DNA from: Macrocystis pyrifera | Lineage: Eukaryota > Sar > Phaeophyceae > Laminariales > Laminariaceae | Assembly (NCBI GenBank): GCA_031763025.1 | Contig: JASSKH010000009.1 | Location: 6,868,825 to 6,932,824, forward strand | Direction: 5' to 3' | Length of the DNA: 64,000 nt | In this document: piece by piece, positions 1-64,000 of the stretch | How positions within the stretch are numbered: the stretch's first letter is position 1 | Layout of the letters: each line of letters opens with the position of its first letter | Program-made: the position numbers and the translations under genes | The notes under the pieces: generated by a model | The model's input: only the letters and a program-made list of their open reading frames with translations | Told to the model about the DNA's origin: nothing | Databases searched by the model: none

Positions 1-312
1 CATTTCTAATTGTTGAACAGAAGATCGCAAGGATCACGGCCAAGTATGATTAGATGGAAGGGATATATATATATATATATATATTTAGCTCGTCCATCGT
101 CACCCCCCCCCCCCCCTCTCCCCTCCCCCCTTCACTTCCCGTTCCCTTTCCAGTACACCCCCCCCCCCGCGCGCGCCCCCTCCCCCTGTTCGATTCCTGC
201 TCAACCCTTCCCCTCCCCTCACCCCTCCCCTCCCCCTCCCCCTCCCCCTCTACTACAACTCCTACTATATCGTACAATATTCAACACTTCCGGGTTGACC
301 GCCCCCCCGCCC

Positions 313-394
313 CCTCATCACATTGTAGGGATGTGAAGGTCTATGGTCATACGACTACGGCCATGCATGGAAGTGAGTACCCCCCCCCCCCCCC
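313..394 (+). mobile_element. SINE-like element, 3' fragment
   Basis: Matches the last 80 bp of the dispersed SINE-like family (GTAGGGATG, then TCATACGACTACGGCCATGC, then GAGTAC) and ends in poly-C at 380-394. The 5' part is missing. Confidence 0.8.
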
Positions 395-437
395 TCCTCA
401 CCGCCTAATGACAAGCCCCCCTGTTTGCGCGGGACAG

Positions 438-590
438 GAACGCGCCAATATTATCAACTCCCGCTTGAACGAAGAGACGAGCGCGCTGGCCAAGAAGCAG
501 GCCGCGTTTCAGCGAAATCAGAGAGACAACGACGCCAATGCGGAGGAGGAGTTCGAGATTTTCTGCTCGGAGGCCATGTTCAGGATACAG
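438..590 (+). CDS. Internal exon of an unidentified coiled-coil protein
   Basis: A 51-residue exon in phase 0 on both sides, bounded by an AG at 436-437 and a GTACTC donor after 590. It starts ERANIINSRL and ends CSEAMFRIQ, is rich in Glu, Lys, Gln and Arg, and is predicted to be helical throughout. It contrasts sharply with the C-rich low-complexity DNA around it. The next recognisable exon of the same frame phase lies at 5082, which would give an intron of about 4.5 kb full of repeats. The joined peptide reads as a continuous amphipathic helix, so one gene is likely. I do not recognise the family; cytoskeletal or ciliary coiled-coil proteins are one guess. The true start is upstream of the window. 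Confidence 0.7.
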
Positions 591-2137
591 GTACTCCTAC
601 GTGAAAGCCTGCTGCTAGAGAGGGTTGAAGACCTACTGTCAGGAGTGTTGAAGTACCTACTGGCAGGAAGGAGTGTTGAAGACTTTCTCCCCCACTCAAC
701 AGTAGGTTTGAAGACCCCATGTTGGGAGCGTCGAAGACCTGCTGAGGTTGGGAGTCTCTCTAGATACGAAGTATGTACTCAACACCGGTTACGGTTGTTT
801 GTGACGAAAGGCAGGAAAATTAGAAAAAATAAAGAGGCATGGTTTTACAATATCTCGCAGGCGTTTTCAGATCCAAGATTAGGCGGTCTGTACGCGTGGT
901 ATGTATATGCGGTATTCGATTTTTTTCTTTTCGCGTCGCAGACCATGTTCAGGATACGGATACGAGCTGGTTCAGGCATGTCTCCCAAAATTCCGTCACC
1001 CACGAATGCCGCATGCAATAGAAACTCAAATATTATATTTTTGTCGCGTGCGGTATTTGGTATCGTACTGACCGCCATAAACAATGGAAGAGAGTAACAC
1101 AGCCAGTTTTTTTTTCTTAAGACCTGGGACTGGCGCTACCGCCGAAAATATGACTCGACCAATCACAGGCCGTCAAAGAGGTCAATACTAACCAAGTGTT
1201 TCCGTAGGAATATATATTTATTTATTTGCGGAGTTTTTTTTTTCTAAACGATCCGCTCCCGGGTGGTCCAAGGCATGCTTGTACAAAGTTTCGCGCAAAT
1301 ATTCGAATGTGTGACTGCGCATGATCAATATCAGGCACTTTTTAACGCCCGAAACCGGTTATTCACAAGAACTAAGTAACTGCAGGGCGATGCCGAAATT
1401 CGCACCGCTTACCGCACAAAGGTCCCGGATGCTCGCGCCGTTTTTAACCCTGAACTTTTGCACACGTGTTCTGTAAGCCCCTGTCGAGCCATTGACGAAC
1501 GTTTTTCTTGTTCAGTTTTTTTTCTTCTTCGCCCAAAACTTTGGGATCCCTTCAGACCCAAAACCTTCCCCCCCCCCCAAAAAAAAAAAAAAAAAAAAAA
1601 AAGAAAAAAAACCGGGATATCTTACGAAAACAAAAAGTACCAAAAAAAAAAACTCGACCGTTCACGGGTCGGCAGGGGCTCATATTAGTAGAACGCAGGT
1701 GCCAAAATTTCGAAAGTTTTTGGTTCCCCCCCAGAAACGGCGTGGACATTGGACTCTCAAAGAATTTGGGGCGGTAGGCTTGACCCGGCCTGTACTGCTG
1801 TCTATGCATGAAGACCTACAGCAGTAGTTGGGATCGTTTGAAGAAATGTTTGAAGGCCATGCGACCGTAGGGCTCAACTTAGCCCTTTTCAACCCCCGAG
1901 TACCGTGGTGAGGGAAGCGGAATGCTAGAACCGGATTGGAAGGCGGCAGCTTTTTCTGTCGTTCAGGAGACTTTTTTCTTCTTCTGTTTTCGTCTTTCTC
2001 CCGTCCGTGACGACAGAAAAGGGGGGCAGTTTGAGAGTGATTCGATAGGGGCTTGATTCGAGGTACCAAGCCCGCTCTGCTCCCTTCCATCAACCCGCCA
2101 TATAGACGGGTAAGTGCACTTGACCGAGGACATTTCC

Positions 2138-2248
2138 TATTACGGGGGGGGCCATAGTAAATAGGACCTACGGTACACACAAAAACCTATATATTTCCCT
2201 ATTTTTACCAACAATACTTGGTCCTATTTACTATGGTCCCCCGTTATA
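2138..2248. mobile_element. Family-A MITE, copy 1
   Basis: About 108 bp with inverted ends of the type TTACGGGGG..CCATAGTAAATAGGACC and a central AT-rich core. Flanked by TA. The left end has extra Gs. Confidence 0.85.
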
Positions 2249-2273
2249 GCAATAGGATAGTCTAGTATACTGC

Positions 2274-2381
2274 TATAGCGGGGGCCATAGTAAATAGGAT
2301 TAAGTATTGTTAGTGAAAATAGGTAAATATATAGGTTTTTGTGTGTACCGTAGGTCCTCTCAACTATGGACCCCCGTGATG
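2274..2381. mobile_element. Family-A MITE, copy 2, inverted
   Basis: Same family as the copy 25 bp upstream but in the opposite core orientation. One end is of the AAATAGG subtype and the other of the CAACTATGG subtype, suggesting a hybrid or a diverged copy. Confidence 0.8.
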
Positions 2382-2628
2382 GTAAAAAACCCAATCCTAC
2401 GGTTCATCCTGTCTTTCAGGGAGGTCTGTCCTATTAGTAAGAACATTCCTTGCGTCCTTACAAGAGCCTTAACGCAGCTGGCTGTCTTATTTACCGAGAG
2501 AAACTTAAGACCCCCGGGAGTGTCTTGTGCGGCAGGTTCAGGGCTTTGACACTCCGGGCTATCTCACGCTCGCGACCACTTCTATAGCCCGACACTACCA
2601 CTGTACATAATATCGCAGCAGTATAATA

Positions 2629-2712
2629 GTGCTGCAGTCCCCTTTCTGGGGACAAACTACTCTAAATCCAAGTGATTTGTCTCCCAAACGGGACTGCACT
2701 CCTAAAAAAAGG
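2629..2712. mobile_element. Family-B MITE
   Basis: Inverted-repeat element with arms AGTGCTGCAGTCCC and GGGACTGCACTCCT around ACAAACTACT..TTTGTC, with AAAGGGTT at the right end. Shared with four other places in the window. Confidence 0.75.
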
Positions 2713-3775
2713 GTTGATAGTTCAGAGCCCATTTGCTACCGGTACGTTTTCTATGCTCCGTGGTGTATGCGTGTGTGGACCGCTTCGCCCCAGAAATTTG
2801 AACCTTTGGTAAAGAAAACAAAAAAAAAATGTCGCGGTCGACCTGCGAAAAAAAAAAAAAAAAAAAAACGAAAACAAAACACCCCCCCATTCCGTGAACT
2901 ATTGTTCGGTTATTCACCGCATGGATGGCGTTGTAAACCACTGATGTGAACACAGTTGGGATGAATTGAATTTTCGTCATTTGGTTGCAGACTTGACGGA
3001 TGAGGAAAGGCATAGGGAGTAAAGGTCATCCCCTTCAGACTTTTGTTGGAACTTCTATCGGCATTCCCACACTGTGCTCGTCGGCTTTCGTCGATTTCTT
3101 TTGCTAGCTCGCGCTCTCGCGACTTTTCGGCCGTATAATAATATACTTCTATGCGAGAAAAATACCCCACACACGAGTACATAATATATATATATATATA
3201 TAAATGTGGGTGCATTCGGTGATAATTGAAACCATCGACTCTATTAATAGTACGCGCGAGGACCACACCTGCAACAAATCGTCACGGGAGTACTTCTTAC
3301 GCTGCGCCAGCCAAATACGATTATATTTTTGTTTGGGGGGGGGGGGGGGGTTGAGGTACGACGCTAAAATACTCTCTCCCGAGTGGGGCCTAGAGACACC
3401 CCCCCTGGATGAGGTTGCAACCGGTGCAAGGATTGTTACTTCTTTCTTTCTTTTTTTCCTGCTTGAGGTGTACGATGTGTTGTTTTCAGCTTAGGATGTG
3501 TATCTGCCTAGCTTTTGGTATTATTTGATTCGACTCGTACTTTTTTTTCCTGCTGTGGAGGCGTTCTTCCACTCCCGTTTTCTGGAGGCCTTTCCTGTGA
3601 CCACGGGCTTAATATTTCGGACAAGAGCTGATGTGACAACACCTGCAACAACAACAACAACAACAACACACAGCCCCCCACAACCTCGTCAGTTTTTGAG
3701 GAGAGCCCCTCCCCCGCGACTCCGCCGTTCGCCGACACCGCGCGTCGCAACGCACCAAACCTAACGAATACCTCC

Positions 3776-3834
3776 CGTGGTCAACGGTCAAATGACTCAC
3801 CAGGGTATTATTAAGGCGGGCAACAAATGAGTAC
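3776..3834 (+). mobile_element. LINE 3' tail fragment
   Basis: Carries GGTCAACGGTCAAATGACT and GGGCAACAAATGAGTAC, the terminal sequence of the LINE at 9650-10706, and is followed by C-rich DNA. Confidence 0.7.
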
Positions 3835-3937
3835 GCCGCCTCCCCCTGCCCCCTCACAGGAAGGGAGTAAGAATAGCAAAACGTTTCCTGCCGGGCATGC
3901 ACTGCTAGGTATGCATGTGAAAAAAACCGCAAGGACG

Positions 3938-3998
3938 TGTCTCCATTGGGAGTAGAAATGGTCAAATGACTACGTAAGGTATGCAAAAAATGAGTGCA
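3938..3998 (+). mobile_element. LINE 3' tail fragment
   Basis: Contains GGTCAAATGACTACGTAAGG and AAAAAATGAGTGC, followed by a run of about 23 Cs. A diverged LINE 3' end. Confidence 0.65.
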
Positions 3999-4125
3999 CC
4001 CCCCCCCCCCCCCCCCCCCCCCTGTCACCCCCGACGCCCCTCCCCCCCCGCTCACCCCCCCCCCCTTCCTCTCCTCACCACCACCACCATTTGCCATTAC
4101 AGTAGTATTGTTTTACACCTAAGCG

Positions 4126-4158
<33 letters not shown>

Positions 4159-4588
4159 TGGACCTGCCAGAAAGAAGAAAGAGGTACACCAGTAGCCGGG
4201 AGGAGGAGGAAGCAGACGCACAGATGTGCCCGTGTGGCAAAGCAATAGAGAGTAGAACTCACATAGTAGGAGACTGTGAAATATACAAGGAGGAACGGGA
4301 TGTGTTAGAAGAGGAGATGAGGAAAATAGACGAATGTGACATGGAGGAGTTTGATACTCTGAACAGCAGCGAGAAAACGATCGCTATCCTAGGAGATAGA
4401 TGGTGGCCACAGGAGGCCAAGCAGGAAGAGGATAAGATTAGCAAAAAGTTTCTATGTAATTTATGGAAACAACGTAATGAGCGCCCAATTGTTGGAGGTG
4501 TCTCTATTAGGAGTAGGAACGGTGCTCCGTTTCGAAAGGGATGCGTGGTCAATGGTCAAATGACTAAGGCAAACAACAAATGAGTACG
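4159..4588 (+). mobile_element. LINE 3' end, 5'-truncated copy
   Basis: A truncated non-LTR retrotransposon whose open frame runs from DLPERRKRYT to about 4583. It includes the zinc-knuckle-like CPCGKAIESRTHIVGDCEIY and the motif LGDRWWPQEA. It is nearly identical to 10277-10706 but has no frame break at the YTSSREEEE segment. It begins immediately after a poly-C run and ends GAGTACG followed by poly-C, typical of target-primed insertion with 5' truncation. Confidence 0.9.
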
Positions 4589-4628
4589 CCCCCCCCCCCC
4601 CCCCCCCCCCCCTAATAATATGTTACCG

Positions 4629-4681
<53 letters not shown>

Positions 4682-4733
4682 CTCCTTTCGTCGGCGCCAC
4701 CGCATGTGATTAATAATATGTTATACTTGAACG

Positions 4734-4791
<58 letters not shown>

Positions 4792-4976
4792 CTCCATTCC
4801 TTGCCGCCACAACTTACCGTAAATACTGTTTTATACTTGAATAACCCCCCCCTCCCTCCTTTCCTCGCCGCCACCACTTTACCATCAAGAATATTTTATA
4901 CATGAACAACCCCTCCCCCTCCTCTTTTCCTTGCCGCCACCACTTTCCTTTAATAATATTTTATGCTTAGACGACT

Positions 4977-5005
<29 letters not shown>
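4589..5005. repeat. Very long poly-C tracts
   Basis: C homopolymers at 4590-4612, 4629-4678, 4734-4790 and 4978-5005. They belong to the LINE tail and to the minisatellite units. Their lengths should be treated as approximate. Confidence 0.85.
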
Positions 5006-5008
<3 letters not shown>

Positions 5009-5081
5009 CTTCCTCGCCGCCACTGCTTGCCGCTCATTTTCTTCGCTGCTTATGCATATTACAACAAATACTGACAAATAG

Positions 5082-5166
5082 GTTCTGGAACAGCGTCTGG
5101 TGCAGCACGAGGAGAGCGCTCTGAAGAAATACGCCGATGTCGACGCCAAGCTGACTTCCGACCCCC
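5082..5166 (+). CDS. Second coiled-coil exon, 3' boundary uncertain
   Basis: After the acceptor AG at 5080-5081 the plus strand reads VLEQRLVQHEESALKKYADV and then DAKLTSD in phase 0, which continues the helical heptad-like pattern of the exon at 438-590. The reading frame then enters a CCC/CCG stretch giving Pro residues. No good GT donor is visible before about 5220, so the 3' end is only approximate. A base lost or gained in the C run at 5162-5170 would also blur it. Function unknown; the pairing with the upstream exon rests on phase and composition only. Confidence 0.55.
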
Positions 5167-5269
5167 CCCCGCCTCCGAGCTCTCAACCCTTCCTCTTCTT
5201 AGTTTCGTGTGGAAAGCGACGTTAAACGTTCTTTTCGTTTTTGAAAAGTCCTTTTTGGTTGCCATGGTC

Positions 5270-5515
5270 TTGAACAGTCGTCGGTCGTTTTGGCGTCACG
5301 GACGTGTGTAATGTCACGGTCTTCTTGAGACAGACCGTGGTTTTTTTAAGGTCGTGGTCTTCAAATGTCGTGTTTTTTTTTTTTTTGTCGTGGCCATTTT
5401 TGAATGCCACGGTCGTGGACTGTCACGGTCTTTCAATCAATGTGATGGTGTTTTAGTGTCATGATTTTTTCAAGGTCGTGGTCTTCAAGTGTCACGGGTC
5501 TTCCAAAAGTCACGG
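5270..5515. repeat. Degenerate tandem repeat, GTCACGGTCTTC type
   Basis: Roughly 25-35 bp units recur with the core GTCACGGTCTT or GGTCGTGGTCTTCAA at 5312, 5348, 5418, 5472 and 5490. No coding sense. Confidence 0.55.
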
Positions 5516-5766
5516 CATTTTCCCTGTCTTAAAGGGAACAGCCTCGAAGGTGGAGAAAAAACACGTTTTTTTTTTTTTGGTGGGGTTTTCCTACATACCT
5601 GTACAACGTACCAGTATAACGCTGTCCTTCTGTTTTTTTTTTTTTTTGCGGGAGGGACGTACAAGAGGCCAATAACAAGTATCACAAACAACGCCCTTTT
5701 CAGACCCCCCCCCCAAAAAAAACATGGCACACAATCTCTCGAAGTGCATGCTTCGTGTACAACAAA

Positions 5767-5855
5767 GACCGGAGCATGGACACGGCTGTCCTTGGCCATG
5801 GGGAACTACAGACTGCCCTGGAAGAGAACCAAGCCCAAATCACTGCCATTAGTGC
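5767..5855 (+). CDS. Possible third coiled-coil exon next to a MITE
   Basis: One plus-strand frame reads DRSMDTAVLGHGELQTALEE followed by NQAQITAIS, a helix-like Gln/Glu-rich peptide similar in character to the two exons upstream. A family-A inverted-repeat element starts at 5857, directly at the 3' end of this stretch, so the original donor may be lost or may be the GT within ATTAGTGCC. No clear acceptor was found. This may instead be chance sequence. Confidence 0.3.
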
Positions 5856-5856
5856 C

Positions 5857-5965
5857 TATTACGGGGGTCCATAGTTAACAGGACCTATGGTAAACATAAA
5901 ACCTATATATTTACCTATTTTTACCAACAAAATTTGGTCCCGTTAACTACTGACCCCCGTAATAG
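5857..5965. mobile_element. Family-A MITE, copy 3
   Basis: Inverted ends TATTACGGGGGTCCATAG and the complement, with core AAACCTATATATTTACC. TCCATAGTTAACAGG subtype. Confidence 0.9.
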
Positions 5966-6071
5966 TCAGCTTGGGATATTAGGGTATGTACGGCTTGGGG
6001 ATTGTCTGTGTTGTGGGAAGCGATAAATGCTGAATTCTGCAAATAAACCGAAATCAGCCCCCCCCCCCCCC

Positions 6072-6322
6072 CATCAACTCATTGAAGCTGTCATCCATAT
6101 GCAAGTCCGCCTCACAAGCGGTTCTTAGTAGGATGCAACTCACCCTTCATGCGACTCGCCGGACACCTCACGGCGCTTCGCGCTTGGTGCAAGCAACGTC
6201 TGCCTGGTCGGTAAAAACCCGACATGCTCCGTCCCGGCATTGTAGGAATGCGAGGGTCTATGGTCATACGACTACGGCAATGCGTGAGATCGAGTACATC
6301 TCTCCTATCGAGTACACCCCCC
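6072..6322 (+). mobile_element. SINE-like element, 5'-truncated
   Basis: Starts at CATCAACTCATTGAAGCTG right behind a 15-base C run and ends GAGTAC plus poly-C. The last 18 bp, CTCCTATCGAGTAC type, are duplicated at the tail as in the copies at 8030 and 60513. Confidence 0.9.
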
Positions 6323-6663
6323 CCCTCGTCCCCCCTCCTTGCAAGCCCAAGCGTGTGCTCAATCAAGGTTCGGGGCGCACCGAGGCGTCGAGCCTTGGGT
6401 CATACCACTAATATAGTAGGTAGCTGTTGCTTTTCCTGGCGGGTAGAGGTGTAAGTGCAGTATCACAGACAGTGCCCTATTTTTTTTCTGAGCTGCTCAT
6501 TCGCATGAGGAGCTACGGTACCGAAGAGCCAGAGAAACTCGCTCCGGAGCCACTGCTTCTTTAGGGACGGTGCCTTACTTTCCCTGTGCTCGTCGCATGA
6601 GGAGCTCGGTGTACCTCACCTCAAAGCGGTGTGGTTCGCAGGAGCAAAACCGACCGAGACATC

Positions 6664-6774
6664 TATTACGGGGGGTCCATAGTTAATAGGACGTACGGCA
6701 TACATAAAAACCTATATATTTACCTATTTTTACCGATAATATTTGGTCCTATGTACTAGGGACCCCCGTGATAG
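6664..6774. mobile_element. Family-A MITE, copy 4
   Basis: About 110 bp, inverted ends TATTACGGGGGGTCC and GGGACCCCCGTGATA, AT-rich core. Confidence 0.85.
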
Positions 6775-6779
6775 GCGCT

Positions 6780-6870
6780 GTTGACCCTTAGGGAGGAAAA
6801 CTACTTGGGATTAGAGTGCTTGTCCCCCCCAAACGGGACTGACCGTAGTGTTTGCCCCGAAAGGGTCAAC
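6780..6870. mobile_element. Family-B MITE, degenerate
   Basis: Ends TTGACCCTTAGG and GAAAGGGTCAA with internal AAACTACTTGGGATTAGAG and CCCCCAAACGGGACTG, matching the family at 63752 and 17657. Confidence 0.6.
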
Positions 6871-6881
6871 ACGATAGTCCG

Positions 6882-6997
6882 AATACGGGGGACCTATAAC
6901 AGTAAATACGACCAAATATTGTTAGTAAAAATAGACAAATATATATTGGCTTTCGTGTACACCATAGGTCCTGTATTAACCATGGACCCCCGTAATA
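6882..6997. mobile_element. Family-A MITE, copy 5, inverted
   Basis: ATACGGGGGACC and GACCCCCGTAATA ends with the core in reverse orientation (GTTAGTAAAAATAG). Diverged. Confidence 0.8.
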
Positions 6998-7547
6998 AAA
7001 ACGACCGCCACTCTGCCCGTTCACTACTCAGTCCAAACGTGCCTCATATGTAGGGACAGATTGGTACCTGGTGCCGATCTGGTCGTAGATATAAGGACCG
7101 CCTGGTCTTCATGAGGGTGTCTTAACGTCTCTTAACATTTTGCCACAAGTAGTAGTACAGTTATCGTGCCATATTTATATGACTCGTCCCGCGGTAGGGG
7201 TGCGGCAGAAATTTCTGAGTCCCCTCACATCAGGAGCTCTCAATATCTCACCCGAAACATCACCTCCCTCCAAGAACCTCGCTTCGCGCTACCAGACTGC
7301 TCAAAAATTCCATTGCCCCCGTCCTGAAAACAAAAAAAAAAAAAAAAAAACAGCAAAAATATTTTTACTAACCGGTAGTTCCTCGCTTGAAGAGCTCAAT
7401 CGGTCAGAAACCTTTGGCCCAAAAATTGCAACCCCTGTACGTATCACAACCGGCGGCTGTCCACACCCGAGAATCTCACCTGCGGTCAGGAAAAAAAATA
7501 TATATATACCCTCATGTTCGTGCACGGCCGTCGTTCGTCGTCGTCGT

Positions 7548-7632
7548 TTTGTGTGACCATCGACCCCTCGCATGCCTACATTGCCGGGACGGAGCGCGCC
7601 GGGTTTTCACCGACCAGGCAGGCATTCACGCC
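7548..7632 (-). mobile_element. SINE-like element fragment
   Basis: Reverse-strand match to the family's 3' third (GTGACCATCGACC, CCGGGACGGAGC, TTTTCACCGACCAGGCAG). No tail is preserved. Confidence 0.65.
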
Positions 7633-8027
7633 GGGGGATATGAATCTCCTCCGTTAAGGAATTTTGTCGGTTGCTCACTTACGTACGGGTGCATTCGTGC
7701 GTCGTAGCGGCGCTTGCTACCGCCGTGATGGTATCACCTGCTGAGCCATAGGGGTAAATGATCGATCGATTACCCAGCCCAGGGTGATTAATCCTTATAA
7801 GACTCTCTCCCCTCTCTGAACGACGGGACCTTTCGGGGCGTCGAAACCGTATACGGCCGTACGCTGACCTTAACCCCCTTCGTTTTAAATACCTGGGGAA
7901 CCAGGAAGATGTGTGTGTGTGTGTTTTACGGATGCACTCGCAAGCGTTTCTATGAAAGAAACGTCACTACGTATGTATATACCAGGTACACCGTACGTAC
8001 AAGGTGGGTGAAAGTATATAGGATGGC

Positions 8028-8456
8028 GGGGGGGGGGGGGGGGTGTACTCGATAAGGGAGATGCACTCGATCTCATGCATGGCCGTTGTCGTATGACCAT
8101 AGACCCTCGCATCCCTACAATGCCGGGACGGAGCATGTCGGGTTTTCACCGACCAGGCAGACATTGCTTGCACCAAGCGCGAAGCGCCGTGAGGTGTCCG
8201 GCGAGTCGCATGAAGGGTGAGCTGCATCCTGCTAAGAACCGCTTGTGAGGCGGACTTGCATATGGATGACAGCTTCAATGAGTTAGTTTAATTTCCGGTG
8301 TGGCCACTTCCAGAGACAGCAATGGGAGTACTATGTAACTGCCTCTTGGGTGACTTACCTTGAACACTACGTGATACGATCAATTCCCTTGTGCAGAGTA
8401 AAGGTTCTTTACTTCGCACAAATGATCTAACTAGACGACCAGCTGTGGGTGACCGC

Positions 8457-8491
<35 letters not shown>

Positions 8492-8568
8492 GGTACCCTG
8501 GATGTCTAGCTCACGTAGTGAGCGGCATGTTTTACAGTGTCGTTGCCAACCGACGCCGACCCAACGGG
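8028..8568 (-). mobile_element. SINE-like element, near full length
   Basis: Reading the minus strand, the copy begins at the head CCAACGACACTG-like segment near 8566, passes a T run (A run on plus, 8458-8490), the module TTAGATCATTTGTGCG, the ACTCATTGAAGCTGTCATCC module and the TCATACGACAACGGCCATGC tail, and ends GAGTAC plus poly-C (poly-G at 8029-8043). Length is about 540 bp with the homopolymers. Confidence 0.9.
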
Positions 8569-8852
8569 GGGGGGGCGGGGGGGGGGGGGGGGGGTAGCAC
8601 ACACTGCTGCTCTTTAGATGCTCTCCTCATTTGAAGAGCTCTCTCCTGTAAAAGAGTCGGTTAGGTACATACTGTCTGCACCTCACTCCACAAAAAGGGA
8701 TGACTTTCTTCGAGGGAAAAGTGAAACAAGGGCAAGTCGATCAGGGCCGGGGTTCCAGGAAAAACGGCGGGCACCAAATATTAATGTATTTCTCTACTAC
8801 TGCTGTAGTAGCATCAAACCCGTAGGTACCAAGTACTTCGTAGGTACGGAAC

Positions 8853-8880
8853 TATTACGGGGGTACACAGTTAATCAGCA
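8853..8880. mobile_element. Family-A MITE, solitary end
   Basis: CTATTACGGGGGTACACAG only, 38 bp before a complete copy with the same left end; a local partial duplication. Confidence 0.6.
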
Positions 8881-8891
8881 CCGAACCATAC

Positions 8892-9000
8892 TATTACGGG
8901 GGTACACAGTTAATAGGACCTATGGTACACATAAAAACCTATACATTTACCTTTTTTTACTAACAAAATTTGGTCCCGTTAACTATGGACCCCCGTAATA
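8892..9000. mobile_element. Family-A MITE, copy 6
   Basis: Complete element, left end CTATTACGGGGGTACACAG, right end GGACCCCCGTAATA. Confidence 0.85.
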
Positions 9001-9108
9001 CCACGGGGGGCCGTAGCTATCAGGACCCACCCTTTATACTAAAACCTATATATTCCGGTATTTTTGCTGAACATATTTGGTCCTGATTACTCTGTCCCTA
9101 CGTGAATA
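9001..9108. mobile_element. Family-A MITE, copy 7, diverged
   Basis: Abuts the previous copy. CACGGGGGGCCGTAGC left end, core AAAACCTATATATTCCGG. The right end is strongly decayed. Confidence 0.6.
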
Positions 9109-9649
9109 GCGCCACGGTGGGGGAAGGTGCGGCCGCTTTCCTTACGAGTACCGCGTTTACGCCACTCAAATTTGGACACCAAATTCCGTTTGTTTGTTTT
9201 TTTTTGCCGCAGAGTATCATACCCGAGGTGGCAAACAATCTCATGGCGGTGTGCTGTTATGGTATTTCCCCTCTCCCCCTGTTGCGGCGTTATGGTTTGT
9301 AACAATCGTCCCCTCATCATACCTGGCAGGCGTTATCGCCTGCTTTTCTGATGAGCGCCTCGCCCCTTCTTCGTCGAGAAGACAATCCGGCGAGGCAAAC
9401 AGCAACTAGTACAAGAGCTTGTAATGTCGTCAAGCACCTCGTGTGAGCGACCAGAGCAGAGCCAAAGGCGTCAACCTGCTAGCAGTAGTCGGTCCCTGGG
9501 TCCATACTGCCTTACCTGGTACACTTAACAGTGCCATGTCGCCGAAGCGAAACGCTATACTACCGGGTACAGTACGTAGACATCTGAAGACTGCCCTAAG
9601 GAGTGTGGTGGCCACTCGGCCGAGTGGGGCGGGCCCTCATCGGCTGAAG

Positions 9650-10706
9650 AATGGAGGATGCGATCCTAACAGACCCGAACCTTGACACTAGGATTAAGAT
9701 ATGTATCTTGATGAATGTGATAGCACCAAAGCTAGAATGTGCAGGAGAAGTATGGGAAGGGAACGCGAAACTCGTAAAACAGTTGGAAACAGCACAAATG
9801 ACAGCAGCTAAAAAAAAATCCTAGGATGCTCAAGTACGACTAGTAATACAGTATTAAGAGCAGAACTGGGAATGCGCCCACTCAAGACAAATAGAGACAT
9901 GAGAAAGTTGAACTGGCTATATAAAGTAAGGAACATGCCAAAAAAGAGGTTGCCAGCCATAGTTGATAGAGCTGTATGGGAGAAAGTAACAAAAGGGCGA
10001 GCTGGAATAAAGTGGGATGGCGTAGTTGAGAAAGTATGGAAGGATCTGGGAGGAAACCAAGTAGAAATGATGTCCACCGGGAAGTTTGGGAGGTACAGGC
10101 AGAAGTAGAAGAAAGGGTAGAAAGAAGGGAAAGGCTAGCGCTAAGAAACAAGGTGGAATCGGAAAAACTCTTAGAGAGATACGGGGGATTGAGGGAAGGA
10201 ATAGGAATGAAAACGTATTTGCATGGCCCAATGGACTTCGCGAAAACGCTGAAACTGCGCTTTCGTGTAGGAGACCTGGACCTGCCAGAAAGAAGAAAGA
10301 GGTACACCCAGTAGCCGGGAAGAGGAGGAAGTAGACGCACAGATGTGCCCGTGTGGCAAAGCAATAGAAAGTAGAACTCACATAGTAGGAGAATGTGAAA
10401 TATACAAGGAGGAACGGGATGTGTTAGAAGAGGAGATGAGGAAAATAGACGAATGTGACATGGAGGAGTTTGATACACTGAATAGCAGCGAGAAAACGAT
10501 CGCTATCCTAGGAGATAGATGGTGGCCACAGGAGGCCAAACAGGAAGGGGATAAGATTAGCAAAAAGTTTCTATGTAATTTATGGAAACAACGTAATGAG
10601 CGCTCAATTGTTGGAGGTGTCTCTATTAGGAGTAGGAACGGTGCTCCGTCTCGGAAGGGATGCGTGGTCAATGGTCAAATGACTAAGGCAAGCAAAAAAT
10701 GAGTAC
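9650..10706 (+). mobile_element. LINE, 3' half (end of reverse transcriptase ORF)
   Basis: Degraded C-terminal part of a non-LTR retrotransposon ORF2. The reading frame gives AILTDPNLDTRIKICILMNV, PKLECAGEVWEGN and LRAELGMRPLKTNRDMRKLN, then a Lys/Glu-rich helical stretch, then CPCGKAIESRTHIVGECEIY and LGDRWWPQEA. The PKLECAGEVW segment matches the thumb/connection motif (P..EYG.E.W) that follows LINE reverse transcriptase domains. The frame is interrupted about three times: in the A run near 9812, near 10095 and near 10308. The element ends AAAAAATGAGTAC followed by about 20 Cs. The catalytic YxDD part is absent, so this copy is 5'-truncated and dead. Clade not determined. Confidence 0.88.
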
Positions 10707-10737
10707 CCCCCCCCCCCCCCCCCCCCTCCCGCAGCAT

Positions 10738-11166
10738 TCACAGCTGGTGGTCAAGTTAGATCATTCGTGCGAGGTGAAGAACCTTTACTCCGCACAAGGG
10801 GAATGATCGTATCACGTAGTGTTTATGGCAAGGCACCCCGAGAGGCAGTTACATAGTACTCCCACATTGATGTCTCTGGAAGTGGGTACACCGGAAATCA
10901 AATTAACTCATTAAAGCTGTCATCTATATCCAAGATAATCCGCCTCTAAAGGCGGTTCTTAGTAGGATGCAGCTCACCCTTCATGCGACCCGCCGGACAC
11001 CTCACGGCGCTTCGCGCTTGGTGCGAGCAAATGTCTGCCTGGTCGGTGAAAACCCGACATGCTCCGTCCCGGCATCGTAGGGATGCGAGGGTCTGCTATG
11101 GTCATACGACAACGGCCATGCATGAGATCGAGTATACATCTCTCCTACCGAGGACTCCCCCCCCCC
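10738..11166 (+). mobile_element. SINE-like element, behind the LINE tail
   Basis: Begins CAGCTGGTGGTCAAGTTAGA a few bases after the LINE's poly-C at 10706-10727, lacks the head and T run, and ends with the GGCCATGCATGAGATCGAG module and poly-C. The final GAGTAC is altered to GAGGACT. Confidence 0.88.
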
Positions 11167-11191
11167 CCCTACCGCAGCATGCTTTAACTTG

Positions 11192-11288
11192 AACCTTTCA
11201 GTGCTGCAATCCCGTTTTGAGGACAAACTACTCAGAATATGAGCGGAATGTCCCCCAAACGGGACTGCAGCCCTAACAAAAGGGTCAT
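11192..11288. mobile_element. Family-B MITE
   Basis: AACCTTTCAGTGCTGCAATC and AACGGGACTGCAGCCC with AAAAGGGTC at the right end. Confidence 0.75.
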
Positions 11289-14200
11289 GCGAACGAGACG
11301 AAACCATACCATCTGGGATGAGCAAAACCCGGCACTTTGTATATGCACATCACGCTTTGCAGTTGCAAAAAATATCTCCCCTTCAAGATTATAGTTTGCT
11401 CATCATCCAGTCAGATTTTCGGTTTTGATTTACGTACACGTAGTGGTCTGGGATTTGCTGCCCCGACGCGAAAAAAACGTAGGTGACAAGCACTCCTTCT
11501 TGGGAAATAGGAATTGCAATTGTTTAAAAAAGTGTCGCCACAGACGGCCGGGATCCCCGCCCCCCCCCCCCCCCCCGGCCCCCCCCCCCCCCCCCCACCT
11601 GCACAATGTGGGCGTAAAAAAAAAGTAATTTGTTGTAACAATGTAGCACAGCATTGGGCGTGTACCGGATGGAGACGTTGCCGACACCTTAATGATGGGG
11701 TTCACTACATTGTCAAATGTCTCCAGTCTCCACGAAGATTTGTTATATACCCACAATTTTTACGAGGGCGGGCGGGGGGGGGGGGGGTCCCGAAGGGTTT
11801 CGTTTACGCCCACATCGTGCACGTCGGCGGGGGCGGCGGGGGGGGGGGGGGGGGGGTCCCGGCTACCTGTGCCTGCCTGGGTGTGTACCCACGGAGGGGC
11901 CGAGTACTGGATAAAGCAAGTGACTGCAACAGGGGGGGGGGAAGGAGCCGAAGAAGGGAGGTGTTCGCCCGTTCTTCAGGTCCACGAGCGGGTGGCACGA
12001 CCACTGCCTGCGTTTGCTGCTGTGGGTGTTGATGGCCCCAAAGGCTGCACTGCGAGTGCGTGCTGTTTGTTGTGGCCTTCTCCCTGCCTCTCGGCGTTGC
12101 ACACTGCATTGCAATTTGATTGGTCGATCGGAGGGGGCAGTGGTCGGTCGATAGGTTGAGGGGGGGGGAATAAATGAATAATACATACGTATGTAAAACA
12201 ATGACGCTGCTGCTGCTGTTGTTGAGATAGGCCCAAAGGCTAGGACTAATACCACCGCCGTTTGATTATGTGGTTTTGACCCTGTCTCGGCGTCGCGCAT
12301 TGTATTGATTGATCGATCGCACAGAATGTACTTCGTATGTATGTATGCTGATTGGTCGACTTCAAGAAAAAAAAAAAAAAAAAAAAATGCCGTACCGTTA
12401 AGATCAAGGTCGGGACACTTTGTATCCCTCGACACGTTCGCCTACTAAGCCGGTGCTCGTTGGTACTCACGTGCGTTGTCTGCTTAGAGATAACAAGAAG
12501 AGCAGCTTTATTCCCTTCGTGCACGCGCAGACTAAGAGCAAGGCTCATGCCTCGCTGGGAAAACCCCTGGTTTTCCATCTGCTGGTAAGATTCGCCTCCC
12601 GAGTACTACAAATACGATCCCAATACCTGAACCCAGGCAGTAACCGAGCTTCCAGCCCCATTCAAAGAAGTACCATCACACTAGCCCACTCTGAAGAGCT
12701 GTGTGCGCAGAATTATGAGGAATTAATGGAAACCCCGAATCCTGGAGCTAGAACATGAGTCGAAGATGCGGCTGCCCAAAACCCCCTCCCACACCTCTGA
12801 ACGGCAAGGCAACGAAGCCGGCTTTGAAGCAAGGACGATGACAAGCGTCTGCCACATGACGCAACTTTGGGCTGCTGGGATTTGGGTGCACAGCAGTAGG
12901 GGTCCCCCAGGAGTAAGGCGGTGGTGTGAAAGAGCGATATGACCGCCTTCATGGGAGAAGCCGCCCTGTTCATTCCAGACTATGAGTGCAATTCTCCAGT
13001 CGCGCCAAGCAGGTTTGAAGGCCTTAAATTGGGATACCGCCTCCTTACTCAGACCGTCTTGTGGGGGATTTCCCTACTGCTGTATGCTCGAACTGGACAC
13101 AACGCTTGAGCAACTGTACGGTACGCGCGCAGCACAGCGATACACCGATATGGTGCACGCGCATATTTCGACGATTGACTGATACAAGTTTGCGCTGGCT
13201 GTGCTCAAGAGGGTACATGAAAAAAAAAGAAAAAATTTTATCGTCGTTCCAAAAATCGACCGCCAACGTCGCTACCTCATAATGCCGCCATGCAGAAGAA
13301 AACAAAGTTGGCACTACCGAAAGGACTGCAGCCTTACTTACGTACCGTACTTTGAGAAGTGTCAACCGGCACATGGTGTACGTGGGATGCATACATGCAG
13401 CAAAACACACACACACACACACACACACAATAGAGTACGAACATAAGAGCCAGAAAATGAAGAAAACGAAGAAAACCAAAACAAACAGTCAAAAAACAAA
13501 GTATCTGACATTTTCTTCATTATCCACAATCCGATCTCTTCGCAGAAACCGCTTGATTTTTGAGCGGACACCGGGGTTCATAGAGCGGCATCTGTTTCTC
13601 GCAGGAACATATTTGACCATATATAAACTGATTTGTTTACTGTACGAGCAGAAACAGGCGAGCAGACTCGAGCAGACACTGCTTGAGCCATAACCACCCT
13701 AGCATAATAAACTGCTTGAAACAGAAACTGGGTGGAGCTGGGCCTGCTTGGAGCCGGAACTGCTCGGAGGAGCAGAACCTTCTTGAAGCAGGAGCTGCTT
13801 TAAGCAGGAACTGCTTGGAGGAGCAGAACCTGCTTGGAGTAGAACTGCTTCAGCCGAAACCGCTTGAGCAGAAAACGGCAGCAGACACTGATTGAGCAGG
13901 AACCCGCTTTCGCATAGACCGCTCGAGAAAGCTTCGTCAACCCCAGATTATGATAAGCCTATACTACCGCATGTTTCCCCCTCCCGGGGGCACGTATGAA
14001 ATGCCTGCCCATCCCTCACCACCCCCCCCCCCGCCCTCGAATCCCCTCGTCCAACATATCTTCGCGCTACGAGCAATAAAAAACATGGACAGCCATACCT
14101 GGGAGGCGTTAATATCCTGTTTGGAAGCACACTCAGATTTTGGAGAATAAATCCACCATTCTGGGCGTAAATACAAGGACCGCTTGGTCTTCGTATCACT

Positions 14201-14727
14201 GTATAAACGATCCTTATATTTCCGTCCATTTTTGGTACTTGGAATTAGACTAGGTTACATTTCGCAGCGGTAAAAAGGGTTTCTTGGAAAAAAAAACCAG
14301 CGAAAAAAGCGCTCTCTCTCCCGCGCCGCCCCCTGGAGAGAGAGAAGAGAGAGAGAAAAGAAAAGAGCGGCGGAAAAAAGCAGACATAGCCCAATGCCAA
14401 ACGAAAGACATCAAACCACAGGGCTCAGACGACACAGCCGCCCACCACACAGCAGCCACGAACATATTGGTACTGGCAGCAGCTTTCGCCAACACGACCA
14501 CGGAACAGCAGCATATACTGATACTGGTCCGCACAGACTAAAAAATACTGGCATCCTTCGCAGAACCAAAAACCTGCATCTTCTCCGACACGACTCAGAA
14601 CCTTCCCTCCACCCCCCCCCCCCCCCCCCCCCCCCCCTCCCTCTCCACCCCCTGCCCGGGACCGTAAAAGGCGAAGAGAAACCAGCAAACACGGGGACAC
14701 ATATTCGCGCGACTCCCTTTCTTTGTC
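11289..14727. other. Non-coding stretch with homopolymers
   Basis: No exon supported. Contains C runs at 11561-11595, G runs at 11774-11787 and 11839-11856, an A run at 12367-12386, a CA run at 13407-13430, a Glu/Gln-type degenerate repeat GAACTGCTTGGAGGAGCAG at 13680-13900, and a C run at 14612-14637. A dispersed repeat with a homologue near 45.3 kb lies at 12415-12645. Confidence 0.5.
12415..12645 (+). repeat. Dispersed repeat with inverted homologue at 45215-45440
   Basis: Shares GGGACACTTTGT, TCGTTGGTACTC, GCAGCTTTAT and ACAAATACGATCCCA in the same order with the minus strand of 45215-45440. Identity is roughly 75-80 percent by eye. No ends or terminal repeats recognised. Confidence 0.65.
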
Positions 14728-14892
14728 CTACTGTCCGTCGCTAAAGAGAACCCTGCCCCCGACTGCTGACGGCGGCGGGGGCGGCCCCGGGCCGAGAGAC
14801 ATGGCCATGGCCGTGATGTTGTCGGTCGATCCGCGTCGCAGGCACTCGTTGACCAAGGCGTCGCACGCCACGGCGAGGTGCTCCCCGGTTAC
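14728..14892 (-). CDS. PP2C last exon
   Basis: Acceptor AG then [31 protein letters not shown] and a Pro-rich tail ending VLFSDGQ and TAG. STDNIT supplies the last conserved Asp-Asn of the PP2C metal site. Phase 0. Confidence 0.93.
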   Translation of the reverse strand, partial: VTGEHLAVACDALVNECLRRGSTDNITAMAMSLGPGPPPPPSAVGGRVLFSDGQ

Positions 14893-17800
14893 CTGAGTCA
14901 TGGAGAGCGTCGAGCATTCGGGAATGAGAGGAACATCATACATCAGCAGCCTCGTCACTGGACAGTGAACGATGAGCGACGACTAAAATAAACAACGATA
15001 TGACAGGGGGGGGGGGTTAGTGGACAGTTCATCATCAAGCATCAAGCACTACGCACCGAGCTTCGAACATCATCAAGCGTTGGGCATCGAAAGCATGAAC
15101 AAGTGCATATGTAAGCTACTGTAGTCATGAATAACGGAATAGCGAATCAAGGACACCAAAAGCATGGAGCATCGAGCATCAATCATCAATCAATGAGCAT
15201 CAGTGATCAAGCAACAAGCAAAAAGCATCAATCAATAGAGCAACACCAACATTGAGAGCTGACCACTGAACGATTAACAACTAGCAATCAGCATGAGGCA
15301 ACCAATCAACCCGACTCAGCATGAGCGAAAAACACACAAAAAAAAAAAACTTTCGTCGAAGGCATGTATGTGCGTGTGCGTGCATAGGTATGCATGCGCA
15401 ACGCTGCCCGTACTCGTGCCGCGAGCAGCAGCAGCAGCAACAGCAGCAGCAGCGACAACACACAGCAGCGACAAAAGCAGCGACATCGGCGATCTGATTC
15501 GACCTGGCTTCACGCGCCGTCCCCCGCTATATACTGACACGTCAGCGCCCAGCAGGTTTTCTCCGCAGCTCCGCACAATGTTCCCCCGCCCCCCCCCCCC
15601 CCCCAGCCAACCCCACCCCATCCCACCCCACACTACCACCACCACCATCACACCACGCCCGCAATCCCCCGCCCCAACCCCACCCTCACCCCACCCCCCC
15701 CCCCCCCTACCTCTGTGAGAGGCCCGTCTAGCCTTGACATCAAGAACTCCCCGGCATCTTGATCATCGAACACATCCCACACTCCGTCGCAGGCGAGCAG
15801 GAGCAACTCCTCCTTCCCGCTCGACCCGCGCTCGTGAACCATGATCTCGGGACACGCCGTCACCACCTGAACCGTAACACAAAAGGTGGAAGCAGCGGCG
15901 GCGGCGGCGTCTTTGCACGGCGGTGCGGAATTATTATTACAATAATAATTAAAAAAAAAAACGATTTACGTCTGTGTATACGAATTCTATGCGTCTACCA
16001 CCACTCTGTCTCGGCAATGTAAAGGACCGCTGTGTAGGGCTGCGAGTTCGCTGTAAAAAAATATTATATACGTATGATATATACATACATGGGGCTACGC
16101 CGGTAGTCTGGACGGCCGCCCGTCGCAGACTCAGCGTGAAGGGGAGCACAAAGTAGAGGAGGAGGAGGAGGAGGAGGAGGAGGAGGAGGAGACTCGATGC
16201 CGAGAGATTGAGAGCGCGTGCTCCGCCCTCGACTCTGAGAAGTGTGAGATGAAGCCATTGAGTCATACTAGCAGAATGCTGACGATTACTTGCCAGTACT
16301 TGCCGACTACTAGAAGGCGGTTGTGACTGGCTTCTAACCCAGGGAGTACGCGATGGCCGACGGCGCAGCTCCGTAGAAGGGTACCGTCACAGCAGCTGCT
16401 GTAGCAGTACTGCCGTATGTAGCTGTACATCTCCGCAGCCACGTAGCACGGCTCCACTGCAGCTGCCGCTGTACGATATAGCGCACACACCGTAAGTGCT
16501 GCTGGCCGTCATAAGTACTGCTGGCTGTAGGTGAAATGCGATATCTCTCTCGTATATCCCCGGCATATCGTCTTAAGGATGTCAGTTCCCAACTAAGCCT
16601 GGGTGGCATGTGCTATCGGGGCGTTCCATCGATGTCCCAGATACAGCCACCCGCGCAGGCCCCCACAATGGCGACGCCGGCCGGGTAGTTGACCCTCCCC
16701 ATGGGTCGGAGGTCGGAGAGGACGTGTCGGAGAGAACCACGCGAATGCATATACCCTGTCGAGAGACCATGTGCCGAAACACTGACAGGGCAGGGATTTT
16801 CGGAGATTCCTTCGTAGATCTCAACGTCAAGGCTTCGCGGGGTCGCTACGGCGCTGAGCAGGCGGATCCTCCGACGCCGGGCGGTTCAGGCGTGGAGGGG
16901 GTACTCCCCGGCGAAGAAACCGCGCGGAAAGACGGTCAGAGGCGGGAGAGATCCGCCGACAAAAAATGGATCGGACGAGGCTGAGGATCATCTGAGGTAT
17001 ATTTTATGTGTGTGTATATAGTCGCCAACTAGTTATTAGTCGACTAGGTAGTTGAGTTAAAAGCGGCGGTGCTAACCACTCTTCCAGCTAATTTGTGTTA
17101 TCGGGTTTTCCTTGTTTGTAGGAAGGCTTGTTTCGTACGGGGCATATTCATTTATTTTCCCCGCGACATCAGAGGAGCTCCCACACTCGCTTTTGCGAAC
17201 AGAGAGAGAGGTGCTGTAGGTCTACTACAGCAACTCATGGCGGCGCGCATCGATCGACCCATCTCGCCATCGACGGGGCTCTGGTGCCGACGGCAAGTGC
17301 CGTTCTTTTTCTTGAGAGCTCTCTTGCGTGTGGTATTGGTCTTTCTTCCTTTTTCCTTTGTCACACTTTTTCTCTTCGATATGTTTCATTTTGCTTTTCG
17401 ATCGGCAGTACATAATATATATATATATTATATACATATTATATATGCATTCCCCTCGAGGTTCTGTTCAACTCGTTCAACAGCGCATCTATGTATTCGG
17501 TAACATACGCATGCGCGCAGATTTCCGGTTTCAGTTATATTTTCCCTGTGCATTAGTTTTGCCTGGTCGTTTCCTGAGGTACTCAGGTATTCTCCCACTC
17601 CTAGGGGTCATTGGAGCTTGTCCTGTCACCACGGAGTCGATTATGACGATGAGCTGACCCTTTTTTTAGTGCCGCAGTCCCGTTTCGGGGACAAACTACT
17701 TAGAATCTGAGTGCTTTGTCACCAATACGGGACTGCGGTCTTTAAAAAAAAAAAAGGGTCAAGGTGATAAAAAAAACTGAACCGTTATTGCCTGCCTTAC

Positions 17801-20800
17801 GTGCTGGTACGACAAAAACAAAAAAACAAAAGAAGAGGAAGAACAACAACAACAAGAAAAATAAGAAGAAGAAGAAGAAAAACGGTGAGGGGACACCCAA
17901 AACATCCCTTATACAAAACCATTCCGGAAAGGGCAGTCAGCCCGCGATATATAAGAAAGAAAGAAAAAGAAAAAGTCACTACTAGAACCCAATAGTAGTG
18001 GTGCCGCTTGAGTAGTGCCAGTTGCCCGATAGAGTGCCTGTAAAATCGCTCGACACATAAAACCAGTGTGGAAGATGTGCGGAGTAATTGGTGCCGGTTG
18101 CCCGACATATTGCCGGTATTGTTGGCTGGCGCATACTACTGTACCGGCACTGCTCTATGTATCACTTTTGCTCAGAAACACACCAGTAAGGACCGTTCAG
18201 ACAGAGAAACTATAGGCACCCCGCGGTGCCGGGCGGACGGGAAAAAAAAAAAAACTTACTTGGAACTATTGAGCGGGGTCCACTTTGTGGGGAAGCAAGC
18301 GGCCTTTTGGAATCGAGAAGGGTAGGGTCGTTTCGTTTCTTGCGGTGACACACAAGAAAAGGGGTCAGGGTACGCGCCTGCTGCCCCGGAGAAAGCAGGT
18401 TCCCCTCCTCGTCCTTCTTCTGCTTGTAGTACAGGTCGCCAAACCCCTCGTGGGCACGACGCTTTGTCCTTCTACTTTTTCGTCGTAAGCCGTGCGGATA
18501 ACCTGTTGGAGGGAGGGAGTTGCAGAGGGAGGGAGGGGGGGCGGGAAGGGGAGGAAGAAAGGGAGGGTAGGGGGGGCGGGAGGGGGAGAAGGACCAGCAC
18601 AACACAAACGATTAAGACGACAATGGGGAGGGGGAGGGCGGGCGGGGGGGGGTCACGACATCTTCTGCATGGTACGGAGGCACCGCTGCTGTCGCCCGAC
18701 ACAAGCCGTTGGTTCCAGCGAGAACCAACAAACACGTGGCACGTACGTAGGAGCATCGAATGTTGTGCCCCCCGCCGTATATGGTGAGGCACCCACGAGG
18801 CAGTTACATGGTGAACCCATTGCGGTCTCTGGAAGTGGCCGCACTGCAGTAGAAAACAAATCAACTCATTTTTGAAGCTGTTGTCCACTGAAAGTCCACT
18901 TCAAAAGCGGTTCATAGGATGCAGTCCACCCTTCATGCCACTCGCCCAGCACCTCACAGCGCTCCGCACTTGCCGCAAGTAATGTCTGCCTCGTCGGTGA
19001 CAACCCGACGCGGTCCGTTCTGGCTTTATGGGGATGCGAGGGTGTATGGTCGTCCTACGACTACGGCCATGCATGCTATCGAGTACCCCGCCCCCCCCTT
19101 CCCCCTCCAAACGTACGTATATGTATACTGTGTTCGTCCTCTGTCCTACCAACTAATACCCTCAGGCCAGAGGAAGGAGACACGCGCGAGACGCCAGGAA
19201 AGGAAAATATGTAAGGGGGGAGAAGAGGTAGGGGGGGGGGGGTAGGGGAGGAGGAGGAAGAGGGGGAGAAATATAAATGGGCTTAAACTTGTTTGGGTCT
19301 GGCGTGGCTCCCTCACTCCTCACCATCGTGTCCGTCCCGTCTTCGGCCTTGTAGGGGACTTCGAACGCCAACCCCCCCGCGGCCGTGACCCTCTCCCGTT
19401 CCCTCTCGTCATTCGCCGTGTGGTCCCTGCTCATAGCGGTCACTTCCACCCCCCTCCCCCCGCCCCCATCACCGCCACCACCACCACCACCACCGCCGCC
19501 ACCGCCGCCACGCCTATCCCTGGACGGGTTCCCCCTGCCGCCCCCGCCACTGCCCTCGCCACCACCACCACCACCACCAGCGCCGCTTCCCTTCTCTTCC
19601 CCTCCCTCGCCGAGAGCCATAGCACCCAGCAACTTGCGAATCATGTCAGCGCCCTCGAAATCCTCCTCTCCGCCCCCCCCGCCTCCGTCCTCGTCCTCCT
19701 CGCCCTCCTCTAACCTGACCGAGTCGTTCAAGCCCACTCCAGCTCCCGCCGCTGAACCCTCACCGTTCCCACTGCTAGCGATCTCTTCCCCCTCCCGCTC
19801 CCCCCCCGCCCCCGCCTTCCCTGTACCACCTTCCAGCCTCAACCCTAAGGCTGCGGCAAATGCAGCCGCGGCCGAAGCGGCCTCGCCTTCTTTCTTCTCT
19901 GGCACTCCCCGGGCCTTGCCCCCGCCTCCCCCCTCACTACCGCCTCCACCACCGCCGCCGCCGCCGCCACCGCCGCCGCCACGTCTACTGCCGGCGCTAG
20001 GGTCGACGATGATGAGGATAGCCCTTGAATCGCCGGCGTTGGCGACGATAACGTGGATAGGCGTGACCACCGCTACCACGGCGGTGCTCCCGCTTCCGTC
20101 CCTCGCCTGACACACATGGGTCGCAAAAAACAAGCCACATAAAAGGCAATACGTGTGTAGGAAAAAAACCAAACAACATAACAAAAAAATACTTGAAATT
20201 GTTCACACCTCGACACACAGATGATCTACAGATTTGTGATCTGCAGATAGACGATCTACAGAAAGATGATCTGCAGATGATAGACGATCTACAGATAGAT
20301 GGTCTACAGATAGATTGATCTACAGATAGATGATCTACAGAAAGATGATCTGCAGATAGACGCTCTACAGATAGATGGTCTACAGATAGATGATCTACAG
20401 ATAGATGATCTACAGATAGATGATCTAGTTCCTCACCTACCTGCCTTTGTGAGTGGTTGTTCTTATTAAGGATACATATCCAACTCAGGAAACATGCGCT
20501 ACTACGGGGGACCATAGTAAATGGGACCAAATAGTTATTACGGGGGTCCATAGTTAACGGGACCAAATTTTGTTAGTAAAAATAGGTAAAGAGGTAGGTT
20601 TTTATGTATACCATAGGTCCTATTAACTATGGACCCCCCGTAATAGTAAAAATAGGTGGAAGATATAGGTTTTTGTGTGTACCGTAGTCGCTATTTACTA
20701 TGGTCCTCCGTAATACAGCATGTCGACCGTACCGCTCCCACCCGGCAACACGAAGTAGATCATCAGGTGGGAATGACCTGTAGATGATCTGTAGATGATC

Positions 20801-23721
20801 TGTAGAATATTTGTAGATGATTCATAGATGATGTATCTGTCTTGAGGTGCGAGATAGTTTGTTGTGTTTTTTTTTAAAGCTGTGAGATTAAAATTTTCCT
20901 CAAATGCTACCTTGGCAGTCTAGTACGCGTGCGATCATGTACCATAACAAGTTACAACTAAAAAACAGGGTGTGCGTGTGTTCAACAATGGGAGGTACAT
21001 ACACAACAGCATACATACCGGTGTTGTATTAATAGTACAAAACGTTTGCAAGCAATGCTGCAAAAAAAAACACACACACACACAAACGAATTTACGTAAC
21101 ACAATTTCATAAAACACCAAAAAAACTTACTTTTTGAAAAAAAACGAGTAAAAACATTTTAACTGCTGAGTGAAAACAACAAAACAAACTGCACGAATAA
21201 ATAAAGAATGAGCGGCTGAATAAATACGTAAGAAAAAAAACACAATGTGAGAAAAAAAAGGCGTGGTAAACAAACAAAACAAACGAAACGAAAAGTCAAC
21301 CAAAAACGCGACAAAACAAACGGGGTGCATAAACGAACAGCAAAAACAAAAACCACCATCAACAATAATACAGCACAAAAATGCCCAAAACAAAAAAACC
21401 CCACAGTACGAGCGAGTATCATGATTAGTATGGCGAGGTGCCGACGCGAAAGGCTTCTCCATCGGCAAGGCTAACAGCTATTACAGGGAGCCACAGTAAA
21501 TAGGACCTACGGTACAAACAAAAACCTATATATTTACCTATTTTTACAAACAAGATTTGGTCCCATTTACTATGGTCCCCCGAAATAATAGCGCGATGCC
21601 GTGACCAACACGCCACAAGGCGCGCCGGACAGAAATACGGACACCACTACCGCCGCGAGACCAGCCTCATCGGCGCACCGACCACTCGCCGGGTTCGTCC
21701 TCAATCCCACCCCGCTCAGGGGAATCGGTGACCTATGCGCGTATATGAAACCTCTGCCCTTTCCACACGAAGCATCGTAAGCGGTCTCGCGGCAAGTGCG
21801 CTACGATGAATCCCCCGTACACCCCCCCCCCCCCCGACATCCGCCTCTCTGTCCTGACCGCCCGTCTCGCTGCCGAAAACAAGAGCACACGAAAGGCCGC
21901 GGGGATTGCGGACCGACCAGAAAAAAAAAAAAGAGAGAGAGACTAGACGAAACGAAAGAAGTGAAACGAAAACGACACAAGACGCAACTCACTTAACTGA
22001 ACTGGTTTCAACCAAGCCCGAGCAAAACTCAACGCAACGCAGTTCGACCTACCGTAATACAACCCGACCCCAAACCAACGCATGCCATCCCAACCCAATC
22101 CAATTGAAATTAACTCGGGTCGTCGACCCCACCGAGTCTCAACCCAACCCGACTGAAGTCAACACGGTCGTCGACCCTACCGAAGCCCAATTCAACCCAA
22201 CCCAACCCATCGCAACTCAACCAAACCAACCCAGCCCAGCCTAACCCGACCCACCCAACCCAACCCAACCCAACCCAACCCAACCTAAAAACGGCGACGC
22301 AGCTCAACCCAACCAAACAAAACAAAGAACTACAAGTACTGAAACCGCGCCGACGAAACTCCCTCTCTCTCGTTTGGCGTGGTTATATACGACTACGCCC
22401 ATGCATGATAATGAGTACCCCCCCACCACCACCACCGTCACCCCTCATGCGACTCGCCGGACACCTCACGGCGCTTCGCGCTTGGTGCAAGCAATGTCTG
22501 CCTGGTCGGTGACAACTCGACATGCTCCGTCCCGGCAGTGCACATAGGGATGCGAGGGTCTACGGTCATACGACTGCGGCCATGCATGAGATCGAGTACA
22601 TCTCTCTCCTATCTAGTACACCCCCCTCCCCCTCCCCCCCCCCCCCCCTCCCCCGTTTGTCGTGCGCTACGTAAGTACTAATACAGTAGTGCCGATTGCC
22701 CCTCTATAGCGCCGGTATGTATGCGCCAGGCAACAACAATACCGGCACTATATATATATTAACAGCGGCAACCAACCGGCACTATTTACTCCGCACACTG
22801 CCACACCGGCACTAATTACCCCGCGCACTGCCACACTTTCAGTATATGCTCCCTTCTGTGCCAAGTGACTCCGCACGCCCTTCTAGCGACCGGCCGGCAC
22901 TATTACCACCCAACCGGCACTATGCAGGGACCACTATACATTACTCTGCCGACAAAACGACCACAACTCTACAGCGGGAGATAGACGGTGGCCACAGGGG
23001 GGGCGAAAACAGGAAGGGGATAAGATAAGACGAGCAAACCGTTTATTACACAACAACTTGTTTTTTTGGGGTGGAGGGAGGAACAAAACGTAAAATGAGA
23101 TAAAACATTGGACGCGTCTCTTATTAGAAACGGGAACGTAGTCAATGGTCAAATGCCCGAAGGCAAGAAAAAGTGAATACGCCCCCTCACCTTCCTTCAC
23201 CCCCCCCCCCCCCCCCCCCCCCCCCCCCGCCCCCGCCCCCGACCTGTCACCCTCTCACCTCGAATCGCTTCCCGTCTCGCGGGTTCCCGATCTCCGTGAC
23301 CACCATCCTCGGTTCTAGGGCGAGAAGGCGGTCGCAGTTCACGAACGCCTCCGAGATGGCGGGACAGAGCTGAGAGAGGTCCCTGCGTCACAAAAACACA
23401 CAGGAAAGGAAAAAAAAGAAAAAAAAAAAAAAACACGAACAAAAAAACACCAAAACTGTATGTAAAGTATACTTGGTATTTATATTTCGTGTATAAGAAG
23501 TATGTAAGACCTACCAGGTATACTTCGTACATAAAGTAGACAAGTGTAGAAACAAACGAAACGAAGCATAACAAGGTAAGTATAGAGTCAAGACCAACAA
23601 AAGCAAACACAATCCAACAAAAACTAAACAGCACCAGACAAAGCAATCGTGGAAGAAAACAACAAAACAAAGCGTTTTTTCAAGTCGCGCTTACAGATCA
23701 TTCGATTCGCGCGGGCATGAT

Positions 23722-23765
<44 letters not shown>

Positions 23766-24108
23766 ACCCCCCCCCCCCCCCCCCCCCCCCCCCCCAGTGC
23801 TCCGTCTCGAAAGGGATGCGTGGTCAATGGTCAAATGACTAAGGCGAGCAACAAATGAGTACACCCCCCCTCCCCCTCCCCCTCCCCCCTCCCGGACACC
23901 ATAAAACACCTACAGGTCTCAATACAATAATCACCCGACCTCCAAAAGGCAATTCATCAGCCCCCTCGCTTCTTCACAAAACAACCCCCCCACGAACTCG
24001 GTTAAAGTACCGTACGCATACACATGCATGCATGTCTTTTTTCAAGCCGCGCTTACCGATCGTCCGACCCCCGGTCGGAGGTGCCCTAAAAGCACTCCAT
24101 CAGCGGCC

Positions 24109-24175
<67 letters not shown>

Positions 24176-24192
24176 TTCCCTACCCGGCCTCC

Positions 24193-24225
<33 letters not shown>

Positions 24226-24262
24226 ACCCCACCCCCTCCCACCTCTCCCCCCCCCCCCCCCC

Positions 24263-24297
<35 letters not shown>

Positions 24298-24745
24298 GCG
24301 CCCCCGCTTCCCCCCCCCCCCCCCTCGCGCCCCGCTCTCCCTCCTACTCCAACCACATAACAGAAAACCCCAAAAAAACTTGATATTTTTCAACGCGAAA
24401 TGTTCAGACTTTCTTCAGGACGAGAGCCTTACCGATCGCCCGACCTCCATCCGGTGGTGGCCTGAAGGCACTTCATCAGCTGCTGCCCCGCCACGAACTT
24501 GGCCGCGAACGCTCCGCCGTGCCCGTCGAAAATGCCGAACATGCTCGTGGGGCTCGGGGGCGGGGCCTCTCGCGCCTCCGGGTCGATGACGGGGATCGGA
24601 TTGTGCCTGAAACAATGCATCCATATAAGTATACATATATGTTCATGCATTCATGAGGCATCAAATAAAACAGTACGTTAAAGTATCACTATGTTATATA
24701 CTGCAGTATACCTAGTACCTGGTAAACAATAGTATAAGGCGGCGG

Positions 24746-24794
<49 letters not shown>

Positions 24795-27051
24795 GGGGGG
24801 GGGGGGGACGGGGGGGCACTCGCGCCTCCGGGTCGATGAGAGGGGTCAGGTTGTGCCTAAAATAATGCATCAATATGTTGATGCATTTACAAGGTACCAG
24901 ATTATGACATAAAATGACACGTTAAGGTATCACTATGTTGAAGTAAACGTCGTACCTGGTAAACAACAGTACAAGAGAAGGGGGGGGGGGGGGGGGGGGG
25001 GGGGGGTTGGAGGGGTTTGGCAGGGGGGGGCACTCGCGCCTCCGGGTCGATGAGAGGGGTCAGGTTGTGCCTAAAATAATGCATCCGTTTGTTGATGAAC
25101 ATACAAGGTACGAAATAAAACAATACGTTAATATATTAGTGTGTTCACTGCAAAAACACTATCACACTAGTAATACATCGTAATATAGGGAGGGGTGTTT
25201 GGAGAGGTTTGCAGGCGGTGGAGTGGGGGGGGGCACTGGCACCTCCAAGCCGATGACGGGGACCGAGCTGTGCCTGAAGAAATGCATACACATGTTGATG
25301 CTGTATGAAAAAACACTGCACGATAATAATTCAAGATATATACGCGTATTGACATATTCTCTTCATACATTGCTACACTGAATACATTGACGCAGCAACA
25401 CGCTCTTGGTTAGAATTCGGAGGCCGAAGCGGGATCGGGGGGATGGCTCGGGGGGGCTGGGAGGAAAACGGGGGCGGGGGGGGGGGGGGGGGGGGGGGGG
25501 GGTGGGGGGGAACCGGGGGGGGGGGTGGTAGGTTTTGAGGGGTGGGGAGTGGACGGGTAGGGCGGACCTGTGTGTGAGCGTGTCGGCGTGTGGGGTGGAT
25601 AGGGGAGATTGAGAAGGGCTTCTCGGGTGCTAAAGCCAACCAGAATGCGAAAACTCGGGAGCGCTCTCGTATGAAGAGGGCATTCTTGGCACACTGTAGT
25701 AGATACATACAAATACATACCCTGCGTTTCTTATACAGAGGTGAAAAAGTAGAGCGTCTGCTACGTATTTCCACCACCAATTGCTCAAATAGCCAACCAG
25801 TGGACCACTCAAATCAAATGGGCCGATCAACCGACTGGACGACCAACCAAGCAACCAGTCAACCAACCAACCAACTTATCAATCAACCAACTTACCAACT
25901 GACCAACCAACCACCTAACGAACCAACGAACCAACCAACCAATCACACAACCAAACCACAACCTGACTGACCAACCAAAACAACCAACCACCCAACAAAC
26001 CAACTAGCCAGCCAATCAACAAATCAGCCAACTCTCCAAACCGATTAACCAATCACGACCAAACCAACCAAGTCCCCCCCACCCCCCTGCCCACACAAAA
26101 CCAGACCGACCATACGAGCCACATCCCCTGCCCCCCCCCCCATTATATATACCAGGTAATATCTACATGTATATAGGCTGGGTGGGCGTCGGTTGTCAAC
26201 GACAAGGAAAGCATGCCGTTCGCTGCTTGAGCTACAGAAAACCAGGGTATATACCTTTTTTATTGTGTTGGCGGTCACCGCAACTGGCGGTCAAGTGACA
26301 GTAGATCGTTTGTGCGGGGTGGAGAACCTTTACTCCGCACAAGGGGGATGATCGTATCATGTAGTGCTTACGGTAAGACACCCACGAGACAACTACATAG
26401 CACTTCCATAGCTGTCTCTAGAAGGGGCCACGCCGGAAACTAAATGAACTCATTGAAGCTGTCATCCATACGCAAGAAAGTCCGCCTCACAAGCGGTTCT
26501 TGGTGTGATGCAGCCCACCCTTCATGCGACTCGCCGGACACCTCACGGCGCTTCGCAAAGCTGGGTGCAAGCAATCAAATATCTGCCTGGTCGGTGAAGA
26601 CCCCACGTGCTCCGTCCCGGCATTGTAGGTATGCGAGAATAGAGTGTTTGCGATAGAGGTAAAAAAAAAAAAAAACTTTACTTCCGCTAAAAAAAGTGAA
26701 TTTCCTTCCCTTCCTGATTTCGGTGTGTTTGCGAGTGAGGAAAATCAAATCCTGCAGGCGACGCCTCCGAAAATAAGAAGGGAAGTGGGGAGGTGAGGCA
26801 ACGCGGCAAACAAAAAAAGAACGAATGCTGTGAACGGAAAAAAAACAGCGTGCGAGTAGCGACGGCAGCCCAGCAACGTTTCGGCGGCACAGTTGACCGC
26901 GAAGCCACCACAGCCATCCCACGACTACAAGCAGCAATAGCAGCTAGCTGGCGCTAGACGCAGCTAGGGGCAGCGTGAGCAACAAAAATAAAACAGCGTC
27001 AGCACCAGCACCAGCATGCACCAGCACCAACCAGCTTCCATTTTTGGATTG

Positions 27052-27100
<49 letters not shown>

Positions 27101-27142
27101 GCTCGGCCTACGCACGCCACAGCGCCGGCGCGCTCCTCCGCT

Positions 27143-27173
<31 letters not shown>

Positions 27174-27760
27174 TGCCGCTGCTGCCGCTGCTGCCGCTGC
27201 TGCAGCCGTGGTATGGTGAAATCGAAATGATACACGAGCTGTCATGCTGTCGCGCTCTCTACGAGCACGAGTACGAGTACGAGTGTGAATACGAGTCCTT
27301 TTTTGGGACGACGCATCCTCCACGTCGTCACCAAGCGGGCGAAAGCGTGTACCGTAGCAGCGGCGGCGACCCGCTGGCACGATCCAACGCCGCTCGTGCG
27401 CGCTATACTCAAGCTACACCTCTCGAGCCTCTGTGCTCCCAGCGGTTGTCGTGATGCGTACGGCAAGCAGCATGGTGGCATGGAAGATGCTCGGTGTTTT
27501 GATCCTTCGAGATTTTAGTTGCGTTCTGCGTCGGGATAATGCTCGGTGCGTGTAGGCCAATGAAACAGAGAGCCAAAAGTTACCGTAACTTTCGCTGAAA
27601 TCCTTACTTCGCTGAAGTCTTTTCCGGCCGTTTTTTCAGAAATTTACCTCAAAAAATTACCTCGGGAGAATTTTTAGAGAAGTAAAAGTAAAAAAAAAAA
27701 AAAAAATCGCAAACACTCCAATCTATGGTCACACAACTACGGCCACACATGATATCGAGT

Positions 27761-27812
<52 letters not shown>

Positions 27813-30800
27813 CACGCCCCGCCCCACTTCCCGCCTTCCAGCTCACCTACAAATGGCGTCCTCCATCTCAATCCTCCAGCCGGGAGCATCCGAGTAGCCG
27901 CAGGGCAGGCCGTCCCCGACGCTCTCCGCCGCTCCCCTCATCACACCCGTCCTTGCAGTCCCCCCCCCTTTTGTCGTGGTCCTCCCGCCCCCGCTGCGCA
28001 GCGCCGCCGGGGTCGCGGGGCAAACGCTGGCGTCGCCCGCCGCGTAGAGATGACTCTCCACCTTTTTGTAGTTGAATTTTTTCGGCCAGGCAGAGCGAGC
28101 ACGTGAGAGAGAAGCAAGCGGAGCAAGCGGGGAGATCGCGAAGCGAGGGAGTCAGGCGAGAAAGCGAGGAAGGCAGGAAGGGAGGGAGAAAAGCAAGAAA
28201 AGCGAAACAAAGCGAGAAGGCCGGCGGGCGGGCGGGCGGGCGGGCGGGCGGTCAGGCAGGCAGGCGAGTGAGCGAGCGAGCGAGCACGCGAGCGGCAAGC
28301 GAGTGAGGCAAGCAACAGCGAGCAGCAAAAGCTCTTCCATGCCATATGCCATAGTATCACGTATCACTCGATATCATAGGATGCCATGACATCTCATGTC
28401 ATGCCATCCCATACCGTACTGCTGTATGCCATGCTATACGATGTCATCCTATTCCATATCTGCCGTACCATGCTATGTATATATACTATACTATATTATC
28501 CCATACCGCACTATGTCCATACCATACGCCATATCGTGTGTGCCCATATATTACCATATGGCATGCCATCCCATATCACCCCATGTCATGCCATCCTATC
28601 CCATCTCATTCCATCCCATTCCATGCTACCCATCCCATCCCATCCCATCGGGTCCCATTCTATCCCATCCCATTAACGATTAATCCCATCCCATCCCATT
28701 GGGTCCCATCTCATGCTGCGCCTCACCTGTTTGTTCCTGGCGCGAGACCGCACGCTCCACGCCAGAGGCGTTCTTCCCGCGAGGTCAACGGGGGCGTTAA
28801 TCCCCACGATCGTGTCCGCCGATTCAGCCTCCATACGCTCCTGCTCAAACATCGGAAACCACCACCATCACCAACAGCACCATCACCCAGACCAAGTTTA
28901 ATCACCAACACCAACACCAACAACACCAACAACACCGCCACCAACGCCAACAACAACCCCAACACCAACACCAACACCAGCGAACGAACGCCAACATTAA
29001 CGCCAACACCAACACCAACACCAACACCAACACCAGCGAACGGCCAACATTAACGCCAACACCAACACCAACACCAACACGAATGACAATACCAACGCCA
29101 TCACCAACGCCAACACCGACACCAACACCAACACCAACCCCGACACCAACACCAACACCACCACCAACACCAACACCAATGCCAACACCAACACCAACAC
29201 CAGCGCCACCACCACCACCAAGTGATAGAAAGAGAAGCATGGCCGCCGCGGCCGCCGTTACCAGAAAGAAAGGCGTCAGAGCACACAGATGGTGGGAGGG
29301 GAACGTTGAAATGAAACACGGTGCTGTCAGTAAAGGCCGGTAGAGTTGGAAGGGAAGCAAGCGTGGGGGGTTACGGCGTTTCTCACCAAGGGACGGGGGG
29401 GGGGGGCACTTGTTGCTTGCCTTAGTCATCTGACCATTAACCACGTATCTCTTTCGGGGGGGGGGGGGGGGTAATCGAGAGAGAGAGAAAATGTACAAAG
29501 AGAGATAAATATATACCCCAAGGCAAGGATGAGCGCAAAGGGGCAAATGAAAGGCGGGCGAAGGGGCGGGGGAGAGTACTCAGTATCAAGCATGGCCGTA
29601 GTCGTATAACCATATACCCTCGCATCCCTACAATGCCGGGACGGAGAACGTCGGGCTTTCACCGACCAGGCAGACATTGCTTGCACCAAGCGCGAAGCGC
29701 CGTGAGGTGTTGGGCGAGTCGCATCAAGGGTGAGTTGCATCCTACTACGAGCCGCTTTGGAGGCGGATGTTCTTGAAAATGGATTACAGCGTCAATGAAT
29801 TGATTCAATTTCTGGTGTGGCCTCTTCAGAGACAGCAGTGGGTTCACTATGTAACAGCCTCGTGGGTGCCTTACCATGTACACACTATTACGGGGGTCCA
29901 TAGTTAATAGGACCTATGGTATGCATAAAAACCTATATATTAACCTATTTTTACTGACAATATTTGGTCTTATTTACTACGGTCCCCCGTAACACGTGAT
30001 ACGGTCATCCCCCTTGTGCGGAATTAATTTTCTCCCCGCACGAAAATGATCTAAGTCAACCGCCAGCCGTGGTGACCGCCATTAAAACAAAAAAAGGTAC
30101 CCTGGCCGTCTAGCTCACGTAGTGAGAGGCGTGATTTACGGCAACCGACGCCAACTCAACCTATAGATTATACGGGGGGGGGTAATCGCGAAATATATAG
30201 AGGGGGAGACAGAGCGAGAAAAACGACCGGCCAGACAGAAAGACGGGTGAAGACCGGGTGAGACCAACGACCTTCCAGCGCGAGACGCCACCTGGCCCCC
30301 CCCCCCCTCACAGCCCGAAGGACGACCTTCCCGCGCGCAGGCACCATCGTGCACATCACGTGTGATAATATAACACACTACCGTCTATCACACGTGTGAT
30401 AATATAACACAACTACCGTATATCACCCGTGTGATAAGATAACACACTGCCGTACCACACCGGGTGATAAGATAGCACACTACCGTACATCACACGGGTG
30501 ATAATATAACACAACTACCGTACATCACCGTTGTGATAAGATAACACACTGCCGTACCACACCGGGTGATAACATAACACACCACCGTATCACACGGGCG
30601 ATCAGATAACACACTTACCGTACCGCACCGTGTGACAAGATAACACACTACCGTATCACACCGGGTGATAATATAACACCCCCCCTCCCTCGGACGAATC
30701 TCGAGGCTGGCTTTATTTCGATAATGGGGAAAGGCGCGAACGCTTATGATAGCGGTGTGTCTATAAGGAAAAAAAAAAACTATCTGTGGTCGAAATATTT

Positions 30801-33800
30801 TCCAATGGCACCATTTTCGTTTTTGTTTTCTGTCCCCCTGGGGGTTGGAGAAAGTTCGGCGAGTGTCAACTTTGCCCCCAGGGCGTGTTGTTTTTCTGCG
30901 TGTCATACGGCTAACCAGGCGCCCACCGGAGGCACAAGCTTCAATAGGTATAATCACACTCTAGATATGCCAACATTGACATGGGCTCCCTTTCACAAGA
31001 CGCTATCGTGCGTTGGACAACATAACCTTTCGCCGACGAGATGAATATCTCCCCGCCCCCCTCTCAACCGCCTCTTTCGCGCACAACCCTCTTCCTTGTC
31101 CGCCTTCGGGATATCGCAAAAACCCTGAGCCTAACCCCCCCCCGCCCAAGCCGACCACAATCCTTCGTCTAAAACCTACCCAATACTAGATATCAATCTA
31201 TACCAATAGTCGGTATGTTTACCCTCGGGCCATTTTAGCTCTAACCGCACCTACAATTTTGGGCGCGCACAACATCACAGATAAGACAGATCACCGATCT
31301 TCAGTTCACGATCTAGATCATTTAGGGACGACAGATTCCTGGTCTGTGCACGTGCCAGGTACCCAGCATAATCTACATATATTGCGAGCCTACCTTGCCA
31401 GATGGGAGCCGCGGAAACCTCTTTTCTGTGTCGGACATGTACCACAGCAGCGCACATATCCCGCACACAATATTTTTCCCCACAAGCGGCAGGCAGGCTG
31501 GGATCTGCAGATCATCCGCATTACAGATCGTGACCTACCTCATCTGTCCGAGAAAGCTTTGAAACTACTTGGAATTAGTGTGGGATACATTCGGCAGCTT
31601 GGACTCAAGTGTGGGAGAACGTTTGCACCGGCACGAAGGATAAGGGGGACCATAGCACCGTACAACACACGCCAGACAACAAACACCCCATGAGATAGAT
31701 GCATTTCCCAGGGCTTTTGGCGAGTCCCTGACCCGACCCCCCCGCGGGGGGGTCGGGTCAGGAAGTTTTTGAAGTCCCACGGGTCGGGTCGGACCGGGTA
31801 TAAGGTAGGGCCAGGAGGTTTCCAAACTCTCACGGGTCGGGTCGGGTCGGGTCGGATCGGGCAGGGTAGGATCAGGTTTTTCAAGCTAGCACGGGTCGCG
31901 TCGGGTCACCCTTACCCAACCCGACCCGACCTGGCCCCGCGAGACTTGACCGGACCCGTGAGCAGGCAAGGAATTTCCGAGTCGTTTTTTTTTTCCAAAA
32001 CTAGAGGGACATACTCGTAGTGTATTATTAGTACACAACGAAAGAAACTTTGGTGTGGAAACACAAAATATCTCCTCGTCGAGATAGATTTTTTCCTTAC
32101 ACAATATATTACAGTAGACGCATCGCTCGGCGTTTTTTTTATACTTTTTTTTCTTTCTTTCCCCCCCTGCTGTCGAGAAAAAAAAAAACAGGTGTTTCGA
32201 TTTTTTTTCGAGGAGTTGGGGGGGGGGGGGGGTCGAATATCAGAACCCACGAGACGAACAAAAAAAAAAAACAGATATCCTTCTTTCTTTACAAAACATA
32301 TACGTGGCTCTATTTACTGCGAAATGTTCCCTCCGAAATATTAACACGTGACATTTCATGTACCTTAAGCAGCAGGCACAGGTCGAGGTGACCCCCTTCC
32401 GCAGCGAGGGCTAGCGCCGTCCTCCCCTGCAGGTCCACCGACCAGACGCTGACCTCGGGCACCGCCAAAAGAACCTGGACGGCGGTGGTCAAAATGGGGG
32501 GCGGAGGCGGCTGTTGCTGTGGTCGTTGTGGTCGTTGTGGTACCTGATGTTGTTGTCGTAGGCGTCGTGGTCGATGCCACTGTTGTTGTTGTGGTCGTTG
32601 GGGTCGATGTTACTGTTGTGGTCGCTGATGTGGTCGCTGATGTGGTCGTTGTGGTCGTTGTGGTCGCTGATGCTGTTGTCGGCGTCGGCGTTGGCGCTGG
32701 TGTTATTGTTGTTGTCGTCCTCGCTGTGCATCGTTTGTACAGTCTACTCGTACCAGGTAGTACTCGCAGTACATCTGCTATTTACGGGGGTCTATAGTTA
32801 ACAGGACCTATGACATACATAAAAAACCTATATATTTACGTATTTTTACTAACAATATTTGGTCCTGTTAACTATGGACCCCCGTATTAGTACTTCGTTC
32901 AAACCTGCAAGCGCGCACCCCCCCCCCTCCCCCCCCCTCCCAATCCCCGGGAGCTCGGGGAAGCCATCCTCTCTCGACAATGTTCGTGTCTAAACACGCC
33001 CTAGACGATGGCCTATTGACCACGATTCTGGTCCAATAGGAGGCAGGCCCATTGTTGCATGTGACAGGTATTGATCGACGCTATATGGGACCTACTGCTG
33101 TGGCCCACAATGCGTATCGATTGGTACCTTCACTGATCTATTGTCCGGCCAGTAGCCTATTGCACCTATCGACTTGGCCATTGATCTGGAACCTATTGTC
33201 CGGGGTGTGGTGTCTACCAGGCATTGCCTTCGGGGGTATATGTTAAACATGCGCCATAATCACAAGAGCTGTCATGCACAAATACGGGGGGGGGGGGCAT
33301 AGTAAATAGGACCAGATACTGGCATTAAAAATAGGTAAATCTATAGGTTTTTGTGTATACAGTAGGTCCTATTTACTATGGTCCCCCGTGGTAAAATTAC
33401 TGAGCTATCAGTCGCCATAAACGCTGAGCTATGAGGAGGCGCCGACTGATAGCTCCGCAATAATGGCGTATATATCTATGAAAACGCCAGCCGACTCATA
33501 GCTCAGTGATTGCGGTGCTTATCGAATAGTACAGTATGGCACCGGTAGTTCAGCTCGTCAGGGAGTCGTACCCCCCCCCCCCCACGACTATGGCCATGCA
33601 TATCATCGGTACCCCCCCGCCCCCTACCCCCTACCAGGTACATGTTATATATATACTGTAGGTTGGGTTGGCGAAGGTTGGCAACGACACTGTAAAACAT
33701 GCCGCTCACTACGTAAGCTAGACGACCAGGGGACCGTTTTTTTTTTTTTGTGGTCGGTCACAGCTGGCCGATCGAGTTAGACTATCTGTGCGGGGCGGAG

Positions 33801-35207
33801 GACCTTTACTCCGCACAAGGGGAATGATCGTATCACGTACCTGGTAGTGCTTATGGTAAGGCACTCACGAGGCAGTTACACAGTACCCCCATTGTCGTCT
33901 CTGGAAGTGGCCACGTCGGAAAAAAAAAATCAACTCGTTGAAGCTGTCATCTACAAGCAAGTCCGTTTCACAAAGCGGTTCTCAGTAGGTCGCAGCTCCC
34001 ACCCTTCACGCGACTCGCCGGACAAATCACGGGTGCTCCCCGCGCTTGGTGCAAGCAATGGCTGCCTGGTTGGTGAGAACCCGTCGTGCTTCGTCCCAGC
34101 GTTGTAGGGATGCGAGGGTCCATGGTCATACGACTACGACAACCGTGTATAATGAGTACACCCCCCCCTCCCCCCGCCTCTCCTAACCCTAACCTCACCC
34201 TGTCGGGCAGGCTCGAGGTCGGCAGGGGCGGGCGCGAGGCTCCGGCGTGTGTTTTGGCGATTAAACGAAAAAAAAAAAAACTCGGGTCAGTCGAAAGGCC
34301 GGACTCGGACCAATCATACTAAGGTCCTTCACGAGCTTTTCTGCAGGGTGATTGAAGCTTACATTTACTAGTTGGGGCTCGCTTACTTACCTTTACGAAC
34401 TCCAAGTTGCCCCTGGCTGCGGCGGAGTGAAGGGGCGTCCATCCGTCCATTGGAAGGGCGGAGCGGTTGATGTGGCGAGAGGTCGCCAGCGACGGGTCGG
34501 CGGCGATCGACGCCTGCGGTGGGGAACACCCGAGAGTATAACCGGCAACAGCAACAGCGTTAATAACAACATCGTTAAAAACAACGAGAGCAAGAGCAAG
34601 AGCAAGAGCGAGAACGAGAACAAGGGCAATGACGAGAGCAATGACGATGTTAACATAAATACCAGCCCAGCGGCAGCAGCAGCAGCAACAAAGAGCAACA
34701 CGCGACAACCGCAGCAGCGGCAACATCAACATCAGCAGCAGCGACAACAGCTACAGCTTCGGCAGCAAGCCCGGCAAGGGGCAGCTGCAGATGGCATTCA
34801 TAGAGCGGATACAACGCATGTACACCAAGGGCGACAACAACAGAAGAAACAAAAAAAGGGGAAAAAAAAAGTAAAACAAACACCTCCACAACAATAAACA
34901 GCAAACACCTGCACCTCCACCACAAAAACCAATCACGTAAAAACCAAACACAGAAGAGCTTCCGCCACCATTACCACCACCACCACCACGCCCCCCTCCA
35001 CCCCCCCCTTACCACCACCGCCACCCCCCTCCACCAACACGATCCCCCCTCCCCCCGCCACCGCCGCGATCGCGCACCTTGATAGCCTCGACCTTCGACT
35101 GCCGCCACTGCTCCGGGGTCAGCTTCCTCCGCTGCAGGGTTCTGTCGCTGGGACAGTCGGCGATGCAGTCGTCCATGAACTTCTTCGCCTTCCGTTGTCG
35201 TCACGTG

Positions 35208-35239
<32 letters not shown>

Positions 35240-35272
35240 GCAGCAGGGTTGAGGGGTGGTGGTGGGAGGAGG

Positions 35273-35347
<75 letters not shown>

Positions 35348-38300
35348 CCGTTGGGACGCCTGCCACGATACCGGCAACACCCTTTGGCCAAAACAGTTTC
35401 TGACGCGGCGAGGTTCCGCAAATTAGGAACGTTTTTTTTTTTTCGCATCATGCCTCGTAGGTCACGGGGTTTTCCATCCGTCGATAAAGCCCACGACTAC
35501 AAAAAAAAAAAAGCGTTACTCCGTCGGTCGTAATTAATTAAAACTTGCGTTTCATTCCGTCCTGGGGACGTCGAAATGTTAAGCGTTCATTTTTTTTCTC
35601 AAGAGTCAGTTTTTGGGTCAAAGGCACAGAGCTCCTCATCAACTCAGGAGCCTCGGGAGCTCTTGGGTGCACCACTGCCACGGTATGCCTCTTAAGGTAG
35701 CCGTCGGTCGTGGACATTGGTGACACGGGTGGATCAGGGGAGGGGGGGGGGGGGTATCGTGCGTGGCTGTGGAGATTCTCGAGGCATGCATCGCGACAAG
35801 TCAAAACAAACACACCGAGGGGAAAAAAAAAGACCACAACAACAAGAACAAACAGCAGCCAGTAATAGCAGCATCTAATTAACCTCAACACCACCACCAA
35901 CGAACTGCTAACAAGGACAGCCACAACTGCAGCGATATAGGAACTAGCAAGCAAAGCGCACGGAAGCAAAAAAAAAGCATGCAGGAATAGCAGCAAAGCA
36001 CATAAAACACAGACCAGGGAACTAGCAAGCAAAGCGCACGGAAGCGAAAAAAAGCATGCACGAATAGCAGCAAAGCACAGAAAACACAGCCCAGGCACCA
36101 GGTAACAATCAATAGTTTCCGTCGTACCGCGCGCATCGAAGCCAGGGCCCATCACGTTTCCGCGACACGCCTCCACCAAACTCGGCCGCCACCCACAAAA
36201 CAGCACAGCAGCAAAGCGATTCCACGTTGACCTCTCCCATCCCCGGCCCATGCCATCTATCTATACTGCCTCCTACGACGGAAACCCGCGGCGAACATTC
36301 GACCAAAGCCCAGACCAGGCTATCACTCACACGCGATACCCCCCCTCGCACTCTGCTTCCCCCGCCCCTCCCCCCTCCGTTCTTCCCCCCACCTCTACGA
36401 CCCCTCCTCCCCCCCCCCGTCCGGACCCCTGCCTCCCTCTCCCTTCCCCGAAGCTCCACCCTCTACCCCCTACCCTCTACCTCTCTGCCCCCCTTCCCCC
36501 TTCCTCCCCCCTTTTCCCCCCATAACGCGAGAAAAACGACGCCACCAGAACAGAAAACGAAAAACAGTAGTGGTAAACACCTGGTGCCACGCGCGGTCAT
36601 CCACCGCCAGCCAGCGGGCGGCCTCGGTGGCGGCCTCGACAATCATGCCGTCCTGCAGGGGTCGCGGCAATCGCGGAGGCGTTCCCAGCACTCCTGCGAT
36701 GTTGTTACTACGACTATTAATAGTGTTGTTGTTGACGCTGCTGCTATTGCTGATCATCATCATCCCCTGCCCCGTCCCGCCGCCCCCCCGCGCCCACCCC
36801 CCCCCCCCCCCCGCCGGCTGCCGCCGCCGCCGCCGCCGCCGCCGCTGCTGTGGCTGCAGCTGCTGCTGCTGACGATGATGATGCTGATGAGAACGATGAC
36901 CCCGCCGGTACCATCCTTCCACCGCCGACGTCGCGGTGGGCAAGCGCTGCCAGAGCGACCCGCCGGGGCGAAGACGGAATGGACGCGGGGTGAACAAGAC
37001 CAGGCGGCGGCGGCGGCGGCGGCGGGGGCGCATCGCCGTGTTTCTTAGTAGTTTGGTTTTTTTATTGTTGTGGTTTTGAATTGTACACAACAGCAATATT
37101 GTCATCAGTTGTATTGATTGTTTGGCATTTTGGAACATCTGACGGGGGCCTCAACGCGGGGGGGGGATAGGGGGGGGGGGGGGGTGTACTCGATATCACG
37201 CATGGCCGTAGTCGTATGACAATAGACCCTCGCATCCCTACAATGCCGGGACGGAGCACGTCGGGTTTTCACCGACCAGGCAGATATTGCTTGCACCAAG
37301 CGCGAAGCTCCGTGAGTTGTTCAGCGAGTCGCATGACGGGTGAGCTGCATCCTACTAAGAACCGCTTGTGAGGTGGACTTCCACGTGGATGACAGCGTCA
37401 ATGAGTTAACATATTATCTGGTGTGGCCACTTCCAGAGATAGCAACGGGGGGAGGGGAGAGGGCAGGGGCGAACTCATTTGTTGCTTGCCTTAAGTCATG
37501 TGCCCATTGACCATGCATCCCTTTCGAGACGGAGCATCGTTCCTGGTCCTAATAGAGACACCTCCAACATTTGGACGTTCATTACGTTGTTTCCGTATAT
37601 TACATGGGAACTTTTTCCCTATTATTGTCCCCTTTCTGTTTCAAAAAAACAAACACGCCAATACGCATGCCATACATGAACACGAGTACAAAGCCGTCGA
37701 GGAGATGGGCCACAGCCGCAGGTGTTACACAGCGCCACCCTCTCCGACATTCACGGCCTTCACGAACTCGCATACCCCCCCCCCCCCCCCCCCCCCCCGG
37801 TACCGTGTTTTTTGTTTTGGCAGTTACCACGGCCGGCGGTCAAGTTAGACCATTTTTGTGAGGGGAGAGCTTTTACTCCGCACAAGGGGGATGATCGTAT
37901 CACGCAGTGGGTATGTATATGGTGAGGCACCCACGAGGCAGTTACATAGTAAATCCATTGCTATCTCTGGAAGTAGCCACAACAGAAATTAAATCAATTC
38001 ATTGATGCTGTCATCCATATGCAACAAAATCCGCCTCTAAAGCGGTTCTTAGTAGGATGCAGCTGACCCTTCATGCGACTCGCCGGACACCTCACGGCGC
38101 TTCGCGCTTGGTGCAAGCAATGTCTGTCTGGTCGGTGAGAACTCGACGTGCTCCGTCCCGGCATTGTAGGGGTGCGAGGGTCTATGGTCATATGACTACG
38201 GCCATGGATGATCATGAGTACCCCCCCCCCGCCCATAACCGCGTCAACATCAATCAAGCCTTACCCCCACACACAAGATCTCCCCATGTGCTCCTGGCAC

Positions 38301-39354
38301 CTCCTCGGACAACACACCCAACGCTATCAACGGCTATACTACTCGCAAGTAATACCACACTACGCTCAACGGCCACAACATTCGAACGAAAAATCATCCT
38401 GCACTCAACAACCATGATACTCGCAAGAAAAATCCTACCACCCCCAACGGTTACAATACTCGCAAGTGAAACAGCCCTACCATACACTTAAAAAGGAGAT
38501 AATAGTAAAACCACCCTACACTCAACAGGCCAACATACCCGCGAGAAACAATTGAACACTTCACGTACACCCAACGACTATAAAAATACTCGCAGGTAGA
38601 ACTCACACCACATTCAACGTCTACAATACCCGGCATACAAAATAAAACCACCCTACACTCAACGGCTAACAACACTCGCAAGCAAAACCACACGAACATG
38701 ACATATTATACCACACTACAGCAGCAGTTCATACTAATGGTACAAACCCAGCTTCTCACCGGCAACACCGCCGCGCCCGATGCCAGCCCCCCCCCCCCCT
38801 CCGCTCCCTCCTCCGGTGGACCGCCGAGGCGTCACCACCCCTCCCCCGGCGCCCGGCCCTCCCCCGCCGCAGGCGACTCCCCCCGCCGCAGCGGGTGGCC
38901 TCGCCATCGCTCTCCCGGGCGAGGAGGGAGCGGCAGATCCCCACGAAGGTCGACGGAGGCTGTCACTACAGTCGCCGCCGCTGCCATTGCCACCGTCGTT
39001 GCCGCTGTTTCGGTTGTCGCTTCTATTGCCGCCGCTAATTCTTCCACCGGGGGAGGTGGTGGTGGTGGTGTTGGCCATGGTGTCGCCGTTGCCGTTGCCG
39101 GCTGGCATGGTGCAGGCGACGCCGCCGTCCGGGCTTCCGGAGTGGCCGCCGCCACCACCGCCGCCGTCGCCGCCGCCGCGGTCGACACGAAGGAGGGGGC
39201 GAGAACTGTCCGCCGCCGTCTCTGCTGCCGCGCTGGCTCGGAGCGATCCCTGCGCAGGCGGAGTTGGGGCCATGGTAGGAGCAACGGCCGGAGCAGCAGT
39301 CGAAGCAGCAGCCGGATAAGCGACAGTGGCGGCTGCGGCGACCGGCGCCGCCGC

Positions 39355-39387
<33 letters not shown>

Positions 39388-40463
39388 GAGAGCAGGTGCG
39401 CGATGAAGAAAAACATCGCCCTCGGTTGGAGTTTCCACGGCAGTAGGCGGCGTTTTGGCATGCAACGCAGGAGCCGGGTTTGGGGACGGCGGTGTCGGCT
39501 GTTGCTCGGTCTTGGAGGACCGGGGGTGGGTCGGTCGGAAGAAGAACGGACGGACGGGCGAACAAGCGCAGCGGAGGGAGGGGGAAAGGGAGTGAGTGAA
39601 GGGAGAGTGGGAGAGGGAGGGCGACGGGGGACAGGGGACGAGAGAGGGACAGGAGGGGGGACAGGTAGAGGAGGGAGAGAGAGAGGGAGGGGGGGGAGAG
39701 GGAGAGGGAGGGGAGGGGAGGAAAGGGTAAGGAGGAGAGAGGGGACAATGGAGAGGGAGAGGGAGAAGGAGAGGGCCGATAATTGCGGTGAACGCGATAG
39801 GGCGGCCGCAGGAAGAAAGAGCAGCACCCGAGCAGAAGGGGGGAGGGGGGGGACGGCGGGGGTCGTTGGTTTTCAGGTTCTGCTCGATCGCTCATGCTTG
39901 CGCAAAATATCAACCGACCATCACCACGTAATCATACCATGGCATGCAAAATAAAAAACCAGAGGCAAGACAGCAACGAACGTACCCCCCCCCACCCCCC
40001 TCTCTTTCCTCCTCGACCGCCCTGCCCCCACCCGTCCCTCTCCTCAACCTCCGCCCGTCCTACGGGTCTCGCCAGGGAAGACCAACCATCGGAGTGGGTC
40101 GGGTCTGGTCGGGTCGCGAAGCGGGCGTGATACGAGCACGAGCATACCCGTTCTTTCTCATTTTTGTTCATTATATTATCTAGCGGTCCCCTGTCCCCTC
40201 TCTTGGGCGTGTCTCACAAGGGCAAGGCGCTCCGCACTTCTCGACAGGAGGCTCTGCAGGTCGCGGTCATTGGTGCGAAGGCGGAACTGCAGGACATCGT
40301 ACACGTCATCCGCAGCCGCCGCCTGCGTAAGTTTTTCAAAACGGTTGTACGTACCACGTATGCGTTTTTGTTTGCGCACGTTATTGATATAAACCGGAAA
40401 GCCAATCGTTTTTGTTTTTTGTTTCCAAAATTATGGCGGCAGCGGCAGAGCGGGGGGGGTAGG

Positions 40464-40494
<31 letters not shown>

Positions 40495-41216
40495 GAGGAA
40501 GAGGTAGCGCGGAGGTGACGCCGAACGTCAACGGAAGCGCGGCCAGAAGGAAAAACGGAACGACACTGCCCATTCCCATATACTCTTGGCGGGGTGTTCC
40601 ATGAAAAGAGGCGTGCACTATCAACATAATAGTGGGCATACGAAGTACACTTTTATGGTACGAGCGCGGCAGCCGGGCGATTGTGGTGGTGGTGCTATAG
40701 CGGTGGCATCATTGCCCTGCCTCGGGGCAACCTTTCGAGGGAGGGCACCGCCACGTTGCCAGCGGCCGCCTAACCTAGCTGCCGAAGGATACCGCCGCTG
40801 CAGAACCCGCGACTGAAGCTACGTGGGCCCGCCGATAAGCTCAGTGGCAACTAAATAGTCCCGATTCGCAACAGCCCACATCTGCCAACATGAACAACAG
40901 CTCGGCCAGGCGCGCAAAAACCCACACCAGTACGACCTTCCTCATGCAACAGCAGCAGTCATCCAAACGTGGAACGAAAGGCGCACGGCCCCGCAAACTC
41001 CCTGTTGGTGGAAAGTACATACACGAAAAAGAAAATTCTACTGGTACATCAGTACGAACACAAATAGTGCCGGGCACGGAAACGCAGCCGTCAGTGCGCA
41101 AAAGCAGGGCAGGGACATACCCTCAGGCCATGCTCGCACAGCAGTTGACAGTAGTGAGCAACGAATATTATGTACGCGTACGTTCAGCAACCATCGTACA
41201 TCAATCAATCAATCGG

Positions 41217-41272
<56 letters not shown>

Positions 41273-42080
41273 CCAACCAACCTACCAATCGATCAAATCA
41301 ACCAATCAACCATTGCGGAAGCAGCGGCTGCGGTGGGGTCGTTATTTGCTGCACTGCTTTCGGTCGGTGTACTCTCTCCGCATATGTATGATATAATGTC
41401 CGCACCTCGTGCCTCACAACGCCGGGCTGCTGCGCCTCGCGCACTTGACCACTTCCCGGCAACGACGATTGCTGTTGCTGCTGCTGCTGCTGCTGTTTGC
41501 TGCTGATTCCTTCCCTCAAGTCTCGAGCCCTCCTCGACGGCAGGGCCAGGGGCTCCTCCTCCGGCGGCGGCGGCGGCAGCAGCTGTTGCTGTAGTTGCTG
41601 CTACGGCTTCGTTGTTAGAATGAGGCGTTTCTGTCGTCGCCGTCGCTGCACCCGCAAGCGAGGAACGATGCAACTCCAGGAGCATGTCGGCCGCGCTCGT
41701 CGGCGACCTGTCCATGGCTGCTTTTACGGACAGACACGGCAGACAGACAACAGCAGAATAGGTAGTAGGTACCTCTTGCCGCAAGCTGTTCGCTTTTGGG
41801 GGGAGGCGGGGTCAGGAGCAGAGGGTGGTGGGGCAGGGGGGGGTGGACGGGGGGGATTGAGAATGTGCACACAGCGGGCGGGTTGGTCGTGACAGGGATA
41901 TCCTCTTTTTTCGAAATAGAATGCCGCCCATTACAGAGTTGCCTGGTACCAGGTACCAGGTAGCTTACAGCAGCAGCAGCAGCACGTACCTGTAGTTTTC
42001 TCCTCGTTGGGTACAGACGTAACAGGCGTACAGAAGGTCAGCGTAGAGTTTGAACTTCGCGAAGTTTATGCACGAGACAT
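14728..42080 (-). CDS. Ankyrin-repeat / PP2C protein phosphatase fusion, whole gene
   Basis: At least 15 minus-strand exons encode about 920 residues. Exon spans from 5' to 3' are 42080-41990, 41707-41406, 40322-40218, 36652-36581, 35188-35078, 34513-34391, 32474-32364, 28840-28727, 28061-27847, 24606-24433, 23382-23259, 20106-19324, 18502-18378, 15866-15711 and 14892-14728. Residues of about 130-345 hold helical and ankyrin-type repeats; about 395-905 form a PPM/PP2C catalytic domain. The metal-site motifs are all present: [37 protein letters not shown] and [12 protein letters not shown]2C enzymes remove phosphate from Ser/Thr using two Mn/Mg ions, and the ankyrin part would be expected to bind a partner protein. 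Nearly all junctions agree in phase. Odd points are a 1-base frame break in exon 13, a frame conflict in exon 2 and a large insert in exon 12. The start codon is not identified; further 5' exons may lie between 42.1 and 46 kb. Confidence 0.85.
14893..15710 (-). other. PP2C intron 14
   Basis: Holds a degenerate GAGCATCAA/AAGCATCAA tract (15030-15230), a CAG run (15424-15455) and C runs; donor GTAGGG after 15711. Confidence 0.7.
15711..15866 (-). CDS. PP2C exon 14
   Basis: 52 residues, phase 0-0. [20 protein letters not shown] then [20 protein letters not shown]. The Asp of DGVWD is the conserved metal ligand of PP2C motif 8. Good acceptor (TTACGGTTCAG). Confidence 0.95.
16613..16900 (-). CDS. 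Unidentified open frame inside a PP2C intron
   Basis: About 90 codons on the minus strand without a stop, including [40 protein letters not shown] and [16 protein letters not shown], then TAG. Composition looks protein-like rather than low-complexity, unlike the surroundings. There is no ATG near the 5' end and no clear splice acceptor, and it does not fit the phosphatase frame. It could be a fragment of a mobile-element protein or an alternative exon; not recognised. Confidence 0.3.
17657..17762. mobile_element. Family-B MITE, best copy
   Basis: Inverted ends TGACCCTTTTTTTAGTGCCG and complement; arms CCGCAGTCCCGTTT and ATACGGGACTGCGG around ACAAACTACT. About 100 bp. Confidence 0.85.
18008..18165. 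mobile_element. Family-C MITE
   Basis: Starts TAGTGCCAGTTGCCCGATAG and ends GTACCGGCACTG, with an internal TGCGGAGTAATTGGTGCCGG shared with 22.7 and 59.2 kb. Confidence 0.65.
18378..18502 (-). CDS. PP2C exon 13, one base short
   Basis: After a strong acceptor (CTCCCTCCAACAG) one frame reads [19 protein letters not shown], and the next frame reads [20 protein letters not shown] and GQQ. Together they give the PP2C segment that contains the conserved (S/T)RxFGD. The length is 125 bases where 126 would keep phase. The break lies at the four-base C run (plus strand 18444-18447). A sequencing error in a homopolymer is the simplest reading; a real frameshift is possible. The 3' boundary would be CAG followed by GCGCGT, a non-GT donor, so it too is uncertain. 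Confidence 0.8.
18780..19099 (+). mobile_element. SINE-like element in a PP2C intron
   Basis: Contains GGCAGTTACATGGTGAACCC, AAGCGGTTCATAGGATGCAG and GGCCATGCATGCTATCGAGT, and ends in C-rich DNA. Head and T run absent. Inserted antisense to the gene. Confidence 0.85.
19324..20106 (-). CDS. PP2C exon 12 with large low-complexity insert
   Basis: A 261-residue exon, phase 0-0. It begins [14 protein letters not shown] and [19 protein letters not shown], the PP2C core strands. It ends [20 protein letters not shown] and [20 protein letters not shown] before a GTGAGG donor. In between lies an insert of about 185 residues made of poly-Gly, Ala-rich and acidic Glu/Asp runs, with one short ordered-looking piece ([20 protein letters not shown]). 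In typical PP2C proteins GDSRA and the SRDH-type motif are about ten residues apart. The insert is in frame, which argues that it is translated. Confidence 0.93.
20220..20426. repeat. Tandem repeat AGATAGATGATCTAC
   Basis: About 14 imperfect 14-15 bp units in a PP2C intron. A second, shorter cluster (GATGATCTGTA) lies at 20770-20830. Confidence 0.8.
20502..20715. mobile_element. Nested family-A MITEs (outer element)
   Basis: An outer copy (20502-20535 and 20646-20715, AAATGGG subtype) is split by an inner complete copy at 20536-20645 (GTTAACGGG subtype). The inner ends are TATTACGGGGGTCC and GGACCCCCCGTAATA. Confidence 0.88.
21479..21588. mobile_element. Family-A MITE, copy 9
   Basis: TATTACAGGGAGCCACAG left end, TATGGTCCCCCGAAATA right end; AAATAGG subtype. 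Confidence 0.82.
22000..22300. repeat. AACCC-type microsatellite and surrounding A/C-rich DNA
   Basis: Perfect CCAACCCAACCCAACCC at 22252-22288 with degenerate flanks. Intronic. Confidence 0.7.
22378..22630 (+). mobile_element. SINE-like element, two overlapping 3' pieces
   Basis: A tail fragment (22378-22418, GGCGTGGTTATATACGACTA type, GAGTAC plus C) is followed by a longer copy (22437-22617) starting TCATGCGACTCGCCGGACAC. The second copy again begins just behind the first one's C-rich tail. Confidence 0.8.
22685..22925. mobile_element. Family-C MITE cluster
   Basis: AGTGCCGATTGCCCCTCTAT, AATACCGGCACTATAT and repeated ACCGGCACTA. Probably one element with internal duplications. Confidence 0.65.
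22960..23187 (+). mobile_element. LINE 3' end, decayed
   Basis: GGGAGATAGACGGTGGCCAC, GGAAGGGGATAAGAT and GTCAATGGTCAAATG parallel the LINE at 10510-10706. It ends GAATACG before a C-rich run. Confidence 0.75.
23259..23382 (-). CDS. PP2C exon 11
   Basis: Completes an Arg codon, then [20 protein letters not shown] and [16 protein letters not shown], followed by GTGAGA. It corresponds to the PP2C helix pair between DGHGG and the SGSTA strand. Confidence 0.93.
23685..23725 (-). pseudogene. Decayed copy of PP2C exon 10 donor end
   Basis: TTTTTTCAAGTCGCGCTTAC resembles the intron/donor flank at 24413-24433. It is truncated by a poly-C run. Confidence 0.45.
23727..23795. repeat. Poly-C tract of nearly 70 bases
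   Basis: Interrupted by a single A; lies between an exon-copy fragment and a LINE tail. Confidence 0.85.
23796..23864 (+). mobile_element. LINE 3' tail fragment
   Basis: GTGCTCCGTCTCGAAAGGGA to CAACAAATGAGTAC, then C-rich DNA; starts directly behind a poly-C tract. Confidence 0.85.
24036..24109 (-). pseudogene. Partial copy of PP2C exon 10 (3' part)
   Basis: Minus strand CTGATGGAGTGC and CCGGGGGTCGGACGATCG followed by GTAAGC match the 3' 55 bases of the true exon and its donor. It breaks off into poly-C at the position where the exon's middle should be. Confidence 0.7.
24105..24320. repeat. Poly-C tracts inside the PP2C gene
   Basis: Runs at 24109-24175, 24195-24225, 24247-24262 and 24270-24295 with scattered T and A. 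The length is unlikely to be exact. Confidence 0.8.
24433..24606 (-). CDS. PP2C exon 10, DGHGG exon
   Basis: [20 protein letters not shown], then [20 protein letters not shown] and [22 protein letters not shown] is the hallmark metal-binding motif of PP2C. The acceptor (TTGTTTCAG) and donor (GTAAGG) are clear and the phases match both neighbours. Confidence 0.96.
24749..24827. repeat. Poly-G tract
   Basis: About 75 bases of G with few interruptions, between true exon 10 and its first partial copy. Confidence 0.85.
24749..25400 (-). pseudogene. Three partial copies of the PP2C exon 10 acceptor end
   Basis: On the minus strand, GGCACAACCTGACCCC, TCATCGACCCGGAGGCGCGA and a preceding TTTTAG acceptor recur near 24862-24815, 25073-25028 and 25280-25225. 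Each carries about 150 bp of the same upstream intron (including GTACCTGGTAAACAA) and each breaks off into poly-C (poly-G on plus) before the DGHGG part. They keep splice acceptors but no catalytic residues. Confidence 0.75.
25850..26075. repeat. CCAACCAA-type microsatellite
   Basis: Degenerate ACCAACCAACCA tract within the intron; no coding sense. Confidence 0.8.
26188..26645 (+). mobile_element. SINE-like element, head present, 3' end missing
   Basis: GGGCGTCGGTTGTCAACGAC head, a degenerate T run, GGCGGTCAAGTGACAGTAG, the ACTCATTGAAGCTGTCATCC module and CCGTCCCGGCATTGTAGG. It stops before the poly-C tail. Confidence 0.85.
27050..27200. repeat. CTG and GCC trinucleotide runs
   Basis: About 15 CTG units then about 12 GCC units and GCCGCT units. 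Intronic in the phosphatase gene. Confidence 0.9.
27720..27811 (+). mobile_element. SINE-like 3' fragment with 50-base poly-C
   Basis: TATGGTCACACAACTACGGC and GATATCGAGTAC followed by Cs to 27811. It sits 36 bp from the PP2C exon 9 donor. Confidence 0.85.
27847..28061 (-). CDS. PP2C exon 9, first catalytic exon
   Basis: [20 protein letters not shown], a Gly/Thr-rich linker, then [20 protein letters not shown] and [11 protein letters not shown] is the first PP2C motif; its Glu and Asp contact the metals. It joins in phase 0 to the ankyrin exon upstream, and ends AG before GTGAGC. Confidence 0.94.
28385..28725. repeat. CCATC/CATAC-type degenerate microsatellite
   Basis: ATCCCATCCCATCCCAT and ATGCCAT/ATACCAT variants over 330 bp, ending at the donor of the next exon. 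Confidence 0.85.
28727..28840 (-). CDS. Ankyrin-type exon 8
   Basis: 38 residues, phase 0-0: [20 protein letters not shown] then [27 protein letters not shown] matches the ankyrin helix-1 signature (G.TPLH.A). It is followed by the PP2C start exon. Confidence 0.88.
28870..29225. repeat. CAACAC minisatellite
   Basis: ACCAACACCAACACCAACAC units with GCGAACGGCCAACATTAACG variants; about 350 bp in the intron. Confidence 0.9.
29404..29460 (-). mobile_element. LINE 3' tail fragment
   Basis: Plus strand CACTTGTTGCTTGCCTTAGT and CTGACCATTAACCACGTATC are the reverse of the LINE end, flanked by G-rich runs on both sides. Confidence 0.8.
29567..30160 (-). mobile_element. SINE-like element, near full length, carrying a MITE
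   Basis: Minus strand from the head (GTAAATCACGCCTCTCACTA) through GATCATTTTCGTGCG, the ATTGACGCTGTAATCC module and the tail to GAGTACTCTCCCCC. A family-A MITE interrupts it at 29886-29992. Confidence 0.88.
29886..29992. mobile_element. Family-A MITE, copy 10, inside a SINE-like copy
   Basis: TATTACGGGGGTCCATAG to CGGTCCCCCGTAA. The SINE sequence resumes on both sides. Confidence 0.9.
30357..30680. repeat. Tandem array, about 40-bp unit
   Basis: Eight units of the type CACGTGTGATAATATAACAC then ACTACCGTATATCAC. Each contains a near-palindrome CACACG(T/G)GTGATA. Confidence 0.9.
31259..31693 (+). CDS. Unidentified 144-codon open frame
   Basis: Begins [20 protein letters not shown] and includes [40 protein letters not shown] and a stop after TRQTTNTP. 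Composition is protein-like with no low-complexity runs. It is antisense to the phosphatase gene and inside one of its introns. An upstream frame at 30724-31044 ends with a vaguely similar [16 protein letters not shown]. It may be a relic of a mobile-element protein; the family is not recognised. Confidence 0.35.
   Translation: MGAHNITDKTDHRSSVHDLDHLGTTDSWSVHVPGTQHNLHILRAYLARWEPRKPLFCVGHVPQQRTYPAHNIFPHKRQAGWDLQIIRITDRDLPHLSEKALKLLGISVGYIRQLGLKCGRTFAPARRIRGTIAPYNTRQTTNTP
31720..31960. repeat. GGGTCG-rich degenerate tandem repeat
   Basis: Three to four units of about 70 bp built on CACGGGTCGGGTCGG and TTTTTGAAGTCC/TTTCCAAACTCT, ending in the complementary ACCCGACCCGACC, so the ends can pair. 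Confidence 0.7.
32364..32474 (-). CDS. Ankyrin exon 7
   Basis: 37 residues, phase 0-0: [20 protein letters not shown] then [18 protein letters not shown] textbook ankyrin repeat (D..GRTAL.LAAE.GHLD...LLL). Acceptor CGCCGTCCAG, donor GTACAT. Confidence 0.94.
32515..32725. repeat. GTGGTCGTT/GTTGTT microsatellite
   Basis: Degenerate TGTGGTCGTTGTGGTCGCTG units, directly upstream of the ankyrin exon acceptor. Confidence 0.85.
32779..32889. mobile_element. Family-A MITE, copy 11
   Basis: TATTTACGGGGGTCTATAG to GGACCCCCGTATTA; GTTAACAGG subtype. Confidence 0.88.
33282..33392. mobile_element. Family-A MITE, copy 12, inverted
   Basis: ATACGGGGG with an extended G run, core reversed, right end GGTCCCCCGTGG. 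Confidence 0.85.
33574..33617 (+). mobile_element. SINE-like tail fragment
   Basis: CACGACTATGGCCATGCATA then TCGGTACCCCCCC. It starts behind a C run and lies just upstream of a full copy. Confidence 0.65.
33659..34167 (+). mobile_element. SINE-like element, full length
   Basis: Head GGTTGGCAACGACACTG, CTCACTACGTAAGCTAGACG, T run (33737-33749), CGGTCACAGCTGGCCGATCG, all internal modules, and tail AATGAGTACA plus C. It carries a 7-bp insertion CCTGGTA at 33840-33846 not found in other copies. Confidence 0.92.
34391..34513 (-). CDS. Ankyrin exon 6
   Basis: 41 residues, phase 0-0: [20 protein letters not shown] then [20 protein letters not shown] and [16 protein letters not shown] is the canonical ankyrin signature. 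Donor GTAAGT, acceptor CCCACCGCAG. Confidence 0.95.
35078..35188 (-). CDS. Exon 5 of the ankyrin-PP2C gene
   Basis: 37 residues, phase 0-0: [20 protein letters not shown] then [17 protein letters not shown]. Helical, charged; not a clear ankyrin repeat. It may cap the repeat stack. Confidence 0.82.
35274..35346. repeat. Poly-G tract, 73 bases
   Basis: Uninterrupted G run behind CAGCAG and GGTGGTGG repeats, 86 bp upstream of an exon acceptor on the minus strand. Confidence 0.9.
35939..36094. repeat. Tandem duplication, 77-bp unit
   Basis: Two copies of GGAACTAGCAAGCAAAGCGC ... AGCAGCAAAGCACA, differing at a few bases. Confidence 0.85.
36581..36652 (-). CDS. Exon 4 of the ankyrin-PP2C gene
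   Basis: 24 residues, phase 0-0: [20 protein letters not shown] and AWHQ. Acceptor CGACCCCTGCAG, donor GTGTTT. Predicted amphipathic helix. Confidence 0.78.
37165..37448 (-). mobile_element. SINE-like element, 5'-truncated
   Basis: Reverse copy from TCTCTGGAAGTGGCCAC to GAGTACA plus C (G runs at 37161-37184). On the minus strand it follows directly behind the C-rich tail of the LINE fragment at 37470. Confidence 0.88.
37470..37645 (-). mobile_element. LINE 3' end fragment
   Basis: Plus strand TCATTTGTTGCTTGCCTTAA, CCTTTCGAGACGGAGC, GACACCTCCAAC and CATTACGTTGTTTCC are the reverse of 10545-10706. Confidence 0.85.
37797..38229 (+). mobile_element. SINE-like element behind a C run
   Basis: Begins at GGTACCGTG and a T run (37809-37819) directly after a 22-base C tract, and ends ATCATGAGTAC plus C. 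The head upstream of the T run is absent. Confidence 0.88.
38760..39900. other. GC-rich low-complexity region in a PP2C intron
   Basis: CCG/GCC/GGC and GGGAGA repeats produce long open frames on both strands (Pro/Ala/Ser- or Arg/Gly-rich). A good donor-like GTGAGAAG exists on the minus strand at 38762. No frame connects in phase 0 to both neighbouring exons, so I do not call an exon. Confidence 0.5.
40218..40322 (-). CDS. Exon 3 of the ankyrin-PP2C gene
   Basis: 35 residues, phase 0-0: [20 protein letters not shown] then [15 protein letters not shown]. Acceptor AACTTACGCAG, donor GTGAGA. Helical pair, compatible with a degenerate ankyrin unit. Confidence 0.8.
41195..41290. repeat. TCAA microsatellite
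   Basis: About 18 near-perfect TCAA units. Confidence 0.95.
41406..41707 (-). CDS. Exon 2 of the ankyrin-PP2C gene, frame conflict
   Basis: The 5' part continues the preceding exon in phase as [18 protein letters not shown]. The 3' part needs another frame ([21 protein letters not shown], then GTGCGG) to join the next exon in phase 0. In between lie GCC/GCA/CAG repeats coding for Ala or Gln. The change of frame falls somewhere between about 41619 and the exon end. It may be a sequence error, a tiny intron or a real frameshift. Confidence 0.55.
41990..42080 (-). CDS. Probable exon 1 or early exon of the ankyrin-PP2C gene
   Basis: Only one frame is open: [26 protein letters not shown], then an Arg codon split by an excellent GTACGT donor. 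It joins in phase to SPTSAADM in the next exon. The acceptor at 42081-42082 is plausible but weak, and further upstream exons are expected. Confidence 0.55.
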
Positions 42081-42297
42081 CTCAAGGCACAAACAGTGGT
42101 GGTTGAAATCCCGAGTACAGCAGTAGTTGATATTCAGTAAGCCGTCGCTACGGAGTCCACGGGTGATATGCTGGTGTAGATGTACGTGTACTGCTGCAGC
42201 TGCTGTACCCGTGCGGTTGCGTGCCTCCCGTCTGCTATTGCTACCAGCTACCGGAGGGTACTACTCTGTAACCCACTATTAATATTAATAAGTTCTC

Positions 42298-42902
42298 ATG
42301 ACAAGTTCGAGTAGACGGCACGTTAGCTGTACAGCAGATACGGACTCTTGTCGTGTAGTGCGGAGGTGCGTCACGGTTGCTCGTGGCGAGTCACGTCCAC
42401 CCACCATCGCCAACGCTCCCCACCTAGAGTCGTGTGCGCTCATTAACGTCAACACTAACACCGGTGCGCAAATTCTCCAGCACGCTTGTAGTAGGAAAAC
42501 CACACAAGCCAGTGGCGCTAAGCAACAGAAGAGGGTCATCGATTACGTAAAGGGGAGGGACTTGTCCACATAGCTACCCTAATTATGTTGCAGGTACAGT
42601 ACCAGAGAACGTCGACACCAGCAAGCTTGTTACACCAACAGCAGGCACGTGCCTGGCTGCACTTGAAGAGCGAGAAGAAGCTGCCAACCGTCCGATCCCG
42701 CGCAACTACCTGGCGAGGCAACGCCTTGGGTGTCGATTTCGCAGAAGCTTGTCAAAAGCATTGTGTTCTATTCTTCGGGTGTTCGAAGATATACTGCTGA
42801 CGTTTTTGCACAGGGGCCACTACGTTATCCTACCCGGATGTGAGGGATCGAAACACACCTGTATGATACGCGCGCGCAGCAGGAGTAGAGCACATGGCAA
42901 CT
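42298..42902 (+). CDS. Two adjacent unidentified open frames
   Basis: 42298-42573 reads CRVVRRCVTVARGESRPPTI, ANAPHLESCALINVNTNTGA and KQQKRVIDYVKGRD. 42550-42902, in another frame, reads VPENVDTSKLVTPTAGTCLA, ALEEREEAANRPIPRNYLAR and continues for about 60 more codons. Composition is protein-like in both. A TTATGTTGCAG acceptor-like site precedes the second. This may be an intron-split gene or a decayed mobile-element gene; not recognised. Confidence 0.35.
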
Positions 42903-45900
42903 AGGCGGCATGTCTAGGGTGGTGTGGGTTGGAAGGGGCGGCCATGTGTAAGAATCGCCGGACAACCGCACATAATTCCCGGAATGTATCTATGGACAAA
43001 AGGCGCCGAGGTCTCAAAAATTCAAAAATTCAAAAAAATATCATAATAAAACGGTACTTCACCTGCAACACAGACACTGCAACACAGACAGCAGTATCAG
43101 CAGTATCAGCAGTATCAGCAGTATCAGCAGTATCGTACTGGTTGGTGCGTAGTACGTACGTGGTACGTATTGCTGCTGCTCCTGTCATACATGCCGGTAT
43201 ACCAGAGCACTGGTGCAACTACTGGAGGAACCTTTGCTTGGTCGCGCATTTGCTCGATCGCTGGTTCGGTGGTTGCAACGACCGCGTTCGCGGCGGGCGG
43301 GTGTTTATTTTCGCGCAGGCCTGTGTATCATGAGGTCATACCAGGGGTATGTCGTAACATGGTACCTGCTCTATCGTATGATATCACGATTCAAGTATTA
43401 TTTTCGAATTTCGTGCTACTACCGTATACTGCTGTGTGTACTACAGCAGTAGGTATCAATAGAAGTGATTATGTTACGAAAAATACACACGGCGCAGAGA
43501 AGCTCGGAGTTACAGTAGTGTTTGGCTCTGCGTTTCACCTGCCGGTTTCCGCTGAAAAACGAATGCGGGGCGTCGAGCCTTTTCTGTATTCATGTATCGG
43601 AGAGATTTTTTCTCATCATAATTTCCATCTATTTTTCGCGCAATTTTTTTTATCATTCCAGATTTTGTTTTTTTCCAAATATGAAATCTGCTTTCTCCTG
43701 GTATTTGCGCTTCTGAAGTTCTGAAGATTTCACAAGTAGTGACGGAACGCCTCCGTATCTTGAGACCTGGTACAAAGTTTCCAATTTTTATTTTTCCAAA
43801 CTTCTAAACTTTGGAAATTCTTGAAAAAAAAGTCTCCGACGAGAAAGATATCCGGTCGTTTTGTGGGCGCGTCGTCAGTGACTCTTTTGACCCACTATTA
43901 ATATTAACACCAGAACCTTCAACGTAGGGTGGCAATCAGTACCTGTATAGAGATGGAAACTCTGTCTCCAGTGTTGATGGTGTACCTGCTGCTAGAGTAC
44001 CCGGGGTGTTCTCGAAGAATCGGGGTGTCAGGGTGGTGGTCATCAGGAAATAATAGCTGGGCGTGCAGGGCAGCCGGGCAGCTGGGAGGTGATGCAGGCC
44101 CCTGGTGGGTGTATGTCGGGTATCCACATCCATCCGCCGAGGTATGGGCGTCAAATGTTCGGGTCGTTTGAGAACAAAAAGGCGTGGTGAGTGATTCCAT
44201 CGACCAGACAGACGGACAGCGGCAAGTAAATACACGTGGGTGACCACGGGGAGACAATTAAAAAATGCTGACGCACTACGTACAACGATTCTGTGACACA
44301 TGCGCGCGGTCGGTCGAGTCGGTCGCTAAAAAATGTTTGGGGTTCTGTTTGCGGTGCTGATGTTATGATAATGCCTTCAATGAGGCTGAAAGCATGGTAA
44401 TTACGCCTACGGATAAATCAGCGCAACTACGCCAACGGATGGAGTATATTTGGTTCGATTTTTGGACGGCCCGGGACCGATCAAGCTTCCCCTTTCTCCG
44501 GCGCGCTACACGACTTCGACGAGAGCTGTATGAGGTTTTTGGTGTCTGCAAATTCACTTGGCTAGTGCGTTTGCACGTGGGGTCCAGCGTAACGTAGATG
44601 AATCTCGAGGTGCCGCCGTGGATTTCGACTGCACTCGATATATGCATTTGTCGTTTTCCTGGTCTTTGAGGGGTGATTTTTTCTGCTCGGTGTGTTTCTG
44701 GATTGTTTTCTTTTTTTGGGCTGGGTTGGGGATGGCTTTTGTGTATTTTGTCCTGCCAACCCCCCCCCCCCCCCCCCCCGCTCAGTGTCGGGGCTGGTCT
44801 AGGTAATCGGGCCACTCATTTGTGACCCAGGACCCGTTTTCAGAGTTGTGGGCTGGGTTTAGGTGGTCCTTGCCGTCTTCCGTGCTATTTTTCTCATTTC
44901 TGGTCATTCACTTTTCGCTTCTCCATATATCTTCCTCGCCCCCCCTCCCCCCCGTGCGGGCGGCATGGCGATGGCTTTCATTGACGATTTCTTGCCCCTT
45001 AACGCTAGGTCTTCCTTTCATTTTTTGTTAACGTACTTTGCTAGCTTCGTTGCCTTGCCGTTCAGAGGTGTGGGATTGGGTTTTGAGGAGCCGCATCCTC
45101 GACTCATGTTTTAGCTCGTGGAATCGGGGTTTCCCTGAATTTCCCAGAATTTTGCACAGACGGCTCATCAGAGTGGGCTAATGTTATGATACTGCCTTAA
45201 TGAGGTCGAAAGTCCGGTAATTACGTGGGTTCAGGCACTGGGATCGTATTTGTAATAATTGGAAGGCGTATCTTAGGTGGAAAACCAGGGGTTTCCAGAC
45301 GGGCACGAGTTTGTCTCAGCCTCCGTGTGCACGAAGGATAAAGCTGCTCTTCTATCTCTAAGCAACAAGACACGCGAGTACCAACGAGTGCCGACTTAAT
45401 AGGCAAACCTGTCCAGGGACACAAAGTGTCCCGCCTGCATGTTCTTAACATTGATCGATCGTTTGGTAGGCAAAGGCTCGAGTGGCAGGAGAAAAGCCCG
45501 TGATCCCTACACGAAAAATTGAGCACATCAATTTGGACATGGCCACCAGTCCTCCCGTGTCACGGCTGACCCTACAGTACACCTACAGTAGTAGCATGTC
45601 TACATATAGTACGGTTCGTCTCCGCCGCCTGTGGTAATATAAATCATGATTCTACCTTGAGCAACGAACAGCAGACAGCTGCATGTTGATGTTGTGCAGT
45701 GCAGCAAAGCAGAAGAAACACGTGATGCTGTACCCGGAACTTTGCAACGTGATGCCTAACCGACAAGTGAGCCTTCGAGAAGCTACAAGGACGAGTCGAT
45801 ACGTTGAAATCAACATCGCCACTGAAAAAAAAAAAGGTTCGCGTCATCGCTTCCTGCTTCCTGCCTCGAACAATCAAAACGCAATCAATCACTGCTGTCC

Positions 45901-46190
45901 GTGGTCTTGTACCATGGTATGATTGTAGGCGCTCGACTGCGTCACATTCAAACTGATGCAACGCTGGACGCCGATGAAGCACAATATGGAAAAACCATAC
46001 CATTGGCCAGTCAGTCCGGGCAAACAAAAAGACAAGAGGAAAAAACAAGTCAATACTACATCGGCCAGTCAATTGATGCAAAAGCATCGACAAAAATAAG
46101 AGAAGCAAGTCAAGAGATCAATACAACCAACCCGCATGACGAAAAAGAATACCGTCCTTCCGCTCAGCTAGCTACCGCTTGTGACGCTAG
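42903..46190. other. Region without supported genes
   Basis: Contains a CAGTAT microsatellite (43090-43133), a poly-C run (44761-44779), two partial repeats sharing TTATGATA.TGCCTT.AATGAG (44360 and 45190), and the inverted homologue of the 12.4-kb repeat. No promoter or RNA gene recognised. Confidence 0.5.
45215..45440 (-). repeat. Dispersed repeat, homologue of 12415-12645
   Basis: Minus-strand order GGGACACTTTGTGTCCC, TCGTTGGTACTCGCG, GCAGCTTTATCC, ACAAATACGATCCCA matches the 12.4-kb copy. Confidence 0.65.
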
Positions 46191-46680
46191 CTACCATTTG
46201 TGATACCGTGCCGGCTTCTTGCCACTGCTACCCTCGCTACCGCCCTTAACCCTCTTGGCGCTCGGGCTCGGACCACCCGCGACTGCCGCGGCCACCAGCG
46301 GCATGGCTCCACTCTGCTCGGGCGCAACCCTTGCATGACCTTCTCCAACCGTTGGTCGCTCCGCTCCGCTTTGCCGTCTTTGCGGGTTGTGCGCGTTAAA
46401 TACGGCGTGTTTTCGTTTGCCGCTACCAGGCGCCGCAGATGACGCTTGAGTTCCCCAGTCGGACGAAGGATCCTCTGGCTGCCCCGTGGGATTGTTCCGC
46501 CCTATGCCCGCGGCGGCGCGTGTTTGCTGCGACGCTGTGGGGTCGCTGCTCTTCGCGTTCTTCCAGACGCTGTCGGAGGCGAGCGCGGAGTCGATGAACC
46601 GTCGGCTCGCTTCGGTGTCGATCTTGAGGGTGCGCTGCTCCGGCGGCTTGCCCATCTGCTTGAGTCTTCCGAAGTACCCC
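46191..46680 (-). CDS. C1D: C1D/Lrp1 (Rrp47) family protein, last exon
   Basis: Continues the previous exon in phase (RIR then GYFGRLKQMGKPPEQRTLKI, DTEASRRFIDSAL). This matches the C1D family pattern in which RI..Y..R.K is followed by a conserved Asp, Ala and Ser motif and R.(V/I)..AL. The remaining 110 residues are Gly/Pro/Ser-rich with basic clusters and end GSSGKKPARYHKW before TAG. C1D/Lrp1 is a nuclear RNA-binding cofactor of the Rrp6 exosome in rRNA and snoRNA processing, and its basic tail is typical though long here. Acceptor ATTGAGAACAG. Confidence 0.9.
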
Positions 46681-47308
46681 CTGTTCTCAATGTCGTCCAA
46701 GTGTTATTGTGGGGAAAGGAGAACAAACCGAGCAAGCAAGGAAGAGAGAAAGCGCACGAGTCGTTTCGGCTGGGGGAGGGGGGGTGTATCACTGCATGCG
46801 GGTGAATCCAAGTGCCGTATCGTCGTGCGTCGTTCTTTGAACACCATGAAAGCGGAAAAGCAACATAATGGCGCGGCGTAGCTTTGATATAACAGAAGAG
46901 AGCAGTGCTCCGTTCGATGCTGCACAGGTAAGTCTGTAACTTTAGTCGTTGACCTGCGGTAGCTAAAAATAAACAAAAAAGGAAAAACAAACACAAACTT
47001 AGTATCACATATTTCTTGTGTCTGCCGTGCCCTCTATATATCGGCGCACGCTTCTCCCGCAAAAACTATCACGACAGTTGAAACTTGAAACCAAACCACC
47101 CGTACATTCGAATGCCACTCCACTCTGTCCGTAAATATGAGGGCCGTTTGGGTATTGATACGAATACCCAAACAGTCTTGCATATGTTTCCGGAGAGAGG
47201 AGTACTATACAGCAGTACGATAATGAAACAAGATCATCCACCTACCGATCGATAGAGCCAACCACCCAAAAAAACCATCGAACACGACGGCATCCCCGAA
47301 CGTCTCAC

Positions 47309-47488
47309 CGTATTCGCTCCAGCTCTCCTTTCACCGGGTGGGTCGAGGGCGACACTCCCTGCGTCCTCAGAAACATGTAGAAGAGGGAAGACACTCCGTA
47401 AGCTACCTGGAGGTTAAGTTTGGCGCGGTCTGCGGCGCTGACGCAATTGCCCACTTCATCCCGGCTCATCAGGGTCAACGGGCGCACG
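47309..47488 (-). CDS. C1D: C1D/Lrp1 (Rrp47) family protein, core exon
   Basis: LTLMSRDEVGNCVSAADRAK, LNLQVAYGVSSLFYMFLRTQ, GVSPSTHPVKGELERI then a split Arg codon and GTGAGA. AKL.L..AY...SLF...LR.QGV.P..HPVK.ELERIR is the diagnostic core of the Sas10/Utp3/C1D family. The 5' boundary (GGCGAAAG acceptor near 47489) is approximate. The N-terminal helix and start codon lie further upstream and were not found. The intron to the last exon is about 630 bp. Confidence 0.93.
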
Positions 47489-50079
47489 CTTTCGCCACAA
47501 AGGACCCGGCCACAGGAAGGAAGCGAGGGAGACGTTTGGGGGGAACAGGGAGAGGGGCAGGGAGACAGGAGGGCGAGAGAGACCAAACCAGACGAGAGGG
47601 GCAGAGAGGCAAGAAACTGAAAACGAGAGTAGAGAGAGAAATACACGAGAAGGGCGCAGCTACCTGCTGTTCGTTGTTGTGGAAGATCATACGGCGGTAT
47701 CAACCGTTTACAACAGAAATCTACACGAGAACGTGAAACTTAATATTGAAGCGTTGTTCTGCTCCTTTACAATGTACTTCGGAGCTTACAAGAGCACTGG
47801 TTCGGGTTAGTGAAAAACGTCGGCACTGACCACTTGTCACTGCCACGCACGTATGTTGTATACCGTAGTATACGACTGCCATGTAAGACGCAAGCAACAC
47901 CTATATCTCACAGGCATAACATCTTGGTATTATTACCACGTACGTAAAACACCCAAGCATGGCACTTACACGAGATTATCGCACCACCAGAGTCCCGGCA
48001 TGGTCATGTTTGAAAAAAAAACACCAAACCCGTCTTGTCTGGGTACCCCTTTGATAATACGTGCGAGTACAACAACCTCTTGCACAAACTCGGGCAATAT
48101 ATTTTGGCCAATTTCTATGGTATCTTGCACGGCGGCCCCAGCCCCAACTTGACTCCAACCCTAAACCCAATGGGGGGCTCGAGGTCGGCAGGGGCGATCG
48201 CGCGGCTCCGCCGCGTGTTGGCTTTTTGCAAAAAAGAACAGCTGGACGAAATGTCGGCCTCGACCAACCACACAGCAGAAGTCGTGCTGCACGAGCTCAT
48301 GTACAAGGTGGTGTTACACATAAGGCCTCTCGTCTTGTCTCGACTCTTGTCGTAGGCAAGGGAAGGACATACATCGCAAAAACGGGAAACTTGCTGAGCT
48401 TGAGATTGTACGAGTACCCGTCGACCTGGTGCGTCTACTTTGACGACCTGTTTACAACGGTTACGTAGCTGTGCCTCAAAATAATAATGCACTTTGATAT
48501 TTGTACAGTTCCCATCAAAAACATCTAGAAGGCGGCCCAAAGTCAGTGCTGAATCCACGGCAGGCAGTGGGGTTACCAGAGGGTGCATTCGTATGGCTTA
48601 TTGGTCACCTGTTGCGCACATGTCCCAGGGCACGCTCGAAATTCTTCAGGGACTCCACGCCTTTAATTACTTCAGCAGGAGTTTCCATGAGATAACCACA
48701 GAAGAAATAAACCTATTTTCTGGCTGGATTCCAAGTTTGTTTACGATGGTCACAGTGGCACCCTTGGCGGAGTCAGAGTAGGTCAGGGCCAAACAGCAGA
48801 CACAGGTGAACACGGGTGCTGTTCGGCCTGTCGCGCAACTCCACACGCTCTCGGACATGAATGCCCCCTTGAAGAGAACAGCCTTAAACTCACATGCAAA
48901 CCCCACAAATGCGGCGTAATCACATGTTGATGGCTCCACCACCACTCTCACGCTGTTTAGCTGCACTTTACGGCGGTATGATGGTGCCCAACCACGACGG
49001 CTTCAGCCTTCGACGCGATCATGGCTTCAGGAATCCTCCAATCCTCCCACCGGCGCCCTTTCCAGGCAAGAAGCGCCTTACGTTTTGATTTTGATCTTCC
49101 GGTATGTACCAGAGATGTCGTTCTGCTGAAGTTAGAATTCGACCGGTCATACCGTTGTGTCTACGGTGTCAAGTCTCTGCCACTGCCGCTGCCGAGGCCT
49201 ATCGTATCCATCGAGACCCACCAGAGATTCGGCACGAAATCGACGCGGTGGATGCCAAACAGCTCCCCGAGGTGCCCTTGGCGCGAGGTCAGGCCTTGAA
49301 CTTTTCTCAGCTAAACAGAACGACGCGCTCGAAATCGCGGTTTACGCAGCGAAGGAGCTTATCCGCAATTCACGGAAAGCTGCAATGCTCGCGTCCCCCC
49401 CCCTGTCTATGCGTAATTGCCACCCGAGTGTGCGGCGAGGCGCCTCGAGCCTGCCGGCACGTCGATACCTGCCTGTGAAGTTGAAGCGCGCTCTGGGATG
49501 TCGCGTGTGAAATGTTGCGCTGGTCAACTTTTGGAGGTGCCACCTGACAGTGTTCAAGGCAGCCAAGCAAGTAAGCGGGTCTCTACCGGAGGCTCTGAGA
49601 TTTGATTCCCAAGTACCGGAGGGGAGACGGGACGACACCTCGACCTGTGACCACGGCTTGTCCAGAAGACCGCTGAGGGTAAAACCTCCTATTAATAGGA
49701 GTTGAGCTCGAAAGTGAAAATGATGAAGAAAAAAAGTCGAGTTTACTGGGTTTGGGCTGGTGTTGTTCGTACGTATGTACGTACGTACGTAACAAAATCC
49801 TACAGCAGCCCTACCCATGCACGTACTCGTACATACCTGCCTGGTACTCGTACTTTCACGTACAGCAGTAGTGCGCCTGATACCTGGTACCAGGTACCTG
49901 GTACTGGTTAAGAACAAACTATTACGGGGGACCATGGTAAATAGGACCAAGTATGAGTAGTAAAAATAGGGAAATATAGTGGTCTTTGTGTGTATCGTAG
50001 GTCCTACCAGGTACCTGGTATTTACTATGGTCCCCCGTAATAACGCACAAACCGCGGGAGGCACGGGTGGTCGCGGGAT
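47489..50079. other. Region with coding-like fragments, no gene called
   Basis: Several short frames look protein-like (for example plus-strand AKQNDALEIAVYAAKELIRN at 49310-49375 and minus-strand FACEFKAVLFKGAFMSES near 48870). They do not connect and have frequent stops. Probably a decayed mobile-element gene. The sequence CTCGAGGTCGGCAGGGGCG at 48178 recurs at 34210. Confidence 0.4.
49920..50042. mobile_element. Family-A MITE, copy 13, with 14-bp insertion
   Basis: TATTACGGGGGACCATGG to GGTCCCCCGTAATA, core inverted. CCAGGTACCTGGTA is inserted at a TA (50007-50020). Confidence 0.88.
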
Positions 50080-50530
50080 ATGATGATGCTTGCTGCTGTC
50101 ATGATGGTGCCACGCCCAGCGATCCTTCCCCTCGTCTCTCGTGACAGCCCACCCAGGTATCAGGTGCCCCATGGTACATAGCTTGGATGTTCGACAGGTC
50201 AGGACGAATGCTGCTTCCTGTCATGGTGGTGCGTCGCCAAACGATCTATCCCGTCTTGTTTTGGGAGAGACCATCCGCGTGAAGATGCCGCATGACAGCT
50301 TAGATTTTCGAAATCCAAGTCACCACCTCTTTACCTGGATGGGCTGCCACGAAAACAAGACGGGAAGGATCGCTCGGCGATGCACCAAGTTCTTTCACAA
50401 CAAGCAGCATTCGACCTGTCGAAAACCCACAACTACCATGCGGTACCTTTGGAACCTTAGCTTGGGTGGGCTGCCAAGAAAGAAGACGGGGAGGGGTCGC
50501 TGGGCATGGCACCATGGTAGCAGCAGCAGC
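50080..50530. repeat. Four-copy repeat, two direct and two inverted
   Basis: Units of about 85-90 bp at 50085-50165 and 50205-50292 (plus) and 50325-50415 and 50455-50530 (minus) share GATC(T/C)(A/T)TCCC..CGTCTTGTTTT-like cores and GACAGCCCACCCAGG-type ends. The two halves face each other, so the DNA could form a long imperfect hairpin. Confidence 0.65.
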
Positions 50531-50656
50531 AGCAGCAGGATATTGTACAGTGCGCGAGTCAGTAGTGGCAGTAGCAGGAGAGGTACTGGCAGTACTGGTC
50601 GCGCGGGGTAGGTGGGTCATGAGGGAACGAGCTGATTTTTTCTCCCTCGTTGGAAG

Positions 50657-50802
50657 GCGTGAAAGGCAAATTCGAAAATAATTCCGGCGCACGCGAACAA
50701 GAAATGGGCACTCGCACGGAAAACGAACATGGCCTGACGGCCTTGCTCGATGACGCCAAGGTAGCGTTAATCGATAAGCGGAGTAACTGCATCCGATATC
50801 AG
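50657..50802 (+). CDS. Exon of an unidentified plus-strand gene
   Basis: Acceptor TTTTCTCCCTCGTTGGAAG, then GVKGKFENNSGAREQEMGTR, TENEHGLTALLDDAKVALID and KRSNCIRYQ, then a GTGGCC donor. Charged and helical in the second half. Probably upstream of the Gly-rich terminal exon at 51743; an intermediate exon is needed to match phases (51596-51629, NNSLDYSSRLR, is one candidate). Function unknown. Confidence 0.6.
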
Positions 50803-51742
50803 GTGGCCAGGTTTATCTGTGACAGTAGACCATCGACCTATTAATAGGGTACTTCATGAATACTGCATTGCAAGTCCTCTTGCAACGCTTGAACACTCAG
50901 ACCTGACACGGGTTTGGTATTGTGTTGCTTGCCTCTCTTCTCAACAATATTTGGGGGAGAAGATACCCATATCAAATATCCTATTCCCTGAGGTATATAT
51001 AACGCCTCCACACCTATACGAGAGTGGATACTATACGTAACAATGCTATACTTTTTCATTCTGATCGAGAGTGTACGGCATATTTGGACTTTTTGTGGGC
51101 ATCTAAACTGTCCTTTGTATGTACGGTCGGACTGGTACATCATATGTACAGCAGCATGTATTACCTGGTACTACTGACTGTACCAGTATGCCGGTACGAA
51201 GTACCAGTATCAAATTTTAAGGGCTGACAAAAAACAGTCAGTTGACTTTCTGGCGGCGGCTCATGTTGCATTGCTACTGCTGTATATATGTGATATGTGT
51301 TTTACGCTCTAAAAGAAAGGCGTCCGGAATATCATCAGCCGTCGACGTCAAGTTAGCTACGGGACTGAATTACGAGTACTGAAATGCTGCCTATGTGTAT
51401 ACTGTAGCCGCTCGCATCCATAATAGGCACCTGGTATAGTATATCGGCTTGGGGCGGGAGACATGGACCGCTGAACATCTACCCCATCTCTCAGGCGCGT
51501 TTCTTGCTTTAATCCGCGGGTAGCATACATTGCTGAAGCATGTTTGGCACGTACATTATCGTGTGCTATTGATACGTATTTTTATCGACATGCAGAACAA
51601 CTCCCTCGATTACTCGTCACGGCTGCGCTGTCTGCTCGCTGTTTACGTCTATGTACTCGACGTCTGTTTTTCCCTTGCCGTCCCCCTCGTCCTCGTCCTC
51701 CTCCGTTCTCCTTCGTCCGGTGACCCTTTTTTGACCTACCAG

Positions 51743-52794
51743 GCGAGTGGCAAGCGGTTCGACCATCAACACGATCAAGACAGCCGGCGTTCCACTTTCG
51801 TCGATCCCCGGGCTTCCATTGCCATGGGTCTCGACCGCCACCACCACCGCCACCACAACCACCAATATCAACCCCCATTCCGCCACAACGCCCAATAGCA
51901 CGACGGCAGCAGCGACCACACCCGCCCGCCGGCAGCAACGGGACCACCGCTCGGAGCATCGCCGGCTTCGGTGGTGGCGGATATCCTCCCCGACCCCAAC
52001 ATTTTGACAGCGGTAGCGCGGGGCGCAGCACCACTCCTGGTGGGTTTCCACGAGAGGCGGCCGCAGGGGCGTACGCTCCGAGTTACGGGACCGGTGGCGG
52101 CATCGGTGGCGGCCTGCCGGGCGGCGCGACCGCCGCTGTTGTCAGGCATCACGGCGAGGACGTAGGGGTTGGGCATGGCCATCCCTTCGGCAACAGTGAG
52201 GGATATGGCGGTGGCGGCGGCGGTGATGGTCATTATGATAGGGGTGGCGGTGGCGGCGGTGGCGGTGGTGCTGCTACTGGTGCTGCTGCTGGTGCCGTAG
52301 CTGGTGCCGCTACTGCAATTGCTCCTAATGGTGGTGGTAGTGGCGGTGGCGGTGGCGGCGGTGGTGGTGGAGCCACTGGACCTGCCGACACTTACCTCTT
52401 GACCTCCTCTGAACGACCAGACCACGCGAGCTCGATGGTTGGTTTCACTCCCCGCGGTGATTCCCGCCCGTTCGGCTCGGACCCGCCTTTTGCCTCGGGC
52501 ATTGTACCCTTTGGGAACGACAACAGCTACCACGCGGGAGCCGCCACCTTCGCGGACGATAGTGACTACCGTGTCGGCGGTGCTGTTGGCGGCAGCGGCA
52601 GCGGAGGCGGTGTTGCGGACAGAAACGAGACCGTTGAAAAAGTGGTAGTTTTTGACGCGAGCCAAGAAGGGATGGCCGGAGAGGCGGAAGGGGCGGAAGA
52701 CGGGGGAGACGACGAAGAACAGGGATGGGTCATGTCCTCGGAGTGGGCGGAGCACCTCCAAAGCTCTCCGTCGGTTCAGCGATACCGTGAGTAG
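51743..52794 (+). CDS. Gly-rich terminal exon of the plus-strand gene
   Basis: Acceptor CCCTTTTTTGACCTACCAG with an in-frame stop just upstream, then about 350 codons to TAG. Order: Arg/Pro/His-rich start (about residues 1-70), GFGGGGYPPRPQHFDSGSAG, poly-Gly and Ala segments (100-210), then DTYLLTSSERPDHASSMVGF, PFGNDNSYHAGAATFADDSD, NETVEKVVVFDASQEGMAGE, an acidic run and MSSEWAEHLQSSPSVQRYRE. The C-terminal third is not low-complexity and looks conserved. No domain recognised; a regulatory or RNA-associated disordered protein is possible. Confidence 0.75.
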
Positions 52795-54105
52795 TCGCTC
52801 CCCTCCCTCTCTTCCCCTATATGGGTAACAACTGTATTAGCCCTTTGGCGGTTGCACCCTGCATCCAATCCACATTTTTTGGGACAAAACTGCCTGGAAT
52901 TAGATTATTATTAGCACTTTTTTTAACCGCTGCAACAACGCTAATTCTCCCGGTTGCCGCAAAAGTAGAGCAGTTTTTTTTTTTTTTTCTAGTCACCAAT
53001 CATGTTTCCTCGTTCTTCCGAGGTTACACACGGAGAAATTGTCGGAGCTGGTTTTGCTTTGAACCTAAAAAAGTGACGGAAACATACATTCCTCGCATTA
53101 TGTCATACCGACCGCCGTATCATACCTATTGATAGCGACGTATATGATGGGGATGAGGGGGGTTATAGCTTAAGCAGGGGTGTTTTCTTTTTGTCGAGGA
53201 ACATACTGACACGCCCTCGGGAAAGCATCCCTCGAGCTGTGCACCGGGGGTTGTCAACTCGTTTCGAGTTGTGTTTTTTGTTGACTGATCAGCCCCAAAC
53301 TCCCCTCGTTCCGGCCGTTGTATTGTGTTGGTTTCGGCGCGCCTTGTTGTATTTCGCGTGCCAAACGTCTGCGACGGATTTTCGGAAAATTGGCCTCTTT
53401 CCGTGGGACTCGCGGGACCGGTGGTGCAGTCCAACGCATGAAGGCCAAGCTGGGCTCCAGATGTACGTACACGTTATGTACACGTGTGTTTCGCCGTCGC
53501 CTCTGTTTCCGCATCGAACGACAGTGTGGATCTCGACATATGGTAGTGCTGCGACTGCTCGTGCATGATCACAAGTGGTGTGCTTCGTACCGATATATCA
53601 TTTTTACACCGTACGTAGTGCAGCAACTACTACATTTTCTATTTGTCATTTTTATAGTACAGCAACTACATTTTTTTTTTTTTACCATTTTTTGTAGTAC
53701 AGCAACTACATTTTTTTCGTACAGTAGCTACGTTTAATTACCAGTTACCTGGTGGACAAACTGGCGTTGAGCTTTGTGCAGCAATTACAAATGTAGGATA
53801 CAGGCGTGTTCATACGTACGACTGGCGTGAGCGGCTGCATGCTCCTGCTGTTGTTCCGACTAGCGTGCCCATTGCTAGAAATGGTGGCGTTTTTTTTTCT
53901 TCTAACGGTGTCACCGTTCTCAACACATACCTCGGACGGATCGTCGCTTCCCACTTTGATGATCTAGACGCTTGAGGGCAGATAGATAGAGAATTCCCTG
54001 ATCTGTACGATCTGTATGATCTAGCTCATTCTGTATGAGGGTGGGGCGGGGACGTATAACCTGCATGATCTACGATATGTTTCATGGGTACGATGTGCAG
54101 TACAG

Positions 54106-54186
54106 TAGTGCCGGTCCCTCTATATAGTGCCGGTGTGTATTCGCCACGGGCACTACAGCAGCGGCAACCGGCACTACTCAGCACAC
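54106..54186. mobile_element. Family-C MITE, short
   Basis: TAGTGCCGGTCCCTCTATAT to GGCAACCGGCACTACTC. Confidence 0.75.
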
Positions 54187-54391
54187 TGGTCAATCCCATG
54201 CCACTGTCCCTAAATATAGGGAACGATTATATTTAATTTTAGTATAGAAATGGTTCCTGTATTCCGGGACAGTGGGAATGTACCAAGCGGTTTCGCAGGC
54301 GCTAATTGTGGCGACGGCCGGCACTGATGAGGGAGCACCACTGTACAGGGATCCTGCGCAACGCCTCATAAACAACAGGTTTAAGATCTAC

Positions 54392-54499
54392 TATTACGGA
54401 GGACCATGGTAAACAGGACCTACGGTACACACGAAAACCTATATATTCAACTATTTTTACTTACAATATTTGGTCCTTGTTACTATAGCCCCCCGTAAT
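54392..54499. mobile_element. Family-A MITE, copy 14
   Basis: TATTACGGAGGACCATGG to AGCCCCCCGTAATG. Its sequence flank GTTGTACATGACCTATTGTG recurs beside copy 15, so the two may be a segmental duplication. Confidence 0.88.
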
Positions 54500-54738
54500 G
54501 TTGTACATGACCTATTGTGATAGATCACACCTCGAACAAAGTAACACTTAACGTTTTATGTTAGTGTTAGGCGTCAGCGAAAAAAAAAAACGTAACATTA
54601 CGTTACCACAAGTCTGGGTTTTGTGATAACACAGTGTCAGTGTGTTATGATACTGGCGGGCGATCGCGTAACGTTATGTTAAGAGGGTTACCTTAATCTC
54701 GTACTGACCGCAGTGTATGTGTTACGGCGTTAGGGTAC

Positions 54739-54847
54739 TATTACGGAGGACCATAGTAAATAGGACCTACGGTATACACCAAAACCTATATGTTACAACT
54801 ATTTTTGCTTACAATATTTGGTCCTATTTACTATGCTCCCCCGTAGT
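54739..54847. mobile_element. Family-A MITE, copy 15
   Basis: TATTACGGAGGACCATAG to GCTCCCCCGTAGTG, followed by GTTGCACATGACCTATTGTG as beside copy 14. Confidence 0.88.
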
Positions 54848-55008
54848 GTTGCACATGACCTATTGTGATAGAAATATATCGTAATCTGTCCCGACGTGTG
54901 CATTCTAGTGATCGCAAGCAGCTTTATCCAAGAGCCTAAAAACACGACCTTAGAATGATAGAACTGACTGCAGTGCAGTACTCGTAGTACTTCGTACATA
55001 GCAGTACT

Positions 55009-55129
55009 ATTGCGGGGGACCACCGAAATCAGGACCCATCATTCACACGAAAACCTACATACATACCTGGTACGGTATTTTTACCAGCTCACATTCGGTT
55101 CTGGTTACTGCTGTGTTCCCCCGGTATCT
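55009..55129. mobile_element. Family-A MITE, copy 16, diverged
   Basis: TATTGCGGGGGACCACCG to GTTCCCCCGGTATC; resembles copy 7, with an added CCTGGTA near 55067. Confidence 0.7.
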
Positions 55130-55459
55130 ATTGTAGTGATGATAGCACTATCCCAACCGTACCACGGCCAGGAGTAGTATGTTCCCAAGGTGAATGGGTC
55201 GCGGGGGGAAACGACTATCGCGGGGAGTAGTAACCTCGTTTTCGCCACCGACTGTTTCGGCTTGCGGACACTGACTTTGGAGAATGTTCCGCCAGTGCGC
55301 AGCGTAGTGTCAGCCGGATGTTAAGCCTGTTTGAGGGCGACGGTGGACGCCACTGCGATGGGTGCGCGCCACCAACACACGATTGTGATTGAGAGCCGGT
55401 AACGTGTCTCCGACGGTGTATCTCTTCCCTCTCGCATGCATGCGGCATGGTGTTGTATG

Positions 55460-55535
55460 CAATGCAATGCTATGCTATGCAATGCTATGCTATGCTGTGC
55501 TGTGCTATGCTATGCTGTGGTGCGGTGCGGTGCGG
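55460..55535. repeat. ATGCT/GTGCG microsatellite
   Basis: GCAATGCTATGCTATG units turning into GGTGCGGTGCGGTGC; a related GATGCG/GGTGCG run continues at 55625-55735. Confidence 0.88.
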
Positions 55536-55819
55536 TGTGGTAGGGTGCTGTCGAGAGCTCGATGCGGTGGACTCGGTGCGGTTACTATGGTCCCCTGTGA
55601 TATTAAATAGTTGGTACCATGGTTGAGTGAGGTGCGATGCGATGCATTGCGATCGCGGATGCGGTGCGGTGCGGTGCCGGCCGGTGCGATCCGGTGCGGT
55701 TTCACTTACGGTTGCGGTTGCGGTTGCGGTGTGCGCCGCGTCTTAACTCCAACTTGTCGTTTCAAAAACACGCGTGCGCCCGCCCCTTCTCTCGCGCTCA
55801 TGACTACATGCACACGCAG

Positions 55820-56160
55820 GGAAGGAAGCGATAGGAGGGGGGAAAGGGAAAGGTGGCGGGGGCGGCGGCGGAAACAAAGGCCGCGGCGGCGGTGGCGGCA
55901 AGGGCTTGGGTAAGAACTCGGGGGGGAAAGGAAAAACAAAGCAGCAGCAATCCGCCAAAAAACTGACCGGAAAGAAGTCGCGGCGCGCGGCAGCCGCGGC
56001 CGCGAGCGCGGGCGCAGGCGAGGAGCGGGCGGAGGCTAAGTCTGCGGCCGCCGCGAAGGAAAGCCTGGAGCTGGAGCTAGCGAAGATCGAGGCGCAAGCG
56101 CTTCTTTACGCGGATAAGCAACAGGACCGCCAGCTCGAAGACGCGATCGTGCGCAGCTGA
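55820..56160 (+). CDS. Last exon of an unidentified Gly/Lys/Ala-rich protein
   Basis: After ACACGCAG the frame reads GKEAIGGGKGK, poly-Gly, KGLGKNSGGKGKTKQQQSAK, KLTGKKSRRAAAAAASAGAG and ends LELELAKIEAQALLYADKQQ, DRQLEDAIVRS, stop. The last 45 residues form a clear helix with a heptad-like pattern; the start is basic and disordered, as in nucleic-acid-binding tails. Not recognised. Confidence 0.6.
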
Positions 56161-56649
56161 CGCGCTTCCTTGCCCACTGTACGCCCTGGTGCACCTTCCG
56201 TAACAAGTCCCGGAGAGGCGCAATGTGTACGGCGCTGTACCGCGCCTTGTCGTGCCGCACGTGCGATAGGGTGATTGGTGTATGTTGATCCTATCCTATA
56301 TACCAACTCGTTGCTGCTCTCGTGCGATTTCATTTTTGGGAGGGGATGGTGTGTGTATGTGTGTGTGTGTGTTTTTAACTAAGGCCCTTTTCACCACTGC
56401 CAAAGTTATCCTAGACGCGTTCTTACGATATAGAGGTAGCACATTCCGCTGAAGGAACAAAATCTGAAGAACGGGGCTCCTTAACCCAAAATCGTCGGAG
56501 TGTCAAATCTCGTTTCGATTTTTTTTTTTTTTTTTTGTAGACTTTGGGCCAAGATATTTTTTTTTTGTCGGGTGACTTAATAGTATGGAGCTCCTCAAAT
56601 GAGGAGCCTCAGAAACAAAATGACGCTCCTCTGCTGTAGCATGCGTCCC

Positions 56650-56758
56650 TATTTCGGGGGGCCATAGTAAATAGGACCTACGGTATTAACAAAAACCTAT
56701 ATATTTCCCTATTTTTGCCAACAGTATTTGGCCCTATTTACTATGGTCCCCCGTATTA
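56650..56758. mobile_element. Family-A MITE, copy 17
   Basis: TATTTCGGGGGGCCATAG to GGTCCCCCGTATTA. Confidence 0.88.
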
Positions 56759-57184
56759 GTTAAAATCCAAGTATCTTATCCCCTAAGCGGTCTAAGGTGT
56801 GGTCGTACATAACTCTGGAGATACCTCCTCTCAGGTGTGTGAGCTGTTTTTTAGGGGCGTAGTTGCCCCAAAAAATATGTGTTTGTTTCTATATTTTGCG
56901 TGTGTGGCCTCTCTATAAACCCCCGCGCACCCAGCCAACGGCTCCTGGTTTCAAACCCAACGGCTCCTTTTAGTTTTTCACGACGAAATGGATGAAGTTT
57001 CGTATTTGTACGACCTTGCATAAAGTAAGTTTCCGACGCACCACCGTCCAAAAGCAGTGCCGACCAGGCGTTGATGCCGGGGTACTACTACTGGTGCGCC
57101 GCTGTACGTACAGCAGTAGATGTAAAGGAGGAGTCGGGGGGGGGGGGGTTGCTTCGTTTTTCGTGCGTAGCTGGGGGAAGGGGG

Positions 57185-57354
57185 GGTGTATTTGTTATCA
57201 TGCATGGCCGTAGTCGTATGACCATTAGACCCTCGCATCCCTACAATGCCGGGACGGAGCATGTCGGGTTTTCACCGACCAGGCAGACATTGCTTGCACC
57301 AAGCGCGAAGCGCCGTGAGGTGTTCGGGGAGTCGCATGAAGGGTGAGCTGCATC
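57185..57354 (-). mobile_element. SINE-like element cut by the assembly gap
   Basis: Reverse copy with tail (GGCCGTAGTCGTATGACCAT on plus) and body to GGTGAGCTGCATC, where the Ns begin. Confidence 0.9.
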
Positions 57355-57454
57355 NNNNNNNNNNNNNNNNNNNNNNNNNNNNNNNNNNNNNNNNNNNNNN
57401 NNNNNNNNNNNNNNNNNNNNNNNNNNNNNNNNNNNNNNNNNNNNNNNNNNNNNN
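57355..57454. other. Assembly gap, 100 Ns
   Basis: Exactly 100 N characters, a conventional scaffold-gap size; the real length is unknown. Confidence 0.99.
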
Positions 57455-58082
57455 CCCCCGCCCCCGCCGCGGGGGCGCGAGAGAGGACGAGCCGTGCTTA
57501 ATTTTTTTTTTTATTTGTTGGTTGTTTGCATGTTCGTGTTCGTATTTTTTTTTTTTTTTTTTCCCGTCAAGACGGCGCATCTTCCTTTGCTGCCACCCAG
57601 CAGTCTATACACCACGCTGACCGGATAAGTAAGGGTCGTTTAGGCATACACATCAAGACTAAATGCTCCTGACATTCCCATCCGCAAGGCACGCAAATCA
57701 TTGGTTATATATACATACTCGTACGTACTTGCAAGACAATTATATTCTTTTTCAACAGCTGTGGGATCGAGAATTTCGTCCAAAGACACGCGAACTTAGC
57801 AAGCTGTGCGTGACACCTCGATCGCCCATACCACTGCTGTACGTGTATATATATATGCGTGCATAGGGGTTTAGTATTACATGGTATGGTATTTAGACCT
57901 ATGACAACGGGAATGCCAAGTTTTGAAAGCTTTCTCGAAAAAAATAATGCTTCCATTATAAACAGTCGTCGAAGATGGTTGATTTTTTTTTTCTTCTTAT
58001 TTTTATTTCTCAAACGGCTGCGGGCGGCGCAATTTGTTTTTTTTCTTGATTGCAAAATGTCAACAAGCTGATAAAACTCAGC

Positions 58083-58192
58083 TATTACGGGGGTCCATAG
58101 TTAACAGGACCTACGGTATACATAAAAACCTATATATTTTACCTATTTTTACTAACAAAATTTGGTCCCGTTAATTACGGACCCCCGTAATA
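58083..58192. mobile_element. Family-A MITE, copy 18
   Basis: TATTACGGGGGTCCATAG to CGGACCCCCGTAATA. One of the cleanest copies with a TA on each side. Confidence 0.92.
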
Positions 58193-58894
58193 GCTCGTGC
58201 GACGATAGACCTTTGATCTCGACATAGACCGAGGCCGCGGCCAACCCGCATGGCGTCGGGCAAGGCCAACGAGAGTAGATGACGGCCTCGAAGACATCAC
58301 GTGGATCCATGGTCTAGGGGGCGAGCGCTTGACGGTGGAGTTCTCCCAAACCTGAACTAAAAAGTATATATTTCGCCTTTCGAGACGGACGGACAAAACC
58401 GACGACTGCGTCATGAAACTACGAACGGAGTGCGCTCGTTATAGGGGCTCCGACCCACCCTAGGGTCACCATGTTCACACCATGGCCGTAGTGACATGTG
58501 GCGGGCGCTGGCCAGGCGCACGTTGAATAAACTATTGGCCGCTGGCATGCACTAAATAGATGGCAAGATTTCGATGTCTACCGACGACTCGGAATCTCGC
58601 CGCTTCGAACTAAACATCCGCCCGAGTTTTTTCTGACGCCGATCTTGTCCCAACATCGGCCCCAGAGTTTGATTTTTCTCGGGGCTTTTACACAAGTTTG
58701 GAACTTTCCGTTTCTAGGATCGTGCTCACGCAGCAAAGCTCGTTCTCAAAAAATCGTGTCCAGCATCTTCGAACTCCAAGCTTTCATTGGAAACTTCGCG
58801 TTGTTTCCATTCGGCATCGGCATAGGGGTCCATAGTACCTGGAAAATACGAACTACGAAAATTCCCGGAACAAATACATGTGAACCACTGCTGC

Positions 58895-58929
<35 letters not shown>

Positions 58930-59171
58930 TTCCGTCCATTCCGTGGCGACAGAACAGGCTTGGAAACGACTCTGGAGTGGAAACAGTACCTCAGGAGGGG
59001 GAAAAAAAAATAATAATAATAATAATAATACCGCGATTGTAGTCTACATTTACTTCGAAAATAGATTGTTAGCCCTATTTTTTTTTTTTCTTCTTCGGAC
59101 AACCATTTCATGGGTCAACCAAGGGTCTATACGATGGGGGGGTAGGTTTGGGTCGTTTTACGGCAGTGAAG

Positions 59172-59418
59172 GTCCCTCTATAGTGCCGGCTGGGGCCTGC
59201 GAAGTCACTTGGCACAGAAGGGAGTATATATCAATAGTGTGGCAAGTGTGCGGCTGTGTGCGGAGTAATTAGTGCCGGTTGGCTGCCGCCATTATAGTGC
59301 CGGTTGGTTGCCGCCATTAAAAATTTATAAAAAAATAAAATAATAATATATATAGTGCCGTTATGGTTGTCGCCTGGCGCATACATACCGGCACTATAGA
59401 GGGACAACCGGCACTAGC
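59172..59418. mobile_element. Family-C MITE, longest copy
   Basis: CCTCTATAGTGCCGGCTGG to CCGGCACTATAGAGG with internal repeats of TAGTGCCGGTTGG. Confidence 0.8.
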
Positions 59419-60512
59419 GTAATCGCGATAGGGGTGGTACCTGAAACTGAAAAAAAAAAACTTCAATAATAACCACATCTCGAAGTACTGGAACCACACG
59501 CGGGCCACCACCATTCCGCTTTTTTCGCCAGGCTTTTTATCAACATACCAGGTACGCCATTTCTCGTCCAGTAATAAATGCGAAGATCGGTGGGGTACGT
59601 GCGTACACACCTGGCATCCTTGTGAATATCTCAACGACCCTTAAGTATCCGAACAACTATCCGAACAACTAGGCACCGGCAAGTTTTTTTTTTTACATGT
59701 CTCGCATTTCTACGCGACTCCTGGCGCTAAGCGTGCAGGGGCAAAAGGCCCTTCGTTCCTCGTCGATGATAAGGAGCGGGGCGGGGGGGAGTGGAAGGCG
59801 TCGTCGTGCCGACGGCAAACAAAACATCTCGCCACGGAAAAAAAAAAAAAAACGGAACCGCGAGGGGGGGGGGGGGGGGGGGGGGTGGTCCAAACGAAGA
59901 CAGAAAAGTACACGCAGTTTACCTGCCGCTAGAAACCCGCGACAGCCGTGAAAAAAAAGAAAAATAACTGTCGTCAACTCGTGTCCTTTGTGGTTGAAAG
60001 CACGGTAGTTTAGAGAACCGAACATACAGTGGGGGTGTTTGCGATAATCCAATTTGGTTGTTGGGGTATAAAAATACACGGAACCGACGAATCTGAGGAG
60101 CTGATTGGCAAGAACAGCCGAACCCGGAGGCCCACAGAGCTCAACCCAACGCACACCCAACCTCAACAAAAAATAAACTAGGGTGAAATGCGTCAAGCTT
60201 GGTCAACATTTTCCCGCAGCCTTTGCAGGATTGAGCCAATTTTTTCGCGGATTGGGATTGCCGGCCGTGGCGTACAGAAAACAGACTACACGAAACCCAA
60301 CCAAACTGGTTCCAACCGAAAAAAAAAAAAAAAATCGCAAGCAACCCTAAGAGACGAATCTCAGTCGCAGGACGAAGAATCGGCTCCAGGCAACTCGAAC
60401 AGGGGTCCCCGTTTCTTAGGCGCGGCGCGAAATCAAAACATAAAAATGGCAGTAGCTCGCGTCCGTTCGTAATAAACCGACGCCGTTACAACTCGACCTC
60501 TCCCCCCCGGAC

Positions 60513-61031
60513 TGGCGTCGGTTGGCAACGGCACTGTAAAACATGCCGCTCACTACGTGAGCTAGACATCCAGGGTACCGTTTTTTTTTTTTTTTTTTTT
60601 TTTTTTGGCGGTCGCCCACAGCTGGTCGTCTAGTTGGATCATTTGTGCGAGGTAAAGAACCTTTACTTTGCACAGGGGAATTGATCGTATCACGTAGTGT
60701 TCAAGGTAAGACACCCAAGAGGCAGTTACATAGTACTCCCATTGCTGTCTCTGGAAGTGGCTACACCGGAAATCAAACTAACTCATTGAAGCTGTCATCC
60801 ATATGCAAGTCCGCCTCACAAGCGGTTCTTAGTAGGATGCAGCTCACCCTTCATGCAACTCGCCGGACACCTCACGGCGCTTCGCACTTGGTGCAAGCAA
60901 TGTCTGCCTGGTCGGTGAAAACCCGACATGCTCCGTCCCGGCATTGTAGGGATGCGAGGGTCAATGGTCATACGACTACGGCCATGCATGAGATCGAGTA
61001 CATCTCTCCTATCGAGTACATCCCCCCCCCC
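60513..61031 (+). mobile_element. SINE-like element, reference full-length copy
   Basis: About 519 bp: head GACTGGCGTCGGTTGGCAAC, CTCACTACGTGAGCTAGACA, a 24-base T run (60583-60606), GTCGTCTAGTTGGATCATTT, GGCAGTTACATAGTACTCCC, ACTCATTGAAGCTGTCATCC, AGCGGTTCTTAGTAGGATGC, CCGTCCCGGCATTGTAGG, CATACGACTACGGCCATGCA and a doubled GAGTAC tail with poly-C. No open frame of note, so non-autonomous. Whether it derives from a tRNA, 5S or 7SL gene could not be shown. Confidence 0.92.
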
Positions 61032-61620
61032 GGACCTTTCGACAAGGACGAGGACGACAACGGCAACTACTACTATTGTTCCTTCCCCCACATCATCACC
61101 TTCGGCCCCTTCTTTTTCCTTCTCCCTCCCGAGTCGGAACTCAAACCCGGGGTCACACATCACGCTCTTGTCCCCCCCTTTTCCCATCACAGTGCGTGTC
61201 TTTATTGTTCATCGGGATCGGGAGAAGGGCGCAGCACTTTTCTTCCCGAATCGACTCGCGTCGAATCAAGCATATAAACATTATACGTTTCGACAGTTTT
61301 TTTTTTTTTTTTTTTTTCGTTCTTCTTTTACGTACAGGCAAAAAAACTATTTTTCAGCTTTTTTTTTTTAGTTTTACGTACGTACATACGGGTACGGAGA
61401 CACCGGGGACGGATCAGTAGAATCCTCGGTAGGGCAAGAACATATTCCATCCCCGGGGTTTCCACTCCCTTATATGGAGGCGTTTTCACACCGGGGATAG
61501 CGGAGAACTAACAGTCACGGCACATCATCTCGTACGGGGCACCGGTAACTGCACGAGGTACAACAGTAAACGTATGATGCGTATCCCTGCTCTTAACACT
61601 ATGAACGGCAAGCAGCTTAC

Positions 61621-61721
61621 CCGTCAATGTCTTCGACGTCCTGCATAAAAATCAGACAGCGCCAGCCGTCCCGCAACGCCTGACCAACGTGCGAGATGCC
61701 GGCCGCATGCCTGCCCAAGTT
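61621..61721 (-). CDS. CRT-like transporter exon, lumenal loop
   Basis: Acceptor CCTCCCGCGCCTTTTAG, then NLGRHAAGISHVGQALRDGW and RCLIFMQDVEDID with a split Gly codon before GTAAGC. A (K/R)DGW.C segment after two helices is typical of the CRT (chloroquine-resistance-transporter-like) branch of the drug/metabolite transporter superfamily, where it lies in a long lumenal loop. It joins in phase 0 to the exon at 62588-62766. Confidence 0.72.
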
Positions 61722-61766
61722 CTAAAAGGCGCGGGAGGAAACCAAACACGCAGGCCGGTAAAAAAA

Positions 61767-61769
<3 letters not shown>

Positions 61770-61801
<32 letters not shown>
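61770..61801. repeat. Poly-G tract
   Basis: 32 Gs within the CRT-like intron, no mobile-element tail adjacent. Confidence 0.9.
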
Positions 61802-61802
<1 letters not shown>

Positions 61803-62099
61803 AGGGGACGGGGGTTGTAACGATAGTAAAAAGGTGCGGGGGTGTATTAAGAAAGAGCGCCTACAGTTCGCAAAAAACATTGAGCAGTTGTCGCTGGTAA
61901 GGCAGACTGTTACAACACGGACCGAAGAAAAGTGTGCGTGGATGAGAGGGGAGGGAGGGCGGGCAGCCAGTTCGTGGGTTGCGCCATCTACCCCCCCTCT
62001 CTGCGTGTGCGGAAGCAGTACCATACAGCAGACAATCCCCTCACTCAATCTATCTCCTCCTGCCCCTCTCTTCCCTACAAATCATAAACTCCACCACCA

Positions 62100-62215
62100 C
62101 CAGACGCCTGGTCGGTGAAAGCCCGACGTGCTTCGTCCCGGCATCGTAGGGATGCGAGGGTCTTATGGTCATACGACTACGGCCATGCATGATAACGAGT
62201 ACATCCCCCCACCCC
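62100..62215 (+). mobile_element. SINE-like element, 3' fragment
   Basis: GCCTGGTCGGTGAAAGCCCG to GATAACGAGTAC plus C-rich DNA. Confidence 0.88.
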
Positions 62216-62587
62216 CCCCCCCTCCAACAAAAAAAAGGCCCTAGGCGGTGGCGCGGGGGGGGGATACTCATGGAGGGGGGAAGAGGGGAGAGAAGAAGAA
62301 GGGGACGACCAGCCAAACGATGGAATAATGCCGGTGCACGTCTCCGTCTCCGCCAAAGGTGCTACATAGGAGACCGCGGTTTGACCGCTTGACCGACCGC
62401 CCTGGCGTCCACCTCCACTAACACCAGTGTATCGAATCCGAAAGGTGCCCTGACGGACTCCTTCGACTGACCGCCCCCTCCACCACACCTACTATGACCA
62501 GAAGAGGTCGGCCCGGACGCCCCAAACCCCCAAAAGACGCCTCCAACTACATAATACCTGGTGTATATTTTTCTCGTCAGTACGTAC

Positions 62588-62766
62588 CTGCAAGCTATAA
62601 GCCGCCGGCGCGGCGAGGGCAATAAACACCACCTCGAAGGCGGTCACCCCCAGGCTCAGCTGGTGCGCGTCCACCGGCCGGCCGTGCAGCTCGAGCGCGT
62701 ACTGCTTGTACACGGTCGACACCGCCGCCGGCACGCACGCCAGCACGTACAGGAGGGTGTTGTAGC
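62588..62766 (-). CDS. CRT-like transporter exon, membrane helices
   Basis: Acceptor GCGGTGCAG, then YNTLLYVLACVPAAVSTVYK, QYALELHGRPVDAHQLSLGV and TAFEVVFIALAAPAAYSLQ, then GTACGT. The order (hydrophobic helix with PAAVS.VYK(E/Q)..L, a short polar loop, second helix) fits CRT-like transporters of plastid, vacuole or digestive-vacuole membranes, which move thiols, peptides or basic solutes. Upstream exons lie beyond or in the last kb of the window and were not found. Confidence 0.75.
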
Positions 62767-62864
62767 CTGCACCGCAGCGGCGTTATCAGACCGGGGGGTG
62801 GGGGTGGGGGTGGGGGTGGGGGGTGGGGGGAAGGGGCATAAGGGGCGCGCGGGGGGGGGAGAGG

Positions 62865-62929
62865 CATACTCATTTGTTGCTTGCCTTAGTCATTTGACCA
62901 TTGAACACGCATCCCTTCGAGACGGAGCA

Positions 62930-62930
<1 letters not shown>
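62865..62930 (-). mobile_element. LINE 3' tail fragment
   Basis: Plus strand ATACTCATTTGTTGCTTGCC to CATCCCTTCGAGACGGAGC, between G-rich runs. It lies about 100 bp upstream of the CRT exon acceptor. Confidence 0.85.

Positions 62931-62965
<35 letters not shown>
62931..62965. repeat. Poly-G tract
   Basis: About 35 Gs at the 5' boundary of the LINE fragment. Confidence 0.9.
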
Positions 62966-62968
<3 letters not shown>

Positions 62969-63324
62969 AACAGGCGGCATGAAAGGGTATCAAAAGTCGT
63001 CAGAGTTGAGGCTGTCGACGGAGTTAACCCGTAAAATGCGGCAAAAATGACCTTTTTCCATAATTCCACGCGAGCACGTCCAGGAGGATTGTTGCACCAT
63101 GTACGAAGGGGGCTTCACCGCCTTGGCTCCGCGCAGGCCCGCACAGACTGAGGACGTACGTAGGCCAAGTCGAGGCCGTAAATGCGACGGCACTGCCGAG
63201 GGATACATCGAAAAAACGAATCGTGCTCTCAGAGTGAACTGAAAGAAAACGCTGGAATCGGGATCCGATGGGCCAGCAGCAGATAAGGTTCCGGGCATAC
63301 ATACCCGTAATGACCGAGGTTGTG

Positions 63325-63405
63325 GGCAAACGGAGAGTCCTTAAGGCAAACGGAGAGTCCTTAAGGCAAACGGAGAGGCCTTAAGGCAAACGGAGAGGCC
63401 TTAAG
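63325..63405. repeat. 20-bp tandem repeat, four units
   Basis: GGCAAACGGAGAGTCCTTAA, twice with GTCC and twice with GGCC. Confidence 0.92.
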
Positions 63406-63751
63406 TGCGACAGCACTGCCAAGGGGGTGCATTCAAAACATATCGAGCTCGAGTGGAGAAAAAAAAAAAAACAAGCAAACACTGGAATCAGATTCAGTAA
63501 ACCAGCAATAGAAATATACATATGGCCATTCGGCAAGCTTGATGCCATCCGGCACGAGGGGGGTCCCTGGAAAGGAAAAACCGGCACCCCACATCTCCAG
63601 AGGTCAGAATGGAAACCCAACCGGAGCGTTGTGATCACAGGACGAAAAAAAAAAAAAAAAAAAGCAAACATTTTTTGGGCATCTTCATTTTTACTTTTTT
63701 TTTTTGTATTGTTACTACGTATCCTCCGCCGTATTGGTAAAAATAAAGCTT

Positions 63752-63848
63752 AACCCTTCTAGTGCCGCAGTCCTGTTTTGGGGACAAATCACTTGGAATT
63801 AGACTGGTTTGTCCCCAAATCGGGACTACTGCGGTACTAAAGGGCTTA
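63752..63848. mobile_element. Family-B MITE
   Basis: ACCCTTCTAGTGCCGCAGTC, ACAAATCACTTGGAATTAGA, CGGGACTACTGCGG and AAAGGGCTT. Confidence 0.82.
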
Positions 63849-64000
63849 AGCCCATAACACTTCCACGTTCAGATCTCGTGCCGTTGATTTTAGAGGCCCC
63901 GCCCCCCCCGTGTCTAGCGAACGACAAATCTGCGGCATGCCGTTAAATTTTTTCGCGCACCCTCGCGTGGCACAATTTGAGTTATATAAATCAACTATTA

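Follow-up and report, generated by a model that had tools for sequence, protein, structure and literature searches.

Insertions of a LINE and of a SINE-like element in the genome of the giant kelp Macrocystis pyrifera show a target preference for runs of cytosine (C-runs). In the sample of the genome that was read, they lay mostly in this one sequence class, with a C-run adjoining the 5' side in 43 of 50 LINE copies and in 19 of 20 copies of the SINE that were chosen beforehand. Judged from the junction sequences, it is likely that C-runs that already existed are the preferred insertion sites of the LINE and of its non-autonomous partner, with insertion by target-primed reverse transcription in which a G-run would act as base-paired primer on a C-ended RNA.

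The 3' tail of the LINE and its SINE-like partner

The LINE and the SINE-like element, which is short (about 540 nt) and non-autonomous, have in common a 3' tail of about 65–73 nt terminating in GAGTAC and a C-run. The original prediction, made on a stretch of 64,000 nucleotides of contig JASSKH010000009.1 (the window), had described the tails as about 70% alike over 40 bp. The likeness was confirmed, but the stretch proved longer, with 65 nt of the LINE and 73 nt of the SINE in the local alignment. The score of this alignment was 67, whereas 2000 mononucleotide shuffles scored 18.5 on average and 41 at most. Because the 3' tail is common to both, the SINE-like element is probably moved by the reverse transcriptase of the LINE, as had been proposed; tail sharing between LINE and SINE is an already known phenomenon. 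The copy numbers given for the window also held: about 17 SINE-like copies were claimed and 17 SINE chains were found, of which 13 extend into the 3' part, while the claim of about nine LINE ends is matched by seven LINE chains found by BLAST with L036:3779-8723 as reference (six reaching the 3' end) and by older ends near 3750 (read from the translation), 3932 and 23115. The features of the window are as follows.

4127–4158, plus strand: run of 32 Cs directly 5' of a 5'-truncated LINE
4157–4587, plus strand: 5'-truncated LINE copy flanked by C-runs on both sides (3' run at 4589–4612)
8044–8565, minus strand: nearly full SINE-like element; on the sense strand, C18-G-C10 (8594–8566) lies directly upstream and C16 (8043–8028) downstream
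9656–10706, plus strand: 5'-truncated LINE copy with the C-terminal part of the reverse transcriptase protein, zinc-knuckle-like CPCG...HIVGEC, frame broken (BLAST to L036:3779-8723; translation)
10672–10685, plus strand: predicted hairpin UGGUC-AAAU-GACUA in the LINE tail, the same fold being predicted in the SINE tail (ViennaRNA)
10700–10702, plus strand: LINE stop codon TGA within the common tail, then GTA and Cs, essentially without 3' UTR (translation)
10706–10726, plus strand: run of 21 Cs at the LINE 3' end
10727–10737, plus strand: 5' copy of the SINE target-site duplication, TCCCGCAGCAT, directly 3' of the C-run of the LINE
10739–11155, plus strand: SINE-like copy placed at the C-run and 3' flank of the LINE
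11157–11169, plus strand: run of 13 Cs at the SINE 3' end
11170–11180, plus strand: 3' copy of the SINE duplication, TACCGCAGCAT, with one mismatch to TCCCGCAGCAT
23797–23862, plus strand: LINE tail fragment 3' of a run of 29 Cs (23767–23795) and one A
29407–29456, minus strand: LINE tail fragment with C16 on the 5' side (29456–29471) and C12 on the 3' side (29395–29406)
60502–60512, plus strand: 5' duplication CCCCCCCGGAC of the SINE at 60514
60514–61020, plus strand: nearly full SINE-like element with C7GGAC on the 5' side and C10GGAC on the 3' side (run 61022–61031, GGAC 61032–61035)
62867–62929, minus strand: LINE tail fragment immediately 3' of a run of 36 Cs (62930–62965)
2135–2249, 6660–6774, 8887–9001, 21474–21588, 29881–29995, 54387–54501 and others: MITE-like copies

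The ending in GAGTAC plus a C-run was borne out genome-wide. In the assembly of 537,376,219 bases in 223 sequences, the exact LINE end AAGGCAAGCAACAAATGAGTAC occurred 3856 times and was followed by one base and CCCCC in 2974 cases and not in 882, and a reversed-pattern control gave 0 for both counts. The giant kelp genome is described as comprising 537 MB in 35 scaffolds and 188 contigs, with an N50 of 13,669,674 (PMC10498591). Since the assembly is PacBio-based, homopolymer lengths are approximate and unreliable. All 30 LINE loci examined, including the window copy, ended in GTAC or GTAA and a C-run, which in one of them was merely C5. By a strict local count, in which a run of at least six Cs had to start no more than 12 nt from the end of a LINE or 45 nt from the end of a SINE, 47 of 50 LINE copies and 39 of 47 SINE copies qualified; by a loose criterion (a C-run anywhere in about 110 nt), all 50 LINE copies had one. 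One LINE tail and one SINE tail were predicted by ViennaRNA to fold into the same small hairpin, UGGUC-N4-GACUA. This was also predicted, weakly, on an alignment of 39 distinct tails (14 LINE and 25 SINE; four odd rows left out), with an energy of only -4.8 kcal/mol.

A full-length LINE was found, L034 and L036 having 4.95 kb in common from CCGAGCATGAAGG through to the C-run. An APE-like endonuclease was detected in L036 (Exo_endo_phos, 3.5e-10) and a reverse transcriptase in copy L031 (RVT_1, 3.5e-31), and the best solved relatives were the R2 protein (6e-19) and the LINE-1 ORF2 protein (5e-12). By these two domains, the kelp LINE is an APE-type non-LTR retrotransposon. Its copies vary in 5' truncation and are fixed at the 3' end. 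The stop codon sits in the tail (AAA TGA GTA C), with the C-run 3–5 nt further on in most copies; thus, the coding region reaches to within 3–5 bases of the C-run. Elements of the RTE clade have a very short 3' UTR ending in a simple repeat, a trait that the kelp LINE fits.

In the SINE-like element, no tRNA was found by ARAGORN, and a search of the window and the SINE head against Rfam gave weak matches below the gathering score, none usable over the SINE head. A Pol III head was not recognised by these searches. An internal T-run would be expected to terminate Pol III transcription. The element is therefore called SINE-like, for want of a tRNA or Rfam match to its head and for its internal T-run. 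In the 20 copies chosen beforehand, which were read at both junctions, a C-run is followed in many cases by an AT-rich leader, e.g., ATATATTATATATGG, and then by GTTGGGTTGGCGTCGG; in copies of the examined loci, GTTGGGTTGGCGTCGG is followed by the internal T-run, the common tail and a C-run. Some copies (window 6289–6317 and about 60993–61021) have the tail motif twice in tandem (ATCGAGTACATCTCTCCTATCGAGTACA) ahead of the C-run, which looks like a double copying of the end.

C-runs at the 5' junctions and target-site duplications

C-runs also adjoin the 5' side of the copies, beside truncation points that vary, a feature absent from the original prediction. LINE copies that reach the 3' end and have a readable 5' flank numbered 50 in 330 kb, made up of the window, 12 grid stretches and the LINE loci; one minus-strand hit (L025), whose flank fell short of 30 bp, was excluded beforehand. 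In 43 of the 50, the 30 bp next to the 5' junction contained a run of at least six Cs, and the same test gave 1 for A6, 0 for G6 and 2 for T6. In comparison, 2.4% of 48,000 random positions held such a C-run in 30 bp. In 36 of 50 copies, the end of the run was no more than 5 nt away from the junction, as compared to a background of 1.1%. When only copies from the window and the 12 grid stretches were considered, 8 of 10 had a 5' C-run. The seven LINE copies with no run of at least six Cs within 30 bp upstream include the window copy at 9656 and the full-length L034.

Among the SINE copies in the examined loci, 28 of 47 had a 5' C-run; one of those counted (window, minus strand, 6647) has a flank of Ns. 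The 20 copies chosen beforehand came from 40 full matches outside the window, ten per strand, and were picked before their flanks were read. They do not correspond exactly to the highest-ranking matches, since a few per strand, including both members of the C131 tandem pair, were skipped with their flanks unseen. A run of at least six Cs within 60 nt upstream was present in 19 of the 20, as compared to 3.9% of random positions. Further upstream of LINE and SINE copies, C-runs were found in 13 of 95 flanks at -100 bp, 5 of 94 at -200, 6 of 92 at -300 and 3 of 92 at -400, the value at -100 bp being explained by the clustering of copies.

Readable target-site duplications consist of the end of the C-run and a few bases, with the C-run outside the unique part. 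Such duplications were read at L019 (GCTCCGTCT), at L035 (CCCCGGGTG) and in the window at 60502 (C7GGAC) and at 10727/11170 (TCCCGCAGCAT/TACCGCAGCAT). At L003, C26AGTT before the LINE recurs as C24AGTT past a SINE nested in the C-run of the LINE. In other duplications, the bracketed letters also fit the element: L013 GCCC(GCT), L009 GGC(A) and L030 A(GCC). Where at least 2 nt separate C-run and junction, 10 of 19 LINE copies showed a match at the 3' side by eye, two of these on 2 nt only and L003 only beyond the nested SINE. The substring score of the LINE duplications (2.09) exceeded all 300 shuffles (maximum 1.79), and the exact-prefix score (1.26) was above the mean (0.55) and below the maximum (1.44) of 5000 shuffles. 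The SINE scores did not beat every shuffle (prefix 0.88 against a maximum of 1.62; substring 2.19 against 2.35). The duplications are thus weakly resolved, at many junctions not at all. Duplications placing the ends elsewhere than at GAGTAC plus Cs had been named as a possible objection to the original prediction, and in part this objection applies: the duplications begin inside the C-run, so that in many copies one cannot tell clearly where the tail stops and the target begins.

At L031 (about 6790–6860), a C-run and ATCATCCGATC lie upstream, a long C-run and ATC directly before the LINE, and a C-run and ATCATCCGATC after it. This pattern suggests two insertion rounds or a C-only duplication at one site.

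Origin of the C-runs and a candidate mechanism

Unfilled sites allow filled and empty targets to be compared. The repeat that hosts the L014 insertion has other copies without it. Of these unfilled paralogs, the two nearest, L014:797-1041 and L041:4796-5015, read CTCTCCCCCCCTCTGAAC (C7), and the others have C13 (L043:1997-2239), C5 (L041:5046-5283) and C4 (window 7748–7914); in the filled site, C9 lies upstream of the insertion and C25 downstream. The unfilled paralog of the L012 site has runs of C4 and C5 only, as compared to C13 upstream and C78 downstream in filled L012. It follows from these comparisons that a C-run can be present before insertion, and further Cs seem to be acquired. L035 has C9-T-C4 on the target side as compared to an unbroken C15 on the 3' side; barring a later mutation to T, 11 or more Cs would seem to have been added. 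L032 has C18 upstream and C21-T-C14 downstream. The earlier suggestion that poly-C at the tail points to an unusual end of the template or to the addition of Cs is therefore retained for the apparent gain of Cs at some sites (L035, L014), but for the most part the pattern looks like one of target choice, because a C-run also lies upstream of the 5' junction and, where the duplication can be read, outside its unique part.

If the Cs were a genuine tail, i.e., if the RNA ended in poly-C or the reverse transcriptase added it and sites were otherwise unselected, the Cs that seem gained at L035, L032, L012 and the L014 site would be accounted for. Such a tail predicts neither the 5' C-runs (43/50 LINE, 19/20 SINE) nor runs outside the unique duplication, and in several SINEs the 5' run is longer than the 3' run (48/11, 31/6 and 23/12). 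This explanation is considered unlikely, and in its pure form, with all C-runs being RNA tail, it was ruled out by the 5' C-runs outside readable duplications.

G-runs are able to form G-quadruplexes. The runs could thus be fragile sites, through G-quadruplexes or replication stalling, with the LINE inserting at breaks rather than nicking G-runs itself; the frequent 5' truncation and the copies without visible duplication would fit. However, the orientation is strict: upstream on the sense strand, C-runs were counted 43 times and G-runs 0 times, which breaks alone would not yield, even though annealing of the C tail at a break could produce it. Flanks of a MITE-like repeat served as a control: this family of about 115 bp, with ends like ATTACGGGGGTCC...GGACCCCCGTAAT, is unrelated to the two elements, and a C-run was present in 6 of 84 of its flanks on either strand, i.e., without comparable enrichment. 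Insertion at fragile sites is regarded as improbable to a similar degree as a genuine tail.

In 24 of the 43 LINE junctions with a C-run, the run directly abuts the LINE (distance of at most 1), and there target and filler are indistinguishable. The 5' Cs might thus stem from the reverse transcriptase extending the cDNA 3' end by non-templated Gs, or from end-joining filler, with only the 3' Cs being tail. Against this, the C-run lies outside a readable unique duplication at L019, L035, L003 and window 60502, which rules out filler as the general cause. Moreover, in 16 of 43 LINE and 10 of 28 SINE cases (26 of 71 together), an earlier copy supplied the 5' C-run as its tail, so that the run is target. 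This possibility is rated somewhat below the two preceding ones.

An artefact of common C-runs or of homopolymer assembly errors has very little credibility: 178 runs of at least eight Cs were counted on both strands of the window and 12 grid loci (184 kb), with lengths up to 79, but the random background of 1–4% as compared to 86% of LINE and 95% of pre-chosen SINE junctions also led to the rejection of chance as cause of the 5' C-runs, and the tail before the C-run is conserved in thousands of copies. Since 147 of the 178 runs follow no recognised LINE or SINE end, decayed copies or another source must account for these.

Insertion into pre-existing C-runs could proceed in five steps. First, the reverse transcriptase would recognise the 3' end of about 65–73 nt common to LINE and SINE RNA, perhaps via the UGGUC-N4-GACUA hairpin. 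Second, the endonuclease would nick the G strand in or at the edge of the C/G-run, as suggested by duplications that begin in C-runs. Third, the exposed ...GGGG-3'OH would pair with the Cs at the RNA 3' end and prime cDNA synthesis, the transcript having possibly obtained these Cs by reading into its own flanking C-run. Fourth, extra Cs, the gain of which is seen at a few sites, might come from the copied tail or from template slippage. Fifth, the second strand would be cut from 0 to about 12 nt past the run, yielding a duplication of C_k and a short unique part, the form seen where duplications are readable.

Each insertion carries a C-run, so that any copy can serve as the next landing pad. 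Another copy starts within 70 bp after, in the same orientation, in 26 of 97 copies, and chains of 5'-truncated LINEs and SINEs can arise by insertion into earlier C-runs. The wider proposal of a self-propagating homopolymer system, in which the endonuclease nicks G-runs, the C-run is at once tail, primer-binding site and landing pad, and LINE and SINE spread poly-C, is evenly balanced in our judgement.

Comparison with known retrotransposons

The R1 and Tx1 groups include microsatellite-targeting LINEs, i.e., APE LINEs aimed at simple sequence; the target in kelp differs from theirs in being homopolymeric C. Among the APE clades, only Tx1 and R1 are described as containing site-specific LINEs (PMC13295347). 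RTE-clade pairs such as Bov-B and Sauria SINE or plant RTEs and their SINEs resemble the kelp pair in a common 3' end, an end in a simple repeat, an APE endonuclease and a homopolymer near the target (PMC13295347). As described there, targets of the clade are marked by TA and by a short T stretch located upstream of the duplication by about 10 nt, and targets like their own 3' repeats are rarely seen beside Bov-B copies, whereas in kelp tail and target are one homopolymer. The green-algal RTEX elements listed in Table 3 of PMC3747384 end in (CA)n, (CAA)n, (CCAT)n, (ACAATG)n or (CTTGTAA)n, unlike the (C)n of the kelp LINE, this being one variable trait and not a test of clade.

In Ectocarpus, RTEX-N1_Ec32 is described as an abundant non-autonomous element of about 600 bp that has its 3' end in common with a LINE (RTEX-1/-2_Ec32; PMC12477816). 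Like the SINE-like element, it comes from a brown alga, ends in a LINE-shared 3' part and has a 5' part of unknown origin; it is probably the closest published relative, likened by description and not by sequence. The account of RTEX-N1_Ec32 in PMC12477816 mentions neither poly-C nor C-run targets. Zepp and ZeppL of green algae likewise nest into their own copies and form arrays of 5'-truncated 3' ends, but are described as members of the L1 clade in centromeric clusters, whereas the kelp system is based on C-runs and has a SINE-like partner (PMC8226300). Lepidopteran RTE elements that spread microsatellites also have a C-terminal coding end adjoining the repeat, and slippage was proposed for them; there, the repeat is reported to lie between the duplications and to be absent before insertion, whereas the kelp C-run seems earlier than the insertion (PMC2887409).

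In the open-access literature searched, no poly-C target matching the tail of a retrotransposon was found. To our knowledge, the kelp LINE would, if this reading is true, be the first described to have one poly-C homopolymer as both its tail and its target. With this homopolymer as tail and target of LINE and SINE and with thousands of near-identical ends, base-paired priming is directly testable, and the system could help to reveal the function of retrotransposon tails, a matter without general consensus according to PMC13295347. In addition, some of the abundant kelp poly-C tracts may have their source in this system, which also provides a mechanism of self-nesting; if it holds, LINE and SINE jointly spread poly-C tracts across the kelp genome.

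The best named protein relatives of the kelp LINE were unnamed-product Ectocarpus proteins, the first eight with 54–71% identity (among the best 120 of 233 matches). From this similarity and the abundance of RTE-X elements in Ectocarpus, we infer a placement of the kelp LINE in RTE or RTE-X. A search for relatives in viral contigs and genome contigs found none. Stretches like the C-terminal VVNGQMTK, in which the kelp LINE terminates, recur among distant relatives. Read in frame, the SINE tail at window 6256–6279 gives VYGHTTTA, near the C-terminal VYGHMTTAP or VYGHMTTTP of P0034 and P0049, two distant LINE proteins from JGI data. Thus, the SINE tail may derive from another LINE lineage than the kelp LINE; when 11 distant homologs were compared with the examined loci by tblastn, no LINE clearly nearer to the SINE tail was seen among the matches listed. 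The Ectocarpus protein P0082 continues ...KACKTEEYVPPTIFP where its relatives stop at ACKT, which at the protein level is compatible with an Ectocarpus relative likewise terminating in GTACCCCC.
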